Positions 1 to 64,000 of a stretch of 64,000 bases of DNA are shown piece after piece. Source of the stretch: Arenibacter catalasegens (lineage in GTDB: Bacteria > Bacteroidota > Bacteroidia > Flavobacteriales > Flavobacteriaceae); assembly GCF_002909235.1 (NCBI RefSeq), contig NZ_PHQQ01000001.1:186001-250000 (forward strand), given 5' to 3'. A program made the position numbers and the translations under genes. Under the pieces are notes generated by a model. The model worked only from the letters and a program-made list of their open reading frames with translations, was not told the DNA's origin and did not search any database. Position 1 is the first letter of the stretch; each line of letters opens with the position of its first letter.

Positions 1-301
1 TACCGAATCGGGGATTATTGAAAATGCGGCCCAATCATGTTCGGCCATAGTTGGCCAAGATTTTTTTGCTGCTGATGATTTTGAAGGTGAAGGCAATAGT
101 GTTATTGGTTTTATTAGCAGTATTAAGAGGGCAAACATTCTTTTTTTACCCAAGATAGGAGATACCTTAATAACCAAAGCTAAACTTGTATCCAATTACA
201 GTTCGGGAAATTTTAGCATATGCACCATGGATTGCAAAATTTATACAGACGAAGTATTAGTGGCAGATTGCATATTAAATTTTCTAATACAGGAAGTTTA
301 A
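1..301 (+). CDS. 3-hydroxyacyl-ACP dehydratase-like hotdog protein (C-terminal part)
   Basis: An open frame enters from the left edge (codons begin at base 2) and stops with TAA at 299-301, giving about 99 C-terminal residues. The visible pattern fits the second half of a FabZ/FabA-type hotdog domain: an ESGIIENAAQS helix, then strands GFISSIKRANILFLPKIGD, and a final strand ending VADCILNFLI. Hotdog dehydratases of this kind remove water from 3-hydroxyacyl-ACP in polyene synthesis, which suits the ketosynthases and ACP downstream. The N-terminal catalytic His lies outside the window, so activity cannot be judged. A thioesterase of the same fold is the main alternative. A second dehydratase-like gene lies at 11258-11635. 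Confidence 0.7.
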   Translation, partial: TESGIIENAAQSCSAIVGQDFFAADDFEGEGNSVIGFISSIKRANILFLPKIGDTLITKAKLVSNYSSGNFSICTMDCKIYTDEVLVADCILNFLIQEV

Positions 302-386
302 GTTGATAGAGTGATCGAATAGAAAATTGAAAGAATTACTCTATAAGCCTGCTATTTAAGGCCTATAAACTATAAAGACCTAGGGG

Positions 387-788
387 ATGAAAAAAAATGA
401 GGTGCCACAGGATAAGAGCAATCTAGAGTCGGCCAATTTCAAGGAACTGTGTTATGCCATTGATGAAAATGGGGAATACACTACTGAATTAAGTACCGGG
501 TGGGACCCAAAGACCATTGCGCTGAACAATGCTATTGAAGCTATAAATGAACGCATTTCCGATGCAAAACAGCGGGTAAAAAATCATAAAGCAAGCCCCT
601 TGGAATACTATATGGAACTCCATAAAATGGACCTCCCAATCCTAGCTAGTTATGTTGGGACCTGGAAGTGGAGGGTTAAAAGACATTTTCGACCTGCCAT
701 ATTTAAAAAACTTAATAATAAGATATTACAAAAATATGCCAATGTCTTCGATATTACGATCGAAGAGCTACAACGTACCGACCTCTAA
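387..788 (+). CDS. conserved hypothetical protein of the pigment cluster (133 aa)
   Basis: I do not recognise a named domain. The protein is acidic at the N-terminus and basic in the middle (WKWRVKRHFRP near residues 92-102). It has no signal peptide or membrane segment, and is probably mostly helical with a C-terminal helix ending in IEELQRTDL. It ends 3 bases before the BtrH-like gene and follows the dehydratase by 85 bases, so it is very likely co-transcribed with the pigment genes. The tight link to the BtrH-like acyltransferase suggests a partner or small regulator for that protein, but this is inference from position only. Confidence 0.65.
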   Translation: MKKNEVPQDKSNLESANFKELCYAIDENGEYTTELSTGWDPKTIALNNAIEAINERISDAKQRVKNHKASPLEYYMELHKMDLPILASYVGTWKWRVKRHFRPAIFKKLNNKILQKYANVFDITIEELQRTDL

Positions 789-791
789 ACA

Positions 792-1793
792 ATGGAAATA
801 GATTTTAAACACAAGCAAGCCGCACATTGCGAAAATGGTGTAGTAGCCAACCTAATGACATATAATGGGTTTACCGTAAGCGAGCCCATGGTTTTTGGAA
901 TAGGATCTGGGCTGTTGTTCAGCTATATCCCTTTTTTAAAAGTGAACCACGCACCAGTAGTGTCATACAGGGCATTGCCCGGAATTATATTCAAAAGATT
1001 CGCCAAACGTGTAGGAATTAAAATTAAGCGAGAAAAATTTCGGAATACCCAAACAGCTAAGGCAAGATTGGATGAAAACTTGGAAAGGAACAACCCGGTA
1101 GGACTGCAGGTAGGCGTTTATAATCTACCATATTTTCCTGATGAATATCGCTTTCATTTCAACGCCCACAACATGGTCGTCTATGGTAAAAAGGATGGTA
1201 GATATTTAATAAGTGACCCTGTAATGGAAACCGTTACCTCCCTTACCGAAAAAGAACTGGAAAAAGTAAGATTTGCAAAAGGAGCCTTTGCCCCTAAGGG
1301 ACACATATACTATCCTACCGCCTTCCCTAAAAATCTACAGCTTGAAAAAGCAATTATTAAAGGGATTAAACACACCTGCAGGGATATGTTGGCCCCGGTT
1401 CCGATTGTTGGAGTAAAAGGAATACGGAAAATTGCAAAACTAATTCGTAAATGGCCAAAGTCCAAAGGAATTAAAACTGCCAATCATTATTTGGGTCAAA
1501 TTGTACGTATGCAGGAAGAAATAGGCACCGGAGGTGGCGGATTTCGATATATTTATGCCGCATTTTTGCAAGAAGCTGGGAAATTACTGGAAAACAATAA
1601 ACTTTTGGAACTTTCCAAAGAAATGACCTTGATTGGTGACCAATGGCGCGATTTTGCGGTGGAGGCATCACGTATATACAAAAACAGGAGCAATTCCGAA
1701 GCGGTTGACCAATACGATCATGTGGCTACACTTCTGGAAGAGCTTGCCAACAAAGAGGAAGTTTTTTTTAAACAACTAAAAAAGGCAATATAA
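792..1793 (+). CDS. BtrH N-terminal domain protein (C39-like acyltransferase/peptidase fold)
   Basis: 333 residues. The N-terminal half resembles the butirosin BtrH N-terminal domain, a papain/C39-like fold that in BtrH moves an acyl group from an acyl carrier protein onto an amine. A plausible catalytic set is visible: Cys13 in AAHCENG, His126 in FNAHNMVVYG and Asp142 in LISDPV. The C-terminal half (about 180-333) is helical and matches the DUF4872-like part that usually follows. It sits 3 bases after a small unknown gene and 8 bases before an ABC transporter. An acyl-transfer or cleavage step on the ACP-bound polyene, or on an exported product, is the likely role. The substrate is not known. 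Confidence 0.75.
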   Translation: MEIDFKHKQAAHCENGVVANLMTYNGFTVSEPMVFGIGSGLLFSYIPFLKVNHAPVVSYRALPGIIFKRFAKRVGIKIKREKFRNTQTAKARLDENLERNNPVGLQVGVYNLPYFPDEYRFHFNAHNMVVYGKKDGRYLISDPVMETVTSLTEKELEKVRFAKGAFAPKGHIYYPTAFPKNLQLEKAIIKGIKHTCRDMLAPVPIVGVKGIRKIAKLIRKWPKSKGIKTANHYLGQIVRMQEEIGTGGGGFRYIYAAFLQEAGKLLENNKLLELSKEMTLIGDQWRDFAVEASRIYKNRSNSEAVDQYDHVATLLEELANKEEVFFKQLKKAI

Positions 1794-1801
1794 AGTAACA
1801 G

Positions 1802-2545
1802 ATGATCCAAATTTTCCAACTCTCCAAAAAATATAAAAATGCCGAAGAATATTCGGTAATGGACCTAGACCTTAATATTAACGAGGGTGAAATTTTTGGA
1901 CTATTAGGACCTAACGGAGCAGGGAAAACAACACTAATTTCCATGTTGAGCTCATTAATAAAACCCACATCGGGCAATTTTTCCATCAATGGATTAACTT
2001 TTCAAAAGAACAGAAATCAACTCAGACAACTAATTGGCATTGTACCACAGGAATATGCCCTCTACCCTACCCTAACCGCATATGAAAATTTACATTACCT
2101 AGGTAGCATGTATGGTCTAAAAGGAAGGCAGTTAAAGGAAAAGATTAATTTTCATTTGGAAGTTTTAGGCCTGGAAAAATATTCCCACAAAAAATTGGAT
2201 ACCTTTTCTGGCGGTATGAAACGCCGTGTAAACCTAATTGCCAGTATCCTACACGATCCCAAGGTTTTATTCTTGGACGAACCAACAGTTGGCGTGGACG
2301 TGCAATCCAAAAATGTAATTATAGATCATTTAAAAAAATTAAATACCCTTGGTGCCACTATTGTTTATACATCCCATCATTTGAACGAAGCAGAACAATT
2401 TTGCACCAGAGTGGCTATTATAGATCACGGAAAGATTATCGTGGAAGGCGCTCCTAAAAATCTAATTTTCCAGTACCCCGAATCACATAATCTTGAAGAT
2501 GTATTTTTAACCTTAACCGGAAAAGCCCTAAGAGATCATGCATAA
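1802..2545 (+). CDS. ABC transporter ATP-binding protein
   Basis: 247 residues with all hallmarks of an ABC ATPase: Walker A GPNGAGKTT at about 36-44, Q-loop in VPQEYALYP, signature FSGGMKRR, Walker B VLFLDEPTVGVD and the H-loop in TSHHLNEA. It is of the ABC-2 exporter class (drug, lipid or pigment export) and powers the permease encoded next, with which it overlaps by 8 bases. Placement between the BtrH-like acyltransferase and the thioesterase suggests it moves a pigment or pigment precursor across the inner membrane. Substrate assignment is by context only. Confidence 0.93.
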   Translation: MIQIFQLSKKYKNAEEYSVMDLDLNINEGEIFGLLGPNGAGKTTLISMLSSLIKPTSGNFSINGLTFQKNRNQLRQLIGIVPQEYALYPTLTAYENLHYLGSMYGLKGRQLKEKINFHLEVLGLEKYSHKKLDTFSGGMKRRVNLIASILHDPKVLFLDEPTVGVDVQSKNVIIDHLKKLNTLGATIVYTSHHLNEAEQFCTRVAIIDHGKIIVEGAPKNLIFQYPESHNLEDVFLTLTGKALRDHA

Positions 2546-3806
2546 ATTATGGGCCTCCACATATAAGGAATTACTACTCCTGTCCAGGGATATCGGGGGG
2601 TTGGCCATCCTATTTGTAATGCCATTGGTTTTGGTAGTTACTATTACCTTAATTCAAGATAGCACCTTTAGATCCATCAATGACAACAAAATACCTATCC
2701 TTTGGGTGGACTATGATAAAGGGGAGGTTTCCAAAAATATTTACGATGGTCTGGCAGAGTCCAAATCCTTTAATATAATTGAGAAAGAATCGGACAAAGA
2801 AGCCAAAGAACTTGTGTTCAAAGGGAAGTACCAATTGGCTATTGTAATTCCAACCAACCTTAGTTCAGAACTAGAAAAAAAAGTGAATTTAAATGTGGAA
2901 GGGTTGTTGTCCAAATTTGGTTTGGACGAAGAAATTCCAATACCACAAGAACAAGGTGTAAAGAAAAAGGAGGTAATATTATATTTTGACCCCGCAACAC
3001 AAATGGCCTTTAAAAATTCCATAAAGAATGGGATAGACAAGATGATCTTTAAAATAGAGACCCAGACCATTTACAAGGCATTCCAGTCCCAAATAACTGA
3101 TGATGAAACCGAAGCAATATTTGATACCGAAAGTTTTATCACCTTTAAAGAAATAACTCCTAGTATTGGCGAAAATGAAATAATTCCAAATTCTGTGCAA
3201 CACAACGTACCCGCCTGGTCTTTATTTGCCATATTTTTTATCATTGTCCCCTTGTCCATCAATATGGTCAAGGAAAAAACCCAGGGTACCTTTGTTCGTC
3301 TAAGGACTAATCCTGTATCTTATTTGACCGTATTGGGAGGAAAAACTTTGGTATACCTGTCCGTTTGCCTTATTCAATTTGGACTTATGTTGGGGATAGG
3401 GGTTTATCTTTTCCCTATCTTAGGGCTTCCAAGCCTTGATGTTTCAGGAAAAATTCCACAATTGTTCCTAGTTGCTATTTTTGCAGGACTTGCGGCCATT
3501 GGTCTAGGTTTACTATTGGGAACAGTGGCAAAGACCCAGGAGCAATCCGCTCCCTTCGGAGCCACTTTCGTGGTTATATTGGCAGCTTTGGGCGGTGTGT
3601 GGGTACCTGTCTTTATTATGCCTAAGTTTATGCAGACACTATCAAATTTATCTCCAATGAATTGGGGCTTAAATGCCTTTTATGATGTTTTTTTGAGAGA
3701 TGTTGGCATTATTGATCTTGTTCCTGAATTAGCCTTATTATTATTATTTTTTATCATAACCACCACAATTTCTATTGTGTATAATGAAAGAAAAAATGCC
3801 GTCTAA
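2538..3806 (+). CDS. ABC-2 type transporter permease
   Basis: 422 residues. One N-terminal membrane helix (about 22-40) is followed by a large extracytoplasmic domain (about 45-225) and then five or six C-terminal membrane helices, the standard ABC-2 permease layout. The final part, LSPMNWGLNAFYDVFLRD, is typical of this family. It overlaps the ATPase gene by 8 bases and the following thioesterase gene by about 23 bases, so the three are translationally coupled. Together with the ATPase it should form a homodimeric exporter. Confidence 0.9.
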   Translation: MHKLWASTYKELLLLSRDIGGLAILFVMPLVLVVTITLIQDSTFRSINDNKIPILWVDYDKGEVSKNIYDGLAESKSFNIIEKESDKEAKELVFKGKYQLAIVIPTNLSSELEKKVNLNVEGLLSKFGLDEEIPIPQEQGVKKKEVILYFDPATQMAFKNSIKNGIDKMIFKIETQTIYKAFQSQITDDETEAIFDTESFITFKEITPSIGENEIIPNSVQHNVPAWSLFAIFFIIVPLSINMVKEKTQGTFVRLRTNPVSYLTVLGGKTLVYLSVCLIQFGLMLGIGVYLFPILGLPSLDVSGKIPQLFLVAIFAGLAAIGLGLLLGTVAKTQEQSAPFGATFVVILAALGGVWVPVFIMPKFMQTLSNLSPMNWGLNAFYDVFLRDVGIIDLVPELALLLLFFIITTTISIVYNERKNAV

Positions 3807-4233
3807 AAACAAGTCAGAGATTAGCTATACCAGTGAAATTAGGGTTCGCTTTGCGGAAACTGACCCTTTGGGCATTGTATGGCATGGAAATTATATCCAG
3901 TATTTTGAAGACGGTAGGGAGGCCTTTGGTCGACAACATGGGATTGCCTATCTGGATCATAAGGCAGCTGGGTACACCACTCCGATCGTTAAATCCGTTT
4001 GCGAGCACAAACTTCCTTTGCGCTATGGGGATATAGCTACGGTTAAAACAATTTTTGTAGATTCACCTGCGGCAAAAATGATTTTTAGATACGAAATCTA
4101 TAATCCGCAAAACAAATTGGTATGCACAGGGGAAACGGTTCAGGTTTTTGTAGAAGATGAAGGAACTTTATCCTTGACCATGCCTACATTTTTTTTGGAA
4201 TGGAAACTTAAAGTTGGGTTATTAAATGAATAA
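3784..4233 (+). CDS. acyl-CoA/ACP thioesterase, 4HBT family
   Basis: About 150 residues with a single hotdog domain. The motif FAETDPLGIVWHGNYIQYF carries the Asp and the HGNY signature of the 4-hydroxybenzoyl-CoA thioesterase family (YbgC/FadM-like). These enzymes hydrolyse acyl-CoA or acyl-ACP thioesters. In aryl-polyene and flexirubin clusters such a gene is a usual member and may release or proofread chains. An ATG at 3784 is preferred over an upstream TTG at 3775; a further ATG at 3796 is also possible. It overlaps the permease gene in front and the ketosynthase behind (8 bases). Confidence 0.85.
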   Translation: MKEKMPSKNKSEISYTSEIRVRFAETDPLGIVWHGNYIQYFEDGREAFGRQHGIAYLDHKAAGYTTPIVKSVCEHKLPLRYGDIATVKTIFVDSPAAKMIFRYEIYNPQNKLVCTGETVQVFVEDEGTLSLTMPTFFLEWKLKVGLLNE

Positions 4234-5374
4234 GACCTATCTCTCATATAACAATATTGTTTCGTCAATAGGTTTTGATAGTCCTACCGTGGTCCAAAAT
4301 ATCCGTAAGGGAGTATCGGGGATAACACTAATTGAGGATGAAAACTTATTTCCTACTCCCTTTTACGCCTCAGTTATCGATTCCAATTCACTATCAGAGG
4401 CCTTTGAACTATTGGGATCCAATGATGATTATACGCGCTTGGAGCAAATGATGATTATTTCCTTGGGCAAAACCATTAAAGAATCCGGGGTGAAATTAAC
4501 GGATAGGGTTGGATTAATACTATCTACTACCAAAGGAAATATAGATACCTTGGACCCAAAGCACCCAATGCCCCCAGAAAGAGCCTATTTGGGAACTTTA
4601 GGACATATTATCAAAAACTATTTTGAATTTACCAAAGAACCTATTGTTCTTTCCAATGCCTGTGTTTCTGGAGTATTGGCCATTTCAATTGCTAAGCGAT
4701 TTATTTCACAGGGGACGTTTGATCAAGTTTTTATTGTAGGTGGTGATATTGTTTCCAACTTTATTCTTTCCGGTTTTAATTCATTCCAAGCAATGAGTTC
4801 ACTACCCTGCAAACCCTATTGCAAGCAAAGGTCAGGAATTAATATAGGGGAAGTGGCCGCCAGTGTACTAGTGACCAAGGACCAACACAATTTAGTCCCT
4901 GAGGCCGTAGAGGTAATGGGTGAAGCCTCCTGTAATGATGCCAATCATATTTCCGGCCCATCTAGAACCGGGGAAGGCCTATATCGCAGTATTCAATCAG
5001 CCTTTAAAGAAGCCAAGTTAGGACCTCAGGATATAGATTATATATCCGCCCATGGCACTGCAACCACTTTCAATGATGAAATGGAGGCAATTGCCCTAAA
5101 CAGATTGGGTCTAGGCAGGGTTCCCTTGAATAGCCTAAAAGGTTATTTTGGGCATACATTGGGAGGATCTGGCCTTTTGGAAACTATTATTGGCATGCAT
5201 TCCCTTTACCATAATACCTTATATTCCTCCATGGGGTTTACTGAGTTGGGCGTATCCCAACCCATCAACGTAATTACTGAAATCACCTCTAAGAACTTAG
5301 ATTACTTTTTAAAGACCGCCTCCGGTTTTGGGGGATGCAATACAGCTGCCGTATTTAAAAAGGTAAAATCATGA
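4226..5374 (+). CDS. beta-ketoacyl-ACP synthase (active-type ketosynthase)
   Basis: 382 residues of thiolase fold. The complete catalytic set of a condensing enzyme is present: Cys146 in LSNACVSG, His276 in SAHGTAT and His310 in YFGHTLGG. It should extend the ACP-bound chain with malonyl-ACP. The N-terminus is shorter and more divergent than FabF, as is common for polyene-cluster ketosynthases. It overlaps the next gene, a degenerate ketosynthase-like protein, by 4 bases, so the two may work as a pair in the way KS-alpha and chain-length-factor subunits do. Confidence 0.9.
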   Translation: MNKTYLSYNNIVSSIGFDSPTVVQNIRKGVSGITLIEDENLFPTPFYASVIDSNSLSEAFELLGSNDDYTRLEQMMIISLGKTIKESGVKLTDRVGLILSTTKGNIDTLDPKHPMPPERAYLGTLGHIIKNYFEFTKEPIVLSNACVSGVLAISIAKRFISQGTFDQVFIVGGDIVSNFILSGFNSFQAMSSLPCKPYCKQRSGINIGEVAASVLVTKDQHNLVPEAVEVMGEASCNDANHISGPSRTGEGLYRSIQSAFKEAKLGPQDIDYISAHGTATTFNDEMEAIALNRLGLGRVPLNSLKGYFGHTLGGSGLLETIIGMHSLYHNTLYSSMGFTELGVSQPINVITEITSKNLDYFLKTASGFGGCNTAAVFKKVKS

Positions 5375-5994
5375 AGGATGAACCCCTTAAAATAAGGTCA
5401 TATTGTAGCATATTCAACAATAAGGTGATGTTGAACGATCAGTTGCTCTTTGAAAGCCCGGAAACCGATTTTTCTACCTTTATAAAGTTGGCCTATAAAA
5501 AGATGGATACCAACTATCCTAAGTTTTTTAAAATGGACAACCTGAGTAAACTTGGGTTTTTGGCCGCCGATATTTTACTTACCCAACTGTCCAAAGATTT
5601 TGGAAACCTTAATAATATTGCCTTGGCATTTTCCAATAGTGCGTCTAGTCTGGACACAGATAGGAAACACCAAAATTCTATTATGGACAAAGAAAACTAT
5701 TTTCCTAGTCCCGCTATTTTTGTCTATACCTTACCCAACATATGCCTTGGAGAGATTAGTATTAGACATAAGCTATATTCTGAAAATAGTTTTTTTATCT
5801 TTAACCACTTTAATGCGGGATATCTATTCGACTATGCAACGAGTTTAATTAAAACTGGAAAAGCTGACGAAGTGTTGTGCGGATGGATAAACTGTGACGC
5901 AGAAGACTACGAAGCATTTTTATACTTAGTTTCTAAGGAAGGAAGCATTGCACATAACAAAGAAGAAATAATAAAATTGTACACGACCAAATGA
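5371..5994 (+). CDS. short ketosynthase-like protein lacking the catalytic triad
   Basis: 207 residues. Stretches such as FPSPAIFVYTLPNICLGEISIRH and the following FNAGYLFDYATSLIKTGKADEVLCGWI resemble the N-terminal half of a beta-ketoacyl synthase. There is no Cys in the nucleophile position and neither of the two downstream histidine motifs, because the C-terminal half is missing. Loss of activity with retained fold suggests a structural partner, perhaps for the ketosynthase directly upstream. Start and stop overlap both neighbours by 4 bases, which argues that it is a kept gene and not debris. Confidence 0.75.
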   Translation: MKDEPLKIRSYCSIFNNKVMLNDQLLFESPETDFSTFIKLAYKKMDTNYPKFFKMDNLSKLGFLAADILLTQLSKDFGNLNNIALAFSNSASSLDTDRKHQNSIMDKENYFPSPAIFVYTLPNICLGEISIRHKLYSENSFFIFNHFNAGYLFDYATSLIKTGKADEVLCGWINCDAEDYEAFLYLVSKEGSIAHNKEEIIKLYTTK

Positions 5995-6248
5995 GCGATT
6001 TAAAACAAGAACTAAAGGAAAAAATTATATCTCAATTAAACTTGGAGGACATTGCAATCGATGAAATTGCAGATAACGATCCTCTGTTTGGTGATGGCCT
6101 GGGACTGGACTCCATTGATGCATTGGAACTCATCGTTATGTTGGATAAGGATTATGGCATTAAACTTACCGACCCCAAAGAGGGCAAAAAAATATTTGAG
6201 TCCATTGAAGTAATGGCAAATTATATTGCAGAACATCGCACAAAATAA
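5991..6248 (+). CDS. acyl carrier protein
   Basis: 85 residues, acidic and helical, with the 4'-phosphopantetheine attachment serine at residue 41 in the motif GLDSIDALEL. This is the carrier on which the pigment polyene or fatty chain is built. It overlaps the preceding ketosynthase-like gene by 4 bases and is followed by a 100-base gap and another ketosynthase. It is clearly distinct from the housekeeping AcpP by context and by the unusual GDGLGLDS lead-in. Phosphopantetheinylation must come from a transferase encoded elsewhere. Confidence 0.92.
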   Translation: MSDLKQELKEKIISQLNLEDIAIDEIADNDPLFGDGLGLDSIDALELIVMLDKDYGIKLTDPKEGKKIFESIEVMANYIAEHRTK

Positions 6249-6348
6249 TCCGGGTACTTCTAAAATAACCAAGGCTTTGCGTTTATTCACTTTAAAAAAG
6301 AATTGGTTACCTCTAAGAAAATCCAAACCTTAAAATATAAAAAGTTAC

Positions 6349-7551
6349 ATGTCCAAAGGAGTAGCTATAACGGGAATGGGTATAATATCTGCCATTGGAA
6401 ACAATGTTGCTGAGAATTACCGCTCACTTTTAGAGGGAAGAACTGGTATTTCCAAAATTTCCAAAATAGATACGCTACACAAGGATAGCATAATGGTGGG
6501 TGAAATTAACTTCACCAATGAGGAATTAGAAGTAAAATTGGGTTTATGCTCCAATAATAATTACTCAAGAACTGCTTTATTGGGGGCCTTAGCCGCCAAA
6601 GAGGCCATTGAAAATGCCCAAATAACCGATATAAAAGCCTATAGGACCGGTCTTATTTCTGCCACAAGTGTTGGAGGTATGGATATGACCGAAAAATATT
6701 ATTACGATTACTTGGAAAGTGAAGAGAATAGGAAATATATAAAAGGTCACCATGCGGGTGACTCTACACAAAAAATAGCGGAACAATTGGGAATTGATCA
6801 AAGTTTGGTTACAACCATTAGTACCGCTTGTTCCTCCGCTGCAAATGCCATAATGTTTGGTGCCAGGTTAATAAAAACAGGGAAATTGGATAGGGTCATT
6901 GTTGGTGGGGCCGATTGTTTATCCAAATTCACGATTAATGGTTTTAAAACCCTAATGATCTTGTCCGATACCTATAATACCCCTTTTGACGAAAATCGAA
7001 AAGGGCTTAATTTAGGGGAAGCTGCGGCCTATTTAGTATTAGAATCGGACATGGTAGTAAAAAGAGAAAACAAAACAGTATTGGGATATGTAGCCGGATA
7101 TGGTAATGCCAATGATGCTTTTCATCAAACCGCCTCCTCAGAAAATGGAGATGGAGCTACCTTATCCATGGAGAAAGCATTAAAAATTGCAGGACTGGAA
7201 CCTACGGACATTGATTACATAAATGCCCATGGGACCGCCACTGGCAACAACGACTTATCCGAAGGGCGGGCCATTATCCGCGTTTTTGGGGAAGAAGTGC
7301 CAGAATTCAGTTCAACAAAAGCTTATACCGGACACACTCTGGCTGCAGCAGGGGCCATAGAAGCAGTATATGCTATACTATCACTTCAAAACAACATCAT
7401 TTATCCAAATTTGAATTTTAAGACCCCGATGAAAGAGTTTACCCTAATTCCTCTAACGACCTTAAAAGAAAAAATATTAAACACCGTTCTATCCAATTCA
7501 CTTGGATTTGGGGGAAATTGTTCCACACTTATTTTTTCAAAACAGCCCTAA
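6349..7551 (+). CDS. beta-ketoacyl-[ACP] synthase, FabF-like
   Basis: 400 residues, full-length KAS II type. Catalytic residues are all present: Cys161 in STACSSAANA, His294 in NAHGTATGNND and His329 in YTGHTLAAAG. It should condense malonyl-ACP with the growing acyl or aryl chain. The 100-base gap upstream and about 68-base gap downstream are the largest inside this part of the cluster, so an internal promoter is possible, though I see no convincing box. The next gene is an inactive homologue, an arrangement like KS-alpha with chain-length factor in type II polyketide systems. Confidence 0.92.
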   Translation: MSKGVAITGMGIISAIGNNVAENYRSLLEGRTGISKISKIDTLHKDSIMVGEINFTNEELEVKLGLCSNNNYSRTALLGALAAKEAIENAQITDIKAYRTGLISATSVGGMDMTEKYYYDYLESEENRKYIKGHHAGDSTQKIAEQLGIDQSLVTTISTACSSAANAIMFGARLIKTGKLDRVIVGGADCLSKFTINGFKTLMILSDTYNTPFDENRKGLNLGEAAAYLVLESDMVVKRENKTVLGYVAGYGNANDAFHQTASSENGDGATLSMEKALKIAGLEPTDIDYINAHGTATGNNDLSEGRAIIRVFGEEVPEFSSTKAYTGHTLAAAGAIEAVYAILSLQNNIIYPNLNFKTPMKEFTLIPLTTLKEKILNTVLSNSLGFGGNCSTLIFSKQP

Positions 7552-7619
7552 GAGGGAATTGTTATATTTACATAATGACCATTTAATCTTATATTATAAA
7601 TCGGTATTTTCAACGAGTA

Positions 7620-8684
7620 ATGGAAAAAGTTTATATTAACAGTATCGGTTCCATATCTGCCCAAAAAACATTCGATAACAAGGAATTTTTGGAGGAAATT
7701 ACTATCTATGAAGAGAATGTTATTCCTGCAATAGAACCCAACTACAAGGATTTTATTCCACCAGCGGCCGCTAGAAGAATGGCAAAGGGAATAAAAATGG
7801 GGGTAGTTGCTGCCAAAATAGCCATGGAGGAAGCCAATCTAACGAATGTAGATGCTATTATTACCGGAACGGGAATGGGATGTGTTCGGGATTCCGAAAA
7901 ATTTGTTGCCGCCATTTTGGACAATAATGAACAGTTCCTTACCCCCACCTCCTTTATACAGTCTACCCACAATACGGTAGCGGGCCAAATAGCGTTGGGA
8001 ATTGGGTGTAAAGGTTATAATTTCACCTATGTCCATAGCAGTATTTCTTTTGAGTCCGCGCTCTTGGACGCTTTACTGCAATTGCAGGCGAAGGAAGCAG
8101 AATACATTCTAGTAGGAGGAGTTGATGAATCAGGTGAATACACCAATGCCTTTCATAAACTAGTACATCATATTAAACCAGAAAAAGTAAATTCTAACAA
8201 GCTTCTGCATTCCAACTCCGAAGGAGCTGTTTTTGGGGAAGGTGCCAATTTCTTTGTTTTGTCCAACCACAAACAAAAATCCAGCTATGCCCAGTTAATG
8301 GACGTAAAAACCTTTAATACCCTACCCCAATCCAAGCTAATAGTCCATCTTGAAGAATATCTAAAGGACAATAATCTTTCCATAGACGATATTGATCTGT
8401 TGATCTGTGGAAATAATGGGGACGTGAACTTTGACGGTTATTACCTAGCCCTTACAGATGGACCATTTAAAAACACCCAACAGGTATATTACAAACATCT
8501 AAGTGGGGAATTTAATACAGCATCCGCCTTTGGATTTTGGTTGGGAGCCAAAATTCTTAAGACCCAGCATATACCCAGCGAGATTACCCTAAATACTATT
8601 AAAACTAAAGGGTATGGTATTGTATTGCTTTACAACCAGTACAGAGGGGAGAACCACAGCTTTACCCTACTTTGCCAATGTTGA
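7620..8684 (+). CDS. chain-length-factor-like ketosynthase homologue (inactive)
   Basis: 354 residues with the thiolase fold, but the nucleophile Cys is replaced by Ser near residue 140 (YVHSSISFESA) and the first catalytic His motif is replaced by LICGNNGD. This matches a KS-beta/chain-length factor or the partner subunit of aryl-polyene ketosynthases, which shape the chain cavity without catalysing condensation. It directly follows an intact ketosynthase and overlaps the following deacetylase gene by 13 bases. Priming activity through a Ser-type KS cannot be excluded. Confidence 0.85.
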   Translation: MEKVYINSIGSISAQKTFDNKEFLEEITIYEENVIPAIEPNYKDFIPPAAARRMAKGIKMGVVAAKIAMEEANLTNVDAIITGTGMGCVRDSEKFVAAILDNNEQFLTPTSFIQSTHNTVAGQIALGIGCKGYNFTYVHSSISFESALLDALLQLQAKEAEYILVGGVDESGEYTNAFHKLVHHIKPEKVNSNKLLHSNSEGAVFGEGANFFVLSNHKQKSSYAQLMDVKTFNTLPQSKLIVHLEEYLKDNNLSIDDIDLLICGNNGDVNFDGYYLALTDGPFKNTQQVYYKHLSGEFNTASAFGFWLGAKILKTQHIPSEITLNTIKTKGYGIVLLYNQYRGENHSFTLLCQC

Positions 8685-9454
8685 AATTTCCTGTTATAAA
8701 TCGCCTTTTTATTTTGGCGTTTGCCACTACACTTGTATTGGATTATTTTATTGATATCCATTGGTGGGTATATGTACCACTAGGTATCCTATGGGCCACT
8801 TATACCATTATTGGCTCATTTCATATCCGTTGGAATTATCATCTTCCAGCACTGCATTTTAATAAAAAAATTAAACACAATTGGGTTGCTATAACCTTTG
8901 ATGACGGTCCCCATCCAGATTTTACTCCCAAAGTTTTAAAACTACTGGAAAAGTATAATGCCAAAGCATCCTTTTTTTGTGTGGGACAACAAGTAATACA
9001 ATTTGGTGCAATTACCAAGGATATCGTTGAGGGTGGGCATACCATTGGGAATCACACCTATAGCCATTCCAACGCCTTTGGATTCCTAGGCACCCAAAAG
9101 GTATTGGTAGAACTCCAAAAAACCAATAAAACTATTAAGGACATTACAGGCCTACATGCAAAATTGTACAGGCCGGCTTATGGGGTAACAAACCCCAATA
9201 TAAACAGAGCAGTAAAAAAAATGAAACTTCAAACAATTGGCTGGAGCATTCGATCTTTGGACACCACCAAAAGATCAAAAAAGGCCATTTTGGAACGTAT
9301 TACCAGTAGAATAAAGAAAGGCGACATCATCCTCCTTCATGACAGTAGTGAAAAAACAGTCGAAGTATTGGAACAGTTATTGCTATTTTTACAGCAGAAC
9401 AAAATGCAATCGGTTTCTGTAGACCAATTGCTAGATATTGAAGCCTATGCGTAA
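8672..9454 (+). CDS. polysaccharide deacetylase family protein (NodB domain), membrane-anchored
   Basis: 260 residues. Two hydrophobic helices (about 10-50) precede a NodB carbohydrate esterase 4 domain. Motifs seen: FDDGPHPD (catalytic Asp and metal-binding Asp) at about 76-83, the metal-binding HxxxH in NHTYSH, the RPAYG loop and the closing LLHD. Such enzymes remove N-acetyl groups from sugars. In a pigment or lipid cluster the substrate may be an envelope sugar-lipid. It overlaps genes on both sides (13 and 8 bases). Confidence 0.88.
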   Translation: MPMLKFPVINRLFILAFATTLVLDYFIDIHWWVYVPLGILWATYTIIGSFHIRWNYHLPALHFNKKIKHNWVAITFDDGPHPDFTPKVLKLLEKYNAKASFFCVGQQVIQFGAITKDIVEGGHTIGNHTYSHSNAFGFLGTQKVLVELQKTNKTIKDITGLHAKLYRPAYGVTNPNINRAVKKMKLQTIGWSIRSLDTTKRSKKAILERITSRIKKGDIILLHDSSEKTVEVLEQLLLFLQQNKMQSVSVDQLLDIEAYA

Positions 9455-10076
9455 CGTACTATTTCTAATTGTCCTATTTAGCCAAGTTTCCATTTTGATA
9501 GCCCAGGAAAGCAACATGGACAATGCGGAAATTGTAAGGTTTAAGTCCATGATCAATGAAACATCAAAGGCAACGATCACTATCCAAAGTAATTTTACAC
9601 AATATAAGCACTTGGATTTTTTATCCAATGATATTATAACACAGGGAAAAATGGTATTTAAGGCTCCCAACATGGTAAAATGGGAGTATGTTAAGCCCTT
9701 CGAATACAGTGTTATTTTTAAGGACGATAAATTATCAATAAACGATTCTGGATCTAAAAGCAATGTAGACCTGGGAAGTAGCGCCCTTTTCAAAAAACTA
9801 AATGAACTAATCATTAACAGTGTAAAAGGCAACTTGTTCCAAGATGCTGATTTTAGTATGGATTACTTCAAAAGCCCAAATTATTATAAGGTCATCTTTA
9901 TCCCAAAGGACGAGAAAATAAAAAGTTATATCGCCTCTTTTATATTATTTTTCGATAAGGAAGACGCCAACGTTCTAGAGGTTAAAATGGTAGAACCTTC
10001 AAAGGATTTCACTAGAATTGTATTTACTGACCGACTGATCAACAAACCATTGGACAATGAAGTATTTACTAACTAG
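9447..10076 (+). CDS. LolA-like outer-membrane lipoprotein carrier
   Basis: About 209 residues with a clear signal peptide (RNVLFLIVLFSQVSILIAQ). The mature part has the LolA pattern: a sequence about short-range induction of unstructured lipophilic cargo, TQYKHLDFLSNDIITQGKM followed by FKAPNMVKWEYVKP. LolA folds as a half-closed beta barrel that shields lipids in the periplasm. LolA-like genes are standard members of aryl-polyene clusters and probably ferry the acylated pigment to the outer membrane. The ATG at 9447 is favoured over an upstream TTG at 9438. It overlaps the deacetylase by 8 bases and the next lipoprotein gene by 20 bases. Confidence 0.85.
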   Translation: MRNVLFLIVLFSQVSILIAQESNMDNAEIVRFKSMINETSKATITIQSNFTQYKHLDFLSNDIITQGKMVFKAPNMVKWEYVKPFEYSVIFKDDKLSINDSGSKSNVDLGSSALFKKLNELIINSVKGNLFQDADFSMDYFKSPNYYKVIFIPKDEKIKSYIASFILFFDKEDANVLEVKMVEPSKDFTRIVFTDRLINKPLDNEVFTN

Positions 10077-10665
10077 CTTAATAGCATTGTTATTGGCTTG
10101 TTCTTCCTATCCAAAAAAGAATAATTTAGAAAGGAAAATTGGGGTTACCTCAACTATATCCAATCATTACTTTTCCGATATGGCCAAGGATTATGTCTAT
10201 AAGGCCAAAATAAATTTCGCCACGAAATCCTTTGGCGGAATATTCGTAGTGAAAAAACTGGGGAAAGAGCACCATAGGGTGGTCTTTACAACAGAAATGG
10301 GAAATAAAATATTTGATTTTTCGTTTATCAAAAACGAATTCAAAATTAATTTTATTCTAGAAGAAATGAATAAAAAGATTATCATTACCCTTCTAAAGCG
10401 GGACTTTTTTGTTTTGACCAATGAAAATCCCAAAATTTTGAACCACTACGAAAAACCTGGAGATACCATATTCTTGGAGACCCAGATAGAGCATAAAACT
10501 TACTTTTATCTTACAGCAAACCAGCAACTGCATCAAATACTGGAAACACGAGGGGGCAAAGAAAAATCGGACTATATTTTTACACAAGTTGAAAACAATC
10601 ATGCCAGGGAAATTAACATAAGGCATAAAAACATTAAGTTAACTATTGATTTAAAAGCGATTTAA
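10057..10665 (+). CDS. lipoprotein of the pigment export cluster (DUF3261-like)
   Basis: 202 residues with a lipoprotein signal (LLTSLIALLLACSS, acceptor Cys near residue 15). The rest is predicted beta-rich and similar in layout to LolB/DUF3261 proteins that accompany LolA-like and MMPL genes in aryl-polyene clusters. A LolB-type role, receiving the cargo from the LolA-like protein at the outer membrane, would fit. The family name is inferred from context and length and not from a firm sequence match. Overlaps the LolA-like gene by 20 bases. Confidence 0.65.
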   Translation: MKYLLTSLIALLLACSSYPKKNNLERKIGVTSTISNHYFSDMAKDYVYKAKINFATKSFGGIFVVKKLGKEHHRVVFTTEMGNKIFDFSFIKNEFKINFILEEMNKKIIITLLKRDFFVLTNENPKILNHYEKPGDTIFLETQIEHKTYFYLTANQQLHQILETRGGKEKSDYIFTQVENNHAREINIRHKNIKLTIDLKAI

Positions 10666-10667
10666 AG

Positions 10668-11261
10668 ATGAAAAATCTACTGTTATTAAGCCTTTTCTTC
10701 ATTATTTCTTCCAACGTATTTGCCCAAAGTAAATCCCAATTAGGCATAAGGTTGGGTGCAAACAGTGCAAGGGTACTGAATTCGGAACTAGACACCAAAA
10801 CGGGAATATATGCAGGGTTATTTTTAGCAGTCCGTTTCACAGATAGTTATACAATGCAACCAGAAATCTCATATTCCAATCAGGGAGGCAATGCCAGCTT
10901 CAGAAACGGGGAAGACTTAAATATTAATTATGTATCCATTGGCCTGGCCAATAAGTTTTTTGTAAATAGGAATCAGGGTTTCCACTTTACCTTGGGTCCG
11001 AGTATAGACATTAATTTTGATGATAATTTCATTAACCTAATTAACGATAATGGAGATAATCTAGAAATTACTCCGATAGACATAGCTGTGTTTGGAGGAA
11101 TTGGATATGAGTTTGATTTTGGATTGGCATTGGAATTGAGATATAAGCAAGGATTGATCGATCTGGATTTTAATGATTCTGGGGAATATGGTGGCAATAC
11201 AGAGGAAAATCAATTAAACAGGGTGATCCAAATTGGACTTGCCTATAAATTTAATATGTGA
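10668..11261 (+). CDS. outer-membrane beta-barrel (porin family) protein
   Basis: 197 residues. A signal peptide (KNLLLLSLFFIISSNVFAQ) precedes alternating amphipathic strands such as GIRLGANSARV, YTMQPEISYSNQG and the terminal VIQIGLAYKFNM ending in an aromatic/hydrophobic pattern. This is the small 8-strand barrel family (PF13568-like) very common in Bacteroidota. It may anchor or help insert the pigment. It sits 2 bases behind the lipoprotein gene and its stop overlaps the alternative GTG start of the next gene. Confidence 0.8.
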   Translation: MKNLLLLSLFFIISSNVFAQSKSQLGIRLGANSARVLNSELDTKTGIYAGLFLAVRFTDSYTMQPEISYSNQGGNASFRNGEDLNINYVSIGLANKFFVNRNQGFHFTLGPSIDINFDDNFINLINDNGDNLEITPIDIAVFGGIGYEFDFGLALELRYKQGLIDLDFNDSGEYGGNTEENQLNRVIQIGLAYKFNM

Positions 11262-11635
11262 GACAAATGTTAATACAAGGACTATATACAACCGAAGCTT
11301 TTAATAAGAATGAAGAAGGCCTATCCGCCCAAATCAAGTTAAATCCCAAACACGAAATATTTAAAGGCCATTTCCCAGGAAAACCAATAATGCCGGGTGT
11401 TTGTATGATTCAAATTATAAAGGAGCTTACGGAAAGGAGTCTTGGAAAGGATTTGTTTCTATCCATTGCCTCCAATGTGAAATTTATGGCAATTATAAAT
11501 CCTGAAACCGACCCAACACTTATTATAGACATCAACCTTACTGAATTGGACGGATTGGTGAAAATTAAAAGTACTACCACGTTTGGGGAAACAGTTGCCC
11601 TTAAACTTAGTGCAACCTTTAAAAGTATGGCCTAA
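11258..11635 (+). CDS. FabZ-like 3-hydroxyacyl-ACP dehydratase
   Basis: About 125 residues (GTG at 11258, or ATG at 11267). The diagnostic hotdog dehydratase segment is intact: FKGHFPGKPIMPGVCMIQ, with the catalytic His in GHFPG. A Glu that would complete the dyad is likely in the following central helix (IIKELTERS). It should create the double bonds of the polyene after ketoreduction. No ketoreductase gene is seen in the window, so it must lie upstream or be shared with fatty-acid synthesis. Confidence 0.88.
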   Translation: MRQMLIQGLYTTEAFNKNEEGLSAQIKLNPKHEIFKGHFPGKPIMPGVCMIQIIKELTERSLGKDLFLSIASNVKFMAIINPETDPTLIIDINLTELDGLVKIKSTTTFGETVALKLSATFKSMA

Positions 11636-12124
11636 ATGAAACTTTTCTGTTTTATCTTATTATTGATTTCCCCCTCGCTTTTCACTCCTGATCTAGCTCA
11701 GATCCGAAAAGATTTTAAATTGGCTACCAACAACCGTGAATCAGCCTTGGCCTTGAGGGATAAATTAGAGCCTATAACTAAGGAGGACAATAAACTACTG
11801 GTAGCCTACAAAGGTGCGGTTATGGCGTTATCGGCAAAATATACCAAGGAAAATGTAGAAAGAAAAAACCTTTTTAAAAACGGAATATCATTATTGGAGT
11901 ACGCGGTATCGCAAAAACCTGACAATATAGAAATAAGGTGTCTTAGATTAAGTATTCAGGAAAATTCTCCCAAGTTTTTGAAATATAAATCCAATATACA
12001 AGAGGACAAGACATATATTTTAAACCACTACGAAAAGACCAATTCAGAAGTGGTCAAGGATTTTGTGAAATCATTTATATTACAATCAACAGAATTTAAT
12101 ACTGAAGAAAAGCAACGGTTTTAA
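11636..12124 (+). CDS. secreted hypothetical protein (162 aa)
   Basis: A signal peptide is visible (KLFCFILLLISPSLFTPDLAQ). The mature part is helical and charged and looks like a TPR-type or all-helix protein (ALALRDKLEPI, LLVAYKGAVMALSAKY). Proteins like this recur next to the FabZ-like gene in flavobacterial flexirubin-type clusters. Function is unknown. It starts directly after the stop of the dehydratase gene, so it is in the same transcription unit. A periplasmic helper for pigment export is possible, but there is no direct evidence. Confidence 0.65.
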   Translation: MKLFCFILLLISPSLFTPDLAQIRKDFKLATNNRESALALRDKLEPITKEDNKLLVAYKGAVMALSAKYTKENVERKNLFKNGISLLEYAVSQKPDNIEIRCLRLSIQENSPKFLKYKSNIQEDKTYILNHYEKTNSEVVKDFVKSFILQSTEFNTEEKQRF

Positions 12125-12232
12125 CTTTAGTAATTCCTATTTTTGCGAACCATATCCTGTTTTTTCCTGCAAGGAAGAACAACCAAATTGCAAAAAACCG
12201 TGTCACAACAAACCACATCCACAACTGAAGCT

Positions 12233-13402
12233 ATGGGTCAGCTTAAATGCTGTGTGGTCATACCTACATACAATAATCACAAAACCCTAAAAAAAGTCAT
12301 TGATGGGGTGTTGCTATACACCAATGATATTATAGTCGTAAATGATGGGTCAACGGATACCACTTCCCATATTTTGACCAAATTCCTCCATATCCACACT
12401 ATTTCCCTCCCACATAATAAAGGCAAAGGATATGCCTTAAGAAAAGGTTTTGAATTGGCATTGGAACTAGGTTTCCACTTTGCAATCACCATTGATTCCG
12501 ATGGCCAACACTTTCCAGATGACATCCCCATACTTATTGACAGTTTAAATAAAGAAACGTCCAAAAACGTACTTTATATAGGGGCAAGAAATATGGGACA
12601 AAAAGACGTTCCTAAAAAAAGCAGTTTTGGCAACAAATTTTCCAATTTTTGGTTTTGGGTAGAAACTGGGATAAGACTACAGGACACCCAATCTGGTTAT
12701 AGACTATACCCCTTACAGGCCTTAAAGGATATCACGTTCTTTACAAGAAAATTTGAGTTTGAAATTGAGGCCATTGTCAAGGCGGCTTGGAACGGAATAC
12801 AAGTGAAGAATATTCCCGTAAAAGTAACTTATGATGTAACGGAACGGGTATCCCATTTTAGGCCTTTTATAGATTTTTCTCGAATTAGCCTGTTAAACAC
12901 CTATTTGGTAATACTCACATTTCTTTATATTTTCCCCCGCGATATAATCCAAAAGATAAAAAAAAAAGGAATCAAAAGGTTCCTACATGAGGACTTTTTA
13001 GGCAGCAATGATTCCCATGAAAAAAAAGCGCTTTCCATAGCCTTGGGAGTGTTTATTGGCCTATCCCCCCTGTGGGGATTCCAAACCTTGACGGTTATTT
13101 TCTTGGCAGTTCTGTTTAAACTGAACAAGACCATAGCTTTTGCCTTTTCCAACATTAGCTTCCCTCCTTTTATACCTTTTGTGTTATTTATCAGCCTTAA
13201 AATAGGGCACTTGGTCTTAGGAACCGAGTTTGATTTTACCTTTGAGGAAGCTGGAGAAAATTTCGAGGTGATAAAACATTTAAAATCCTATATCATTGGG
13301 AGCATAACCTTTTCCACTATAGGAGCTTTAACAATGGGATTCTGTGGGTATATTATTTTGAATATTTTTGACAGAAAAAAAATTGCACTAAAAAATGGTT
13401 AG
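12233..13402 (+). CDS. glycosyltransferase family 2 with C-terminal DUF2062 membrane domain
   Basis: About 389 residues from ATG 12233; GTG or TTG starts lie upstream in frame but would add a segment unlike the family. GT-A fold motifs: VVIPTYNNHKTLKK, the acidic VVNDGSTD and TIDSDGQHF (DxD-like metal site). The first 240 residues are the catalytic domain. The C-terminus carries three or four membrane helices with the DUF2062 sequence GVFIGLSPLWGFQTL. This is the combination common in aryl-polyene and lipid clusters. It may glycosylate a lipid carrier or the pigment. Overlaps the MMPL gene by 8 bases. Confidence 0.88.
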   Translation: MGQLKCCVVIPTYNNHKTLKKVIDGVLLYTNDIIVVNDGSTDTTSHILTKFLHIHTISLPHNKGKGYALRKGFELALELGFHFAITIDSDGQHFPDDIPILIDSLNKETSKNVLYIGARNMGQKDVPKKSSFGNKFSNFWFWVETGIRLQDTQSGYRLYPLQALKDITFFTRKFEFEIEAIVKAAWNGIQVKNIPVKVTYDVTERVSHFRPFIDFSRISLLNTYLVILTFLYIFPRDIIQKIKKKGIKRFLHEDFLGSNDSHEKKALSIALGVFIGLSPLWGFQTLTVIFLAVLFKLNKTIAFAFSNISFPPFIPFVLFISLKIGHLVLGTEFDFTFEEAGENFEVIKHLKSYIIGSITFSTIGALTMGFCGYIILNIFDRKKIALKNG

Positions 13403-16400
13403 TTTTTTATATAGGTTCTATCTATATGTTGCCAATAGAAGGCTACCAAGCATCTTTGGCCTCATAGTTCTTTTTTTAATCCTTATATTTTTTGCTTCCA
13501 AAATTGAATTCGAAGAGGACATTACCAAGCTCATACCCAATAATAGCAAGACTGAAGAAATTCAAAAAGTATTAAAATCAGTAAATTTCTCAGATAAGAT
13601 CGTCGTTAATATTGTTCGACAACCAGGGGCAACCATTGACGAACTAACTGGGTACGCGACTGTTTTTCTTGATAGTTTATCCAAAAAATCCTCTCCACAT
13701 ATAAAGAAAATCCAAGGCAAGGTAGATGATGAAGACCTAGGTAATACCATGAGTTTTGTCTATGAAAATGCTCCCCTATTCTTGGATAGGGAAGACTACA
13801 ATATTATTTCAAAAAGACTCGACAAGGACAGTATTTCCAAAATCACAGAAAAAAATTACAGAACATTAATTTCCCCATCTGGAATTGTTGCCAAGGAAAT
13901 GATTCTGAAAGACCCCCTAGGAATTTCCTTTATTGCCCTAAAAAAATTAAGGCAACTAGGTATAGGAGAGCAATTTACCATTAAAGACGGCTTTCTCCTG
14001 AGTAAGGACCTACAAAATATATTACTTTTTATTACTCCTGTCCGCCCTTCAAGTGAAACCGTGGAAAACACCAAATTTGTAGCAGATTTATATGAAACCC
14101 AAGAACAGCTGGACCATTTGTTTCAGGACAAAGTAAAAAGTGAATATTTTGGTGCCACTTTAATAGCGGTAGCCAACGCAAAACAAATAAAAAATGATAT
14201 TCAATTAACGGTCAGTATAGCGCTAACCATCTTAATTGGTATCCTGATTCTATTTTATAGAAAAATAACTATTCCCATCATTCTCTTTACCCCTACCCTT
14301 TTCGGAGCAACACTATCCGTTGCTGTACTTTATTTGACCAGAGGGAAGATTTCTGCCATTTCCTTGGGCATAGGCTCCGTACTACTTGGCGTTACCTTGG
14401 ACTATTCCTTACATATCCTAACTCAAATAAGAAATAACCCGTCTATAAAGACATTATATTCCGATGTCGCCCAGCCCGTTATTATGAGCAGCATTACCAC
14501 TGCACTAGCCTTTTTATGTCTACTTTTTCTGGACTCACAAGCACTACAGGACCTTGGTATTTTTGCCGCCGTTAGCGTAATTGGCTCCTGTATTTTCGCC
14601 CTCCTTTTTATACCCCACGTTTATCGGAATAATGATAAAATTAAAATTAAGGACACCCTTTTAGATAAAATAGCTTCCTACAATTTTCATAAAAACAAAT
14701 GGGGCATTGTTGTTCTTGTAGGCTTATTGATTGCCAGTATTTTTTTTCACGATAAAGTAATTTTCAATAAGGATATTTCCAAACTCAACTATGAACCTAC
14801 AGCCCTGTTGCAAGCTAGGGAAAGACTGGATGCACTTACCAATATGTCCTCCAAATCTATTTATTTGGCCATATATGGGGAAGATAGCGAACTGGCGTTT
14901 CAAACCAACGATACCATTTACCAAGAATTGACCCGCTTAAAGAACAACGGAGAGATTCTTAGTTTTGGATCTATTGGCGCCTTAGTTCTTTCCCAACAAA
15001 AACAGCAAGAAAAAATTGCCCTTTGGAAGAATTTTTGGAACGATAAAACTATTGCAAATACAAAAGAAAATCTTGTTGAAACCGGTGCAAAATTAGGATT
15101 TAAGCCAAACTCCTTCGATAAATTCTATTCCTTTCTCGACAAAGATTTCAACTTGCTGAACATTTTGGATTACAGCAGCGCAGCTGCTCTTCCTATTGAC
15201 GACTACGTTACTACCGATAATGATTTCACGACTATTACATCACTGATCAAATTAAAGAAGGGAAATGGAGAAAAGGTAAAGCAAATTTTTAAAGGATACC
15301 CCAATACCCTGGTAATAGATAGGCAAGAAATGAATGAGATGTTTTTAGGCAATCTCAAAAATGATTTCAATAAGCTAATTGGTTACTCCCTAGGAATAGT
15401 AGTCTTGATCCTGTTCCTTTTTTTTAGGAGCTTTTCCCTCGTTTTGGTAACCAGCATTCCTATTTTATTGACTTGGTGGTTGACCATTGGTATTATGGGT
15501 ATGTTCAATATAGAATTCAACATCTTTAACATCATTATCTCCACCTTCATCTTTGGATTGGGAATAGATTACAGTATATTCATAACCACAGGACTACTTA
15601 AGGAATATGGTAAAGGAGAAAAATTACTGACTACACATAGAACCTCTATCCTACTTTCCGCCATAACGACAATCTTGGGTATTGGCGTGCTTATTTTTGC
15701 AAAGCACCCAGCTTTACATTCCATTAGTCTGGTTTCACTAATAGGCATCCTATCGGCTGTTTTTGTTGCTTTTACCATACAACCATTATTATTCTTGCTC
15801 TTTATTGGAAGTAAGGAAAAACGCCCCATTAGCCTTCGATTACTGATTCATTCCGTCCTTTCATTTGGTTATTACGGTTCCGGTGGACTATTGTTGTCCA
15901 TATGGAGCGTTACGATTATGAAAATTCTGCCTTTTAACAAAAAAATTAAAATGAAATGGTTTCATAGAACGATTTCAAAATTCATGAAATCGGTTCTGTA
16001 CACCAATCCCTTTGTACGTAAAAAAGTAATTAATTTATCAGGGGAAGACTTTAGCAAACCTGCTATAATTATTGCAAATCACACCTCATTTTTAGATATT
16101 TTGGCTGTTGGAATGTTACATCCAAAGATTATTTATTTGGTAAACGATTGGGTGTACAAATCTCCAATTTTTGGGAAAGCCGTTCAATTGGCTGGATTTT
16201 ATCCAGTATCCCAAGGAATTGACAATGGCTTGGAACATTTAAAAAACAAGGTAGCTCAAGGATACTCATTAATGGCATTCCCAGAAGGCACAAGGTCCAG
16301 AACCAATAAAATAAGGCGATTCCACCAAGGAGCCTTTTATTTGGCAGAACAGTTCAACATGGATATTGTTCCAGTATTAATACATGGAAATTCAGAAGTG

Positions 16401-17096
16401 CTCCCTAAAGGAAGTTTTGTGATAAAAAACGGCAGTATAACGGTAAAGATTTTAGATAGAATTTCATCGGAAGACGTTGACTACGGCAAAACTTACCACG
16501 AGCGCAATAAAAATATTGCAACCCATTTCAGGTCTGAATTTCAGAAACTAAGAAATGAAGTGGAAGGAGATACTTATTTTTTAAGGACCATTCTTGAGGA
16601 TTATAGGTACAAGGGGGATTCCATTTACCATGCGGTAAGCAAAGATTTAAAAAATAACTCCAATATATATTCCGAAATCTCTAAACACATTGGAACTTCG
16701 GATTCCATAATTCATCTTTCAAACGAATACGGGCAACTGGATTTTCTATTATCTTTAAATGCTGTTGATCGCAAAATTTTCACCTATCTTAAGAATGTAG
16801 AGGTAAGACCTATTGTAAAAAACAGTTTTATTGCTCAGCAAATAGCCAAATTAACCTTGGTAGAATCAATTGATGAGGCCGTGGAACATCCAGCGGATAT
16901 AATGATTATTGATTTAGAAATAAAAGATCTAAAAACGCTTGAACATATAATAAAAAACAATATTCGATTACTTATTTTAATAAAGGACGGTGTAAAATTG
17001 CCTTTAAAAATTATTAAGGCAACTAGTTTTAAAAATATTTTGGAATATGAAAACCTTATTATCTTTGAAAGAATAAAGGCCCAACATAACGCTTAG
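13395..17096 (+). CDS. MMPL-family exporter fused to PlsC-type acyltransferase
   Basis: 1233 residues. The first about 830 residues form an RND/MMPL transporter of two halves, each with one helix, a large periplasmic loop and five helices (GVTLDYSLHILTQ and GLGIDYSIFITTG carry the TM4-type charged residue). From about 890 to 1060 a 1-acylglycerol-3-phosphate acyltransferase domain follows, with ANHTSFLDIL (NHxxxxD) and FPEGTRSRTNK. The last about 150 residues resemble a degenerate Rossmann or methyltransferase fold. The protein may acylate the pigment and flip it outward. Separate MMPL and PlsC genes are usual in proteobacterial clusters, so the fusion is notable. Confidence 0.9.
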   Translation: MVSFLYRFYLYVANRRLPSIFGLIVLFLILIFFASKIEFEEDITKLIPNNSKTEEIQKVLKSVNFSDKIVVNIVRQPGATIDELTGYATVFLDSLSKKSSPHIKKIQGKVDDEDLGNTMSFVYENAPLFLDREDYNIISKRLDKDSISKITEKNYRTLISPSGIVAKEMILKDPLGISFIALKKLRQLGIGEQFTIKDGFLLSKDLQNILLFITPVRPSSETVENTKFVADLYETQEQLDHLFQDKVKSEYFGATLIAVANAKQIKNDIQLTVSIALTILIGILILFYRKITIPIILFTPTLFGATLSVAVLYLTRGKISAISLGIGSVLLGVTLDYSLHILTQIRNNPSIKTLYSDVAQPVIMSSITTALAFLCLLFLDSQALQDLGIFAAVSVIGSCIFALLFIPHVYRNNDKIKIKDTLLDKIASYNFHKNKWGIVVLVGLLIASIFFHDKVIFNKDISKLNYEPTALLQARERLDALTNMSSKSIYLAIYGEDSELAFQTNDTIYQELTRLKNNGEILSFGSIGALVLSQQKQQEKIALWKNFWNDKTIANTKENLVETGAKLGFKPNSFDKFYSFLDKDFNLLNILDYSSAAALPIDDYVTTDNDFTTITSLIKLKKGNGEKVKQIFKGYPNTLVIDRQEMNEMFLGNLKNDFNKLIGYSLGIVVLILFLFFRSFSLVLVTSIPILLTWWLTIGIMGMFNIEFNIFNIIISTFIFGLGIDYSIFITTGLLKEYGKGEKLLTTHRTSILLSAITTILGIGVLIFAKHPALHSISLVSLIGILSAVFVAFTIQPLLFLLFIGSKEKRPISLRLLIHSVLSFGYYGSGGLLLSIWSVTIMKILPFNKKIKMKWFHRTISKFMKSVLYTNPFVRKKVINLSGEDFSKPAIIIANHTSFLDILAVGMLHPKIIYLVNDWVYKSPIFGKAVQLAGFYPVSQGIDNGLEHLKNKVAQGYSLMAFPEGTRSRTNKIRRFHQGAFYLAEQFNMDIVPVLIHGNSEVLPKGSFVIKNGSITVKILDRISSEDVDYGKTYHERNKNIATHFRSEFQKLRNEVEGDTYFLRTILEDYRYKGDSIYHAVSKDLKNNSNIYSEISKHIGTSDSIIHLSNEYGQLDFLLSLNAVDRKIFTYLKNVEVRPIVKNSFIAQQIAKLTLVESIDEAVEHPADIMIIDLEIKDLKTLEHIIKNNIRLLILIKDGVKLPLKIIKATSFKNILEYENLIIFERIKAQHNA

Positions 17097-17221
17097 GGAT
17101 AGGTATCCAAAAATATCCCTGCATCTCAACAGGGAAGGATAATAATTATAAGACAGTTAGGCAACACCTACCAAAACACCTTATTGAGAATTGGTTTTGG
17201 AAATTGTAAAGAATTCAGCAT

Positions 17222-18757
17222 ATGAAAGAACATTACGACATTGTAATTGTTGGAAGCGGATTAGGGGGATTGGTTTCTGCCTTGATAATGGCCAAAGAAG
17301 GTTATAGTGTCTGTGTTTTGGAAAAAAACAATCAATTTGGTGGCAACTTACAAACCTTTGTCCGGGATAAAACCATTTTTGATACTGGTGTACATTATAT
17401 TGGCGGACTTTCAGAAGGCCAAAACCTGAACCAATATTTCACATATTTGGGTATAATGGACCAATTAAAACTCAAAAAATTAGATGAAAATGGCTTTGAT
17501 ATCGTAACGTTTGACGACGATCCAATAGAGTACAAACACGCCCAAGGGTATGATCGGTTTGAAAACAGTTTGATAGCCCAATTTCCAGAAGAGGAAAAAG
17601 CCATAAAAATTTATAGCGAAAAGCTAAAGGATACTTGTTCCAAGTTTCCATTGTACAATTTAAACAAAGGCAAGCCTTCCTATGGGAGTGATGCAGTGTT
17701 TAAATTAAATGCCAAAACTTATATCAATTCCCTTACAGATAATAAAAAGCTTCAGGCAGTTTTTGCGGGCACCAATTTTCTTTATGCCGGAGATGGGGAA
17801 CGCTCACCTTTCTATGTTCATGCTCTTTCCGTTAATTCTTATATAGAAAGTGCCTACCGATGCGTAAATGGGGGAAGTCAGATTACAAAAGTACTTATCA
17901 GACAAATAAAAAAATATGCCGGTGAGACTTACAAACATCATGAGGTATCCAAATTCAATGTTAAAAATGGGGAAATTACTTCGGTTGCAACAAAAAATGG
18001 AAAGCAAATAAATGGCAATATCTTCATATCCAATGTAGAACCTAAGCTTACCCTAAAAATGGTTGGTGAGGAAAACTTTAGAAAAGCCTTTACCAATAGA
18101 ATCAATAAGATTGAAAGTATTATTTCGTCCTTTAGTCTATACATTGTTTTAAAACCTAATTCTTTTAAATATCACAATAAGAATTTTTATCATTTTAAAT
18201 ATGGAGATCGCGTTTGGGATGCCCAAAATTACACTCAAGAAAGTTGGCCTGAAGGATATATGGTCTCCATGGGCGTTAATAAAAAAGATGATGGTTGGGG
18301 AGATAGTTTAATAGCTATGACCTATATGAATTTTAATGAGGTTAAACACTGGCAAAATACATATAACACAGTTGCCTCTAAAAATGATAGAGGACAAACT
18401 TATGAGGAGTTTAAGAATTATAAGACAGAAATTTTTATTACGGAATTGGAGAAAAAGTTCCCAAACCTACGAGATTGCATTCAAACCGTTTATGCCTCAA
18501 CGCCACTATCCTATCGGGATTACATAGGGTCACATAATGGATCCATGTATGGCTATGTTAAGGACGTAAACAATCCTCTACATTCCTTTGTCTCTCCTAG
18601 AACAAAAATCAAAAACCTTTTATTTACCGGTCAAAGTTTAAATATGCACGGAATCTTAGGAGTAACAATAGGAGCAATCATCACCTGTTCCGAGTTGCTT
18701 GGAAAAGACTATTTACTGGAAAAAATTTTGGAAGTCAATAAAACTCAAGAGGTGTAA
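17222..18757 (+). CDS. phytoene-desaturase-like FAD-dependent oxidoreductase
   Basis: 511 residues. A dinucleotide-binding motif opens the protein (DIVIVGSGLGGLVSAL with VLEKN 20 residues on), followed by FGGNLQTF, and the C-terminal FAD motif near the end (LLFTGQSLNMHGILGVTIG). This is the CrtI/NAD(P)-amine-oxidase superfamily also found in flexirubin clusters. It may desaturate or oxidise the pigment or its resorcinol partner. It is preceded by a 125-base gap that contains no clear promoter and followed 10 bases later by the cupin gene. Not a typical carotenoid desaturase by context. Confidence 0.88.
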   Translation: MKEHYDIVIVGSGLGGLVSALIMAKEGYSVCVLEKNNQFGGNLQTFVRDKTIFDTGVHYIGGLSEGQNLNQYFTYLGIMDQLKLKKLDENGFDIVTFDDDPIEYKHAQGYDRFENSLIAQFPEEEKAIKIYSEKLKDTCSKFPLYNLNKGKPSYGSDAVFKLNAKTYINSLTDNKKLQAVFAGTNFLYAGDGERSPFYVHALSVNSYIESAYRCVNGGSQITKVLIRQIKKYAGETYKHHEVSKFNVKNGEITSVATKNGKQINGNIFISNVEPKLTLKMVGEENFRKAFTNRINKIESIISSFSLYIVLKPNSFKYHNKNFYHFKYGDRVWDAQNYTQESWPEGYMVSMGVNKKDDGWGDSLIAMTYMNFNEVKHWQNTYNTVASKNDRGQTYEEFKNYKTEIFITELEKKFPNLRDCIQTVYASTPLSYRDYIGSHNGSMYGYVKDVNNPLHSFVSPRTKIKNLLFTGQSLNMHGILGVTIGAIITCSELLGKDYLLEKILEVNKTQEV

Positions 18758-18767
18758 TAATTTTAAT

Positions 18768-19640
18768 ATGGGACAGATCAAAACGATTCCGATTACCAGG
18801 GTAAGCAATATTAGTAAGGAGGATTTTATTAATAAATTTTATAAAACCCAACGTCCCGTTTTAATTGAAAACCTCACTAATGATTGGCCAGCCCGTAAAT
18901 ATTGGAATATAGAGTACATACAGGAACGCGCTGGAGACCAGATTGTTCCATTGTACAATAATGAACCTACCAAAGGGAAACAAAACTCTGCTGCTCCTGC
19001 AATGGAAATGAAACTGTACGACTACCTTGAAATCCTTAAAAACCAACCTACGGACCTTCGTATATTTTTTTATAATATTCTGGATAAAATGCCGGAATTA
19101 ATTGAGGATATCAGGTATCCTGATATAGGATTAAAATTTTTCAAACGCTTACCGGTCATGTTTTTCGGAGGCAAAGGCTCAGTAGTGTTACCCCACTATG
19201 ACATGGATTTATCCGACCTACTTCACTTTCATTTTCACGGTCACAAAAGTGTTCTTTTGTTTCCACCAGAACAGACCAAATACTTGTACAAGGTGCCCTT
19301 TTCAGTGCACAATTTGGAATCCATAAACATGGACGAACCAGATTTTGACACCTATCCCGCCTTAAAAAAGGCAGAAGGACTGTATATAGAAATGAAGCAC
19401 GGTGATGCCCTATATATGCCAAGCGGATACTGGCACTATATTAAATATATGGATGGCGGCTTTTCTATTACACTAAGGGCATTACCAAATCGTCCAAAAT
19501 TATTGTCCAAAATGTTTGGGAATCTATTCTTTATGAGGCCATTTGAAAATACAATGCGGAAACTTTGGGGACAAAAATGGGTAGCCCATAAGGAGGAACG
19601 GATGCTGAGAAAGACCAATAAAAAATTTGGCAAACAATAA
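18768..19640 (+). CDS. cupin-like (JmjC-type, Cupin_8) protein
   Basis: 290 residues from ATG 18768; an upstream in-frame extension overlaps the preceding gene and is not needed. The family signature RPVLIENLTNDWPARKYW is present. An iron site typical for 2-oxoglutarate dioxygenases is visible: His-x-Asp in LPHYDMD and the distal His in PSGYWHYIKY. It probably hydroxylates a protein or a small molecule. In the pigment locus it may modify the pigment ring or a carrier protein. It lies 10 bases after the oxidoreductase and 14 bases before the C45 gene. Confidence 0.85.
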   Translation: MGQIKTIPITRVSNISKEDFINKFYKTQRPVLIENLTNDWPARKYWNIEYIQERAGDQIVPLYNNEPTKGKQNSAAPAMEMKLYDYLEILKNQPTDLRIFFYNILDKMPELIEDIRYPDIGLKFFKRLPVMFFGGKGSVVLPHYDMDLSDLLHFHFHGHKSVLLFPPEQTKYLYKVPFSVHNLESINMDEPDFDTYPALKKAEGLYIEMKHGDALYMPSGYWHYIKYMDGGFSITLRALPNRPKLLSKMFGNLFFMRPFENTMRKLWGQKWVAHKEERMLRKTNKKFGKQ

Positions 19641-19654
19641 ATAAGACAACTAAT

Positions 19655-21325
19655 ATGAACCGGATAAAATGGATTTTATGTCTTTCTGTCTTATTTGCCC
19701 TATTAGGCTCATGCGGAATTTCTAAATCCCTCAAGGATAGGCCCAATATAAGTGCCTACAAGCCCCAAATTCCAGAAATAATAAAAACATCGGATTCTTC
19801 CTTTGTTTATTCCAATAATTCCCTGACCAAAAACAAACAGGGACTTTGGGAACTCTATGTATCAGGAGACCCCTTGCAAAGGGGCCTAATCACAGGTGCC
19901 CTTACTGAAGATCTATTTCATTATCAGGAGGCGATATTTTTATCCAAGGTAAAACAATTGGTACCCTCCAAAACTAAACGATACTTCTTGAAAAAATTCT
20001 TGGCCTGGTACAATAGAAAAATGTATAAGAACATTCCAGAGGAAAATAAATTAGAAATTTGGGGGCTTTCCCGATACGCATCAAACAACTTTGACGACAT
20101 AGCGTCACCATATTCTAGAGTACTTTACCTTCATGGCGCACATGATATTGGCCATGCAGTAAAAGATTTGGCCCTTGTGGGATGTTCTTCCTTTGCCGTC
20201 TGGGGCGATAAATCCGAAGACGGGAGCTTGATCATTGGTCGAAATTTTGACTTTTACGCAGGGGATGATTTTGCCAAAAACAAAATAATTTCCTTTGTAG
20301 ACCCTACCGAAGGTCATAAATTTATGTCTGTGACATGGGGCGGGATGATGGGAGTGGTCTCCGGAATGAACGAGCATGGCCTAACGGTTACCATCAATGC
20401 GGGAAAATCTAAAATCCCAGTGGTGGCAAAAACACCAATAGGTATCCTAACTAGGGAAATTTTGCAATATGCAGCTACCCTGGAAGAAGCTATAAACATT
20501 GCTAAAAAACGCCAAGTATTTGTCTCGGAATCTATTTTGGTAGGCAGCGCCAGTGATAAAAAAGCACTGATAATCGAAGTCTCTCCCAATAATTTTGGGG
20601 TATACGAAGTTCCCAATTCCAACCAATTGATTTGCTCAAACCACTTTCAAAGTGATGCATACAGCGAAGACAAGAACAACAAAAAACAAATTTTAGAAAG
20701 TCATTCCATGTACAGATATGAGCGTATGGAAGAACTTTTGGGGGACTATAAAAAAATAACACCAAATATTGCAGTAGACATCCTTAGAAACAAGCAAGGC
20801 CTTAAGGATACCAATATCGGCTACGGCAATGAAAAGGCATTAAACCAGTTATTGGCCCATCACGGAATTGTATTTAAACCGGAGCAAGGTTTGGTTTGGG
20901 TTTCTTCCAATCCTTACCAATTGGGAGAATTTGTAGCCTATGACCTAAACAAAATTTTTAAGGACAGTTTAAATCATAGGACCAAAACAACCCTTTCCAT
21001 CCCTAATAAAAACATTAAAAAAGATAGTTTTTTGTTTACCCAAGCATATCAAAACTACGAAACGTATAGGGCTCTGAACAACCAAATAAAGCAGGCAGTG
21101 GCAGATAATAAACACTTAACTCCTGAATTCTTAGATAAATTTAAAACACTAAATCCAGAATATTGGGAAACCCACTATTGGGTAGGTCGCTATTATTACA
21201 ATAGAAAATATTACTTAGCTGCCTTGAATGCTTTTAAGGAGGCAAGTACAAAAGAAATCACTACGGTTCCCGAGGAAGCTTTGGTACATTCGTATATTCG
21301 AAGATTAAAACGTAAATTAAAATAA
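19655..21325 (+). CDS. C45-family autoproteolytic acyltransferase/hydrolase, lipoprotein
   Basis: 556 residues. The N-terminus is a lipoprotein signal (VLFALLGSCGISK, acceptor Cys near 22). The core is an Ntn-hydrolase of the acyl-CoA:6-aminopenicillanate acyltransferase type (peptidase C45): the likely nucleophile after self-cleavage is Cys177 in LVGCSSFAVWG, followed by GRNFDFY and GMNEHGLTVTINAG. The C-terminal 90 residues look like a TPR-type helical add-on. In flexirubin-type clusters such a protein may join or cleave acyl groups in the envelope. Its stop codon overlaps the start of the next gene by 1 base. Confidence 0.85.
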   Translation: MNRIKWILCLSVLFALLGSCGISKSLKDRPNISAYKPQIPEIIKTSDSSFVYSNNSLTKNKQGLWELYVSGDPLQRGLITGALTEDLFHYQEAIFLSKVKQLVPSKTKRYFLKKFLAWYNRKMYKNIPEENKLEIWGLSRYASNNFDDIASPYSRVLYLHGAHDIGHAVKDLALVGCSSFAVWGDKSEDGSLIIGRNFDFYAGDDFAKNKIISFVDPTEGHKFMSVTWGGMMGVVSGMNEHGLTVTINAGKSKIPVVAKTPIGILTREILQYAATLEEAINIAKKRQVFVSESILVGSASDKKALIIEVSPNNFGVYEVPNSNQLICSNHFQSDAYSEDKNNKKQILESHSMYRYERMEELLGDYKKITPNIAVDILRNKQGLKDTNIGYGNEKALNQLLAHHGIVFKPEQGLVWVSSNPYQLGEFVAYDLNKIFKDSLNHRTKTTLSIPNKNIKKDSFLFTQAYQNYETYRALNNQIKQAVADNKHLTPEFLDKFKTLNPEYWETHYWVGRYYYNRKYYLAALNAFKEASTKEITTVPEEALVHSYIRRLKRKLK

Positions 21326-22614
21326 TGATCCCCGATATTGAAAAAGCAACCGAGAAAGAAATACAACTGTTACAAGAACAGCGTTTACGGGAACTTATTT
21401 ACTATACTACCCAAAACTCGGCCTATTATAAAAGAATTTTTAGAGAAAATAATTTACAGGCCAGCGATATAAATACCTTGGCAGACCTGACCAAAATACC
21501 CACAACATCCAAAGAAGACCTTCAAAGATATAATGATGATTTTTTGTGTGTAGATAGAAACAAGATTATAGACTACGTAACTACTTCGGGCACATTGGGC
21601 GAACCTGTTACCTTTGCCTTAACAGACAACGACCTGAACCGATTGGCCTATAACGAGGCCATATCTTTTGACTGTGCCGGTGTTACAGCAGACGATATTC
21701 TGCAATTAACAACCACTATAGACAGACGATTTATGGCTGGTTTGGCTTATTTTCTGGGAGCTAGGGAGCTGGGAGCGGGAATTATTCGAGTAGGCGCCGG
21801 TATTCCTGAACTTCAATGGGATTCTATCATTAAATTTAAACCAACCTACCTCATTGTTGTTCCGTCATTTTTATTGAAACTAATAGAATATGCGCATCAA
21901 CATGGAATAGATCCGAACAAGGCCGGCGTAAAAGGCGCCATTTGTATTGGGGAATCGCTAAGAAACGATGATTTTTCTTTGAACACCCTCGCTGCCAAAA
22001 TAAAGAAAGATTGGAACATCACCCTTTATTCTACCTATGCCTCCACAGAAATGAGCACTGCCTTTACTGAATGCAAGGCCCAACAAGGTGGCCATCATCA
22101 TCCGGAATTGATCATTATTGAAATTTTGGATGACGAAGAAAAACCTGTTCCAGTTGGTATGCCCGGAGAACTTACCATTACTACTTTAGGTGTCGAAGGC
22201 ATGCCTTTACTGAGGTTTAAAACTGGTGATATTGTTAAAGCACATACTTCCAAATGTTCCTGCGAAAGGAATACTCAACGCCTAGGACCAGTTATTGGAA
22301 GAAAAAAACAAATGATAAAGTACAAGGGTACTACACTATATCCCCCAGCGATGTACAACGTACTCAATTATTTTAATGAAATAGAAGCCTTTGTAATCGA
22401 AATTGACCATAACGCTATAGGAACTGATGAAATTTGTATTAAAATAGCTGCTCTGAATCCCACAGACACTCTATTGCAAACAATTAAGGATCATTTTAGG
22501 GCAAAGTTAAGGGTACTCCCTAAAATTGAGTTCCACGATTTTAAAACCCTTCAGGAATTACGATTTCCCAAAATGAGCAGGAAACCAGTTATTGTAATAG
22601 ATCATCGACTTTAA
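21325..22614 (+). CDS. phenylacetate-CoA ligase-like AMP-binding enzyme
   Basis: 429 residues, ANL superfamily. The adenylation P-loop TTSGTLGEPVTF and the STYASTEMSTAF motif are present; residues 300-350 hold a hinge region with a CSCERNTQRLG metal-binding-like loop as in the PaaK/F390-synthetase group. It should activate an aromatic acid (such as a cinnamate or benzoate starter) as CoA or ACP thioester for pigment priming. A 1-base TAATG overlap couples it to the C45 gene. It is the last clearly biosynthetic gene of the cluster; a 224-base gap follows. Confidence 0.88.
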   Translation: MIPDIEKATEKEIQLLQEQRLRELIYYTTQNSAYYKRIFRENNLQASDINTLADLTKIPTTSKEDLQRYNDDFLCVDRNKIIDYVTTSGTLGEPVTFALTDNDLNRLAYNEAISFDCAGVTADDILQLTTTIDRRFMAGLAYFLGARELGAGIIRVGAGIPELQWDSIIKFKPTYLIVVPSFLLKLIEYAHQHGIDPNKAGVKGAICIGESLRNDDFSLNTLAAKIKKDWNITLYSTYASTEMSTAFTECKAQQGGHHHPELIIIEILDDEEKPVPVGMPGELTITTLGVEGMPLLRFKTGDIVKAHTSKCSCERNTQRLGPVIGRKKQMIKYKGTTLYPPAMYNVLNYFNEIEAFVIEIDHNAIGTDEICIKIAALNPTDTLLQTIKDHFRAKLRVLPKIEFHDFKTLQELRFPKMSRKPVIVIDHRL

Positions 22615-22777
22615 TTTGGGAGCTTAGGCTTGGTACTTCCAAAACATTATATTTGTTACTCTTCCTTTAAATCCCTAAATTATAGAGCTATACCAGCAAT
22701 ATTCGGTTCCTGTCACCATTTCCAACCTTTGTACATAGTTTTTTTGGGGTTTAGCCAACGAAACTAATAGTCAAAAA

Positions 22778-22785
22778 TATATTTG
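22778..22785 (+). promoter_or_regulatory. candidate -7 box (TATATTTG) ahead of the dikinase-like gene
   Basis: TATATTTG matches the Bacteroidota -7 consensus TAnnTTTG exactly. It lies 54 bases before the ATG at 22839, which leaves a short leader and supports that start over an upstream TTG. A good -33 TTTG at 19 bases spacing is not present. It suggests that the dikinase and serine hydrolase genes form their own unit behind the pigment genes. Confidence 0.5.
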
Positions 22786-22838
22786 CATTAAAATTGGTAT
22801 TACATTTGATTAATCATTGGCAATTCCAGTGTATCACT

Positions 22839-25745
22839 ATGAAAAAACAAATATTTATCTGCATTCTATTATTTTGTATACCCTTTATGGGCATTGGACA
22901 AAAATTAGGCAATCAGGAAATAAAGGATTTAATCGATTCCTATAAGAAGGACATCCGCGGACCCTACAAGGAAATTCGTTGGTTCTGTACAGATGGCAGT
23001 ATACGTCAACCCAAAGACCCATGTCCAGATAATATTGGCCCAGGGGTTCAGCACGCCACATATAAGAGCTCGATAACCGATCTTAGTAAGAACAACCACC
23101 TCTATTTGGGACAAATTTTGGCCTTTACGGCCAAAGAGGAATTTTGGGACTCGAAAAATAATAACTCCCGCCTTAAGCAGTATCAATTGGACAAGTATTT
23201 AAGAACTGTAGATAATGGTTGGATCCTACAAAAGGGTCAGTTCTATAGAGGATCCCTACAGGCCGAGGACGAAGAGGCCTGGGGAGTCGAATTTTACAAA
23301 TGGTTATTATCCAGCAGTGAAAATGTAAGTAAAAACTTTTATCTCATTAGACAGTCCTTAAAGGACATTCCACATAATGGCGATGATAATCTAGCCCAAA
23401 TTATAAGGAGCGATTCAAAGGTAATATCAGATCTAGTTCCTGAATTTATGGACTTAAGAGTTAAAATCCATAGTCAACCCGATGCTGGGGATATTAGTAA
23501 AGTAACCAACTTTAAAGTTAAAAACAGTAATAAATTGTCTTCTGAAACTAAAGCCAAGATTGATGCTTTAGTGATAACCATGACCAATTTCTACAAACCA
23601 ATAGATATTACACAGATACAAAAAAACACTCCGCTTGTTAAGGATAGCCCCATCGGGGCTTCCATAAAAACCTTTGCTACCAGCTATAGTGGAGAAAAAA
23701 ATGCCGCAGTGCTCATTCCGGCAACGGCCGAATTGCTTTTAGATATAAGATTGGCCGTCCTAAAAGAAGAAAATGCGGCAGCCCGCTTGCAGTTATTGGA
23801 TGCCTCCTTAAAATTGGAAGAAATAATATTTAAGAATTCACCCCTATGGCAGCCGGAAGATTTAAACGGATTATTGGACAAGGTATGTTATCTGGGCATG
23901 GCGAATGCCGGGGCTGGATATATAGAATTGGGAGAATGGGAACAACTTAATTTATCTAGTAAGGGATCCAGCACCAGTGCCATGTCCCTTGACCAACTAA
24001 CCACTGTATTGGAAAATGCACGTAGGGAAGTGGAATGGAGTTCTTCCATGGTTAAGGCCAACTACCAAGAAATAGTAGATATTTATACCGGTTTTGAACC
24101 TATGGCATATGGCTTTATAGACGATAAAATAAGGGGGTCCATTGCGCTATATCTAGGGCAGTCCGTTGGAGAATTGGGCGATATAATCGCTGAGGAATCC
24201 GCTTTGACCAATAAGGTCATGGACATAGACAATCAAAGTGGCCTACATGGTCTAAATCCGGGGTATGCTCTTGGTGAATTGGTAGTGGTAAGTGGCTCTC
24301 CCGATGAGATTGAGGTATCTTCTGAAAAAATTTATGTTTTTCAACGCCCTCCGTCCGATCTTAAACCAATTGCAGGAATTGCCACTGTATCAGAGGGCAA
24401 TATGGTATCTCATGTGCAGTTATTGGCCCGAAATATGGGCATCCCCAATACCGCCCTAGGCGATGACAATTTAAAAAGTCTTCAAAAATATAATGGAGAA
24501 AAGGTATTCTATGCCGTTTCCAACAAGGGCAATGTTATTATGAAGTTGGAAAAGGATATGTCAGAAGAGGAGCGAAACTTGTTTGTAAAGATAGAACGTA
24601 AGGAGGATAGGATTGAAGTGCCCATTGAGAATATCCGGTTAGACGAAACTGCAATATTAAACCTAAGATCGGTAGATGCAGAGGATTCAGGAAAACTATG
24701 CGGTCCAAAGGCCGCCAATTTAGGACAGTTAAAAAAGATGTTCCCGGAAAAGGTCGTCGAGGGATTGGTAATTCCCTTTGGAATATTCAGGGACCATATG
24801 GACCAACCCATGCCAGAGCAGGAAGGTAGTTATTGGGAGTTTCTAAACGCCACCTTTAAACAGGCCGAGAACATGCGTTCAGAGGGCATTCCTGAAGGAG
24901 AGGTAGAAAATTATCAATTACGACAATTGGAAAGATTGAGGGAGGCCATAAAGATAATGCCTATGAAAACCGAATTCATTTCCCAACTGGAACATGACTT
25001 CAAAGAAGTGCTTGGAAAGGCTATTGGTGAAGTTCCAGTTTTCCTGAGAAGCGACACCAATATGGAGGATTTGAAGAATTTTACAGGAGCGGGCTTAAAC
25101 CTCACCATTTTCAATGTTGTGGCAAGGGAAAAAATAATTACGGGAATTAAGGACGTATGGGCTTCCCCATATTCTGAGCGCAGTTTTAAATGGCGACAAA
25201 AATACCTGCTAAACCCAGAAAATGTGTTTCCATCCATTTTGGTCATCCCTAGTGTGGACGTAGATTATTCCGGTGTATTGATTACCAAGGGAATCAGTTC
25301 AGGCAACCCGGATGACCTAACCATTGCCTTTAGCAGGGGAGCTGGTGGTGCCGTCGACGGCCAATCGGCAGAAACCTATTTAATAAAGGCAAGCGGTGGC
25401 ACTCAAATGTTGGCTCCCGCTCGGGAAATGTACCATAATCGTCTCCCAATAACAGGAGGAACGGAAAAAAGAATGTCCAATTTTGAAAATTTCATTTTAA
25501 GCCACGATAATATTGAGGAGATAAGGGATTTTGCCAAGACGATTCGCGTCACAATGCCAAGGGAAACAAAATCGGATTATGATGGAGCCTATGATGTGGA
25601 GTTAGGATTTCAAAACAATAAGCTCTGGTTATTTCAAATTAGGCCTTTTGTAGAAAATAAAAAGGCATTAAGTTCCAATTATTTGGAATCTATCACCCCA
25701 AAAATAGATTTGAACAAAAGTATTCCACTTTCAAAAAAAATATAA
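22839..25745 (+). CDS. PEP/pyruvate-binding dikinase-like protein with signal peptide
   Basis: 968 residues from ATG 22839. The N-terminus is a convincing signal peptide (KKQIFICILLFCIPFMGIGQ). In the middle (about residue 525) a swivelling phospho-histidine motif is seen, EGNMVSHVQLLARNMG. The C-terminal part (about 620-935) is the ATP-grasp nucleotide domain of PPDK: CGPKAANLGQL, FLRSDTNMED and LWLFQIRPF. The domain order, His domain before ATP domain, is that of glucan water dikinase and not of PpdK. A cytosolic-type ATP-using enzyme with an export signal is odd. The acceptor is unknown. Confidence 0.82.
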   Translation: MKKQIFICILLFCIPFMGIGQKLGNQEIKDLIDSYKKDIRGPYKEIRWFCTDGSIRQPKDPCPDNIGPGVQHATYKSSITDLSKNNHLYLGQILAFTAKEEFWDSKNNNSRLKQYQLDKYLRTVDNGWILQKGQFYRGSLQAEDEEAWGVEFYKWLLSSSENVSKNFYLIRQSLKDIPHNGDDNLAQIIRSDSKVISDLVPEFMDLRVKIHSQPDAGDISKVTNFKVKNSNKLSSETKAKIDALVITMTNFYKPIDITQIQKNTPLVKDSPIGASIKTFATSYSGEKNAAVLIPATAELLLDIRLAVLKEENAAARLQLLDASLKLEEIIFKNSPLWQPEDLNGLLDKVCYLGMANAGAGYIELGEWEQLNLSSKGSSTSAMSLDQLTTVLENARREVEWSSSMVKANYQEIVDIYTGFEPMAYGFIDDKIRGSIALYLGQSVGELGDIIAEESALTNKVMDIDNQSGLHGLNPGYALGELVVVSGSPDEIEVSSEKIYVFQRPPSDLKPIAGIATVSEGNMVSHVQLLARNMGIPNTALGDDNLKSLQKYNGEKVFYAVSNKGNVIMKLEKDMSEEERNLFVKIERKEDRIEVPIENIRLDETAILNLRSVDAEDSGKLCGPKAANLGQLKKMFPEKVVEGLVIPFGIFRDHMDQPMPEQEGSYWEFLNATFKQAENMRSEGIPEGEVENYQLRQLERLREAIKIMPMKTEFISQLEHDFKEVLGKAIGEVPVFLRSDTNMEDLKNFTGAGLNLTIFNVVAREKIITGIKDVWASPYSERSFKWRQKYLLNPENVFPSILVIPSVDVDYSGVLITKGISSGNPDDLTIAFSRGAGGAVDGQSAETYLIKASGGTQMLAPAREMYHNRLPITGGTEKRMSNFENFILSHDNIEEIRDFAKTIRVTMPRETKSDYDGAYDVELGFQNNKLWLFQIRPFVENKKALSSNYLESITPKIDLNKSIPLSKKI

Positions 25746-25746
25746 G

Positions 25747-27006
25747 ATGCATAAGAATATCAAATATATTGTTCTACTAATAATCTGTACGGCCTTTACG
25801 ACCGTAAGCTATTACCCTATTGATGGTTATTTGCACACAGGCATCAAGCGGTTAAAATATTTGGAACTCGTTAAAAGTGGGGAATTAAAGTCTACCACTG
25901 TAATTCCTCCCGGGGCTCAAAAGGCTTATATGGATATTGAACTGAACTTAATTTCTACAAAGGAAGACAGTGTGGAAAGCTTTCTAACGGTTGATGAACA
26001 ATTTCAAAAGGACATCAATGTACTTTTTAGGGGCCTGGACAAAAGTTACTCCATTGCTGTTTTGGATATTTCCGATATAGACAATATTAGATTCGCAAAG
26101 CGAAACGAAACTGCCGGATATCAACCTGGTAGTGTGGGCAAATTGGCCGTTTTGGCTGCCTTGTTTACCCAATTAAAGAAAATATATCCAGATTCTTTCG
26201 AAAAGCGCTTGGAGCTATTGCGTGCAAAATCCGTAAAATCGGGCGTTTGGGGCTTGACAGACGAGCATACAGTTCCCATTTTTAATTTGGAAACAAATAA
26301 ACTTCTAAAAAGACAGGTAATCGCCAGCGATGTTTTTACCTTGTTTGAATGGGCAGACCATATGCTTTCTGTTAGCAACAACGGAGCAGCCAGTATAGTA
26401 TGGCGTGAAGCCTTATTGATGGCCGCCTTCGGTGAGGCCTATCCCTCCCTGACCCAGGAACAAGCGGATACATACTTTACCACTACACCAAAAAAGGAAT
26501 TGACAGATTTGGCCAATGACGTGGTAAACCTACCTTTAAGGGAATTAGGAATTACCACGGATGAGTGGCGCTTAGGGAGCTTTTTTACTTCTGGCCCCAA
26601 TCGCTATGTGGGAGATAAAGGGGGCAGTATTGGTTCTCCTCTCGGGTTGATGAAGTTTTTGATCCAATTGGAACAGGGCAAAGTAGTGGACCAAGAATCC
26701 AGCTTGGAAATGAAACGCCTGATGTATATGACCGACCGAAGAATTAGATATGCACAGTCCCCTGCTTTGAAGCCTGCTGCCGTATATTTTAAATCGGGCA
26801 GTCTTTACAAATGTGACAGAAGTACAGGTGAAGCCTGTGGAAAATATATGGGCAATGTAACCAATTATATGAATTCTGTAGCCATTATAGAACATCCGGA
26901 CAACTGCAAATATATGGTGGTACTAATGACCAACGTATTGCGAAAAAATTCTGCTACAGACCATATGACCCTGGCCAGTAGCATCGATAAAATTATTAAA
27001 CGATAA
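25747..27006 (+). CDS. serine hydrolase of the class A beta-lactamase fold
   Basis: 419 residues with an N-terminal membrane anchor or signal (YIVLLIICTAFTTVSYY). The three beta-lactamase/transpeptidase motifs are visible: SVGK near residue 128 (SxxK), SNN in LSVSNNGAAS (SxN) and KSG in YFKSGSLY. There is no obvious acidic omega-loop of true lactamases, so a peptidoglycan or other serine hydrolase is likely. It starts 1 base after the dikinase-like gene, so the pair is co-expressed. Its 3' end overlaps the converging transporter gene by 11 bases. Confidence 0.82.
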   Translation: MHKNIKYIVLLIICTAFTTVSYYPIDGYLHTGIKRLKYLELVKSGELKSTTVIPPGAQKAYMDIELNLISTKEDSVESFLTVDEQFQKDINVLFRGLDKSYSIAVLDISDIDNIRFAKRNETAGYQPGSVGKLAVLAALFTQLKKIYPDSFEKRLELLRAKSVKSGVWGLTDEHTVPIFNLETNKLLKRQVIASDVFTLFEWADHMLSVSNNGAASIVWREALLMAAFGEAYPSLTQEQADTYFTTTPKKELTDLANDVVNLPLRELGITTDEWRLGSFFTSGPNRYVGDKGGSIGSPLGLMKFLIQLEQGKVVDQESSLEMKRLMYMTDRRIRYAQSPALKPAAVYFKSGSLYKCDRSTGEACGKYMGNVTNYMNSVAIIEHPDNCKYMVVLMTNVLRKNSATDHMTLASSIDKIIKR

Positions 27007-29851
27007 TCTTTTTAAAGGCAGTCAAAATCTCGGCTGCCTTTTTACTTGCCTTTTCATTGGTATCCTCCAAAACCATCTCCAAGAGTGGAATAAATTTAGG
27101 GTCCCCCGTTTTTTCAATTAGGTAGAGTACCGCTAATTTTAGCTTTATATCCTTTCGCTTTAAAAGTGCTAAATAGCTCTCGGATTCGCTAAGGACCTTT
27201 ATATTGAGGTTCTTTAAATTTTCCTCGGAAATTGCACCTGCCTGTATGATGGACTCCGCCACCGGTATCAATTCCTTTTTAAGCTGTATATCCAAGATAT
27301 TGTCCAAAAACTCAATGGCATGTATACGCTGCTCCTCCTTACCTTTTAAGATGGCGTTTAAAATAGGGTCTACATCCTGGGGAGGATATTTTATACCCAA
27401 AAATTGAAATATTCGTTGTAATTGCCTGTCCAAACGCAGTTCCAACAAATGAATAAGCCCATTCCTGGCTTCATTTTCTTCCTTGGACTCCGGTTTTTCG
27501 GGGTTCTTTTTATACTGTAATACTATTTGAGTGTGGATTACAGAAAGTGTACTTTGGTAGACATGGCACTCGTCTAAAATCTTATCCACTATAAAACGGT
27601 CCTTTATTTTAAGATGGGGATACTTCCATTTTAGGTGTTTTAAAGCTTCAATAGCCTCAATTTTTACCGTATGTTCCATATCTCCTGTAAGTTTTATCAA
27701 GGTATTAATGGCCTTTTGAGAAGCGAACTTCCCTATAACCATGACCACGTAAGCCGCATCGTCTGGATCAATGGCCTCCCTTCTTAATCCTTCAAACAAA
27801 ATATCGATGATGGGGTCCCCATAAAAGTAGAGGCTCTCTATAGCCGATTTCCTGGTTTCCTTACCCGATAATCTAGAGATAATGACAGCTATAAACTGCT
27901 TATCCAAGGTTTTGGCAGCGGCAAGGATAGCCATATTGACCGTCTGATTATCCTCGGCATTAAGATGGGCATGTAATACGTCATAAAATTTTTCAACTTT
28001 GGCATTGCCTATCGCCTCTAGGATGGCCTGAATCTTATAAGTCTTGTCCAAATCCGAATTCATTTGGGAAAGTTGCGACAAAGCATAGTCTATTCGCTGT
28101 TCCAAACTAAATCTGCCCTGCAATACCCTATTGTTTCGTAACTCCAAGGACAAACCTATTAGTGCCGCATTGGCAATAGTATTGTCCTCTACCGAAAGAT
28201 ATTTATCAAAAAGACTAACCGGGTCTTGTGGAAAATGTTTTAATAGATATCTAAAAGCCGCAGTAGTCAGCTGTTGATCCTTGTCCATTACCATGGTTTC
28301 TATGGACCCACACAAATTTTCGGTATTTAAAAAATAAAGGTTTTCAATCGCCAAAGCCCTCACTTTGGCAGATGGATTATTTAATAGGCTTTTAATGGCA
28401 AAAAAGAAACGTTCATCCTTAACTTCCAATGTTTTATGCAACATATGTAATATCTGATTCTCCGTCCCAGTTTCAAACACTCTGATTACCGTTTCAATAA
28501 TGGATGTAACTTTTATTTCCGACTTGTTTGCCTTCTCCTTTTTAAGAGGGTTATATTCCAACAAACTCTTAAAAGAGGTTATATATTCATTCCTTAAGTG
28601 ATAAATAAAATACAACCAGATTAGAATCAGTCCAATAATAATAACACTGATATAAGTAGAGGAAATTTCCAATCCGTTTATAAAAAAGATAAGTATAAAG
28701 CCCGCCATCCCTGTAGCTATACTATCTACAACAACATCTGTAAATGTTTTGGTCTTCTTTTTAATTTCTATGGGAATGGGAATTGAGAGCAATTCTGTTG
28801 CGGCTTTATTAACCGACTGTTTTAAGCTTCCGTCCACAATTTTAATAAACACAACTACCCAAAGCTGGGGCACAACCAATAACAGAAATGAGCCCAGCAA
28901 TATTCCCGAAGGCAACCACAGTAAAGATTTACCTACGCCAAAAGTCCCTACAATACGCTTGGTAAGGAATAACTGTATTAAAAGGGAAATAACGCTCAAG
29001 GTAGAAAACCAAAATCCAAAAAAGGCGGTTAATTCATCTTGGTCCTGAATAAATCTGGAAGCATAATCACTGTATTGATAATCTACCAACTTCGCTACTA
29101 GAACGCTTAGTCCTATGACAACCGCAATTAGGCTTAGTAATTTAGATTGCTTAATAAGTTTAAAAGGGGATTCGGCCTTGGGATTGGACCGACTGGATAC
29201 CTGAAAAGGATTTAGTTTTAAAACTTCGTTTTTCCAGATATACCGTGTTATAGGCAAACAGCACATTAACAGGGCGGCGGCAACAAACAATAAATCCTCC
29301 GTATTGATAATATTGGTCAATAGAGAGGTTAAATACCCTCCAAATATTCCCCCTGCAATAGCACCGGCACCAATAAAGCCGAATACTCGTTTGGCCTCAC
29401 GAACATTATATACCAAATTGGCCATTACCCAAAACTGGGATGCAGTCAATAGTCCAAAAATAGCCACCCATACATAAGGGATATACAAGATCAGTCCGTC
29501 TCCTAAATTAAAATTTAGGGCTAGGGCGAATATCACTAAAGAAATAACAGAGCCGATTAAAGTCCTATCTACAATTATGTTTAACGAGTACTTTTCCAAC
29601 GCCCTATCATAAAAAAAAGACCCCAAGACAGCCATGATAGCTGTTAAAACATAGCCCAATGGCAGTGCCTCTGAAGTAAGTTCGGATAGGAAAAGAGAAT
29701 TAATAGTAGGTTTTACTATTAATAAAACCGTAATGATGAGGAATATATTTAATTGAAGTAGAAGTGTTTTGGTCAGTTCCTCTTCTTTTAAATCAAATGC
29801 CTTTAGAATATAGGTTTTAAACGTTTTAACAATTGCAATTAGGTAGTTCAA
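26996..29851 (-). CDS. ADP/ATP-translocase-like MFS transporter with HEAT-repeat C-terminus
   Basis: 951 residues. About twelve membrane helices fill residues 25-430 and resemble nucleotide (NTP/NDP) exchange transporters of the Tlc type. The remaining 500 residues are HEAT-like helical repeats (AIENLYFLN, AIESLYFYG, AIEALKHLKWKY). The combination is common in Bacteroidota, where the repeat part presumably lies in the cytoplasm and recruits partners. Real substrate is unknown. It is a single gene that converges with and overlaps the serine hydrolase by 11 bases, and is followed upstream by a 124-base gap to the next - strand gene. Confidence 0.8.
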   Translation of the reverse strand: MNYLIAIVKTFKTYILKAFDLKEEELTKTLLLQLNIFLIITVLLIVKPTINSLFLSELTSEALPLGYVLTAIMAVLGSFFYDRALEKYSLNIIVDRTLIGSVISLVIFALALNFNLGDGLILYIPYVWVAIFGLLTASQFWVMANLVYNVREAKRVFGFIGAGAIAGGIFGGYLTSLLTNIINTEDLLFVAAALLMCCLPITRYIWKNEVLKLNPFQVSSRSNPKAESPFKLIKQSKLLSLIAVVIGLSVLVAKLVDYQYSDYASRFIQDQDELTAFFGFWFSTLSVISLLIQLFLTKRIVGTFGVGKSLLWLPSGILLGSFLLLVVPQLWVVVFIKIVDGSLKQSVNKAATELLSIPIPIEIKKKTKTFTDVVVDSIATGMAGFILIFFINGLEISSTYISVIIIGLILIWLYFIYHLRNEYITSFKSLLEYNPLKKEKANKSEIKVTSIIETVIRVFETGTENQILHMLHKTLEVKDERFFFAIKSLLNNPSAKVRALAIENLYFLNTENLCGSIETMVMDKDQQLTTAAFRYLLKHFPQDPVSLFDKYLSVEDNTIANAALIGLSLELRNNRVLQGRFSLEQRIDYALSQLSQMNSDLDKTYKIQAILEAIGNAKVEKFYDVLHAHLNAEDNQTVNMAILAAAKTLDKQFIAVIISRLSGKETRKSAIESLYFYGDPIIDILFEGLRREAIDPDDAAYVVMVIGKFASQKAINTLIKLTGDMEHTVKIEAIEALKHLKWKYPHLKIKDRFIVDKILDECHVYQSTLSVIHTQIVLQYKKNPEKPESKEENEARNGLIHLLELRLDRQLQRIFQFLGIKYPPQDVDPILNAILKGKEEQRIHAIEFLDNILDIQLKKELIPVAESIIQAGAISEENLKNLNIKVLSESESYLALLKRKDIKLKLAVLYLIEKTGDPKFIPLLEMVLEDTNEKASKKAAEILTAFKKIIV

Positions 29852-29975
29852 TTTTTATGCGTTTTAAAAAATTCAACAGTGCTCCTATCTAAAACCAATC
29901 CATAGAAGATTGAAGCCAAAATTACTTTATTGGACGTCATTATGCGAATAAATGAAAGGAATTATAGTAATAGAT

Positions 29976-30917
29976 TTAGTTAACAGCCAAATGTACCCGT
30001 TCTGCCTTCAATACTTTTTCGACAGGCCTAACCAGGTCCCTAATGATTTGTTCACCTCCTGCATCATCTATTAAGGCTACTAAAATATAACGGCGATTTG
30101 GATTATTTCCCCAAACCAGTATAGAATCTGAATGAAATGTTCTCCACGATCCAGACTTTCTATATAGCCTGGCATCCGGAGCTATATTGTCCAGTGTATT
30201 TACAAATTTATGATGCAATTCAGGGTCTCCCATGATATCCAACATTTGTTTGGAACGGCCCTTACTAACCAATTTACCATTGGCCAATAGATAATAATAC
30301 CTACAAACTTGGTCCACAGTTGCCGCATGAGACAAATTCTTTAAGGGTTCTCTATTGGTATCACCCCCACTTCCATATCTTTTACCTACCCATAGTCCAC
30401 CTCCATGATTTTCATCATAGAACATATATTTTGGATCGGTCATTACAGACTCTATCTTATCGTATCCCAAACGATCGATCATTCTGGTAGTTGCTTCGTT
30501 GTTGGATTTGCTGATCATTGATCGCATGTCCTTCTTTATTTCCAGCGTTTCTTTTAACTCTCCCTTCTCAATGGCATCCATGGAGGACAACAATACCGCT
30601 ATTTTTGGCAAGCTGGCCGCATACATCATATAATTGCCATTAATACTTGCATATTTTGCATTTTCCGGATTGGATAAGTCCACAATGCCAACTGCCATCT
30701 TATTTTTATTCATTAACGACTTCCAAGTGGGATTGGACATAAGTTCTTTCTCCAAACTTTCTTGCAAGGCTGTGTTGACCAGGCTGGGCAGAGGTTTAAT
30801 TTTTGCATCACCTAAATTAATGGGCAAGTCTTTTTGTGCCAAAGCCATACCAGAACAAACAAATACGCACAACATTCCAATTACGCGCCTTTTTAAAGAG
30901 AAAAAAGATTTACCCAT
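29976..30917 (-). CDS. class A beta-lactamase-like serine hydrolase
   Basis: 313 residues when started at the ATG whose complement lies at 30915-30917; six codons upstream of it are also open. Signal peptide RRVIGMLCVFVCSGMALAQ. The motifs of the penicillin-recognising fold are present: SLPK (SxxK) in YAASLPKIAVL, SKSNNEAT (SxN) and RKSGSWR (KTG-like). The classical omega-loop Glu is not obvious, so it may be a D,D-peptidase-like or other serine hydrolase. It is divergent in sequence from the one at 25747-27006. It stands alone with a 372-base upstream gap. Confidence 0.82.
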   Translation of the reverse strand: MGKSFFSLKRRVIGMLCVFVCSGMALAQKDLPINLGDAKIKPLPSLVNTALQESLEKELMSNPTWKSLMNKNKMAVGIVDLSNPENAKYASINGNYMMYAASLPKIAVLLSSMDAIEKGELKETLEIKKDMRSMISKSNNEATTRMIDRLGYDKIESVMTDPKYMFYDENHGGGLWVGKRYGSGGDTNREPLKNLSHAATVDQVCRYYYLLANGKLVSKGRSKQMLDIMGDPELHHKFVNTLDNIAPDARLYRKSGSWRTFHSDSILVWGNNPNRRYILVALIDDAGGEQIIRDLVRPVEKVLKAERVHLAVN

Positions 30918-31289
30918 AATAATAAAATAAAACACTGATTGTTAAGAATTAAATACGAACCTCATTTTAAAAGAACTACTCCATAAAACCGATCAAAGAT
31001 ATTCCATATTGCCGTTGGATTTCTGTTAAATTTTAAACTTCAACAAAAAATGAATAACTTAAATAATATAACGTTTAATTTGTCATAATCTGATTTGCTT
31101 CTGTTAAAATTTAATACCCCTTGTTCTAAAAAGGAACCACATCACAATCTAAATAATTAAGTCTATGAAGTTGGTATTTATATATACGTTACAATAAGAT
31201 AAAAAGTTTAGCTGTTTATAGGATAGGCATCTATTTTAATCATGACAGTTTGATTGCAAATTGTTATTTTTGGAACAAATTAGAAATAC
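30918..31289. other. AT-rich intergenic region between divergent genes
   Basis: 372 bases without a gene, between the - strand serine hydrolase and udk. It holds two near-identical words of the form TTCTGTTAAA followed by TTTAA at 31021-31036 and 31099-31114, 78 bases apart, which may be operator sites. A TATTTTTG box at about 31263-31270 lies 20 bases ahead of the udk ATG and could be its -7 element. I see no RNA gene or terminator. Confidence 0.4.
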
Positions 31290-31898
31290 ATGTTGGTTAT
31301 TGGTATTGCGGGTGGTACGGGTTGCGGAAAAACGACGGTTGTAAATCAAATTATAAACGAATTGCCATTTGAGGAAGTGGGGGTTATTTCCCAAGATTCT
31401 TACTATTGCGACCTGTCCCACTTATCATATGACGAACGTACCCAAGTAAATTTCGACCATCCCCGTGCCATTGATTTTGAATTATTGGGCAACCATTTAC
31501 AGGATCTAAAAAAAGGAATTCCGATTCATCAACCTGTATATTCTTTTGTTAAACATAACCGTACCACTGATACTATTCTAACACACCCTAGAAAGGTAAT
31601 GATCGTGGAAGGTATCTTAATTATGACCAACCCTCAGATAAGAGAGATGTTCGACATTAAAATATTTGTTCATGCCGATTCTGATGAGCGATTGATAAGG
31701 CGTCTAAAAAGGGATATAACCGAACGTGGCAGGGATTTGGATGAAGTTTTAGCAAGGTACCAAAACACCTTAAAGCCTATGCACAATCAATTTATAGAAC
31801 CCACTAAGGAATATGCCGATATTATTATTCCGAACAATAAGTACAATACCGTAGCGGTAGATATCGTAAGGACCATAATCAACGAAAAATTAAGTTAA
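31290..31898 (+). CDS. udk: uridine kinase
   Basis: 202 residues. Phosphorylates uridine and cytidine in pyrimidine salvage, using ATP or GTP. The P-loop GIAGGTGCGKTT is at residues 5-16, the substrate-binding ISQDSYYCDLSHL follows, and the lid region RRLKRDITERGRDLD matches the family. Length is typical. It is the first gene of a + strand run with a DivIC-like gene and the methylmalonyl-CoA mutase genes, a conserved order in Flavobacteriaceae. The spacing to the next gene is 6 bases. Confidence 0.95.
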   Translation: MLVIGIAGGTGCGKTTVVNQIINELPFEEVGVISQDSYYCDLSHLSYDERTQVNFDHPRAIDFELLGNHLQDLKKGIPIHQPVYSFVKHNRTTDTILTHPRKVMIVEGILIMTNPQIREMFDIKIFVHADSDERLIRRLKRDITERGRDLDEVLARYQNTLKPMHNQFIEPTKEYADIIIPNNKYNTVAVDIVRTIINEKLS

Positions 31899-31904
31899 TC
31901 ACCT

Positions 31905-32237
31905 ATGGGAATCAAAGGGATAAGGAAGAAAAAATGGTTTGGCGTGGTTACCAATATGTATGTTTTGGTGCTTTCGGTTTTTGTTGTCTGGATGTTGTTC
32001 TTCGATACCAACTCCCTTCTTATACATTGGGAACTTAAAAAGCAAATAAACAATCTGGAAAAACAGAAAGAGTTTCTTCATGATGAGATAGCAAGGGATA
32101 AAATAATAATAGAAAAATTGTCGGATCCCGAGGAGTTGGAAAAATTTGCTAGGGAACAGTACTATTTGAAAAGAAAAAATGAGGAAATTTATTTAATTGA
32201 ATATGAGGACAGTCTAAAAACCAAGGATGATGAGTAG
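31905..32237 (+). CDS. FtsB/DivIC-type septum formation initiator
   Basis: 110 residues. One membrane helix (about 17-36, VLVLSVFVVWMLFF) is followed by a coiled coil (about 47-75, LKKQINNLEKQKEFLHDEI) and a short C-terminal tail with the characteristic LEKFAREQYYLKRKNEEIY. This is the DivIC/FtsB family that bridges FtsQ and FtsL in the divisome. It lies 6 bases behind udk and overlaps the mutase small-subunit gene by 11 bases. Confidence 0.88.
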   Translation: MGIKGIRKKKWFGVVTNMYVLVLSVFVVWMLFFDTNSLLIHWELKKQINNLEKQKEFLHDEIARDKIIIEKLSDPEELEKFAREQYYLKRKNEEIYLIEYEDSLKTKDDE

Positions 32238-33612
32238 GCCCAAACTCTTTACCGATTTCCCCGAGATTTCTTCCAAAGCCTGGAAGCAAAAAATCCAGTA
32301 CGAGTTGCAGGGCCAAGATTATAATGAAAAATTGGTTTGGGAATCGCCCGAAGGCATTAAAGTAAAACCCTTCTACCATTCAGAAGACCTGAAGGCAATC
32401 AACATAACGGGAGCCATTAAAAATCCTAGCTGGCGTATTGGACAGGGAATATACGCAGGGAATGCCAAATTGGCCAACCAAAAGGCCTTGGAAGCCATTG
32501 CAAGGGGAGCCGAAAGTATCCAATTTACGATTCCATCCGAAGAAATAAAGATTCATGAGCTTCTTAAAGAAATTGACCTTGGGCAAATAACCATTTATTT
32601 CAACCTTCAATTTCTATCTTCCGCCTATATTACATCCATATTGGAGGTTGCCAAAAACCAAATTAACAAGGTTTATCTCAATATAGATATCATTGGTCAT
32701 TTGGCCAGAAATGGCAATTGGCAATTCAACCTCAATCAAGATCATAAAATTTTAGGGGATATTCTTAATTTACAACACGCCCAAACTTTAGGTGTAGATG
32801 TTTCCCTTTATGCAAATGCCGGAGCCAATCTTACACAACAACTGGCCTATGCACTTGCCCATGCCAATGAATACTTGAACCATTTAAATGACAATCATTC
32901 AGATATCCTTAAAACATCCGTAATTACTTTTAAGGTTTCCGTTGGGAGCAATTACTTCTTTGAAATAGCTAAACTTAGGGCCCTTAGATTATTGTTTGGA
33001 ACCCTGGCCCAAGAATATGGAGCTAGAGAGCAGTGTCACATTATAGCCACACCTACCTTTAGAAACAAAACCTTATACGACTATAATAGTAATATGTTGC
33101 GCACTACTACCGAAAGTATGTCGGCAATTTTAGGGGAGGCAGATATGGTAATAAATATGCCCTATGACGCCATCTTTCATAAAGACAATGAATTTGGCGA
33201 ACGTATGTCTAGAAATCAATTACTGATCTTAAAAAACGAGAGTTATTTTGATAAGGTAGCGAATGCCGCTGATGGTGCGTATTACATAGAAGCCATCACC
33301 CATCAACTTGCATCCAAAGCACTCGATTTATTTAAACAAATTGAAACTGGAGGAGGTTTTTTGGTTCAATTGAAAGAACACATCATTCAAAAAAAAATAA
33401 AGGAAAGCGCAGCTAAAGAACAGGACAGCTTCAATAGCTTGGAAAAAGTCCTTGTTGGCACCAACAAGTATGCTTCCAGAGAAGATAAGATGAAGGATAA
33501 TTTAGAATTATATCCCTTTGTAAAAACCAATGCCCGAAAAACCCTGATCGAACCGATCATTGAAAAAAGATTGTCCGAGGATTGGGAACAAAAGCGATTA
33601 AAAACGGAATAA
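32227..33612 (+). CDS. methylmalonyl-CoA mutase small (beta) subunit
   Basis: 461 residues, TIM-barrel MCM alpha/beta domain without a B12-binding domain of its own: no DxHxxG motif is found. Family sequence VWESPEGIKVKPFYH and MLRTTTESMSAILGEAD is present. It pairs with the large subunit 80 bases downstream to convert succinyl-CoA and methylmalonyl-CoA. Being shorter than the about 600-residue actinobacterial MutA, it matches the shortened Bacteroidota form. It starts inside the DivIC-like gene. Confidence 0.88.
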   Translation: MMSRPKLFTDFPEISSKAWKQKIQYELQGQDYNEKLVWESPEGIKVKPFYHSEDLKAINITGAIKNPSWRIGQGIYAGNAKLANQKALEAIARGAESIQFTIPSEEIKIHELLKEIDLGQITIYFNLQFLSSAYITSILEVAKNQINKVYLNIDIIGHLARNGNWQFNLNQDHKILGDILNLQHAQTLGVDVSLYANAGANLTQQLAYALAHANEYLNHLNDNHSDILKTSVITFKVSVGSNYFFEIAKLRALRLLFGTLAQEYGAREQCHIIATPTFRNKTLYDYNSNMLRTTTESMSAILGEADMVINMPYDAIFHKDNEFGERMSRNQLLILKNESYFDKVANAADGAYYIEAITHQLASKALDLFKQIETGGGFLVQLKEHIIQKKIKESAAKEQDSFNSLEKVLVGTNKYASREDKMKDNLELYPFVKTNARKTLIEPIIEKRLSEDWEQKRLKTE

Positions 33613-33692
33613 TAACCTTTTGCAACTAGTTTAAAAAGCGGAAAGACTTATAAACTGTCCGCCTAAAGCTTAGGGTAATAAGATTCAAAACA

Positions 33693-35867
33693 ATGGCAAG
33701 AAAAAATCTTCAACATATTCAACTAAGGTCTGTTCCGGAATCGAACACGGACAAACATGACCCAAATATGCCATTTGAGACAGCAGAGGGAATCCAACTT
33801 AAAAAAACATATTCCAAGGCCGATATTGATTCTGTGGAACATATGAACTTTGCCGCAGGTATCCCTCCTTTTCTCCGGGGACCCTATACTACCATGTATG
33901 TTAGTAGGCCATGGACCATAAGGCAGTACGCCGGATTCTCAACGGCCGAAGAGAGCAACGCTTTTTACAAAAAAAACCTCCAAGCCGGACAAAAGGGCCT
34001 TTCCGTGGCCTTTGACCTCCCTACCCATAGAGGATATGACAGTGACCATCCACGTGTGGTTGGTGACGTTGGTAAAGCAGGGGTAGCCATTGACTCTGTC
34101 GAGGACATGAAAATTCTGTTCCAAGACATTCCGTTAAATAAAATGTCGGTCTCCATGACCATGAATGGTGCGGTACTACCCATATTGGCCTTTTATATTG
34201 TAGCGGCGGAGGAACAGGGAGTTTTGCCAAAAGACCTCTCTGGAACTATTCAAAATGACATCTTAAAAGAATTTATGGTTAGAAATACCTATATCTATCC
34301 CCCTGCACCGTCTATGCAGATCGTTGCTGATATTTTTGAATATACCAGTAAGTTTATGCCCCAATTTAATAGTATTAGCATTTCTGGCTATCATATGCAC
34401 GAGGCAGGCGCCACGGCCGATATTGAATTGGCCTATACCTTAGCAGACGGATTGGAATATATTAGAACCGGGCTAAAAGCTGGTTTAAATATTGACGATT
34501 TTGCCCCTAGATTGTCTTTCTTTTGGGGAATTGGGATGAATCACTTCATGGAAATTGCAAAAATGAGGGCCGGTAGAATGATATGGGCAAAATTGGTTAA
34601 ACAATTTAATCCTAAAAATGAAAAATCGCTGACTTTAAGGACCCATTGCCAAACCAGTGGATGGAGCCTTACTGAGCAAGACCCCTTTAATAACATTACC
34701 AGAACAACCATAGAAGCTGCTGCGGCAGTTTTTGGGGGCACCCAAAGTTTACACACAAATGCCCTGGATGAAGCCATAGCACTGCCAACGGATTTCTCTG
34801 CACGTATTGCCCGCAATACCCAATTATATTTACAAAAAGAGACGGAAATAACAAAAACGGTAGACCCATGGGCCGGTAGTTATTATCTAGAGAAACTTAC
34901 GGACGAAATTGCGCATAAAGCTTGGACCCTTATAGAAGAAGTGGAAGCATTGGGTGGTATGACCAAGGCTATTGACGCTGGAATCCCTAAATTAAGGATC
35001 GAGGAGGCGTCTGCAAAAAAACAAGCACATATAGACAGTGGAAGGGATATCATTGTCGGCGTCAATAAATATATGACCAAGGAAGAGGATACCCTACAAA
35101 TATTGGAAGTGGACAATGCTGAGGTAAGACGGCAACAACTGGCACGCCTACAGGTCGTCAAGGAAAAAAGAAATGAAAGTGATGTTAAGAAATCACTGCA
35201 GATACTTACCGAAATCGCTAAACAAAGAATTAAGTCCCAAGCTCCCAAAACAGCCAACGAATCTGGTGTAGTTGAGGAAAATTTGTTAGCTTTAGCTATC
35301 AAGGCGGCCAGGGCAAGAGCTACCTTGGGCGAGATTAGCACAGCATTGGAGAATGCTTTTGGCAGACATAAGGCAACTATAAATTCGTTTACGGGTGTGT
35401 ATTCAAAAGAAATAAAGGGAGATGAGAGCTTTGGCAAGGCCAGGGAAATGGCAGACAAGTTTGCCGAGCAGGAAGGCCGTAGACCTAGGATAATGATTGC
35501 CAAAATGGGACAGGACGGTCATGACCGGGGATCCAAAGTGGTAGCAACAGCATATGCCGACCTAGGTTTTGATGTAGATATTGGGCCCCTGTTCCAAACT
35601 CCGGCCGAGGTAGCCAAACAAGCTGTGGAAAACGATGTACATGTTTTGGGAATTTCTTCCTTAGCAGGTGGACATAAGACCTTGGTGCCCCAAGTAGTAC
35701 AAGAATTAAAATCCTATGGGCGGGAAGATATTATGGTAATCGTTGGCGGAGTAATCCCAAAACAGGATTATGATTTTTTATATGGTGCAGGGGTCGGAGC
35801 GATTTTTGGTCCAGGCACAAAAATAAGCGATACGGCCATACAACTTCTGGAAATACTAAGCACTTAA
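33693..35867 (+). CDS. scpA: methylmalonyl-CoA mutase large (alpha) subunit, B12-binding
   Basis: 724 residues. An N-terminal TIM barrel with the substrate region [18 protein letters not shown] and [14 protein letters not shown] is followed by the C-terminal cobalamin-binding domain with the base-off/His-on motif [11 protein letters not shown] at about 605-615 and the [12 protein letters not shown] loop. It catalyses the adenosylcobalamin-dependent rearrangement of methylmalonyl-CoA and succinyl-CoA in propionate metabolism. The large and small subunits are split and adjacent, as is normal here. Confidence 0.96.
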
Positions 35868-36216
35868 TATCCTCAGTTCACAAGAATCAATATTAAATGC
35901 TAATAAGGTCCAGTGCCAACCTTGGGTTTTCAATAAAGGACCATCACTTGGGTTCAGAGTCCCTGCCGAAAAGGTAGGATTCGTTCGACCATCGTATTTC
36001 AATGCGCTTGTGGCTTTTGAAATTCGGGACTCGCTAATAACTTGTGAATAAGTGTACCAAAGAAAAAATAGGCTACTTCTAAATGCCTGACAATAAATCC
36101 TCTAAAACTTTAACGCACTTTAACGCTTAAGTCGACAGTTATTCACCCAGTGTTAACAAAATACATTTTATAACAACTTAAATAATCGTATTTTTACCCC
36201 CTAACTTACTATGATA
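35868..36216. promoter_or_regulatory. intergenic region upstream of parA with DnaA-box-like sites
   Basis: About 350 bases without a gene. On the minus strand a perfect DnaA box TTATTCACA is read at 36043-36051; a one-mismatch box TTATTCACC lies on the plus strand at 36139-36147. Between them is an exact 10-bp tandem duplication, ACTTTAACGC at 36107-36116 and 36117-36126. Its place directly before parAB makes it a candidate origin-linked region, or a DnaA-regulated promoter. No parS-type palindrome was found. Confidence 0.4.
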
Positions 36217-36990
36217 ATGGGCAAAATAATTGCTATTGCTAATCAAAAAGGTGGTGTAGGAAAAACTACTACTTCGGTAAATTTGGCCGCCTCTTTGGGT
36301 GTATTGGAAAAAAAAGTATTACTAATAGACGCTGACCCCCAGGCTAATGCAACTTCAGGATTAGGTTTGGATGTGGATAGTATTGAATTTGGAACCTACC
36401 AAGTATTGGAGCACTCCAAAACAGCCGAAGAAACCATCGTTAAGACCTCTTCCCCAAATGTGGATCTTATTCCAGCACATATTGACCTAGTCGCCATCGA
36501 AATTGAATTGGTAGACAAGGACGACAGGGAATATATGATGAAAAAAGCGATTCGTGGACTAAAGGACAAATACGACTATATTCTTATAGATTGTGCCCCT
36601 TCTCTTGGACTTCTAACATTAAACGCCCTTACTGCGGCCGATTCTGTTATGATACCTATACAGTGCGAATATTTTGCATTGGAAGGATTGGGCAAATTAC
36701 TGAATACCATTAAGAGTGTTCAAAAAATACACAACCCGGATCTGGATATAGAAGGAATGGTACTTACCATGTACGATTCCAGATTGAGACTATCCAACCA
36801 AGTTGTGGAAGAAGTTAAAAAGCACTTTTCTGAAATGGTTTTCGATACGATCATCCAAAGAAATGTGCGATTGAGTGAAGCCCCAAGTTATGGCGAAAGC
36901 ATTATTAAATATGATGCCAGTAGTAAAGGAGCAGCCAATTATTTAAATTTGGCAAATGAAGTAGTAGTGAAAAACAAGGAGACAGTATAA
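36217..36990 (+). CDS. parA: ParA/Soj chromosome-partitioning ATPase
   Basis: About 257 residues from ATG 36217 (an ATG six bases earlier is also in frame). Deviant Walker A motif NQKGGVGKTTTSVNLAAS, Walker A' LLIDADPQANAT and Walker B DYILIDCAPSLG are intact. Together with ParB it segregates the chromosome origin by a diffusion-ratchet on the nucleoid. The stop codon shares its last base with the ATG of parB, so the two are coupled. Confidence 0.95.
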   Translation: MGKIIAIANQKGGVGKTTTSVNLAASLGVLEKKVLLIDADPQANATSGLGLDVDSIEFGTYQVLEHSKTAEETIVKTSSPNVDLIPAHIDLVAIEIELVDKDDREYMMKKAIRGLKDKYDYILIDCAPSLGLLTLNALTAADSVMIPIQCEYFALEGLGKLLNTIKSVQKIHNPDLDIEGMVLTMYDSRLRLSNQVVEEVKKHFSEMVFDTIIQRNVRLSEAPSYGESIIKYDASSKGAANYLNLANEVVVKNKETV

Positions 36991-37916
36991 TGGCGAAAGC
37001 AATAAAAAAGCAAGCGTTGGGCCGCGGTTTATCAGCCCTTTTAAAAGACCCGGAAAACGATATTCAATCGGCTACTGACAAGAACGCAGATAAAGTAGTG
37101 GGCCATATTGTAGAATTGGATTTGGACGCTATAGACGTAAATCCATTTCAGCCCCGTTCAAATTTTAATGATGAAGCCTTGCAGGAATTGGCCTCCTCAA
37201 TAAAGGAATTGGGAGTTATACAGCCAATAACGGTTAGAAAACTGGATTTCAACAAATATCAGTTGGTTTCTGGTGAACGTAGGTACAGGGCATCCAAATT
37301 AATTGGTTTGGAGACCATACCGGCCTATATCCGAATTGCCAACGATCAGGAATCTTTGGAAATGGCACTAGTTGAAAATATTCAACGACAGGATTTAGAT
37401 CCAATAGAAATAGCACTTTCCTACCAAAGGTTGATTGATGAAATTCAGTTAACCCAAGAAAAAATGAGCGAGCGGGTAGGCAAAAAGCGCTCTACCATCA
37501 CCAACTATTTGCGATTATTGCGCCTAGACCCCATTATTCAAACGGGAATAAGAGATGGTTTTGTAAGTATGGGCCACGGAAGGGCACTGGTTAATGTGGA
37601 AAAAAAGCAAGATCAAATTGCCTTATATGAAAAAATCGTAGGTGAAAACCTATCGGTCAGGGAAACGGAAAAAGCTGTTAAAGATTATCAGGAAGGTAAT
37701 ACCGATGCCGCCCCAATTAATTCCCTTGCTACAAAAACACAAAAGAAACCCGCCATAAACCCAGATTTCATTGACAAAAATCTAGGTTCATTTTCAGAAT
37801 ACCTATCGGTAAAAGTAGATATTAAAGCCTCTGAAAAAGGAAAAGGTAAAATTACCATACCCTTTCATTCCAAGGAAGAATTCAATAGGATTAAAAAATT
37901 GATTACGGGTGAGTAA
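36990..37916 (+). CDS. parB: ParB/Spo0J chromosome-partitioning protein
   Basis: 308 residues. The N-terminal CTPase/ParB box shows VNPFQPRSNFNDEAL and LVSGERRYRASKLIG with the VENIQRQDLDPIE motif; the central helix-turn-helix is KMSERVGKKRSTITNYLRLL; the C-terminus is a dimerisation segment. ParB binds parS near the origin, loads CTP and spreads. It is translationally coupled to parA (1-base overlap) and overlaps the next gene by 8 bases, a layout typical of Flavobacteriaceae. Confidence 0.95.
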   Translation: MAKAIKKQALGRGLSALLKDPENDIQSATDKNADKVVGHIVELDLDAIDVNPFQPRSNFNDEALQELASSIKELGVIQPITVRKLDFNKYQLVSGERRYRASKLIGLETIPAYIRIANDQESLEMALVENIQRQDLDPIEIALSYQRLIDEIQLTQEKMSERVGKKRSTITNYLRLLRLDPIIQTGIRDGFVSMGHGRALVNVEKKQDQIALYEKIVGENLSVRETEKAVKDYQEGNTDAAPINSLATKTQKKPAINPDFIDKNLGSFSEYLSVKVDIKASEKGKGKITIPFHSKEEFNRIKKLITGE

Positions 37917-38556
37917 ATATCTTGTTTCTCTGGCTGTATATTTTCTTGTTATAACTTTCGGACTTGCCCAAGAGGCAGAAAATACTACCCAGGCATCAGA
38001 TTCCATTACAACTACTCTCAAAAAAGAGGGCATAACCGTAGTAGACACCCTAAAAGTCAAAAGAAAAGCCATCAATCCTTTGGCACCAAGTAAAGCGGCC
38101 TTCTATTCAGCCGTATTTCCCGGACTTGGCCAAATATATAACAGACGTTACTGGAAGGCGCCCATTGTGTATGCCATCATAGGCGGCGGAGTTTATGGAT
38201 ACATCTACAACGATGATTTATATGATCGTTTTAGAACGGCATTTAAACGTAGACAAGCTGGTTTTACAGATGATGAATTTTATGATCTGGGAACCCCTAA
38301 TGCTCCTGGGGCAGATCCGGACTTTTCCCAAGCAGCCTTGGAAAGTGCACAGGAAAGATACCAAGAAGATAGAGATTTATGGCTTTTGGTCACCATTGCT
38401 ATGTATGCCTTAAATATTGTAGATGCCAATGTTGATGCACACCTAAGACAATTTAACGTGGATGATGACCTAAGTATGGATATAAAACCCTATTTGGACC
38501 TAGACGCCATTACCACCAAACCAGTTTATGGTTTGGCTTTAACCATTAAGTTTTAA
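37909..38556 (+). CDS. DUF5683 membrane protein
   Basis: 215 residues started at GTG 37909. Signal or anchor peptide VSLAVYFLVITFGLAQ. The family segment PSKAAFYSAVFPGLGQIYNRRYWKAPIVY is clear, with a hydrophobic helix behind it (AIIGGGVYGYIY) and a periplasmic or outer-membrane-like C-terminus ending DLDAITTKPVYGLALTIKF. The family is conserved next to parAB and dapB in Bacteroidota but has no assigned function. It overlaps parB by 8 bases and ends 3 bases before dapB. Confidence 0.85.
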   Translation: MSKYLVSLAVYFLVITFGLAQEAENTTQASDSITTTLKKEGITVVDTLKVKRKAINPLAPSKAAFYSAVFPGLGQIYNRRYWKAPIVYAIIGGGVYGYIYNDDLYDRFRTAFKRRQAGFTDDEFYDLGTPNAPGADPDFSQAALESAQERYQEDRDLWLLVTIAMYALNIVDANVDAHLRQFNVDDDLSMDIKPYLDLDAITTKPVYGLALTIKF

Positions 38557-38559
38557 TTT

Positions 38560-39261
38560 ATGAATATTGCCTTGTTCGGATATGGTAAAATGGGTAAAAT
38601 GATCGAACAGATCGCCCTTAAAAGAAACCATACTATTGCTGCAAAAATTGATTTGGATGCAACAGACATTGATTTTTCAGAAATCGATGTTGCGATTGAT
38701 TTTAGTATGCCAAATGCAGCTTTTGGAAACATTAAAAACTGCCTAAAGCACAAAGTTCCCATAATTTCAGGAACTACCGGTTGGCTACAGGATTACCAAA
38801 AGGCCGTAGACCTTTGCAAAGAAAACCAAGGCGCATTTATCTACGCCTCCAACTTTAGTTTGGGCGTGAATCTTTTTTTTGAGCTAAACTCCTATTTGGC
38901 AAAAATGATCGGGTCCCAAAACCAATACCGAGTTTCTATGGAAGAAATACACCATACCCAAAAATTGGATGCACCCAGCGGTACAGCCATTACATTGGCC
39001 GAAGGTGTTATTAAGGAAACTTCTTATACCAAATGGAAATTGGACAATGCCGGTGATATGGAAATTCCCATAGCTGCCAAGCGTATTGCAGATACGCCGG
39101 GAACCCACACCGTTTCCTATGAAAGCGAAGTAGACAGTATTGAAATTAAGCATACTGCCCATAACCGGGAAGGTTTCGCCCTAGGGGCCGTGATAGCAGC
39201 CGAATGGATTGTTGGGAAAACCGGGGTTTTCACCATGAAAGATGTGTTAAACCTTAGTTAA
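38560..39261 (+). CDS. dapB: 4-hydroxy-tetrahydrodipicolinate reductase
   Basis: 233 residues. Reduces the dihydrodipicolinate precursor with NAD(P)H on the diaminopimelate/lysine pathway. The nucleotide motif LFGYGKMGKMIEQ opens the protein, and the catalytic substrate loop EIHHTQKLDAPSGTA contains the His-His and Lys of the family; SGTTGW is also there. Slightly shorter than the E. coli enzyme (273 residues) but normal for Bacteroidota. It starts 3 bases after the DUF5683 gene. Confidence 0.95.
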   Translation: MNIALFGYGKMGKMIEQIALKRNHTIAAKIDLDATDIDFSEIDVAIDFSMPNAAFGNIKNCLKHKVPIISGTTGWLQDYQKAVDLCKENQGAFIYASNFSLGVNLFFELNSYLAKMIGSQNQYRVSMEEIHHTQKLDAPSGTAITLAEGVIKETSYTKWKLDNAGDMEIPIAAKRIADTPGTHTVSYESEVDSIEIKHTAHNREGFALGAVIAAEWIVGKTGVFTMKDVLNLS

Positions 39262-39346
39262 AGAACGTAACAAAGAGCAACTTAAACTGACTTAAAGATT
39301 GAAGTGTTTTTAATAGACCATCAATCATTACATAATAATTACCAAT

Positions 39347-41080
39347 ATGAACGGCACACAGTGGATTATTTTTATTTTAATTATTCAGGTAATACATTTT
39401 TTAGGCACCTGGAAATTGTATGTAAAAGCGGGTAGAAAATCATGGGAAGCTGCAATCCCTGTTTACAATGCCATTGTTCTGATGCAGATTATAAATAGGC
39501 CGAAATGGTGGGTAATTTTGCTCTTTATCCCAATCATTAATTTATTGATGTTTCCAGTAGTCTGGGTTGAAACCCTGAGAAGTTTTGGAAAAAACAGTTT
39601 ATTGGATACCTGGTTGGCCATATTGACCTTAGGTCTTTACATATACTATGTTAACTATTTTGAAGACGTAAAATATGTCGAAAATAGGGATATCCATCCA
39701 AAAACTGCCTTAGGTGAATGGGTAAGTTCCATTGTATTTGCCATTGTGGCCGCTACTTTGGTTCATACTTATTTGATCCAACCCTTTGTTATTCCCACCA
39801 GTTCTTTAGAAAAAACCCTACTGGTTGGCGATTTCCTTTTCGTGAGTAAATTTCATTATGGAGCTAGAATACCTATGACGACTGTCGCCGCACCAATGGT
39901 TCACGATACCTTACCAGTACTTAAAACCAGATCATATGTCGCAGATGTTGATCCCGCTACGTACAAAACCTCAATTTGGAACAAATTACAGTTACCCTAT
40001 TTAAGACTACCTGGGTTTAAAAAGGTAAAAAGAAACGATATCGTTGTTTTTAGCTGGCCAGCTGATACGGTTTATCAGTTCTTTAAAAAACAAAAGGGGG
40101 TGCGCAAACCCATTGACAAAAAATCGAACTATGTAAAGCGCTGTGTTGGAGTAGCAGGCGATTCCTTGAGCATTAAAGATGGTTATGTATACATTAACGG
40201 TAAAAAAACAGTTTTACCATATAGGGCAAAGCCAGAATCTTTACACACGGTTACAGTAAATGGACAGTTTTCCAATGCCGCAATAGAACTTTTGGGCAGG
40301 GAAAACCTATCTGGAAACGTTCTCAGGGTTCCTAATGCCTCGCTTCAGCAAGAACGTGCAACAGAGGTAATACATGCCATGAACTTGGAACAGATAAAGT
40401 CTGATTCTTCCTACACTTATTATGCCGGTAATGTAGGGAACCAGAAAGTCAAGGATTATTTAAAGTCCGAAGACATGAAAAATATGGCACTCTTTAATCT
40501 AACAGAGGAGGAAGCCAAAAATTATACAGGCAATGACGGAATAACATCAATCGACAAATTTTCCTATAAGAATTCGGATACCTCTATCTTTCCTCAAAAT
40601 GCCGCACATTCCGGTACCGTAGACAACATGGCTACTATCTATATTCCCGAAAAAGGAAAAACCGTACCTCTTAACCTCGAAGTACTTCCCATTTATGAAA
40701 AGATAATTGAGGAATACGAAGGAAATGACCTTGAGGTAAATGGAAATCAGATTATCGTTAATGGTGAAGTAACCAACTCATATACGTTTAAACAAAATTA
40801 CTATTGGATGATGGGAGACAACAGACACCGATCGGAAGATAGCCGTTTCTGGGGCTATGTCCCTGAAGACCATGTTGTAGGTACTCCTATTTTTATTTGG
40901 ATGAGCATAGATGGCATCAATGATGGTATGAGCAACTGGAAGGTGAGATGGGATAGGGTTTTTACAACCGTAAATGGGGAAGGTGAACCTACCTCCTACT
41001 TTAAGTATTTTCTAATCTTATTGGCCGCCTGGTTTATTTTTGATTTCTTTAATAAAAAGAAAAAAGTAGCTAGTAAATAA
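39347..41080 (+). CDS. lepB: signal peptidase I, long Bacteroidota form
   Basis: 577 residues. Three N-terminal membrane helices (about 5-110) and one more before the catalytic part. The Ser-Lys dyad is visible: Ser in IPTSSLEKTL near residue 151, and Lys in KRCVGVAGDS near 264. A box D/E signature MGDNRHRSEDSRFWGYVP follows near 487-505. Between the Lys box and this box there is an insertion of about 200 residues, and there is an N-terminal extension, compared with E. coli LepB (324 residues). Long forms are usual in this phylum. It cleaves Sec signal peptides. Confidence 0.93.
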   Translation: MNGTQWIIFILIIQVIHFLGTWKLYVKAGRKSWEAAIPVYNAIVLMQIINRPKWWVILLFIPIINLLMFPVVWVETLRSFGKNSLLDTWLAILTLGLYIYYVNYFEDVKYVENRDIHPKTALGEWVSSIVFAIVAATLVHTYLIQPFVIPTSSLEKTLLVGDFLFVSKFHYGARIPMTTVAAPMVHDTLPVLKTRSYVADVDPATYKTSIWNKLQLPYLRLPGFKKVKRNDIVVFSWPADTVYQFFKKQKGVRKPIDKKSNYVKRCVGVAGDSLSIKDGYVYINGKKTVLPYRAKPESLHTVTVNGQFSNAAIELLGRENLSGNVLRVPNASLQQERATEVIHAMNLEQIKSDSSYTYYAGNVGNQKVKDYLKSEDMKNMALFNLTEEEAKNYTGNDGITSIDKFSYKNSDTSIFPQNAAHSGTVDNMATIYIPEKGKTVPLNLEVLPIYEKIIEEYEGNDLEVNGNQIIVNGEVTNSYTFKQNYYWMMGDNRHRSEDSRFWGYVPEDHVVGTPIFIWMSIDGINDGMSNWKVRWDRVFTTVNGEGEPTSYFKYFLILLAAWFIFDFFNKKKKVASK

Positions 41081-41164
41081 TTAATGTAGTAATTGAACAT
41101 TACAGGCTTTTAATATGCCCCATTTTAGAATGATCAATTATTACAGTAAAAAACCTTCGTAACC

Positions 41165-41797
41165 ATGAATCTTCTGCTTCATCCGGGCTACTTCCCTAAT
41201 ATCGTCAATTTTGCGGCGATGGTTCAGAACGATGTTTGTTGGGAGGTGATGGACAACTATCAAAAACAGACCTTTCGCAATAGGTGTTATATCTGCACGG
41301 ACATTGGGCTGCACATGCTTAATATCCCCATTAAACATGTTGGAAATACAAAGGGAAAACAACGCTATAGCGACGTAAAAATAGATAATGATTATCCTTG
41401 GCAGAGACAGCACTGGCGCACCTTGGAAACAGCCTATAGAACATCTCCGTTCTTCGAGTTCTATGAAGATGATATTGCCCCATTATACCATAATACATTC
41501 CACTCCTTATTGGATTTTAACCTCAAAAGTATTGAGACCATTTGTGAATGTTTGCAAATTAATATGCCCGTAAAGACAACCGAGAATTATGAGGCTGATG
41601 TTACCAACAAAGTGGATGGCCGGTTTTTAATCAGTTCTAAAACAAAGATAATACTTGAACAGCCAAAATACGTTCAAGTATTCGATGACAGAAATGATTT
41701 CATATCCAACTTAAGTATTTTAGATCTTTTATTTAATGAAGGCACCAATGCCCTTACCTATTTAAAAGCCCTCAAACTAAACCTTCCCGATGCTTAG
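41165..41797 (+). CDS. WbqC-family protein
   Basis: 210 residues. The WbqC family start LLLHPGYFPNIVNFAAMVQ and the VGNTKGKQRYSDVKI and HWRTLETAYRTSPFFEFY segments match well. The family is found in O-antigen clusters and in the parAB-lepB neighbourhood of Bacteroidota; biochemical role is unsettled. It overlaps the DUF6122 gene by 8 bases. The 84-base gap after lepB shows no strong signal. Confidence 0.85.
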   Translation: MNLLLHPGYFPNIVNFAAMVQNDVCWEVMDNYQKQTFRNRCYICTDIGLHMLNIPIKHVGNTKGKQRYSDVKIDNDYPWQRQHWRTLETAYRTSPFFEFYEDDIAPLYHNTFHSLLDFNLKSIETICECLQINMPVKTTENYEADVTNKVDGRFLISSKTKIILEQPKYVQVFDDRNDFISNLSILDLLFNEGTNALTYLKALKLNLPDA

Positions 41798-42098
41798 GTT
41801 TTGCGTGCACTACGGCATTCATTTTTTACTTCCAATTATAGTTGGGTTAATTTTTTATAAAAAACATCGGTTACTAATAATCGCAATTCTTCTCGCAGGA
41901 ATTCTTATTGATGTTGATCATTTATGGGCAAATCCAATTTTTGACCATAATCGCTGCAGCATCAACTTTCATCCCTTGCATACGTATTGGGCCATTTCAG
42001 GCTATTGCTTATTACTATTTTTCCAAAAAACTAGAGTTTTTGGAATAGCATTTTTGATCCATATTTTAGCGGATATGGCAGATTGTTATTTAATGTAA
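41790..42098 (+). CDS. DUF6122 membrane protein
   Basis: 102 residues with three to four hydrophobic helices and the polar motif GILIDVDHLWANPIFDHNRC plus HPLHTYWAI. The many His and Asp residues at the membrane face recall membrane-bound hydrolase families, but function is unknown. It overlaps the WbqC gene by 8 bases. The 214 bases that follow contain no gene. Confidence 0.75.
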   Translation: MLRFCVHYGIHFLLPIIVGLIFYKKHRLLIIAILLAGILIDVDHLWANPIFDHNRCSINFHPLHTYWAISGYCLLLFFQKTRVFGIAFLIHILADMADCYLM

Positions 42099-42312
42099 AG
42101 ATTTTCCTTTCCCTAGTTCCCATCAAACACAACACTCTAGTCACTGTTTATTATTAGCAATAAGACTGTTTTAGGCACCCAATTTCGTTTTCCAACTTAC
42201 ACTCCTAAGTAACATGACACAAACCTTCTAAAACCATCCTATGACATTTAAAAAATTATCGCTATTTTGTATGGCGCTTAGGCTAAAAATATATCTAATT
42301 CAAATCTGAAAA

Positions 42313-43626
42313 ATGAAAGACCACACCTCTAAGAACTCCATAACCCCTGGACGAAGGGATTTTATTAAGAAATCAGGAATAGCCCTTATAGGGGGTTCAT
42401 TGGTCTACCCCTCTGTTTCTTTTGGCGCTACAAAGGCATATAAGGACTCCCCCATTAAGGTGGGGTTGATCGGTTGTGGAGGTCGGGGTACCGGTGCTGC
42501 GGCACAGGCCTTGGAGGCCGATCCAAATGTGGTTCTCTTTGCCATGGGAGATGTTTTTGAAGATCGATTGGAAGAAGCCCATGCCGCATTGGTCAAGATT
42601 GCCGGTGACAAAATAAAAGTGGACAAACAAAATAAGTTTCTAGGATTCGATGCCTATTTAAAAGTAATTGAATCTGGCGTTGATGTGGTACTATTAACTA
42701 CACCACCAGCCTTTAGGCCTGACCATTTAACAGCAGCAGTAAATGCAGGGAAACATGTTTTTTGCGAAAAACCAGTAGCCGTAGACGCCCCTGGAGTCCA
42801 CAAAGTTTTGGCCGCCGCAAAAATAGCAAAAGAGAAAAACCTCTCCTTGGTTTCTGGATTCTGTTTTAGGTATGATTATCCCAATAGGGCTATATACGGT
42901 CGCGTTTTGGATGGTGAAATTGGGGATATTAAAACGGTAACCACCTTTCGTCATGGAGGGGAAGCCTGGTACAAAGACCGCCAGCCAGATTGGACCGATA
43001 TGACCTATAACATGCGAAACTGGTATTATTACAATTGGTTGTCAGGAGACTTTATTGTAGAACAAGCCGTTCATAGTTTGGACATGATGTCTTGGGTAAT
43101 GGGAGATAAAATGCCCATAAGTGCCACGGGAACAGGTGGAAGACAAGTAAGGGTGGACAAAAAATACGGCAATATTTTTGATCACTTTGCTGTGGAATTT
43201 GAATACGCCAATGGCGCAAAAGGGTATCATTTTACGAGACAACAAAGTGATACTTCCCACAAAAATAGCGTTGAAGTATTCGGTAGCGATGGGAGCGCCA
43301 TAGTCCATATTGGCCGTAGGTATGAAATAACAGGTAAAAATAAATGGACATACGCGGGCGAGAGAAACAATATGTTCCAGACAGAACACGATGAACTATT
43401 TGCTTCTATAAGAAATGGAAATCCGATTAATAATGGTGAATGGATGGCAACTAGCACCATGCTAGCAATTTGGGCCCGAATGGTTGGTTATACCGGACAA
43501 ACCATTAGCTGGGAACAGGCCTTTAATTCACAAGAATCCTTAGGTCCGAAAGTAGAAGAATATAATTGGGATCTAAAATGGCCGACAGCACCAATAGCTG
43601 TGCCCGGTAAAACCAAATTAATTTAA
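42313..43626 (+). CDS. Gfo/Idh/MocA family oxidoreductase with Tat signal
   Basis: 437 residues. The N-terminus has a twin-arginine signal (PGRRDFIKKSGIALIGG). The Rossmann motif GLIGCGGRGTGAAAQ and the signature EKPVAVDAPGVHKVL are present. Such enzymes oxidise or reduce sugar or inositol derivatives with NAD(P), here probably in the periplasm or on the outer side of the inner membrane. It is followed after 72 bases by a DUF1080 protein, a pair often seen together in sugar metabolism of Bacteroidota. Confidence 0.9.
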   Translation: MKDHTSKNSITPGRRDFIKKSGIALIGGSLVYPSVSFGATKAYKDSPIKVGLIGCGGRGTGAAAQALEADPNVVLFAMGDVFEDRLEEAHAALVKIAGDKIKVDKQNKFLGFDAYLKVIESGVDVVLLTTPPAFRPDHLTAAVNAGKHVFCEKPVAVDAPGVHKVLAAAKIAKEKNLSLVSGFCFRYDYPNRAIYGRVLDGEIGDIKTVTTFRHGGEAWYKDRQPDWTDMTYNMRNWYYYNWLSGDFIVEQAVHSLDMMSWVMGDKMPISATGTGGRQVRVDKKYGNIFDHFAVEFEYANGAKGYHFTRQQSDTSHKNSVEVFGSDGSAIVHIGRRYEITGKNKWTYAGERNNMFQTEHDELFASIRNGNPINNGEWMATSTMLAIWARMVGYTGQTISWEQAFNSQESLGPKVEEYNWDLKWPTAPIAVPGKTKLI

Positions 43627-43698
43627 ACCCAACATTAGAACCAAATAACCTTTTAGTCCGAAAAAATTAATGCCTTCAAAACAAATAAGATCAAATAA

Positions 43699-44442
43699 AT
43701 GAAGATATTTCACAACCTAAGTCTATTATTTTTATTCTTGTATAGCGTAACCATATTGGCGCAAATCAAACCAATAACCTTCGGCACTGAGACTACTTTG
43801 GATCAATTGGTAGATAAGGGCAAGGAAAAGCCCATTAATTGGATCAATGTAAATACAGATCCCGAAACTTGGCGAAAAGAAAAAAATATTCTTGTCTGTT
43901 CAGGTTTACCTATTGGTGTTATGCGCTCCGAAAAACAATATGAGAATTTTATCCTATTGGTAGAATGGCGACATATGGAAGCCGGAGGTAATTCAGGGGT
44001 TTTTGTATGGAGCGATGCCAAACCTGGGGAAGAAAATCGCTTACCTGGAGGTGTCGAAGTCCAAATGTTGGAACTCGACTGGGTAAATCAGAATATAAGA
44101 GACGGGGTAAAGCCTCCCATTGCATACGTGCACGGGGAACTCTTTGGTGTAGGTGGGGTTATAACCCAACCGGACAACCCTAGGGGCACCAGGAGCAAAT
44201 CCATTGAAAATAGGGCACTAGGCAAAGGGCAATGGAACAGTTACAAAGTGATATGTGTAGATGGTACTATAAAACTCTCCGTAAATGGGAAATTTGTAAA
44301 TGGTATTAGCAAGTCATCCATCAAAAAAGGTTACTTATGTTTGGAATCTGAAGGGGCAGAAATTGAATTCAAAAATTTTAGAATAATAGAACTGCCCTCA
44401 GGAGTTACCTCAGAAGAACAGACCGCCAAGAAGGTGTTTTAA
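43699..44442 (+). CDS. DUF1080 protein (3-keto-disaccharide hydrolase-like)
   Basis: 247 residues with a signal peptide ([16 protein letters not shown]). The concanavalin-like beta-sandwich of DUF1080 shows [18 protein letters not shown] and the [12 protein letters not shown] strands, and [19 protein letters not shown] near the end. Members of the family hydrolyse 3-keto-glycosides made by Gfo/Idh/MocA-type oxidation, which fits the upstream gene. Substrate here is not known. Confidence 0.85.
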
Positions 44443-44546
44443 AGATTATTGACCCTTATTAAAGGATAGTTAAAAAAAGTAGACAACTAAAAGACCCTAA
44501 CTTTAGACCTTCGCTTGTTCAACTTAATAACTTGAAGAAAAATAAA

Positions 44547-45581
44547 CTATTCGGAGCCCATTTTGATTGATGCCATTACGGGAAAGTGGTCGGACAATTT
44601 GATATCGAAATTTTTATGTGCTTCAATCTCAAACGCTTGATCCGCCAAAATAAAATCTATCCTCACGGGATAATATCTAAAATTAAAGGTCCGGCCATAA
44701 CCAGTTCCCTGCTCAGCGAAAGAGTCGTTCATATCCCCTTTTATAACTTTATAGACATTGGAGAATTGGGTATTGTTAAAATCGCCACAGACAATTTTTC
44801 TAAAAGGCGTTGCATTCCTATGTTTGTCGAATAATTCGGCCTGCTCGCCCTGTTTAGCGAAAGACTTGCTAACCCTTTTGAACAACCTACCCTTTGGTTC
44901 GTTGGAGATACGACTAACGCTGGGTATTATCTTGTGCGATTCTAGATGAAGGTTATACACTCTTATCGTATCCTTATTGACAACGATATCGGCGAAAAGG
45001 GCATTATTTCCACTGTCCGGAAAATCCAAGGAACCCTTATTGATTATAGGAAACTTAGAATAAATGGCTTGGATAGATTTCTTTTCGCTTAATTTATAGT
45101 CCGTAGCATATTTAAAGGCATATATTTTCTTAAGTTGCCTATCCTTAATCCGGCTAAACTCCTGAATACACAATATATCTGGATCTTCTGAAATAATAAA
45201 ATCCATTATACGATCGCCTACTGACGCATCATGGATCCATTCAAACTTATTGAACCCCCTAACATTGTAGCTCATGATGCTTAGATCCTCTTCCTGTATT
45301 TCCTCTTCAGACAATTTAAACTTGAAAAAATTCCCCAAACATATATATCCAAGTACCAGAACAAAAGCCGATAGCAATAACTGTTTCTTTCTTTTAAAGA
45401 GCCAATAGGCCAAGAAAAGCAAATTAAACAATACCAAAAGGGGTACCATTAGGCTTAGAATAGAGAAATAGGCAAAATGTGCCACAGAAATTAGAGGAAC
45501 AAAACATGAAACAAATAACAATAAGGCCAAAACCCCATTAATGAAGAACATGCATTTATCAATGAAATTAAGGTTCTTCAC
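44547..45581 (-). CDS. endonuclease/exonuclease/phosphatase family protein, membrane-anchored
   Basis: 344 residues. Three hydrophobic helices near the N-terminus (10-95) are followed by the EEP domain: SYNVRGFNKF, CIQEFSR (catalytic Glu), GDFNNTQF and the terminal SDHFPVMASI (catalytic His). The family includes nucleases and phosphodiesterases of lipids or nucleotides; the membrane anchor points to envelope substrates. It is in a - strand run with two rhomboids, 3 bases from the next gene. Confidence 0.88.
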   Translation of the reverse strand: MKNLNFIDKCMFFINGVLALLLFVSCFVPLISVAHFAYFSILSLMVPLLVLFNLLFLAYWLFKRKKQLLLSAFVLVLGYICLGNFFKFKLSEEEIQEEDLSIMSYNVRGFNKFEWIHDASVGDRIMDFIISEDPDILCIQEFSRIKDRQLKKIYAFKYATDYKLSEKKSIQAIYSKFPIINKGSLDFPDSGNNALFADIVVNKDTIRVYNLHLESHKIIPSVSRISNEPKGRLFKRVSKSFAKQGEQAELFDKHRNATPFRKIVCGDFNNTQFSNVYKVIKGDMNDSFAEQGTGYGRTFNFRYYPVRIDFILADQAFEIEAHKNFDIKLSDHFPVMASIKMGSE

Positions 45582-45584
45582 TTT

Positions 45585-46457
45585 TTATTCTTTTCCTGCC
45601 TTAAATAAAAAATCCTTTTCTGCCTTGGATAGACTTTCGTAACCAGACTTGCTAATCTTGTCCAAGATAGCATCTATTTTACGTTGGCGGCTTTCCTTAT
45701 CGTAATTTTCTGCTTGTCCCGCCCCTCTATTTTCTTTGCGATATACCGTTTTCAAAGGTGCTTTCCGCTCGTTACGCTTAAATAAATTAGCTATCGCATC
45801 CAAAAACTTGGCAAAACCACTACCAATATCATGACCATTAATTAGTTGGCGCGCATAAAAATATCCTAAAGCCGCACCACCTAAATGCGCCAAACGCCCT
45901 CCGACATTACCGCCAATGGAGATTTGAATAAGATCTAACAATACCACAAAGACCCCTATATGCCAAAGTTTTACATTAAAAAATATAACACGGACCTCTT
46001 GATTGGGCAAATAGGCACAAACAAAGATAAGCACCGCTGTAACCCCGGCCGAAGCCCCTATCAAGGCTGTATTAATACCCAATAAAGCCGGGAATATATT
46101 ATAACTCAATAAAAATATGAACCCTCCAAGGATAACCCCTAAAAAATACACATTGAGAAACCTTCTACTATCGAAAAGGTTTAGAAATATTCTACCCGCG
46201 TAGTACAACATCAACATATTCCAAAAGATATGACCGAATCCCGAATGAAAAAAAGAATAGCTAACTATTGACCATGGTTGGGTAAGAAAATGAAAAAAGT
46301 CCTTTGGAAGTTCGAACCAACGAATAATACTATCTCCAGAAAATCCAAATAGTACCTTTACCAATCCACTGAGAATAAATACTGCCACATTAAGGACTAT
46401 AAGCCTTTCCGCAATATTTAATCTATTGTAATAATATTTAATGTTTTGATTACCCAT
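45585..46457 (-). CDS. rhomboid family intramembrane serine protease
   Basis: 290 residues. Six membrane helices with the catalytic Ser in GASAGVTAVLIF and the His in RLAHLGGAALGY; the first-loop motif FFHSGFGHIFWNMLMLYY is the usual substrate gate. The C-terminal about 90 residues are a charged cytoplasmic tail with a KISKSGYESLSKAEKDFLF segment found in many Bacteroidota rhomboids. It overlaps the upstream rhomboid gene by 1 base, so they form a pair. Confidence 0.92.
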   Translation of the reverse strand: MGNQNIKYYYNRLNIAERLIVLNVAVFILSGLVKVLFGFSGDSIIRWFELPKDFFHFLTQPWSIVSYSFFHSGFGHIFWNMLMLYYAGRIFLNLFDSRRFLNVYFLGVILGGFIFLLSYNIFPALLGINTALIGASAGVTAVLIFVCAYLPNQEVRVIFFNVKLWHIGVFVVLLDLIQISIGGNVGGRLAHLGGAALGYFYARQLINGHDIGSGFAKFLDAIANLFKRNERKAPLKTVYRKENRGAGQAENYDKESRQRKIDAILDKISKSGYESLSKAEKDFLFKAGKE

Positions 46458-47203
46458 TATCTATCCCAGCGATTGTTGTTAAACTGATTATTTTTCCAAT
46501 ACCACATCATAATAAACCCGAATAATGCTCCGCCTACATGAGCAAAATGAGCTATGCCATTACCAAAAATTGAATAGCCCGTTACCCCTGAAAATAAATC
46601 CAATCCAATTAAGACTGGAATAAAATATTTGGCCTTCACAGGTACAGGAATAAACATTAAAAACAATTCACTGTTGGGATAAGACATTCCGAAAGCCACC
46701 AAAACACCGTAAATAGCACCAGAGGCTCCGACTGCAGGTGTATTAAAGGCTCCCAGAAAATTATCAATGGTGCCCTTGGAGACCACATCGTACCAACTTG
46801 GGCTATATTTACCTCCTGAAACAATTTCTATTATCTGCTCCTTAGGAATACCCGTACTTACCAAGGCATCCAGCCCTTGATTAAAATAATAGTAATTCAC
46901 CCCTGTATGGATCAAGGCTGCTCCGATACCTGCCGAAAAATAAAAGAAGAAAAATTTATTCCTTCCCCACATTTTCTCCAATGGCGACCCAAAGGCCCAT
47001 AGGGCGTACATATTGAACAAAATATGCATAAACCCGCCGTGCATAAACATATGGGAAATAACCTGCCAGAACTCGAAATTTTCATTTTTCGGAAACCAAA
47101 GCGAAAACCACTGGTACATTTGATCACCATATAATTGTGTAGCCACAAAAAACAACACATTAATTATTATCAAATGCTTTACTGCGTCCGTAATCCTACC
47201 CAT
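46457..47203 (-). CDS. rhomboid family intramembrane serine protease
   Basis: 248 residues. The catalytic Ser is in GASGAIYGVLVAF and the His in AHFAHVGGALFG, with FMHGGFMHILFNMYALW as the L1 loop. It lacks the cytoplasmic tail of the neighbour. It starts immediately after mutL ends (adjacent bases 47203/47204) and is followed at a 1-base overlap by a second, paralogous rhomboid. Confidence 0.92.
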   Translation of the reverse strand: MGRITDAVKHLIIINVLFFVATQLYGDQMYQWFSLWFPKNENFEFWQVISHMFMHGGFMHILFNMYALWAFGSPLEKMWGRNKFFFFYFSAGIGAALIHTGVNYYYFNQGLDALVSTGIPKEQIIEIVSGGKYSPSWYDVVSKGTIDNFLGAFNTPAVGASGAIYGVLVAFGMSYPNSELFLMFIPVPVKAKYFIPVLIGLDLFSGVTGYSIFGNGIAHFAHVGGALFGFIMMWYWKNNQFNNNRWDR

Positions 47204-49057
47204 TCATATAAATTTTTTATCAATTTCGTCCTCCGAAATGGTGACGTATATTGGTTTATTAAAAGGACTCACCCCAGATTCTTTACAGGCAAACAAATCG
47301 TTTACCAAAGCCAACTGGGAATCGCGATCCAATACTTCCCCTGTCTTTACAGATAAAGATTTTGCCAATGTCTTTGACAGTATATCGGTCTGCGAAAAAC
47401 CATCGACCACAAAATCCTGTTGATAGTCCGATATCAACTGATCCAAAATAATTCCTACTTCGCTTTCAGGAACCGAGAATGGTACTCCCGTTACCCTTAC
47501 CTCTTCTCCATCAATACTTTCAAAAACAAATCCTACTGTGGTTAAACTTTCTTGAATTTCAGCAATAATTGCGCAGTCGGATGTGGAAAATGTCAAAGAT
47601 AATGGAAATAATAGTTGTTGGCTAACTGCCTCCTTTATGGTTATGTTCTTTAAAAATTTTTCGTAAAGTACACGTTGATGCGCCCTACTTTGATCAATGA
47701 CCACCATTCCTGATTTAATAGTGGTAACAATATATTTTCGCCTTAATTGAAAAGTGGTAGCACCTGTATCAACAGTATCTTTATTATTATCAAAAATGGA
47801 ACCTGTAATTGTATCGGATTCGAAGCTTATACTACTAAAGTCGGAATTCTTACCTATATTGGATTCCATGCCCACATATAAACTTTCCCACCCTTTTGTA
47901 TTTGGCTTCTGGTACCCCGCCTTTTGAGCTGACCCTACACTCACATCGGCCTTAAAAGGGTTAAAACCAGCATCAACGATAACTTTAGGCAGCTCAGCAG
48001 ATTTATCCTTGTAATTATATGGGGTCTCCAAATTTTGGTCCTGCTCAAAATCCAAGGAAGGCATTACATTAAATTGTCCCAGACTATGCTTCACAGTAGA
48101 TCTTAAAATGGCGTACAGGGTATGTTCGTCATCAAACTTAATTTCCGTTTTGGTGGGATGGATATTGATATCGATAGAACTTGGATCAACCGTTAAATAA
48201 AGGAAATAGCCAGGATGATTTTCCTTTTTTATAAGTCCATCAAAAGCGCCCAATATGGCGTGATGAAGGTAAGGGCTTTTTATAAACCTATTGTTTACAA
48301 AAAAAAATTGCTCCCCCCTACTCTTTTTGGCAAATTCCGGCTTACTGATATAGCCACTAATTTTAACCACTTGGGTATCTTCCTTTACAGGCACCAATTT
48401 CTCATTGGTTCTGGGACCAAAAATATTTACAATACGCTGTCTACTATTGGAGGTAGGCAAATTGAAAAGCTCACTTCCGTTATTATAAAAATGAAACCCA
48501 ATTGAGGAATGTGCCAAGGCCACTCTCTGGAACTCATCCATTATATGTCGTAGCTCTACATGGTTGGATTTAAGAAAATTGCGTCTTGCAGGTATGTTAA
48601 AGAATAAATTCTTCACCATCATGGATGTGCCCTTGGGCGCAACGGCCACTTCTTGAGAGATGATCTTGCTTCCCTCGATTTTTATGTGCGTTGCCACCTC
48701 ATCCTCTTCCTTCCTTGTCTGCATTTCTACGTGGGCAATAGCAGCAATGGAAGCTAGCGCCTCACCTCTAAAACCTTTAGTATTCAATTGAAAAAGGTCC
48801 TCTGCTTTTTGAATCTTGGATGTGGCGTGACGTTCAAAACTTAGACGTGCGTCGGTTACGCTCATCCCTACCCCGTCATCAATTACTTGGATCAATGTTT
48901 TACCTCCCTCTTTCACCACTAATTTTATAGTAGTGGCCCCTGCATCTATGGCATTTTCCATGAGTTCTTTAACAACTGATGCGGGTCGTTGAACTACTTC
49001 CCCTGCGGCAATTTGATTGGCAACATGATCTGGCAAAAGCTTAATAATATCTGCCAT
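47204..49057 (-). CDS. mutL: DNA mismatch repair protein MutL
   Basis: 617 residues. N-terminal GHKL ATPase with LPDHVANQIAAGEVVQRP, ENAIDAGAT, DDGVGM and the GFRGEALASI lid. The C-terminal part carries VVIDQSRAHQRVLYEKF where endonuclease-type MutL proteins have DQHAxxExxxxE: the first His is Ser and the Glu is Gln, so the metal-binding set is incomplete. It is the usual length. It overlaps the upstream membrane protein gene by 1 base and runs directly into a rhomboid gene. Confidence 0.95.
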   Translation of the reverse strand: MADIIKLLPDHVANQIAAGEVVQRPASVVKELMENAIDAGATTIKLVVKEGGKTLIQVIDDGVGMSVTDARLSFERHATSKIQKAEDLFQLNTKGFRGEALASIAAIAHVEMQTRKEEDEVATHIKIEGSKIISQEVAVAPKGTSMMVKNLFFNIPARRNFLKSNHVELRHIMDEFQRVALAHSSIGFHFYNNGSELFNLPTSNSRQRIVNIFGPRTNEKLVPVKEDTQVVKISGYISKPEFAKKSRGEQFFFVNNRFIKSPYLHHAILGAFDGLIKKENHPGYFLYLTVDPSSIDINIHPTKTEIKFDDEHTLYAILRSTVKHSLGQFNVMPSLDFEQDQNLETPYNYKDKSAELPKVIVDAGFNPFKADVSVGSAQKAGYQKPNTKGWESLYVGMESNIGKNSDFSSISFESDTITGSIFDNNKDTVDTGATTFQLRRKYIVTTIKSGMVVIDQSRAHQRVLYEKFLKNITIKEAVSQQLLFPLSLTFSTSDCAIIAEIQESLTTVGFVFESIDGEEVRVTGVPFSVPESEVGIILDQLISDYQQDFVVDGFSQTDILSKTLAKSLSVKTGEVLDRDSQLALVNDLFACKESGVSPFNKPIYVTISEDEIDKKFI

Positions 49058-49347
49058 TATTGCGGTATAAAAATAGATAGATCGAAATCTATTATGTATA
49101 GAAAAATAAGAATAAGAATGGCAATAATTATCAGGGTCCTAAATTTTTGATTTTGACTTCCGTTTTGTTTTAAATCGTCCATGGCCCTACTGAACTTACC
49201 TTTAAAACCAGTACGACCATCCATGGTAGGTCTAAATTTGTCCAATTTGTGTTCTATCTTAAACGGACTTCCTTCACCCTTATCTTCGAAGTAACGAGGG
49301 GTATACCCAAACTTCTTGTTTTTACGTAATTTTGAAAACTTTCCCAT
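49057..49347 (-). CDS. small conserved membrane protein (flavobacterial)
   Basis: 96 residues from the ATG complemented at 49345-49347; an upstream in-frame extension is unlikely. A basic N-terminal part (KFSKLRKNKKFGYTPRYF) and the conserved EDKGEGSPFKIEHKLDKF segment are followed by a single C-terminal membrane helix (TLIIIAILILIFLYII). In Flavobacteriaceae this gene sits next to mutL and ribH and has sometimes been labelled riboflavin synthase beta, for which I see no sequence basis. Function unknown. Confidence 0.75.
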   Translation of the reverse strand: MGKFSKLRKNKKFGYTPRYFEDKGEGSPFKIEHKLDKFRPTMDGRTGFKGKFSRAMDDLKQNGSQNQKFRTLIIIAILILIFLYIIDFDLSIFIPQ

Positions 49348-49479
49348 AATCCTTATTGTTTCAAAGTTACTTAAAATCAAAAAATATGCCTTAAATCCCT
49401 TGCCAAAAAATGTTAATAATTATGGAAGAAACACTTAATTGGCATTTAAATCAACATTATAAAAGAGATAATGTAGTAT

Positions 49480-49962
49480 TTACTTTCCAAGGCTCACCAT
49501 TTTTATGGCGGCTATAGCAGCCTCAGCCCCTTTATTGCCATGTTTACCACCGCTGCGGTCAATGGCTTGTTGCATATTATTGTCCGTTAAAACACAAAAA
49601 ATAACCGGCACCTCCGTTCTTACGTTCAAGTCCATTATTCCTTGGGCCGTGGCACTGCACACAAAATCGAAATGCTTGGTTTCCCCCTGAATAACACTGC
49701 CAATGGCGATTACCGCATCTACTTTCCCGGTTTCAATCATTTTTTTGGCTCCGAAAGTAAGTTCAAAACTCCCTGGAACATTCCAGCGAACAATATTTTC
49801 ATCCTTGGCACCACAATCTAATAGCGCGGTTAAAGCCCCTTCGAAAAGTCCTTCGGTAATTACTTCATTCCACTCAGAAACAACAATCCCAAACCGAAAA
49901 TCATTCGCGCTTGGGATTGTTGTTTTATCGTATGCCGATAAATTTTTATTAGCCGTAGCCAT
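49480..49962 (-). CDS. ribH: 6,7-dimethyl-8-ribityllumazine synthase
   Basis: 160 residues. Condenses the ribityl-pyrimidine with dihydroxybutanone phosphate in riboflavin synthesis and assembles into icosahedral or pentameric shells. Substrate-site segments FGIVVSEWNEVITEGL, WNVPGSFELTFGAKK, AIGSVIQGETKHFDFV and GNKGAEAA are all conserved. It follows the TPR gene by 3 bases and is probably expressed with it. No FMN riboswitch is seen upstream. Confidence 0.95.
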   Translation of the reverse strand: MATANKNLSAYDKTTIPSANDFRFGIVVSEWNEVITEGLFEGALTALLDCGAKDENIVRWNVPGSFELTFGAKKMIETGKVDAVIAIGSVIQGETKHFDFVCSATAQGIMDLNVRTEVPVIFCVLTDNNMQQAIDRSGGKHGNKGAEAAIAAIKMVSLGK

Positions 49963-49965
49963 ATA

Positions 49966-50730
49966 CTAGTTATTTTTTGCCTTACCTATAAATGCATCAA
50001 TAGTCCTAGCCTCATCAGAGCTTGGATATTCATCTTTTATTTTTTGAAAATATTTTAGTGCCTTATCATTTTCCTTCAATTCCAAAGCAGTAACTCCCGC
50101 TTTATATAAAAATTTAGGGGTTGTAAAGTCGTTTGCACTATGGGCAAACGCCTGCTCATAGTATCCTAAGGCATCACCAGCCTGGTTCAATTGCAGGAAA
50201 GCATCCCCTAATCCACCTTTTGCCAAGGCACCCAGAATTAAATCATCAGAAGAGAACCCTTCCAAATACTTAATGGCCTCATCGTACTTCTGCATATTCA
50301 TAAAGGCCATACCAGCCGAATATTTAGCCAGATTGGCAGCAGGAGTACCATTGTATTCCTCAATTATATCCAAAAATCCATATTTACCTTCTGCCCCGTT
50401 CAGGGCTAGAGTAAACAATGAATCCTTTTCGGCAGTTGCCGATAATGCTTGATCAAAATATTGTTGAGGATATAGCATTTCGTTGGCAGCACTTTCTTCC
50501 ATCGGCTTTTCCACAAATTGAAAGTATGCCATATATCCCAACACGGCTACGGCAATTACCCCAATTACTCCAAGAATATAATTTTGATTTCGGGAAACCC
50601 ATTCTTCCGATCTGGATGCTCCTTCGTCTAACGAACTAAATACCTCTGCAGTTGTACTTTCCTGCTCATCCAACAAATTCTCCTCCTCTTTATTTTTTGG
50701 TTTAAAACCTCTTTTCTTGTAAGTTGCCAT
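49966..50730 (-). CDS. membrane-anchored tetratricopeptide protein (YfgM/BamD-like)
   Basis: 254 residues. A lysine-rich N-terminus, one membrane helix (about 52-70, ILGVIGVIAVAVLGYMAYF) and a C-terminal stretch of TPR repeats (YDEAIKYLEGF, AGDALGYYEQAF, DKALKYFQKIKDEYPSSDEA). The topology matches YfgM, a chaperone-linked protein of the inner membrane. It is the first gene of an operon with ribH. A TATTTTTG box read on the minus strand at 50752-50759 may be its promoter, divergent from recF. Confidence 0.82.
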   Translation of the reverse strand: MATYKKRGFKPKNKEEENLLDEQESTTAEVFSSLDEGASRSEEWVSRNQNYILGVIGVIAVAVLGYMAYFQFVEKPMEESAANEMLYPQQYFDQALSATAEKDSLFTLALNGAEGKYGFLDIIEEYNGTPAANLAKYSAGMAFMNMQKYDEAIKYLEGFSSDDLILGALAKGGLGDAFLQLNQAGDALGYYEQAFAHSANDFTTPKFLYKAGVTALELKENDKALKYFQKIKDEYPSSDEARTIDAFIGKAKNN

Positions 50731-50751
50731 TTTTGAAATTTATTAATCGCG

Positions 50752-50803
50752 CAAAAATAAAGTTTTTATCCAAAACCGGACGGGTATTTATTCGTTATTT
50801 TTG
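50752..50803. promoter_or_regulatory. divergent promoter region between the TPR gene and recF
   Basis: Two TAnnTTTG-type boxes face away from each other: TATTTTTG on the minus strand (50752-50759) toward the TPR-ribH operon and TATTTTTG on the plus strand (50796-50803) toward recF, 53 bases ahead of its ATG. Matching -33 boxes are not convincing, so this is a moderate call. Confidence 0.45.
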
Positions 50804-50855
50804 GATATTTTACAGTTTAAGAGCGGAATAAAAAATAAATATTTTAACACCTAGA

Positions 50856-51935
50856 ATGTTTCTAAAGAAATTATCACTAATTAATTACAAAAACTTTGCT
50901 TCCGAAAATTTCGAATTCGATGCTAAAATCAATTGTTTCGTGGGAGATAATGGTGTTGGAAAAACAAACGTTTTAGATGCCATATACCATCTTTCCTTTG
51001 GGAAAAGTTACTTCAATCCTGTGGCTACCCAAAATATAAAACACGATGAAGATTTTTTCGTCATCGATGGGGAATTTCACAAAAACGACAGGGAAGAAAA
51101 AGTTCTTTGCAGTCTTAAAAAAGGGTTGAAAAAAATAATTAAACGCAACGGCAAGGCTTACGATAAATTCTCGGACCATATAGGTTTCCTTCCTTTGGTG
51201 ATTATTTCTCCCGCTGACCGGGATTTAATAATTGAAGGTAGTGAAACACGTAGAAAATTCATGGATGGGGTCATTTCCCAATCTGATAAGGAGTACCTAC
51301 AAAATCTGATCAAGTACAATAAAACACTTAGCCAGAGAAATTCCCTGCTGAAGTATTTTGCCGTTAACCAAACTTTTGACAAAACATCTTTGGCGGTATA
51401 CAATGAGCAACTACAGGAATATGGCAGCAGAATATTTGCCAAAAGAACTGAATTTCTGGAAGCGTTCATTCCCATATTCAAGGAACAATATCTCATCATT
51501 TCAGGAGGTAAAGAAGTTGTAGATTTAACATATGATAGCAAATTATTGGATTGTGATCTACTAACTTTATTGGAAAGGAATCTAGAAAAGGATAGAGCGC
51601 TACAATATACCAGTGTAGGCACACATAAAGACGACCTTAACTTTGAGATTGAAGGGCACCCCATAAAGAAATTTGGAAGTCAGGGGCAGCAAAAATCATT
51701 TTTGATAGCCTTAAAATTGGCACAGTTCTACTTTATAAAAAAGCAGGCCAGCACTACTCCTTTATTACTTTTAGATGATATTTTTGACAAATTGGATGAA
51801 AACCGGGTGGCCCATATTATACATTTGGTAAACGAAGATAATTTTGGCCAAATATTTCTCAGTGATACCCATGCATATAGAACGGAGGAAATTATAAAGA
51901 AGATACACCAATCCTATAAAATATTTAAGTTGTAA
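50856..51935 (+). CDS. recF: RecF DNA replication/repair ATPase
   Basis: 359 residues. An SMC-like ATPase loading RecA at gaps: Walker [15 protein letters not shown], the signature [16 protein letters not shown] and Walker [16 protein letters not shown] are complete. Length is normal. It is not beside dnaA here, as usual for this phylum. A lipoprotein gene and a DUF721 gene follow within 3 bases each, forming a small operon. Confidence 0.95.
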
Positions 51936-51936
51936 A

Positions 51937-52353
51937 ATGCGATATATCTATATTTTTATTGCCTTTATGGGCCTAATTGGCTGCCAAAACAAAGTAAACC
52001 AAGTGGATCTGCCCTATTTGAATGGATATTGGGAAATTGATAAGGTTTCTTTTCCGGATGGCACCAACAAGGAATATACGGTCAATACCAGTATAGACTA
52101 CATTGAAATAAACGACCTTAAGGGATATCGAAAAAAGGTGCAACCAAGATTTAACGGAACGTACGACACCTCCAATGATGCAGAAATGTTTACCATTTAT
52201 GAAAAAGATGATGTTTTTACGATAAACTATAAAACAGATCTGAGTGAATGGCATGAAAAAATCGTAAGTCTATCGGAGAATAGCTTTACGGTTCTAAGTG
52301 AGGATAACTTAAAATACCATTACAAAAGATATGAACCCATTAATATTGAATAA
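51937..52353 (+). CDS. small lipoprotein, lipocalin-like
   Basis: 138 residues with a lipobox (IFIAFMGLIGCQNK, acceptor Cys near residue 16). The mature part is strand-rich with LNGYWEIDKVSFPDGT and RFNGTYDTSNDAEMFTIY, typical of lipocalin-like Bacteroidota lipoproteins. It starts 1 base after recF and is followed 2 bases later by the DUF721 gene, an order common in Flavobacteriaceae. Function unknown. Confidence 0.8.
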   Translation: MRYIYIFIAFMGLIGCQNKVNQVDLPYLNGYWEIDKVSFPDGTNKEYTVNTSIDYIEINDLKGYRKKVQPRFNGTYDTSNDAEMFTIYEKDDVFTINYKTDLSEWHEKIVSLSENSFTVLSEDNLKYHYKRYEPINIE

Positions 52354-52355
52354 GA

Positions 52356-52652
52356 ATGGCCAAGAGAAAAAATGACAACCTTAACCTAGGTGAAGCCTTA
52401 CAGGAGTTTATTTCTGAAAACAAATTACAAAAGGGGATGGACCGTGTTAATGCACGGGAAGCCTGGATAAATTTAATGGGCAATGGCGTAAATAATTACA
52501 CAACCGCCATAGAATTGCGGAGCGACACACTTTTTGTATCGCTTTCCTCTTCTGTTCTAAGGGAAGAATTAAGTCTGGGCAAGTCCAAAATTATAAAATT
52601 ACTGAACGAAGAATTGGGTAAAAATTTAATTTCAAAAATTATTTTGAGATAA
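52356..52652 (+). CDS. DUF721/DciA-like protein
   Basis: 98 residues. The DUF721 pattern is clear: NLGEALQEFISENKLQKG, VNAREAWINLMGNG and LFVSLSSSVLREELSLGKSKII. In other bacteria DciA loads the replicative helicase; many Bacteroidota carry this short form next to recF. It ends just before a strong bidirectional hairpin. Confidence 0.85.
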   Translation: MAKRKNDNLNLGEALQEFISENKLQKGMDRVNAREAWINLMGNGVNNYTTAIELRSDTLFVSLSSSVLREELSLGKSKIIKLLNEELGKNLISKIILR

Positions 52653-52674
52653 TCTTCAGTAATAAACCAACAAA

Positions 52675-52700
52675 AAAACCACACTTAAAAGTGTGGTTTT
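52675..52700. terminator. bidirectional Rho-independent terminator
   Basis: A 12-bp perfect stem (AAAACCACACTT pairing with AAGTGTGGTTTT) around a very short A-rich loop, flanked by an A-run on the left and a T-run on the right. It can end transcription from recF-lipoprotein-DUF721 on the plus strand and from ndk on the minus strand, whose genes converge here. Confidence 0.9.
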
Positions 52701-52721
52701 TAATTATATGAATAAAGGTTC

Positions 52722-53141
52722 TTAGAAAATTTCCCTTCCAGCAAAATGAAATGCGCCTTCTATAGCCGCATTTTCATCACTATCAGAACCGTGAACTGCA
52801 TTTTCAGCTATAGACGTAGCAAATAATTTACGAATAGTGCCTTCTGCTGCATCAGCCGGATTTGTTGCTCCGATTAAAGCACGAAAATCTTCAACAGCAT
52901 TATCCTTTTCCAAAATAGCCGATACAATAGGACCTCTAGTCATAAAGTCTACCAATTCACCGAAAAAAGGACGCTCCTTATGTACGGCATAAAACGCTTG
53001 GGCATCCCTTCTGCTCAATTGCGTGTATTTCATGGCCACGATTTTGAATCCAGCCGAAGTTATTTTATCCAAAATTCCACCGATATGCCCATTCTCAACG
53101 GCATCGGGCTTTAGCATGGTAAATGTTCTATTTGTAATCAT
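52722..53141 (-). CDS. ndk: nucleoside diphosphate kinase
   Basis: 139 residues from the ATG complemented at 53139-53141, giving the normal family length; an open extension upstream is not part of the protein. Transfers phosphate between nucleoside di- and triphosphates through a phospho-His intermediate. The His is in [14 protein letters not shown]; the [13 protein letters not shown] start, [20 protein letters not shown] and GPIVSAIL segments are conserved. It ends facing the shared hairpin terminator. Confidence 0.95.
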
Positions 53142-53301
53142 TACTTTAAAATTTTGCGCAAAAATACATTTTATTCTGCAACTCGCAATTTTTACGGGCT
53201 GTCTTGTGGCATTTGCCACATTTTATCGTTAAAATCTACCTTTCCCTGCCATACGGACCAAGAAGTCAATTCTTTAAAGCCTTTTTTTTCCACTTAGTTC
53301 C

Positions 53302-53309
53302 TATATTTG
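53302..53309 (+). promoter_or_regulatory. candidate -7 box TATATTTG
   Basis: An exact TAnnTTTG box 63 bases before the small gene at 53372. It implies a leader of about 55 bases. The corresponding -33 site is only T-rich. The box explains how the short gene could be expressed on its own, as it lies between divergent ndk and convergent apt. Confidence 0.5.
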
Positions 53310-53371
53310 CACCGTTAACAACTAGTAAAAGCAACTAATTTTAAGATCAACCAATAAAACTATATTATAGG

Positions 53372-53524
53372 ATGAAAAAGGCTTTCTTTAAACTTTTGGC
53401 AAAACTGAATAAGTTGTTGTTGCCCTCCTTTTCTAAAAAACAATTGGACCTTTCCAAAGCCACAAAAACCCAAATGGCAATTATAGGATGGCGTTACTTA
53501 GTGACCACTAATGCCCTGGATTAA
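53372..53524 (+). CDS. 50-residue conserved small basic protein
   Basis: A full short gene, ATG 53372 to TAA 53524. It begins with an amphipathic basic helix (KKAFFKLLAKLNKLLLPSF) and ends IGWRYLVTTNALD. This small protein recurs upstream of apt in Flavobacteriaceae and has been labelled SsrA-binding protein in some genomes, but SmpB has about 150 residues, so I do not accept that. Its stop codon overlaps the stop of the convergent apt gene by three bases in a shared TTAA. Function unknown, perhaps membrane- or ribosome-associated. Confidence 0.75.
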   Translation: MKKAFFKLLAKLNKLLLPSFSKKQLDLSKATKTQMAIIGWRYLVTTNALD

Positions 53525-54033
53525 TACTGTATAAGTGACGCAACAGGATAGCCGGACAATTTTTCCCTGCCCTTTAAAAAGTTCAGCTCCATTAAAAAAT
53601 TACATTGAACCACTTCTCCCCCTAACTTTTCTATTAGTTTACAAACAGCTTCTGCCGTGCCTCCCGTGGCTAGGACATCGTCATGAATAAGGACCTTCTC
53701 CCCCTTTAATATACTATCTACGTGAATCTCAAGTACATCCGTACCATATTCCAACTCATATGATTCACTGATTATTTGATGCGGTAATTTTCCACGTTTT
53801 CTTACTGGAACAAAACCAGCATTAAGGCGAGTAGCTAACATGGGGGCAAAGAAAAATCCTCTACTTTCCATTCCGACCACCTTATCTATCTTATTATTTT
53901 TGATCAATTGAAACAAGGCTTCCCCTGCACCAGCCAAGGCCTCTGCATCCTGTAATAGGGGTGTTATATCTTTAAAAGTGATTCCTTCCCCAGGAAAATT
54001 CGCGATATCGCGCACATATTTTTTAAAATTCAT
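53521..54033 (-). CDS. apt: adenine phosphoribosyltransferase
   Basis: 170 residues. Makes AMP from adenine and PRPP in purine salvage. The PRPP-binding motif VLIHDDVLATGGTAEAV, the VVGMESRGFFFAPMLA segment and FVPVRKRGKLPH flexible loop are conserved. Normal length. It converges with the 50-residue gene, sharing stop codons in a TTAA. Confidence 0.95.
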   Translation of the reverse strand: MNFKKYVRDIANFPGEGITFKDITPLLQDAEALAGAGEALFQLIKNNKIDKVVGMESRGFFFAPMLATRLNAGFVPVRKRGKLPHQIISESYELEYGTDVLEIHVDSILKGEKVLIHDDVLATGGTAEAVCKLIEKLGGEVVQCNFLMELNFLKGREKLSGYPVASLIQY

Positions 54034-54052
54034 TTATTTAGGCTGTTCTAAT

Positions 54053-54083
54053 TTTGTGGTAAATTTAAAAAGAAATATATTTG
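54053..54083 (+). promoter_or_regulatory. promoter of tRNA-Arg
   Basis: A full consensus Bacteroidota promoter: TTTG (-33) at 54053-54056, exactly 19 bases of spacer, and TATATTTG (-7) at 54076-54083. Transcription should begin about 54090, shortly before the mature tRNA at 54119. Confidence 0.85.
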
Positions 54084-54118
54084 CAGCCCGTTAAACGGGG
54101 AAAATGAATTTTAAAAAT

Positions 54119-54192
54119 GGCCTCGTGGCGCAACTGAATAGCGCATCTGATTACGGCTCAGAAGGTTACTGGTTTGAATCCAGTCGAGGTCA
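54119..54192 (+). tRNA. tRNA-Arg (anticodon ACG)
   Basis: A complete cloverleaf can be folded: 7-bp acceptor GGCCTCG with CGAGGTC (one G-U), D stem GCGC with GCGC, anticodon stem TCTGA with TCAGA around loop TTACGGC (anticodon ACG, reads CGU/CGC/CGA after A-to-I editing), and T stem ACTGG with CCAGT around TTTGAAT. The discriminator base is A at 54192; CCA is not encoded. Its 3' end borders accessory DNA, so it is a candidate integration site. Confidence 0.95.
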
Positions 54193-54202
54193 CTAATAAA
54201 AT

Positions 54203-54240
54203 AAGGGGTTAGCAGCGTTTCAAGTTGCAGCCCCTTTTTT
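54203..54240 (+). terminator. terminator behind tRNA-Arg
   Basis: AAGGGG at 54203-54208 pairs with CCCCTT at 54231-54236; an inner GCAGC/GTTGC pairing strengthens the stem, and a T-run follows. This would end the tRNA transcript. It may also be part of a conserved attachment segment downstream of the tRNA. Confidence 0.75.
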
Positions 54241-54391
54241 ATTTACCCATTATTTGCCCAAAATGTCATGATTTTAAAATTAAACCTGCTTAAGAACTAG
54301 CAAATCAATTTAAAGCATAAATATATTTTCTTATAAGGAAGATGGTAACAAAGTGATAATTTTCATATTAAAGCAACAGGGGTGACTTCAC

Positions 54392-54904
54392 TTATTCGGA
54401 ACTGAGTAATTTTGTTTTTTCACTTTCGAATTCCTCTTTGGTCAATGCCCCATCGTCAAAAAGTTTTTTCAGTTTTGCTATTTGATCATATTTATCAAAA
54501 CTAAGTGACGGGCTGTTATTTCGTTTTTCTATTGTCTGCTTTACTTCACCACTTTTTAATGCATTATCCAAATCCATAGAATAATTAGTAGAACTATCAG
54601 ATCCTAAGGTTAAATGTACAGACTTCCATTTTTCAGAACGATATTTATACATCTTTTTAATAGTGAACGGCCTATTTTCATTTTTAAACGATAATTTCAT
54701 AGGCGTAGAACTTAATTTTTTTGCCCAGCCTCCAATCTTCACATATTGAAAACTCCCATCCTCTCCCGAACCCTTCCCTAACCATAAAATATCACCTACT
54801 TTATAATTAATACCGTTTTTGGCAGTATATGTGGTTAGTTTATCTTTTTTCTGGGCAGTTAACGAAAGAGTATAAAGACATAGTAGAATAACTAATAATT
54901 TCAT
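54392..54904 (-). CDS. secreted SHOCT-domain protein
   Basis: 170 residues. Signal peptide KLLVILLCLYTLSLTAQ. The mature part is strand-rich, with two short motifs GDILWLGKGSGEDGSFQYV and FTIKKMYKYRSEKW. The last 30 residues are a SHOCT module (YDQIAKLKKLFDDGALTKEEF), a short helical hairpin found at protein ends. The gene is the first visible one behind the tRNA and is probably part of the accessory DNA. Function unknown. Confidence 0.8.
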   Translation of the reverse strand: MKLLVILLCLYTLSLTAQKKDKLTTYTAKNGINYKVGDILWLGKGSGEDGSFQYVKIGGWAKKLSSTPMKLSFKNENRPFTIKKMYKYRSEKWKSVHLTLGSDSSTNYSMDLDNALKSGEVKQTIEKRNNSPSLSFDKYDQIAKLKKLFDDGALTKEEFESEKTKLLSSE

Positions 54905-54973
54905 ATTTTAACTGTTACAATTATATTTTGAATTTAGTCAAAGTATTCCCTTTATCCTATTTACAGGATACCG

Positions 54974-55213
54974 TTATAGTCTTTTTGGCACATTACTGTA
55001 TTTATCCAGTGTTGCGCCCGAAACAAAATTTGAAATTCCTATTAATTTATTGGCATCTATATCATATACGACCTCTACCCAAAACATCGAAACAGAATAG
55101 AGAACATATTTTATCTCATCCCGGGTTATAGTATCTATAAATTGCCCTTTGGTAAATACAAGGTCATATTTATCATGTTCGGACAATATGTTGAATTCAT
55201 AAATACCCATCAC
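54974..55213 (-). CDS. hypothetical protein (79 aa)
   Basis: A short acidic protein starting MMGIYEFNILSEHDKYD, with no signal or membrane segment. Strand-rich middle part YVLYSVSMFWVEVVYD. No family recognised. It lies alone between the SHOCT gene and the GIY-YIG gene on the same strand. An immunity-like or small cytosolic role is possible, but nothing shows it. Confidence 0.5.
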   Translation of the reverse strand: MMGIYEFNILSEHDKYDLVFTKGQFIDTITRDEIKYVLYSVSMFWVEVVYDIDANKLIGISNFVSGATLDKYSNVPKRL

Positions 55214-55283
55214 GAAATACCTAAAAACATGAATTTAAAACTTTAATAATCATGGACTACAATTTTATTGATTCAATTAGTCT

Positions 55284-56732
55284 TCAAAAAAGGCTATCAG
55301 GGTACTTCTCAATCTCAATACCTGTAAGTTCGTCCATGGACTTCTGTAATTGTTTTATTATAGATTTTGTTTCTCTGAATTGTTGAGCTTCTATCACTTT
55401 TATGAAATTGACTTCCTTTTCATATTTATCAATAACAACTTGTTCTATTTCGTCTAATGATACTCTAAAATATTCTTTTCTATAATTCACTTTATTGATG
55501 CGTCTATCATCAAATTCTTTGTGCAATAGGTTCTCAAGTCCAGGGGCATTTTCCGAAAAAATCATTGCGTGTAAATCAAACGTAAATGGTACGGAAGCAT
55601 CTCCTAGTTCTTTTACCCTGTCCAATGGCTCAAGTCTTCTTGTCATTCCAATTTTATAAACATTTTCTCCAAATGAACCAAGGTTAGAAATTATGTAAAC
55701 GTGTCCCGATTTTGTTTCTTGAGCTCTTGAAATTGCCCTTTCCTTTGCCTCATGGGCTTCCTTTAAATTCTGTTCTAATTGAGCGATTCGCAAATTCAGT
55801 TCATCCAACTTTTCTCCGCTGACCAATCCCAAATCTCTTTTAGCGAGTTCTAAAGCTTTTTGAAAACGCTTTTCTTCCATTTCCGCATTTTTCCTAGCCA
55901 TTTCAAATTCTCGTTGCGCTCTTTCCTCTTCTCTTTGTTCTTCCCTATTCGCCCGTTCTTCTTCTTTTTCCTGATACTTTTTTTGTGCTAATTCATGTAT
56001 TAAATGAAGCTCCTCCAATTTTAATCTTAAATACTCGTCTATTATAAATGTATTGTTTGATTGACCAAGTTTATTAATTGCGTTAAAAGCTCTTTTAATA
56101 CGCTCCTCAAAACGCCTTACATTATTCCAGCGTACTTTTGAAATTAATGCGTCACATTCTCCATTGAATGCTCGTAAGGTTAAATTAATATATCTCCTTG
56201 TCATTATTTCCCCTTGTTTCCTGCTATTACCAACAGTCCATTGGGTATTACAAACGCAAGCTCGCCCATCTTTTATCAACTCCTTTTGTCTTGTAACTAT
56301 TTGTGTAATCCTTTCTTGATATTTTTCCGAAGTTTCTAAATCAAAAATCGGCTCATAAATACCGAGTTCAACAAATTCTAAATCATTTTGGTAAAGTCTA
56401 ATGTCTTCCTCCAATTCTTTAAAAATTGATTTTGCCTTTATGAATTTATCATTCAATTCCGTGGCACTTGATTGAATTTCAGACAACTCCATATTCTTTA
56501 AATCAATCTCGCCCTCAATTGATACAATTCCACTAAATCTTGTTAAATCAGATTTTAGTTTGTTGTTTTCCTCAATTCTTGTGTTGAGTTGGAAATTCGT
56601 ATTCTCGATTTCCTTATGTAGTTTGAGCTTTACTTTTTTACAGTGATTTAGTAAAATAAACAATGCAATTCCTAAAGCTAAAATTGTAATGGTTAGTCCT
56701 GTTGTCATTGGTTTAGATCGGTTTTTTGGCAT
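55284..56732 (-). CDS. DUF4041/T5orf172 GIY-YIG nuclease-family protein with coiled coil
   Basis: 482 residues. An N-terminal membrane helix (about 11-28) is followed by a coiled coil (30-110), a DUF4041-like middle part (110-225, with ACVCNTQW), a long charged coiled coil (225-345, rich in EERANREEQ) and a T5orf172/Mug113 GIY-YIG domain (345-440): GHVYIISNLG and VYKIGMTRRLEPLDRV match the two strands and the Arg helix, and LENLLHKEFDDRR supplies a Glu. Proteins of this build are common in mobile DNA and defence islands. Substrate, DNA or RNA, is not known. Confidence 0.85.
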   Translation of the reverse strand: MPKNRSKPMTTGLTITILALGIALFILLNHCKKVKLKLHKEIENTNFQLNTRIEENNKLKSDLTRFSGIVSIEGEIDLKNMELSEIQSSATELNDKFIKAKSIFKELEEDIRLYQNDLEFVELGIYEPIFDLETSEKYQERITQIVTRQKELIKDGRACVCNTQWTVGNSRKQGEIMTRRYINLTLRAFNGECDALISKVRWNNVRRFEERIKRAFNAINKLGQSNNTFIIDEYLRLKLEELHLIHELAQKKYQEKEEERANREEQREEERAQREFEMARKNAEMEEKRFQKALELAKRDLGLVSGEKLDELNLRIAQLEQNLKEAHEAKERAISRAQETKSGHVYIISNLGSFGENVYKIGMTRRLEPLDRVKELGDASVPFTFDLHAMIFSENAPGLENLLHKEFDDRRINKVNYRKEYFRVSLDEIEQVVIDKYEKEVNFIKVIEAQQFRETKSIIKQLQKSMDELTGIEIEKYPDSLF

Positions 56733-56773
56733 AATTTACAAAACAGAATTATAACTTTATTCATTTAGTCAAA

Positions 56774-56799
56774 ACATTACGGTAATATTACCGTAATGT
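56774..56799. promoter_or_regulatory. 26-bp perfect palindrome upstream of the GIY-YIG gene
   Basis: The half-site ACATTACGGTAAT is followed by its exact reverse complement, without spacer. It lies 42-67 bases upstream of the start of the GIY-YIG gene (minus strand), where an operator for a dimeric regulator would be expected. A 15-base core, TTACGGTAATATTAC, recurs in the doubled-word array at 63905-63919. Confidence 0.7.
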
Positions 56800-56903
56800 A
56801 AATTTTATAACCTCTATTACCTTTTTATTGTTAAATGGTTATTTTGTTTATATTCACATTTCAAAGTTCTCCCCTTTTTTTCGACAACCCTTAATTATAG
56901 GCC

Positions 56904-57305
56904 ATAAGAATACTCGTATTACTGTCCTTAGCTCTTTTATTAATTATTTCTTGATCTAAAGAAAGTGATTCCGATGTAGAAAAATTGGAGTCGACCATCA
57001 TAGGAAAGTGGTACTACGATTATTACCTTAAAGATGGAGAAAGATATGTACCAGACCAATCATTTGACAATGAAAATTGTCCTACAATAAAAGAATGGTA
57101 CATTGAATTTACAAGTGGAGGTGAGTTTGTCCAGTTCTTTGTTTCCTCATGTGTCGATGATTCCGAAACTAGCCAATACAAACTTAAGGGCAATCAAATA
57201 TCTTTTTTAAGAGACGATGGAAGTTCGTATAAGATAGCCGATATCATCAAGCTATCAAACGATGAGTTGGTCCTAGTTACAATGGATGAAGGTTCTAAAT
57301 ACTAA
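56904..57305 (+). pseudogene. lipocalin-like lipoprotein gene with TGA at the lipobox Cys
   Basis: In one frame from 56904 a hydrophobic leader IRILVLLSLALLLIIS is read, then TGA at 56952-56954 where the lipoprotein Cys should be, then SKESDSDVEKLE and a lipocalin-like domain (IGKWYYDYYLKDGERY, LKGNQISFLRDDGSS) to TAA at 57303. The expected ATG at the leader start is ATA. So two single-base changes, ATG to ATA and TGT/TGC to TGA, have broken an otherwise intact gene. The reading could restart at TTG 56985, but the product would lack its signal. Confidence 0.7.
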
Positions 57306-57399
57306 CGACATTTTAATCGATAAATCGTAGGTTAACGTCTATTACGCTTTGGGCAGTTCCTAGAGAGTAGTGAGAGTGTTTTGAGTTACAAGCATCTAA

Positions 57400-57960
57400 C
57401 TAAGTGCTTGTGATATTAAGAATATTAGGGTAAGTGTTAATTATCATAACCCTAATACTCTTTTCTAAATCTTTAGTACTTTCATTTTTTTTGTTCAAAA
57501 GCATGTACGCGCTTACATTAGTGTATGATCTATGTTCAAAATTTTTATGCCCTATTAGTTGAGGTATATGATAGCAATAAAGCCTGAACCTTTGATTATC
57601 TGAATACCCCTCTACTTTGGCTGCGTATACATCGATTGTTCTTGAACCTATAAAACCAAAACTTGCATTAGGAAAGTCAGCCAATAATATTGGAACTAGA
57701 TTAGCGCATGTAACTAAAATATTAGCAACATCACCTTTATTTATGACTTTAGAATATTTGCTATCACTCCTTCTATCTTTTTTAGCATAAAATTTTATAG
57801 CAAAAAAATCATAGTCATAATATTCAGCTGTAAGAACATATTGTAATTTTGTTTCCGGTGAGAAAAACTTGTATACGTAAGTTTTAAGATGACGCGTGTC
57901 ATCTCTTACAGGATGTGTTTGAATAAATTTAGGAATATAACCTTTACTGGTTATTTTCAT
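57400..57960 (-). CDS. hypothetical protein, second gene of a two-gene module (186 aa)
   Basis: A strand-rich cytosolic protein, no signal or membrane helix. Notable parts are FFSPETKLQYVLTAEYYDYDFFAIKFY, NKGDVANILVTCANLVPILLADFP and FGFIGSRTIDVYA, which recall a group of uncharacterised proteins found in pairs in Bacteroidota genomic islands. It is coupled by a 1-base TAATG overlap to the short gene upstream. Toxin-antitoxin or immunity-like roles are possible; no active site is recognisable. Confidence 0.6.
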   Translation of the reverse strand: MKITSKGYIPKFIQTHPVRDDTRHLKTYVYKFFSPETKLQYVLTAEYYDYDFFAIKFYAKKDRRSDSKYSKVINKGDVANILVTCANLVPILLADFPNASFGFIGSRTIDVYAAKVEGYSDNQRFRLYCYHIPQLIGHKNFEHRSYTNVSAYMLLNKKNESTKDLEKSIRVMIINTYPNILNITST

Positions 57961-58154
57961 TAAGGAACAAGAAGAGGAGAAGACTTGGTGCGCCTTCTAA
58001 CCACTTCACCTGCCTGAACAGAACTAGGGTCTAGAGTAATAGTTTTAGCATCTTTCAAAGATACCCAACCCAATCTCTGCCCCTTGGACTTTACATTAGA
58101 TTTATGGTCTCCATTAGACGAAAAACGATTATTATTACTTTTTAAAACTCCCAT
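57960..58154 (-). CDS. hypothetical protein, first gene of a two-gene module (64 aa)
   Basis: Begun at the ATG complemented at 58152-58154, since the upstream extension has little coding character. The protein is basic and polar with GQRLGWVSLKDAKTITLDP and a C-terminal RRRTKSSPLLVP. The stop codon overlaps the start of the 186-residue gene by 1 base, so the two are translated together, in the order short first, as in many toxin-antitoxin operons. Confidence 0.6.
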   Translation of the reverse strand: MGVLKSNNNRFSSNGDHKSNVKSKGQRLGWVSLKDAKTITLDPSSVQAGEVVRRRTKSSPLLVP

Positions 58155-58682
58155 TTTTGCAGTTATTATATTTATACCACACCTAAATATAGAACAATTA
58201 TACAATTTACTCGCCATATTTATAATAAAATTACGATAAAGTGACAGCAAACTTAATTAATTTAGACGCTATAAAAACAATGTTTTCAATAGATATTTCT
58301 TATAGTTTATTGAAACATATCGTTATCGTTGCTCGTCATATATGTTTCTTTGTATACGATATAAGTTATAAAAAAATAACGTATTTAACTAATCCTTAGT
58401 ATAATACCACTTAAGTTTTAACGTATATTTGTGAAATGCCCAAAGATAAATCAAAGCCCAAAAAAGAACGCTCTATCAACTACGAAGAGAAAGCAAAACT
58501 ATATTGAATTAGTTGTATCTAGTTAACCAACTTCATTCCCATCTGTCTCGCGCGTAGTTGTTTAAAATACTTCGTTGCTATCTGTTGCGCGTGTTGTGAC
58601 CTCGAAAAAATCTTCATTAAATAATTGTAAAAAGTATTTCGCGAACGATACGCGCGCGTTATGACCCTGCAAAAGTCTTTTA
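58155..58682. other. AT-rich gap with a gene remnant and CGCGCG-containing repeats
   Basis: Over 500 bases with no complete gene. It holds a TATATTTG box at 58424-58431, a 23-codon fragment at 58436-58507 and, from 58540, imperfect copies of a segment: GCGCGTGTTGTGACC with its A/T-rich tail at 58587-58619 and a near copy at 58652-58685. The CGCGCG words stand out in this AT-rich DNA. Confidence 0.5.
58436..58507 (+). pseudogene. truncated small phage-type protein (23 codons)
   Basis: ATG at 58436 and TGA at 58505-58507 encode a lysine-rich peptide with KKERSINYEEKAK, which looks like the start of small basic proteins seen in flavobacterial mobile elements (normally about 40-60 residues). A TATATTTG box lies 5 bases before it, so it may be read. 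It is either a remnant or a real micropeptide; the match is from memory of the family's start and is weak. Confidence 0.35.
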
Positions 58683-58685
58683 TTA
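58587..58685. repeat. imperfect direct repeat with GCGCG cores
   Basis: Copy one spans 58587-58619 and copy two 58652-58685, about 80 percent alike over 33 bases, each beginning GCGCG, then GTTrTGACC and an A/T-rich tail ending ATTA. A shorter relative (CTCGCGCGTAGTTG) lies at about 58546. The second copy runs into the stop codon of the helix-turn-helix gene at 58683. Confidence 0.6.
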
Positions 58686-58970
58686 TGTTACTTGGAAATA
58701 CTCCTTTACATTGCCAATTCTGTATTTGTAGAGCTTGGAATGCATGACATCAACATCAAAACCCAGTTGCACCAAAAGGTTAAGATATCTTTGTACAGAT
58801 TTTTCATGTATATCTAAATAGTTCTTAATCTGGTTAATGGTTCTAAACTCTGAAAGATACTTGATCAATAATAATATCCGTTCTACCCTCCTGGTATTAT
58901 TAATGGGCTTACCATTAAAAACCCTTTTTCTAATTGAGGGATGTGGTTTTACTCCGTGTGTTGATTTCAT
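58683..58970 (-). CDS. small winged-helix/HTH DNA-binding protein
   Basis: 95 residues. A basic N-terminal arm (HPSIRKRVFNGKPINNTRRV) is followed by a helix-turn-helix: RILLLIKYLSEFRTINQIKNYL and HEKSVQRYLNLLVQLGFDV, the DeoR/HTH_11 pattern, and a short wing. No ligand domain. It is the last gene of the minus-strand set controlled from the 60.1-kb region, and probably a phage-type regulator or replication helper. Confidence 0.65.
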   Translation of the reverse strand: MKSTHGVKPHPSIRKRVFNGKPINNTRRVERILLLIKYLSEFRTINQIKNYLDIHEKSVQRYLNLLVQLGFDVDVMHSKLYKYRIGNVKEYFQVT

Positions 58971-59028
58971 TTTTTATAGGGTGGGAAAACTCAATTAATT
59001 ATTCTCATTATCTAAAAAGTAAAACAGT

Positions 59029-59054
59029 ACGCGCGTACATGCGCGCGTATTGTT
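59029..59054. repeat. doubled CGCGCGTA words in the gap before the HTH gene
   Basis: Two copies of CGCGCGTA lie 12 bases apart; the first is inside the palindrome GTACGCGCGTAC. The surrounding 150-base gap (58971-59122) shows nothing else. The same CGCGCG core recurs at 58546, 58587 and 58652, so a protein binding these sites is likely. Confidence 0.5.
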
Positions 59055-59122
59055 TCGATTTACTAAACTAAAAGAGGGCAAACCATCGTAAACCCTCCTG
59101 TCAATTGTTATAACCAATATCG

Positions 59123-59458
59123 TTAAGCTGATTTGTTTTCAGCATTATATTCATCCCTGACGATTACTCTAAGCTCGTTTAGCCTTTTATCGATATCTGC
59201 CTTTGTTGTGTACCCCAATTGAATATTTTTAGAAAGTCCTTTCATCTTATCAATTACTAAATGGTCGTGGGCACCATCGGTAAAAGCACATTCCCTGAAA
59301 TATGCGAATCTGTCCCTTAAAATGGTAAGGGCATCAATCGTATTAGTGTCCTTATAATCGTCCATCCATTCTAGGAACTGCATACCGTCCTGCATCAAGC
59401 TTATACCCTGGATCATTAGTAATTTGTTTGCTGTACTCATTTCGTGCTGTTTGCTCAT
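59123..59458 (-). CDS. hypothetical phage-like protein (111 aa)
   Basis: A helical, charged cytosolic protein (NKLLMIQGISLMQDGMQFLEW, LRDRFAYFRECAFTDGAHDH, TKADIDKRLNELRVIV). No family is recognised. It is in a row of short - strand genes with 19-base spacing to the neighbour, typical of an early phage or mobile-element operon. The ATG at 59456-59458 gives the full frame. Confidence 0.6.
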   Translation of the reverse strand: MSKQHEMSTANKLLMIQGISLMQDGMQFLEWMDDYKDTNTIDALTILRDRFAYFRECAFTDGAHDHLVIDKMKGLSKNIQLGYTTKADIDKRLNELRVIVRDEYNAENKSA

Positions 59459-59477
59459 AATATTAGTGTTAAATTAA

Positions 59478-59783
59478 TTAATAGATTCTTATTAGGTTCT
59501 CGGACTTAAAACTTCTAAATCCTTTAGCTTCTATATCAAAATATGGAACTGATTTATAATTTGGCTCCCTAGTCCCCTTAGATTCCCAATTCACATTGAG
59601 CGTACCTAAGGCATAGCGTAATGATCCGTCAGTCTTTTCAAATGCAAACTTGACCATACCTTTTAACATTGCTTTTTTTAGTCTGTACAGTTGCCATGCT
59701 TTTACCAAACAAATTGAAAAAGCCTTTCCTGTTTCTTGAGCCATTACGTGTGCCCTTTTGAATACTTGAGTCCTGAAGTTCAT
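59478..59783 (-). CDS. SH3 beta-barrel-like protein (DUF2693 type)
   Basis: 101 residues. The sequence MNFRTQVFKRAHVMAQETG, ICLVKAWQLYRLKKAM, VKFAFEKTDGSLRYALGTL and AYFD-like YFDIEAKGFRSFKSENLI matches a small Bacteroidota family found in phages, conjugative elements and islands, annotated as SH3-fold or DUF2693. The role is unknown. It is 5 bases from its upstream neighbour, so both are co-transcribed. Confidence 0.75.
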   Translation of the reverse strand: MNFRTQVFKRAHVMAQETGKAFSICLVKAWQLYRLKKAMLKGMVKFAFEKTDGSLRYALGTLNVNWESKGTREPNYKSVPYFDIEAKGFRSFKSENLIRIY

Positions 59784-59788
59784 AATAT

Positions 59789-60082
59789 TTAGTTTATAGT
59801 TTTTGCTAAGAAGTGTATGTTATCCCATACACCGTTATTTAACCGGTTTAATAATTCTTTATGGTCTCTTGTTGGTTTCTCTATTAGGTTGTTTCCCACT
59901 TTGATAAACCCAAAGTTTGCACCTAATTTTTCAAACTCGAGTATGGCGTTTCCAAATCCTTTCAAAGTATCAAAGCTGAAACTTGCAATGTTATTTCCAT
60001 TTATAAAACTCACTTTGATAGTTTTACCGATAAGCAAATCTTTTATGCTTTTCATTTCTGTTTTAAATTCTGATGCTACCAT
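59789..60082 (-). CDS. hypothetical small protein, first gene of the minus-strand early operon
   Basis: 97 residues, begins KSIKDLLIGKTIKVSFINGNN after an initial ASEFKTEM. Predicted mixed strand-helix protein without signal. No family recognised. It is read from the promoter with a -7 box at 60112-60119 (minus strand), directly opposite the XRE gene, so it belongs to the divergent arm of the control region. Confidence 0.6.
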   Translation of the reverse strand: MVASEFKTEMKSIKDLLIGKTIKVSFINGNNIASFSFDTLKGFGNAILEFEKLGANFGFIKVGNNLIEKPTRDHKELLNRLNNGVWDNIHFLAKTIN

Positions 60083-60111
60083 AATTAAAGTGTTACATTA
60101 ATAATTATAAT

Positions 60112-60119
60112 CAAATATA
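60112..60119 (-). promoter_or_regulatory. -7 box of the minus-strand operon
   Basis: Read on the minus strand as TATATTTG, an exact TAnnTTTG match, 30 bases before the start codon of the gene ending at 60082. It would drive the set 60082 down to 58683. It lies next to two 13-bp operator-like repeats. Confidence 0.65.
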
Positions 60120-60120
60120 G

Positions 60121-60187
60121 GTAATACTTTAATATTAAACAAGTAATACTTTAATTTTAACATATTTAATTATAGCATTGCTTTAAT
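60121..60187. promoter_or_regulatory. operator-like repeats in the divergent control region
   Basis: GTAATACTTTAAT occurs exactly at 60121-60133 and 60143-60155, 22 bases (two helical turns) apart; a degenerate copy GCATTGCTTTAAT follows at 60175-60187, 32 bases later. They lie between the minus-strand -7 box and the XRE -7 box, so a repressor bound here could switch both. The XRE protein is the natural candidate. Confidence 0.7.
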
Positions 60188-60191
60188 TTTG

Positions 60192-60199
60192 TATCTTTG
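60192..60199 (+). promoter_or_regulatory. -7 box of the XRE gene
   Basis: TATCTTTG, an exact TAnnTTTG match, lies 16 bases ahead of the ATG at 60216. The third operator-like repeat covers the region immediately upstream, which suggests autorepression. Confidence 0.65.
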
Positions 60200-60215
60200 A
60201 ATAAATTGTATTGAT

Positions 60216-60515
60216 ATGGAATTATTAAGATTAAAGGAAATTTTAGGTAAAAAAGGGATATCCGGAAAGGACTTAGCGGAGACTGTAGGCGTTAGCCCTG
60301 TAAGTATCTCTAATATTGTTCAGGGGAATAGTTTTCCAAAACCTGATTTACTATTGTCTATTGCCAAAGAATTGGAAGTCGATGTAAGGGAATTGTTCAG
60401 ACCGACAAAAGGCGGGGCTATTGTGAACGGATTTATTGAATATGAAGATGAGGTGTATAGAGTCCTGTCCTTAGCGGACCTCGAAGAACTAATCGAAAAA
60501 ATAAAGGGAAACTAA
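60216..60515 (+). CDS. XRE-family helix-turn-helix regulator
   Basis: 99 residues. The N-terminal 60 residues form a Cro/C1 type HTH: LKEILGKKGISGKDLAETV, GVSPVSISNIVQG (recognition helix) and FPKPDLLLSIAKELEVDVRELF. A short C-terminal extension (VNGFIEYEDEVYRVLSLADLEELIEKI) is probably a dimerisation part. It sits divergent from an early-type operon with operator repeats in between, like a lysogeny switch. Confidence 0.88.
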   Translation: MELLRLKEILGKKGISGKDLAETVGVSPVSISNIVQGNSFPKPDLLLSIAKELEVDVRELFRPTKGGAIVNGFIEYEDEVYRVLSLADLEELIEKIKGN

Positions 60516-60516
60516 C

Positions 60517-60777
60517 TTAGATTATGGCGTCTTGATATTTAGTTCCATGGATACGTTCAAATTCTTTGATAATACTACTGTAAATAAACTTCCCCCTTTT
60601 CTTATGGGAAGGTTTTACTAATGAACCTTTAGAACATCTCTCTTTCTGAAAATCGGCACTACTGAGTCCGAGTATTTCCATAGCTTCTGCTGTAGTACAA
60701 ATACCCTTTCTAATATCCTGCCTTTGTAATCCTAAAAGACTTTGAAGGACGTGTTTATCGATTAATAGTGTTTCCAT
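60517..60777 (-). CDS. small HTH/excisionase-like protein
   Basis: 86 residues. The middle shows a MerR/excisionase-type helix-turn-helix, with CTTAEAMEILGLSSADFQKE, followed by a basic part with KKRGKFIYSSIIKEFERIHG resembling a wing. Such proteins guide integrase or replication in mobile elements. It faces the XRE gene tail to tail with 1 base between the stops. No integrase is visible in the window. Confidence 0.6.
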   Translation of the reverse strand: METLLIDKHVLQSLLGLQRQDIRKGICTTAEAMEILGLSSADFQKERCSKGSLVKPSHKKRGKFIYSSIIKEFERIHGTKYQDAII

Positions 60778-60941
60778 TTCGATACCATTATTATTAATTA
60801 TTAGCCTTAAATATAATCATATTTTCAACTCAATAACCTCGATCTTAAAACATTATCCATGATCAACTCAGGATGAATCAAGAAAAAAGACTATTTTTAA
60901 AGGTATAACGTAAATTATTGTGAAACACCAATACTGTTCTA

Positions 60942-61196
60942 ATGCTTGGAGTTTTTCTTGTTTTGGGGTTTATTATAGGGGCTGGACTTTTAGGAAGGTT
61001 AATTTTTCTTGCGATATTTGATTTGTTTATCAAACCAGAAGACGATTACACATCCTATAAGCCGCCAACCATTATAGATAAATCCGTACATCACCATTAC
61101 CACGATAACCGAACGGTCAACCTTATTAATACTAAAGAACCCGTTGTTACAATTAAGAAGGAATCAAACACTTCTGATAATGTAGACTTAGAATAA
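60942..61196 (+). CDS. small membrane protein (84 aa)
   Basis: One N-terminal hydrophobic helix (LGVFLVLGFIIGAGLLGRLIFLAIF) is followed by a soluble tail with a His-rich KSVHHHYHDNRTVNL. No family is recognised. The position between phage control genes and a tail-type gene would fit a holin-like or superinfection-related role, but a single helix does not decide it. It stands alone on the plus strand. Confidence 0.5.
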   Translation: MLGVFLVLGFIIGAGLLGRLIFLAIFDLFIKPEDDYTSYKPPTIIDKSVHHHYHDNRTVNLINTKEPVVTIKKESNTSDNVDLE

Positions 61197-61243
61197 GCGG
61201 TTTAATGGTATTGCACATATTTGATACAATACCATCCTTCCAA

Positions 61244-63472
61244 TTACACCAAGGCTATTTCATGCTTACTATTTCCGTTGATAGTACTTTTGATTAGTTT
61301 ACCCCTCACTAACCTATTATTTAATTCAAATTCAAAAAGTCCGTACCAGTTGGGGATGTACTCACCATTTACAAAAGTTTTACCTTCCAACTGTTCTACT
61401 GTTTCGGGATATACAAACCCGTCAAAAGTCATTAACTGACCATTTATAAAAGGCTCTCCCAAGTCTTTATTGAGTACGCTTGAATTTTCAGAAACACCAT
61501 CAAGTATTAAACTAGTGTAACAGTTTGAAGATGCAAATGTTAAATGACCATAAGGCTCTCCGTATACGCTTGTGGCTATTAACCTACTGTGTCTTTTTAA
61601 GCAATTAAAAGGAGTTAGCAATAAGTTTCCAGTTGTTTCAGGTGAAAAAATACCGCCAGATGGTAGTTCTGAAAAATCATCTTGCCAAGTCCTTAAATAA
61701 TATGCAGTACCCACTTTTTTTAAATGCCTAAAGAATAAATCTTGATCGTAGGGGGTATCTTCGTCCTGAAACAATCTTGATGGTTTTATCCTAGCAAGTT
61801 CGTAGGCTTCCAGATCCGCCCTGATCTTGCTTACCTTTGAGTAAGTGTTTGCGGGTTGGTCTTTTAAAGAGGTGTTATACTCCGCTTTACCATGTGGTGC
61901 TGTAAGTCCAAAAACTTCCTCATATCCGCTCCCCCCTTTTTCGTATCCTATCTCTACTTTAGTGTAAAAGTTATCGGTTAAAAATGTCCTCTTGGCATTG
62001 CTTGCCGATATGTATTGAAATTGATTATTAACCGTCCTACCCAACTTAACCCCTACAAAGTCCTGTTGTGTATATTCGTATTTTTCAAGCCTGAAATATT
62101 CCTTTCCGTTTACTTCCTCTATTGACCACATTAAAGGCAAAGCCATATAATAAGATTCGTAGGCATCCTTTAGGCTTGTGTTGAATTGTTTAAATGGTAT
62201 CAGTTCCCCATTAGCATCTTTTCTTTGTGTTCCTAAATCAAAACCCCTAGCCCAGAAACCAGAACCTACACCCAATAATGACCACTCCCCATCTTCGTTA
62301 TATCCTATATCTTGTCTGCCGAATAGATTGGATTTAAACAGCCCCTTTTCTCCTGTAATCTTCTCTAAAAGCCTGTCGAATATCTCATGTGGTAATAGTG
62401 TCTTTGCTTCCGAACTTGGGAATATAGAACTGCTCTCAATTGTTAAAGCCGTGTCTTGGTATTCCCATTTGACCGTTGGACTACCGCCCCCGCTATTATG
62501 AACATGGCAGACAATAGCAACACTTTCGCCCTCTTGCAATGAAATAGGGTAATCATCAAATATTACCTCCCCTTCGTTCAAAGTACCGCCCGTATCAACA
62601 AGCCCTAATTGTGTCCTGCTACCATCCACATATACCAATACATCTGCAACCTTTTTATATCTTACCTCTTCGATTTCAAGATACCCCGCATTCGTATCCA
62701 ATATCCTGACCAATATCTTCCCGTTAAGCGTCAATGTCTTGTTTTGGTCTGCATCGAAATAAAGCAAAGTGCCTACGCTTCCTTCTTGGTATGTGTCACT
62801 TGAATAATAAACTTTATCACTACCTTCCGAAGTCCCGTCTATGTGTCCAGGGTCACTAGTTGCGTCGTTCTTTAATTGAAAAGGTACTGCCCTAACAGTA
62901 TCTTCACCGCTGCCTGTAAAAGTTACTTCCTGCGCCACATAATCATCTACCTCCAATTCTGTTTTACGGTAAATTTCACGGCCTGTCACTTGCTCGGTGA
63001 TCGTTGATAATTCGGTTATATCCTTGTTGTCGGCACTTTTAGTATTTACCAGATCGTAGGTATTTGAAATCCTTGACCTAACCCTGTCATAAAGCCCACC
63101 TTGAGTAAAAGGTACGGAAAACAGTCTTTTGCCGTTAGATTCATTGAACTCGCCTAACATTAAATCGAGATTGTAGGTTTGCGATTCCCAATCCTCCCCG
63201 ATTTTCGTTTTACTTTTTGCCCTCTTTGTTATTGCTGCCTTTACACTGTACCCATAAACATTGATCAGTCCGTCTATGTAATTAACCCCCTCCCCGACTA
63301 TCTCGACCTTTGTGTTTATCTTTCGTAAAGTCCCCCCCCCTTCGCTATCACGCTCAAATGCTTTATCATCATTATCCCAATTAAGAACATCTTCTTTTAA
63401 TTCAAGAGGTTCCCTGTTTTCGCTTGACAGTTCAAAAACATGGTTGTTGTCATTGTGCCCTAAATTTCCCAT
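61244..63472 (-). CDS. phage tail/baseplate-type structural protein (742 aa)
   Basis: A large acidic protein with no signal peptide. The start (NHVFELSSENREPLELKEDV, LNWDNDDKAFERDSEGGGTL, RKINTKVEIVGEGVNYIDG) and the body resemble structural proteins of flavobacterial temperate phages, usually located behind the tape measure. A central part (about 290-345) looks like a strand-rich insert, and the end carries LMTFDGFVYPETVEQLEGK. The exact role is not proven. Its upstream side has an (ATT)8 tract and then the doubled-word region. Confidence 0.6.
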   Translation of the reverse strand: MGNLGHNDNNHVFELSSENREPLELKEDVLNWDNDDKAFERDSEGGGTLRKINTKVEIVGEGVNYIDGLINVYGYSVKAAITKRAKSKTKIGEDWESQTYNLDLMLGEFNESNGKRLFSVPFTQGGLYDRVRSRISNTYDLVNTKSADNKDITELSTITEQVTGREIYRKTELEVDDYVAQEVTFTGSGEDTVRAVPFQLKNDATSDPGHIDGTSEGSDKVYYSSDTYQEGSVGTLLYFDADQNKTLTLNGKILVRILDTNAGYLEIEEVRYKKVADVLVYVDGSRTQLGLVDTGGTLNEGEVIFDDYPISLQEGESVAIVCHVHNSGGGSPTVKWEYQDTALTIESSSIFPSSEAKTLLPHEIFDRLLEKITGEKGLFKSNLFGRQDIGYNEDGEWSLLGVGSGFWARGFDLGTQRKDANGELIPFKQFNTSLKDAYESYYMALPLMWSIEEVNGKEYFRLEKYEYTQQDFVGVKLGRTVNNQFQYISASNAKRTFLTDNFYTKVEIGYEKGGSGYEEVFGLTAPHGKAEYNTSLKDQPANTYSKVSKIRADLEAYELARIKPSRLFQDEDTPYDQDLFFRHLKKVGTAYYLRTWQDDFSELPSGGIFSPETTGNLLLTPFNCLKRHSRLIATSVYGEPYGHLTFASSNCYTSLILDGVSENSSVLNKDLGEPFINGQLMTFDGFVYPETVEQLEGKTFVNGEYIPNWYGLFEFELNNRLVRGKLIKSTINGNSKHEIALV

Positions 63473-63492
63473 AGTATTATTATTTATTTGAT

Positions 63493-63516
63493 ATTATTAT
63501 TATTATTATTATTATT
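63493..63516. repeat. (ATT)8 microsatellite
   Basis: Eight perfect ATT units end about 21 bases before the start codon of the minus-strand phage gene (AAT repeat when read in gene direction). Length changes here would shift leader spacing, so it could vary expression. Confidence 0.9.
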
Positions 63517-63549
63517 TAGAATCGTTTTAAATAGGTGACCTAAAAAACC

Positions 63550-63995
63550 TACCCGTAATATACCCGTTGTGTCTAATGGGCCTTTCCTAAGAATTCCTAA
63601 GATTACGGCATTGCAATAAGCGGATTGCCTAAACTGATCAATCGCACTAAGGTTACACTAAGGATATTTAAAAACCCTCGCCCTAATCTTACCAATTCTT
63701 ACCAATTCACGAAGCCTTGCCGTAATCGTGCCGTAATATTCACTAGACCTTGAATCCGTAGATTTCCGTAGTTATTCCTTAGGGAAACCTTAGGAAACCC
63801 TCGCCCTACCCTAACGTAACCCTAACGTAGTTTTGATAAAAGAACAATCGACAACCTTACCGTAACCTTACCGTTGTTATCAGATTAAATATCATTGTTT
63901 ACCCTTACGGTAATATTACGGTTCTACATGGGTAACCCTCGTTGTAATCTCGTTGTTCAACCTTGAGGTGTAAATCATTCGAGTATTTTCGAGTA
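63550..63995. repeat. array of doubled words, each pair different, 10-11 bp period
   Basis: Twelve pairs: TACCCGT (63550/63561), TTCCTAAGA (63584/63594), CACTAAGG (63645/63656), CTTACCAATT (63688/63698), TGCCGTAAT (63718/63729), TCCGTAG (63755/63765), CCTTAGG (63777/63788), ACCCTAACGTA (63808/63819), AACCTTACCGT (63853/63864), TTACGGT (63905/63916), CTCGTTGT (63938/63949), TTCGAGTA (63978/63988). Each pair has a period of 10 or 11. Pairs are 22-62 bases apart, and the array reaches the window end. Words share a C-rich or CGTAA-like flavour, but no word repeats between pairs. Confidence 0.9.
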
Positions 63996-64000
63996 AATTT

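Follow-up and report, generated by a model that had tools for sequence, protein, structure and literature searches.

An array of putative terminase-recognition sites of many tailed phages in a satellite-like element of Arenibacter catalasegens

In a stretch of 64,000 nucleotides from Arenibacter catalasegens (hereafter, the window), we studied an array of different short words, each written twice at a distance of 10 or 11 bp, and found that ordinary phages carry one such pair within terS, the gene for the terminase small subunit, where it falls in the codons of the DNA-binding domain. It is well supported that the array sites are of the same sequence type as those in terS. The array probably gathers putative TerS-recognition (pac-like) sites of many tailed phages, which would let a phage satellite be packaged by many helpers; judging from sequence, the identity of the sites as TerS-recognition-type is well supported, and packaging of the satellite through them is what we infer. 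As the helpers could be pac or cos phages, “terminase-recognition site” is the safer term.

The array and the element that carries it

The initial annotation had described twelve tandem word pairs with a period of 10 or 11 between positions 63550 and 63995, and had held that chance cannot give such a density. All of them are present (12/12 start positions reproduced), and the statement on chance holds as well: the 481 bp from 63520 to 64000 contain 13 exact, non-simple pairs of 7–12 bp (5 at lag 10 and 8 at lag 11), versus a mean of 0.08 and a maximum of 2 in 2000 dinucleotide-preserving shuffles, the very check that had been named for it. The same stretch gave zero pairs at all other lags from 4 to 40, and the remainder of the 64-kb window has just 9 scattered lag-10/11 pairs, which is the level of neighbouring lags. 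Following the array past position 64000, as had been suggested, on contig positions 245001–262000 (L002; window position = L002 position + 59000), we found one more site at 64034–64054, where the array ends; a lag-11 pair at 64346 is part of the iteron origin adjoining the primase gene and not of the array. The sites inside the window are as follows:

63548..63568, − strand: site 1, lag 11, AACGGGTATATTACGGGTAGG
63584..63604, + strand (best reading): site 2, lag 10, TTCCTAAGAATTCCTAAGATT; top match of the lag-10 TerS model
63643..63663, + strand (best reading): site 3, lag 11, CGCACTAAGGTTACACTAAGG
63685..63705, − strand: site 4, lag 10, TTGGTAAGAATTGGTAAGATT; 21/21 (25 bp with flank) to the terS of viral contig L191
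63715..63735, − strand: site 5, lag 11, TACGGCACGATTACGGCAAGG; 19/21 to the terS of Synechococcus phage Yong-M3-232
63753..63773, − strand: site 6, lag 10, AACTACGGAAATCTACGGATT
63777..63797, − strand: site 7, lag 11, TTTCCTAAGGTTTCCCTAAGG
63809..63829, − strand, ambiguous: site 8, lag 11, TACGTTAGGGTTACGTTAGGG
63855..63875, − strand: site 9, lag 11, AACGGTAAGGTTACGGTAAGG; identical in the terS of Streptococcus phage IPP24 and in a streptococcal satellite array site
63903..63923, − strand: site 10, lag 11, AACCGTAATATTACCGTAAGG
63937..63957, − strand: site 11, lag 11, AACAACGAGATTACAACGAGG
63976..63996, − strand: site 12, lag 10, TTACTCGAAAATACTCGAATG; of the type of a Flavobacteriaceae prophage terS, ATACTCGGAAATACTCGGATT

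The strands are mixed, with sites 2 and 3 best read on +, site 8 on either and the others on −. The copies of a pair do match, as first described, but the different pairs are not unrelated words, as had also been claimed: with strand and phase considered, they fall into two loose consensus families, one at lag 11 and one at lag 10. A CRISPR array was rejected, as no constant repeat of 20 bp or more was found, and so were coding repeats, the lags not being multiples of three.

The array lies in a non-coding gap of about 940 bp, between the gene for a 742-aa virion protein and that for a 798-aa primase-helicase-like protein. It had been placed beside a phage tail-like gene in accessory DNA, and this was correct, the gene being that of the 742-aa virion protein and the accessory DNA a satellite-like element with these features:

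54148..54193, + strand: attachment repeat, a 46-bp exact repeat, 3' part of the tRNA-Arg(ACG) gene at 54119–54193
55284..56732, − strand: PD-Lambda-1-like anti-phage defence gene, cargo (DUF4041 + T5orf172; PADLOC E 2.6e-173; Pfam)
60216..60515, + strand: XRE/CI-type repressor gene (Pfam HTH_3, E 5e-10)
61244..63472, − strand: gene for the 742-aa phage virion structural (tail-tip-like) protein (phrog_15220, E 7.5e-94), downstream of the array

A second copy of the 46-bp att repeat stands at window-coordinate 70124 (outside the window), and the two copies bound an element of about 16 kb, whose content fits a phage satellite. As one looks for in a satellite, it carries a tyrosine integrase together with the att repeats in tRNA-Arg, and it has a replication module made of the 798-aa phrog_28855-like primase-helicase gene, with a Walker-type motif (found by eye), plus an origin. 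Its HTH_17-like gene is below the Pfam cut-off, with weak PHROG HTH/excisionase matches. Among the scanned element proteins, no match to terminase or capsid families was obtained, and one tail-type virion gene is present. The full-length relatives traced through the primase also fit a satellite, as all of them are elements in genomes of other Flavobacteriaceae or Bacteroidetes (viral contigs: 0). The whole locus has no close relative by DNA within the family, and none by primase or tail protein in viral contigs. In 18 genomes of the host genus, no Terminase_2 (PF03592) was found, and no local helper is thus pointed out.

In Cellulophaga phages, a homologue of the 742-aa protein sits directly after the tape-measure gene. 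As a separate observation, its gene (61244–63472) is a lone full-length tail-tip-like virion gene in a satellite-like element, and its product may alter or replace the tail tip of a helper. The array as a promoter travelling with this gene was ruled out, as none of the tail-gene homologues checked for it carries an array.

The origin of the element, made of GGTYGTAAT-like words at about 64081–64400, is separate from the array. Sister elements with readable repeats likewise show an iteron origin immediately after the primase gene, each element using a single word at spacings of 9 and 11–12 bp; in loci L056–L065, these element-specific words are paired in both orientations, and the iteron word of L064 (Maribacter flavus) is common with that of the window element. 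Since the neighbouring origin also uses paired words, one could take the array itself for the iteron origin of the element. We give this almost no credence: the origins of this satellite family have a single word per element at 9 or 11–12 bp, right after the primase gene, while the array words differ between pairs and the element's own origin lies apart. Origin mimicry, suggested by the one-word origins of the sisters, was rejected on the same three grounds of spacing, position and words, and a 12-base overlap of the array with the sister origin L060 was judged to be chance. In a Mariniflexile sister element (L047:6480–6830), we also noticed a second GGT-rich array downstream of the origin, with a 10–11 bp periodicity; its TTTTCGGTAAG-type units lie inside repeats of about 115 bp and are weakly like TerS sites.

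Self-matching words inside phage terS genes

The exact core of site 9 was found in 17 viral contigs, in 14 of which a terS-like gene contains it, in most cases immediately before terL; the other three correspond to two arrays (L068 and L081) and one primase-type gene. In terS, the pair reads AAC GGT AAG GTT ACG GTA AGG, that is N-G-K-V-T-V-R, and in Streptococcus phage IPP24 it lies in the gene directly before the terminase gene. Sites located in terS were also found in Javan326, Yong-M3-232, L191, L095 and Nekkels. The cluster in L068 (1264–1484; AACACTAAGGTTTTACTAAGG, AACACCAAGGTTACCCCAAGG, AACGGTAAGGTTACGGTAAGG) is a third array-like one, in a 15-kb viral contig.

As these 17 contigs had been chosen on DNA, a sample taken by protein similarity was needed, and we gathered 80 viral terS loci in this way (alignment A2), with 53 distinct motifs of the form N-x-K-V/I-x-x-R. 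In this lag-11 TerS subfamily, the two 9-bp words agree at 7.06/9 positions, versus 3.98/9 when synonymous codons are resampled for the same protein, and each of the 53 motifs (53/53) is above its own expectation, even though the words themselves vary between phages (CTCTAAGG, CAGCAAGG, CCCTAAGA, ACGGTCCGA and others). The same holds at lag 10 for the Bacteroidetes-type TerS (alignment A4 plus one Flavobacteriaceae prophage; n = 18), with a self-match of 6.22/9 versus 3.71/9 expected; lags 9 and 11 gave no excess self-match in these 18 genes. The self-match of the word in terS is maintained in the DNA itself and goes further than the protein requires. In PHROGs or Pfam, members of either subfamily are recognised as terminase small subunits, and the profile of the Bacteroidetes-type TerS (A3) matches the SF6-type TerS structures 3zqp/4zc3/2cmp. 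The existence of two subfamilies with lags of 11 and 10 accounts for the mixture of both lags in the array. Outside terS, a lag-11 pair (TAAGATAACCCTAAGATAACC) was seen in an intergenic position in Pseudomonas phage vB_Pae_WS1160 (L100:2495–2515).

We then set the array against terS site by site. The best terS 21-mer for each window site matches at 15–21 of 21 positions, versus an average of 9.5 and at most 14 for 300 random 21-mers, the lag-10 pool of this comparison including the site-4 phage; sites 4 and 9 alone match a phage at 21/21, the remaining ones reaching 15–19/21. BLAST of site 4 against phages gave no match; its pattern was found in four viral contigs, one of which is L191, a low-GC virus where the copy lies within terS (phrog_51, 6.9e-18; Terminase_2, 4.9e-15), shortly upstream of terL. 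The identity with this terS is exact over 25 bp, and the sequences diverge outside. Site 12 differs from its prophage counterpart by the same G/A difference in both copies, and the pattern scan of viral contigs gave no match for site 8. Two observations were made in passing on the contigs. In L191 (4062–6428), the terL beside the site-4 terS overlaps an HNH-like ORF (5630–6274), so that a homing-endonuclease-type insertion may interrupt terL; and ATTGGTAAGAATTGGTAAG is common to three high-GC (0.52–0.53) contigs (L189:6705, L190:2303, L192:3470), in a tail/baseplate-like region and not in terS.

We trained two position models that include a self-match term on phage terS sites only, excluding the site-4 phage, and scanned both strands of a 76-kb region with them (about 152,000 positions). 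The best 10 positions of the lag-11 model and the best 5 of the lag-10 model fall without exception in the array, these numbers including overlapping reads of a single site. One has to keep in mind that one amino-acid pattern used for the terS collection contained GKVTVR, which favours site 9 and not the other sites. No model match of at least 17 bits occurs in window positions 1–63000, and all the matches within the 16-kb element lie in the array. A near-palindrome upstream of the defence gene (56775–56798, TACGGTAATATTACCGTAATG) scores just below the site threshold on both strands.

The initial annotation had offered two origins for the pairs, a family of dimer-like binding sites or a duplication-making enzyme. 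The former appears essentially right, with direct-repeat sites. The latter, in which slippage, staggered-break fill-in or an RT-like copier would have made pairs without any shared recognition function, is very improbable: exact tandem copies of drifting words do resemble fresh duplications of 10–11 bp, but models built independently on terS recover the same sites in the same phase, the identities with phage terS stop at 21–25 bp, and the self-match is under selection in coding DNA, so that the terS link already contradicts this reading. Slippage as the source of the pairs was considered and rejected.

Arrays in streptococcal satellite phages

BLAST of the array against phage genomes returned, besides a Synechococcus phage terS, matches in intergenic gaps of streptococcal satellite phages (Javan742, Javan752 and others). 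These gaps hold about eight different words, each written twice at lag 11, about 32–46 bp apart. The decisive result according to the initial annotation would be pairs that differ between related loci and stay self-matched, and the streptococcal satellites do show differing sites with matched copies: AGTACAAGG in one is AGTATAAGG in another, and likewise TGGTGAGG and TGGTAAGG, ACCACAAGG and ACCCTAAGG, TAGCAAGG and TAGGCTAAGG. Some of these double changes may represent a site swapped for another site rather than a point change. The mean self-match is 8.0/9, versus 5.3 between copies of different sites. Between nearest neighbours, changes in a single copy (14) are more frequent than matched changes in both copies (7), and imperfect pairs exist, such as AATACTAAGGTTTTACAAAGG, which is common to the terS of phage Javan326 and several streptococcal satellites; the match within pairs is strong, not absolute. 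Four distinct streptococcal array sites are identical at 21/21 positions to phage terS (IPP24, Javan326, L109 and L111).

Satellites in two phyla carry arrays of terS-type sites. Among the sister satellites of the window element, that of Flavobacterium plurextorum has one non-coding canonical copy of AACGGTAAGGTTACGGTAAGG, and most of the others scanned are without detectable sites.

A regulatory role is a further option, in which TerS or a relative would repress through the sites, the satellite sensing late expression of the helper and controlling the downstream virion gene. The array does lie directly upstream of the 742-aa virion gene, on the same strand, and the SPP1 terminase is reported to repress its own synthesis, according to the title of reference 87 in PMC4737164. 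We nevertheless hold such a role to be quite improbable: the genes downstream of the streptococcal arrays are quite different, the phage copies lie within coding sequence and not at a promoter, and one promoter needs far fewer than a dozen different words.

Proposed function and comparison with known systems

Each phage would have its own site inside its own terS, a 9-bp word written twice, 11 or 10 bp apart according to the TerS subfamily, and adjacent helix-turn-helix domains of the TerS ring would recognise the two equal words from the same side of the helix. Any one active helper's terminase would then recognise its own site in the array and cut there, and the helper would package the replicated satellite DNA. 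A dozen different sites would make as many helpers available to one satellite, and with sites on both strands packaging could run in either direction. For this protein family, specific binding of TerS to pac has been difficult to demonstrate in vitro (PMC4737164, PMC9611059), so that terS might hold the repeat for another reason.

The same sites could also act as decoys, titrating or misdirecting the terminase of infecting phages as an anti-phage defence. All the sequence evidence given for packaging applies equally, many closely packed sites suit titration, and the element also bears the PD-Lambda-1 defence gene. Still, a satellite cannot do without a packaging signal, and outside the array the element showed none of these sites; moreover, a sister satellite with a single site suits packaging better than titration. 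We consider decoys unlikely, though less so than a regulatory role. Returning to packaging by many helpers, we lean, with less assurance than for the array alone, towards a broader proposal: Flavobacteriaceae and Streptococcus satellites would each, independently of the other, maintain an expandable collection of packaging signals for many helpers, spanning two TerS subfamilies, and the word pair would be the recognition code of SF6/SPP1-type TerS, with its own word for each terS.

How TerS recognises viral DNA is an open problem in the literature (PMC4737164, PMC9611059), the latter paper, a 2022 review, calling the selection by the small terminase unclear and controversial; in PICMI, a well-studied satellite system, the packaging sites of the helper phage could not be identified (PMC10803314). 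The rule suggested here (a word repeated once, at lag 10 or 11, within the codons for the DNA-binding domain of TerS) would provide candidate packaging sites for very many phages and make the question of TerS recognition directly testable. Such an array would illustrate how a satellite can free itself from reliance on one helper, and helper ranges would become predictable from sequence, including for streptococcal gene transfer. Our literature search, which covered material other than subscription literature and preprints, returned no description of arrays of different sites or of the self-matching-word rule, nor any occurrence of the site-9 sequence in the searched papers.

Satellites that mimic a single packaging signal are known, as in P4, whose cos is copied from that of P2, and in cos-type SaPIs. 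What appears new here is the array of many different packaging-type sites together with the self-matching-word rule. P4 and cos-type SaPIs resemble the present element in bearing a signal recognised by a helper terminase (as we propose here), but they carry the signal of one helper type, whereas the array has no fewer than 13 different signals, which belong to two TerS subfamilies (for satellite packaging by helper terminases, see PMC10803314 and PMC5052747). In the Streptococcus thermophilus satellite StCI-301, two candidate cos copies were reported (PMC13376191); as here, a single satellite bears multiple candidate packaging sites, but these are two near-copies of one putative cos site, without an array of different words or a link to a terS repeat. 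PICIs and SaPIs that redirect packaging specificity do so by bringing their own TerS (PMC12597102), whereas our element is without terS and carries many phage-type sites. Regarding phages, the pac sites of SPP1/SF6 and P22 are likewise situated within or at terS, that of SPP1 having direct repeats (PMC4737164, PMC9611059); boxes A–C of SPP1 are, however, spread over the promoter region and the start of terS, and the accessible parts of these two papers do not describe a self-matching pair in the codons of the DNA-binding domain. The streptococcal satellite phages of the Javan series also have an array of this type between genes, sharing one site exactly and another at 20/21; their arrays are nearly all at lag 11 and in one orientation, in a different phylum and with a different gene set.
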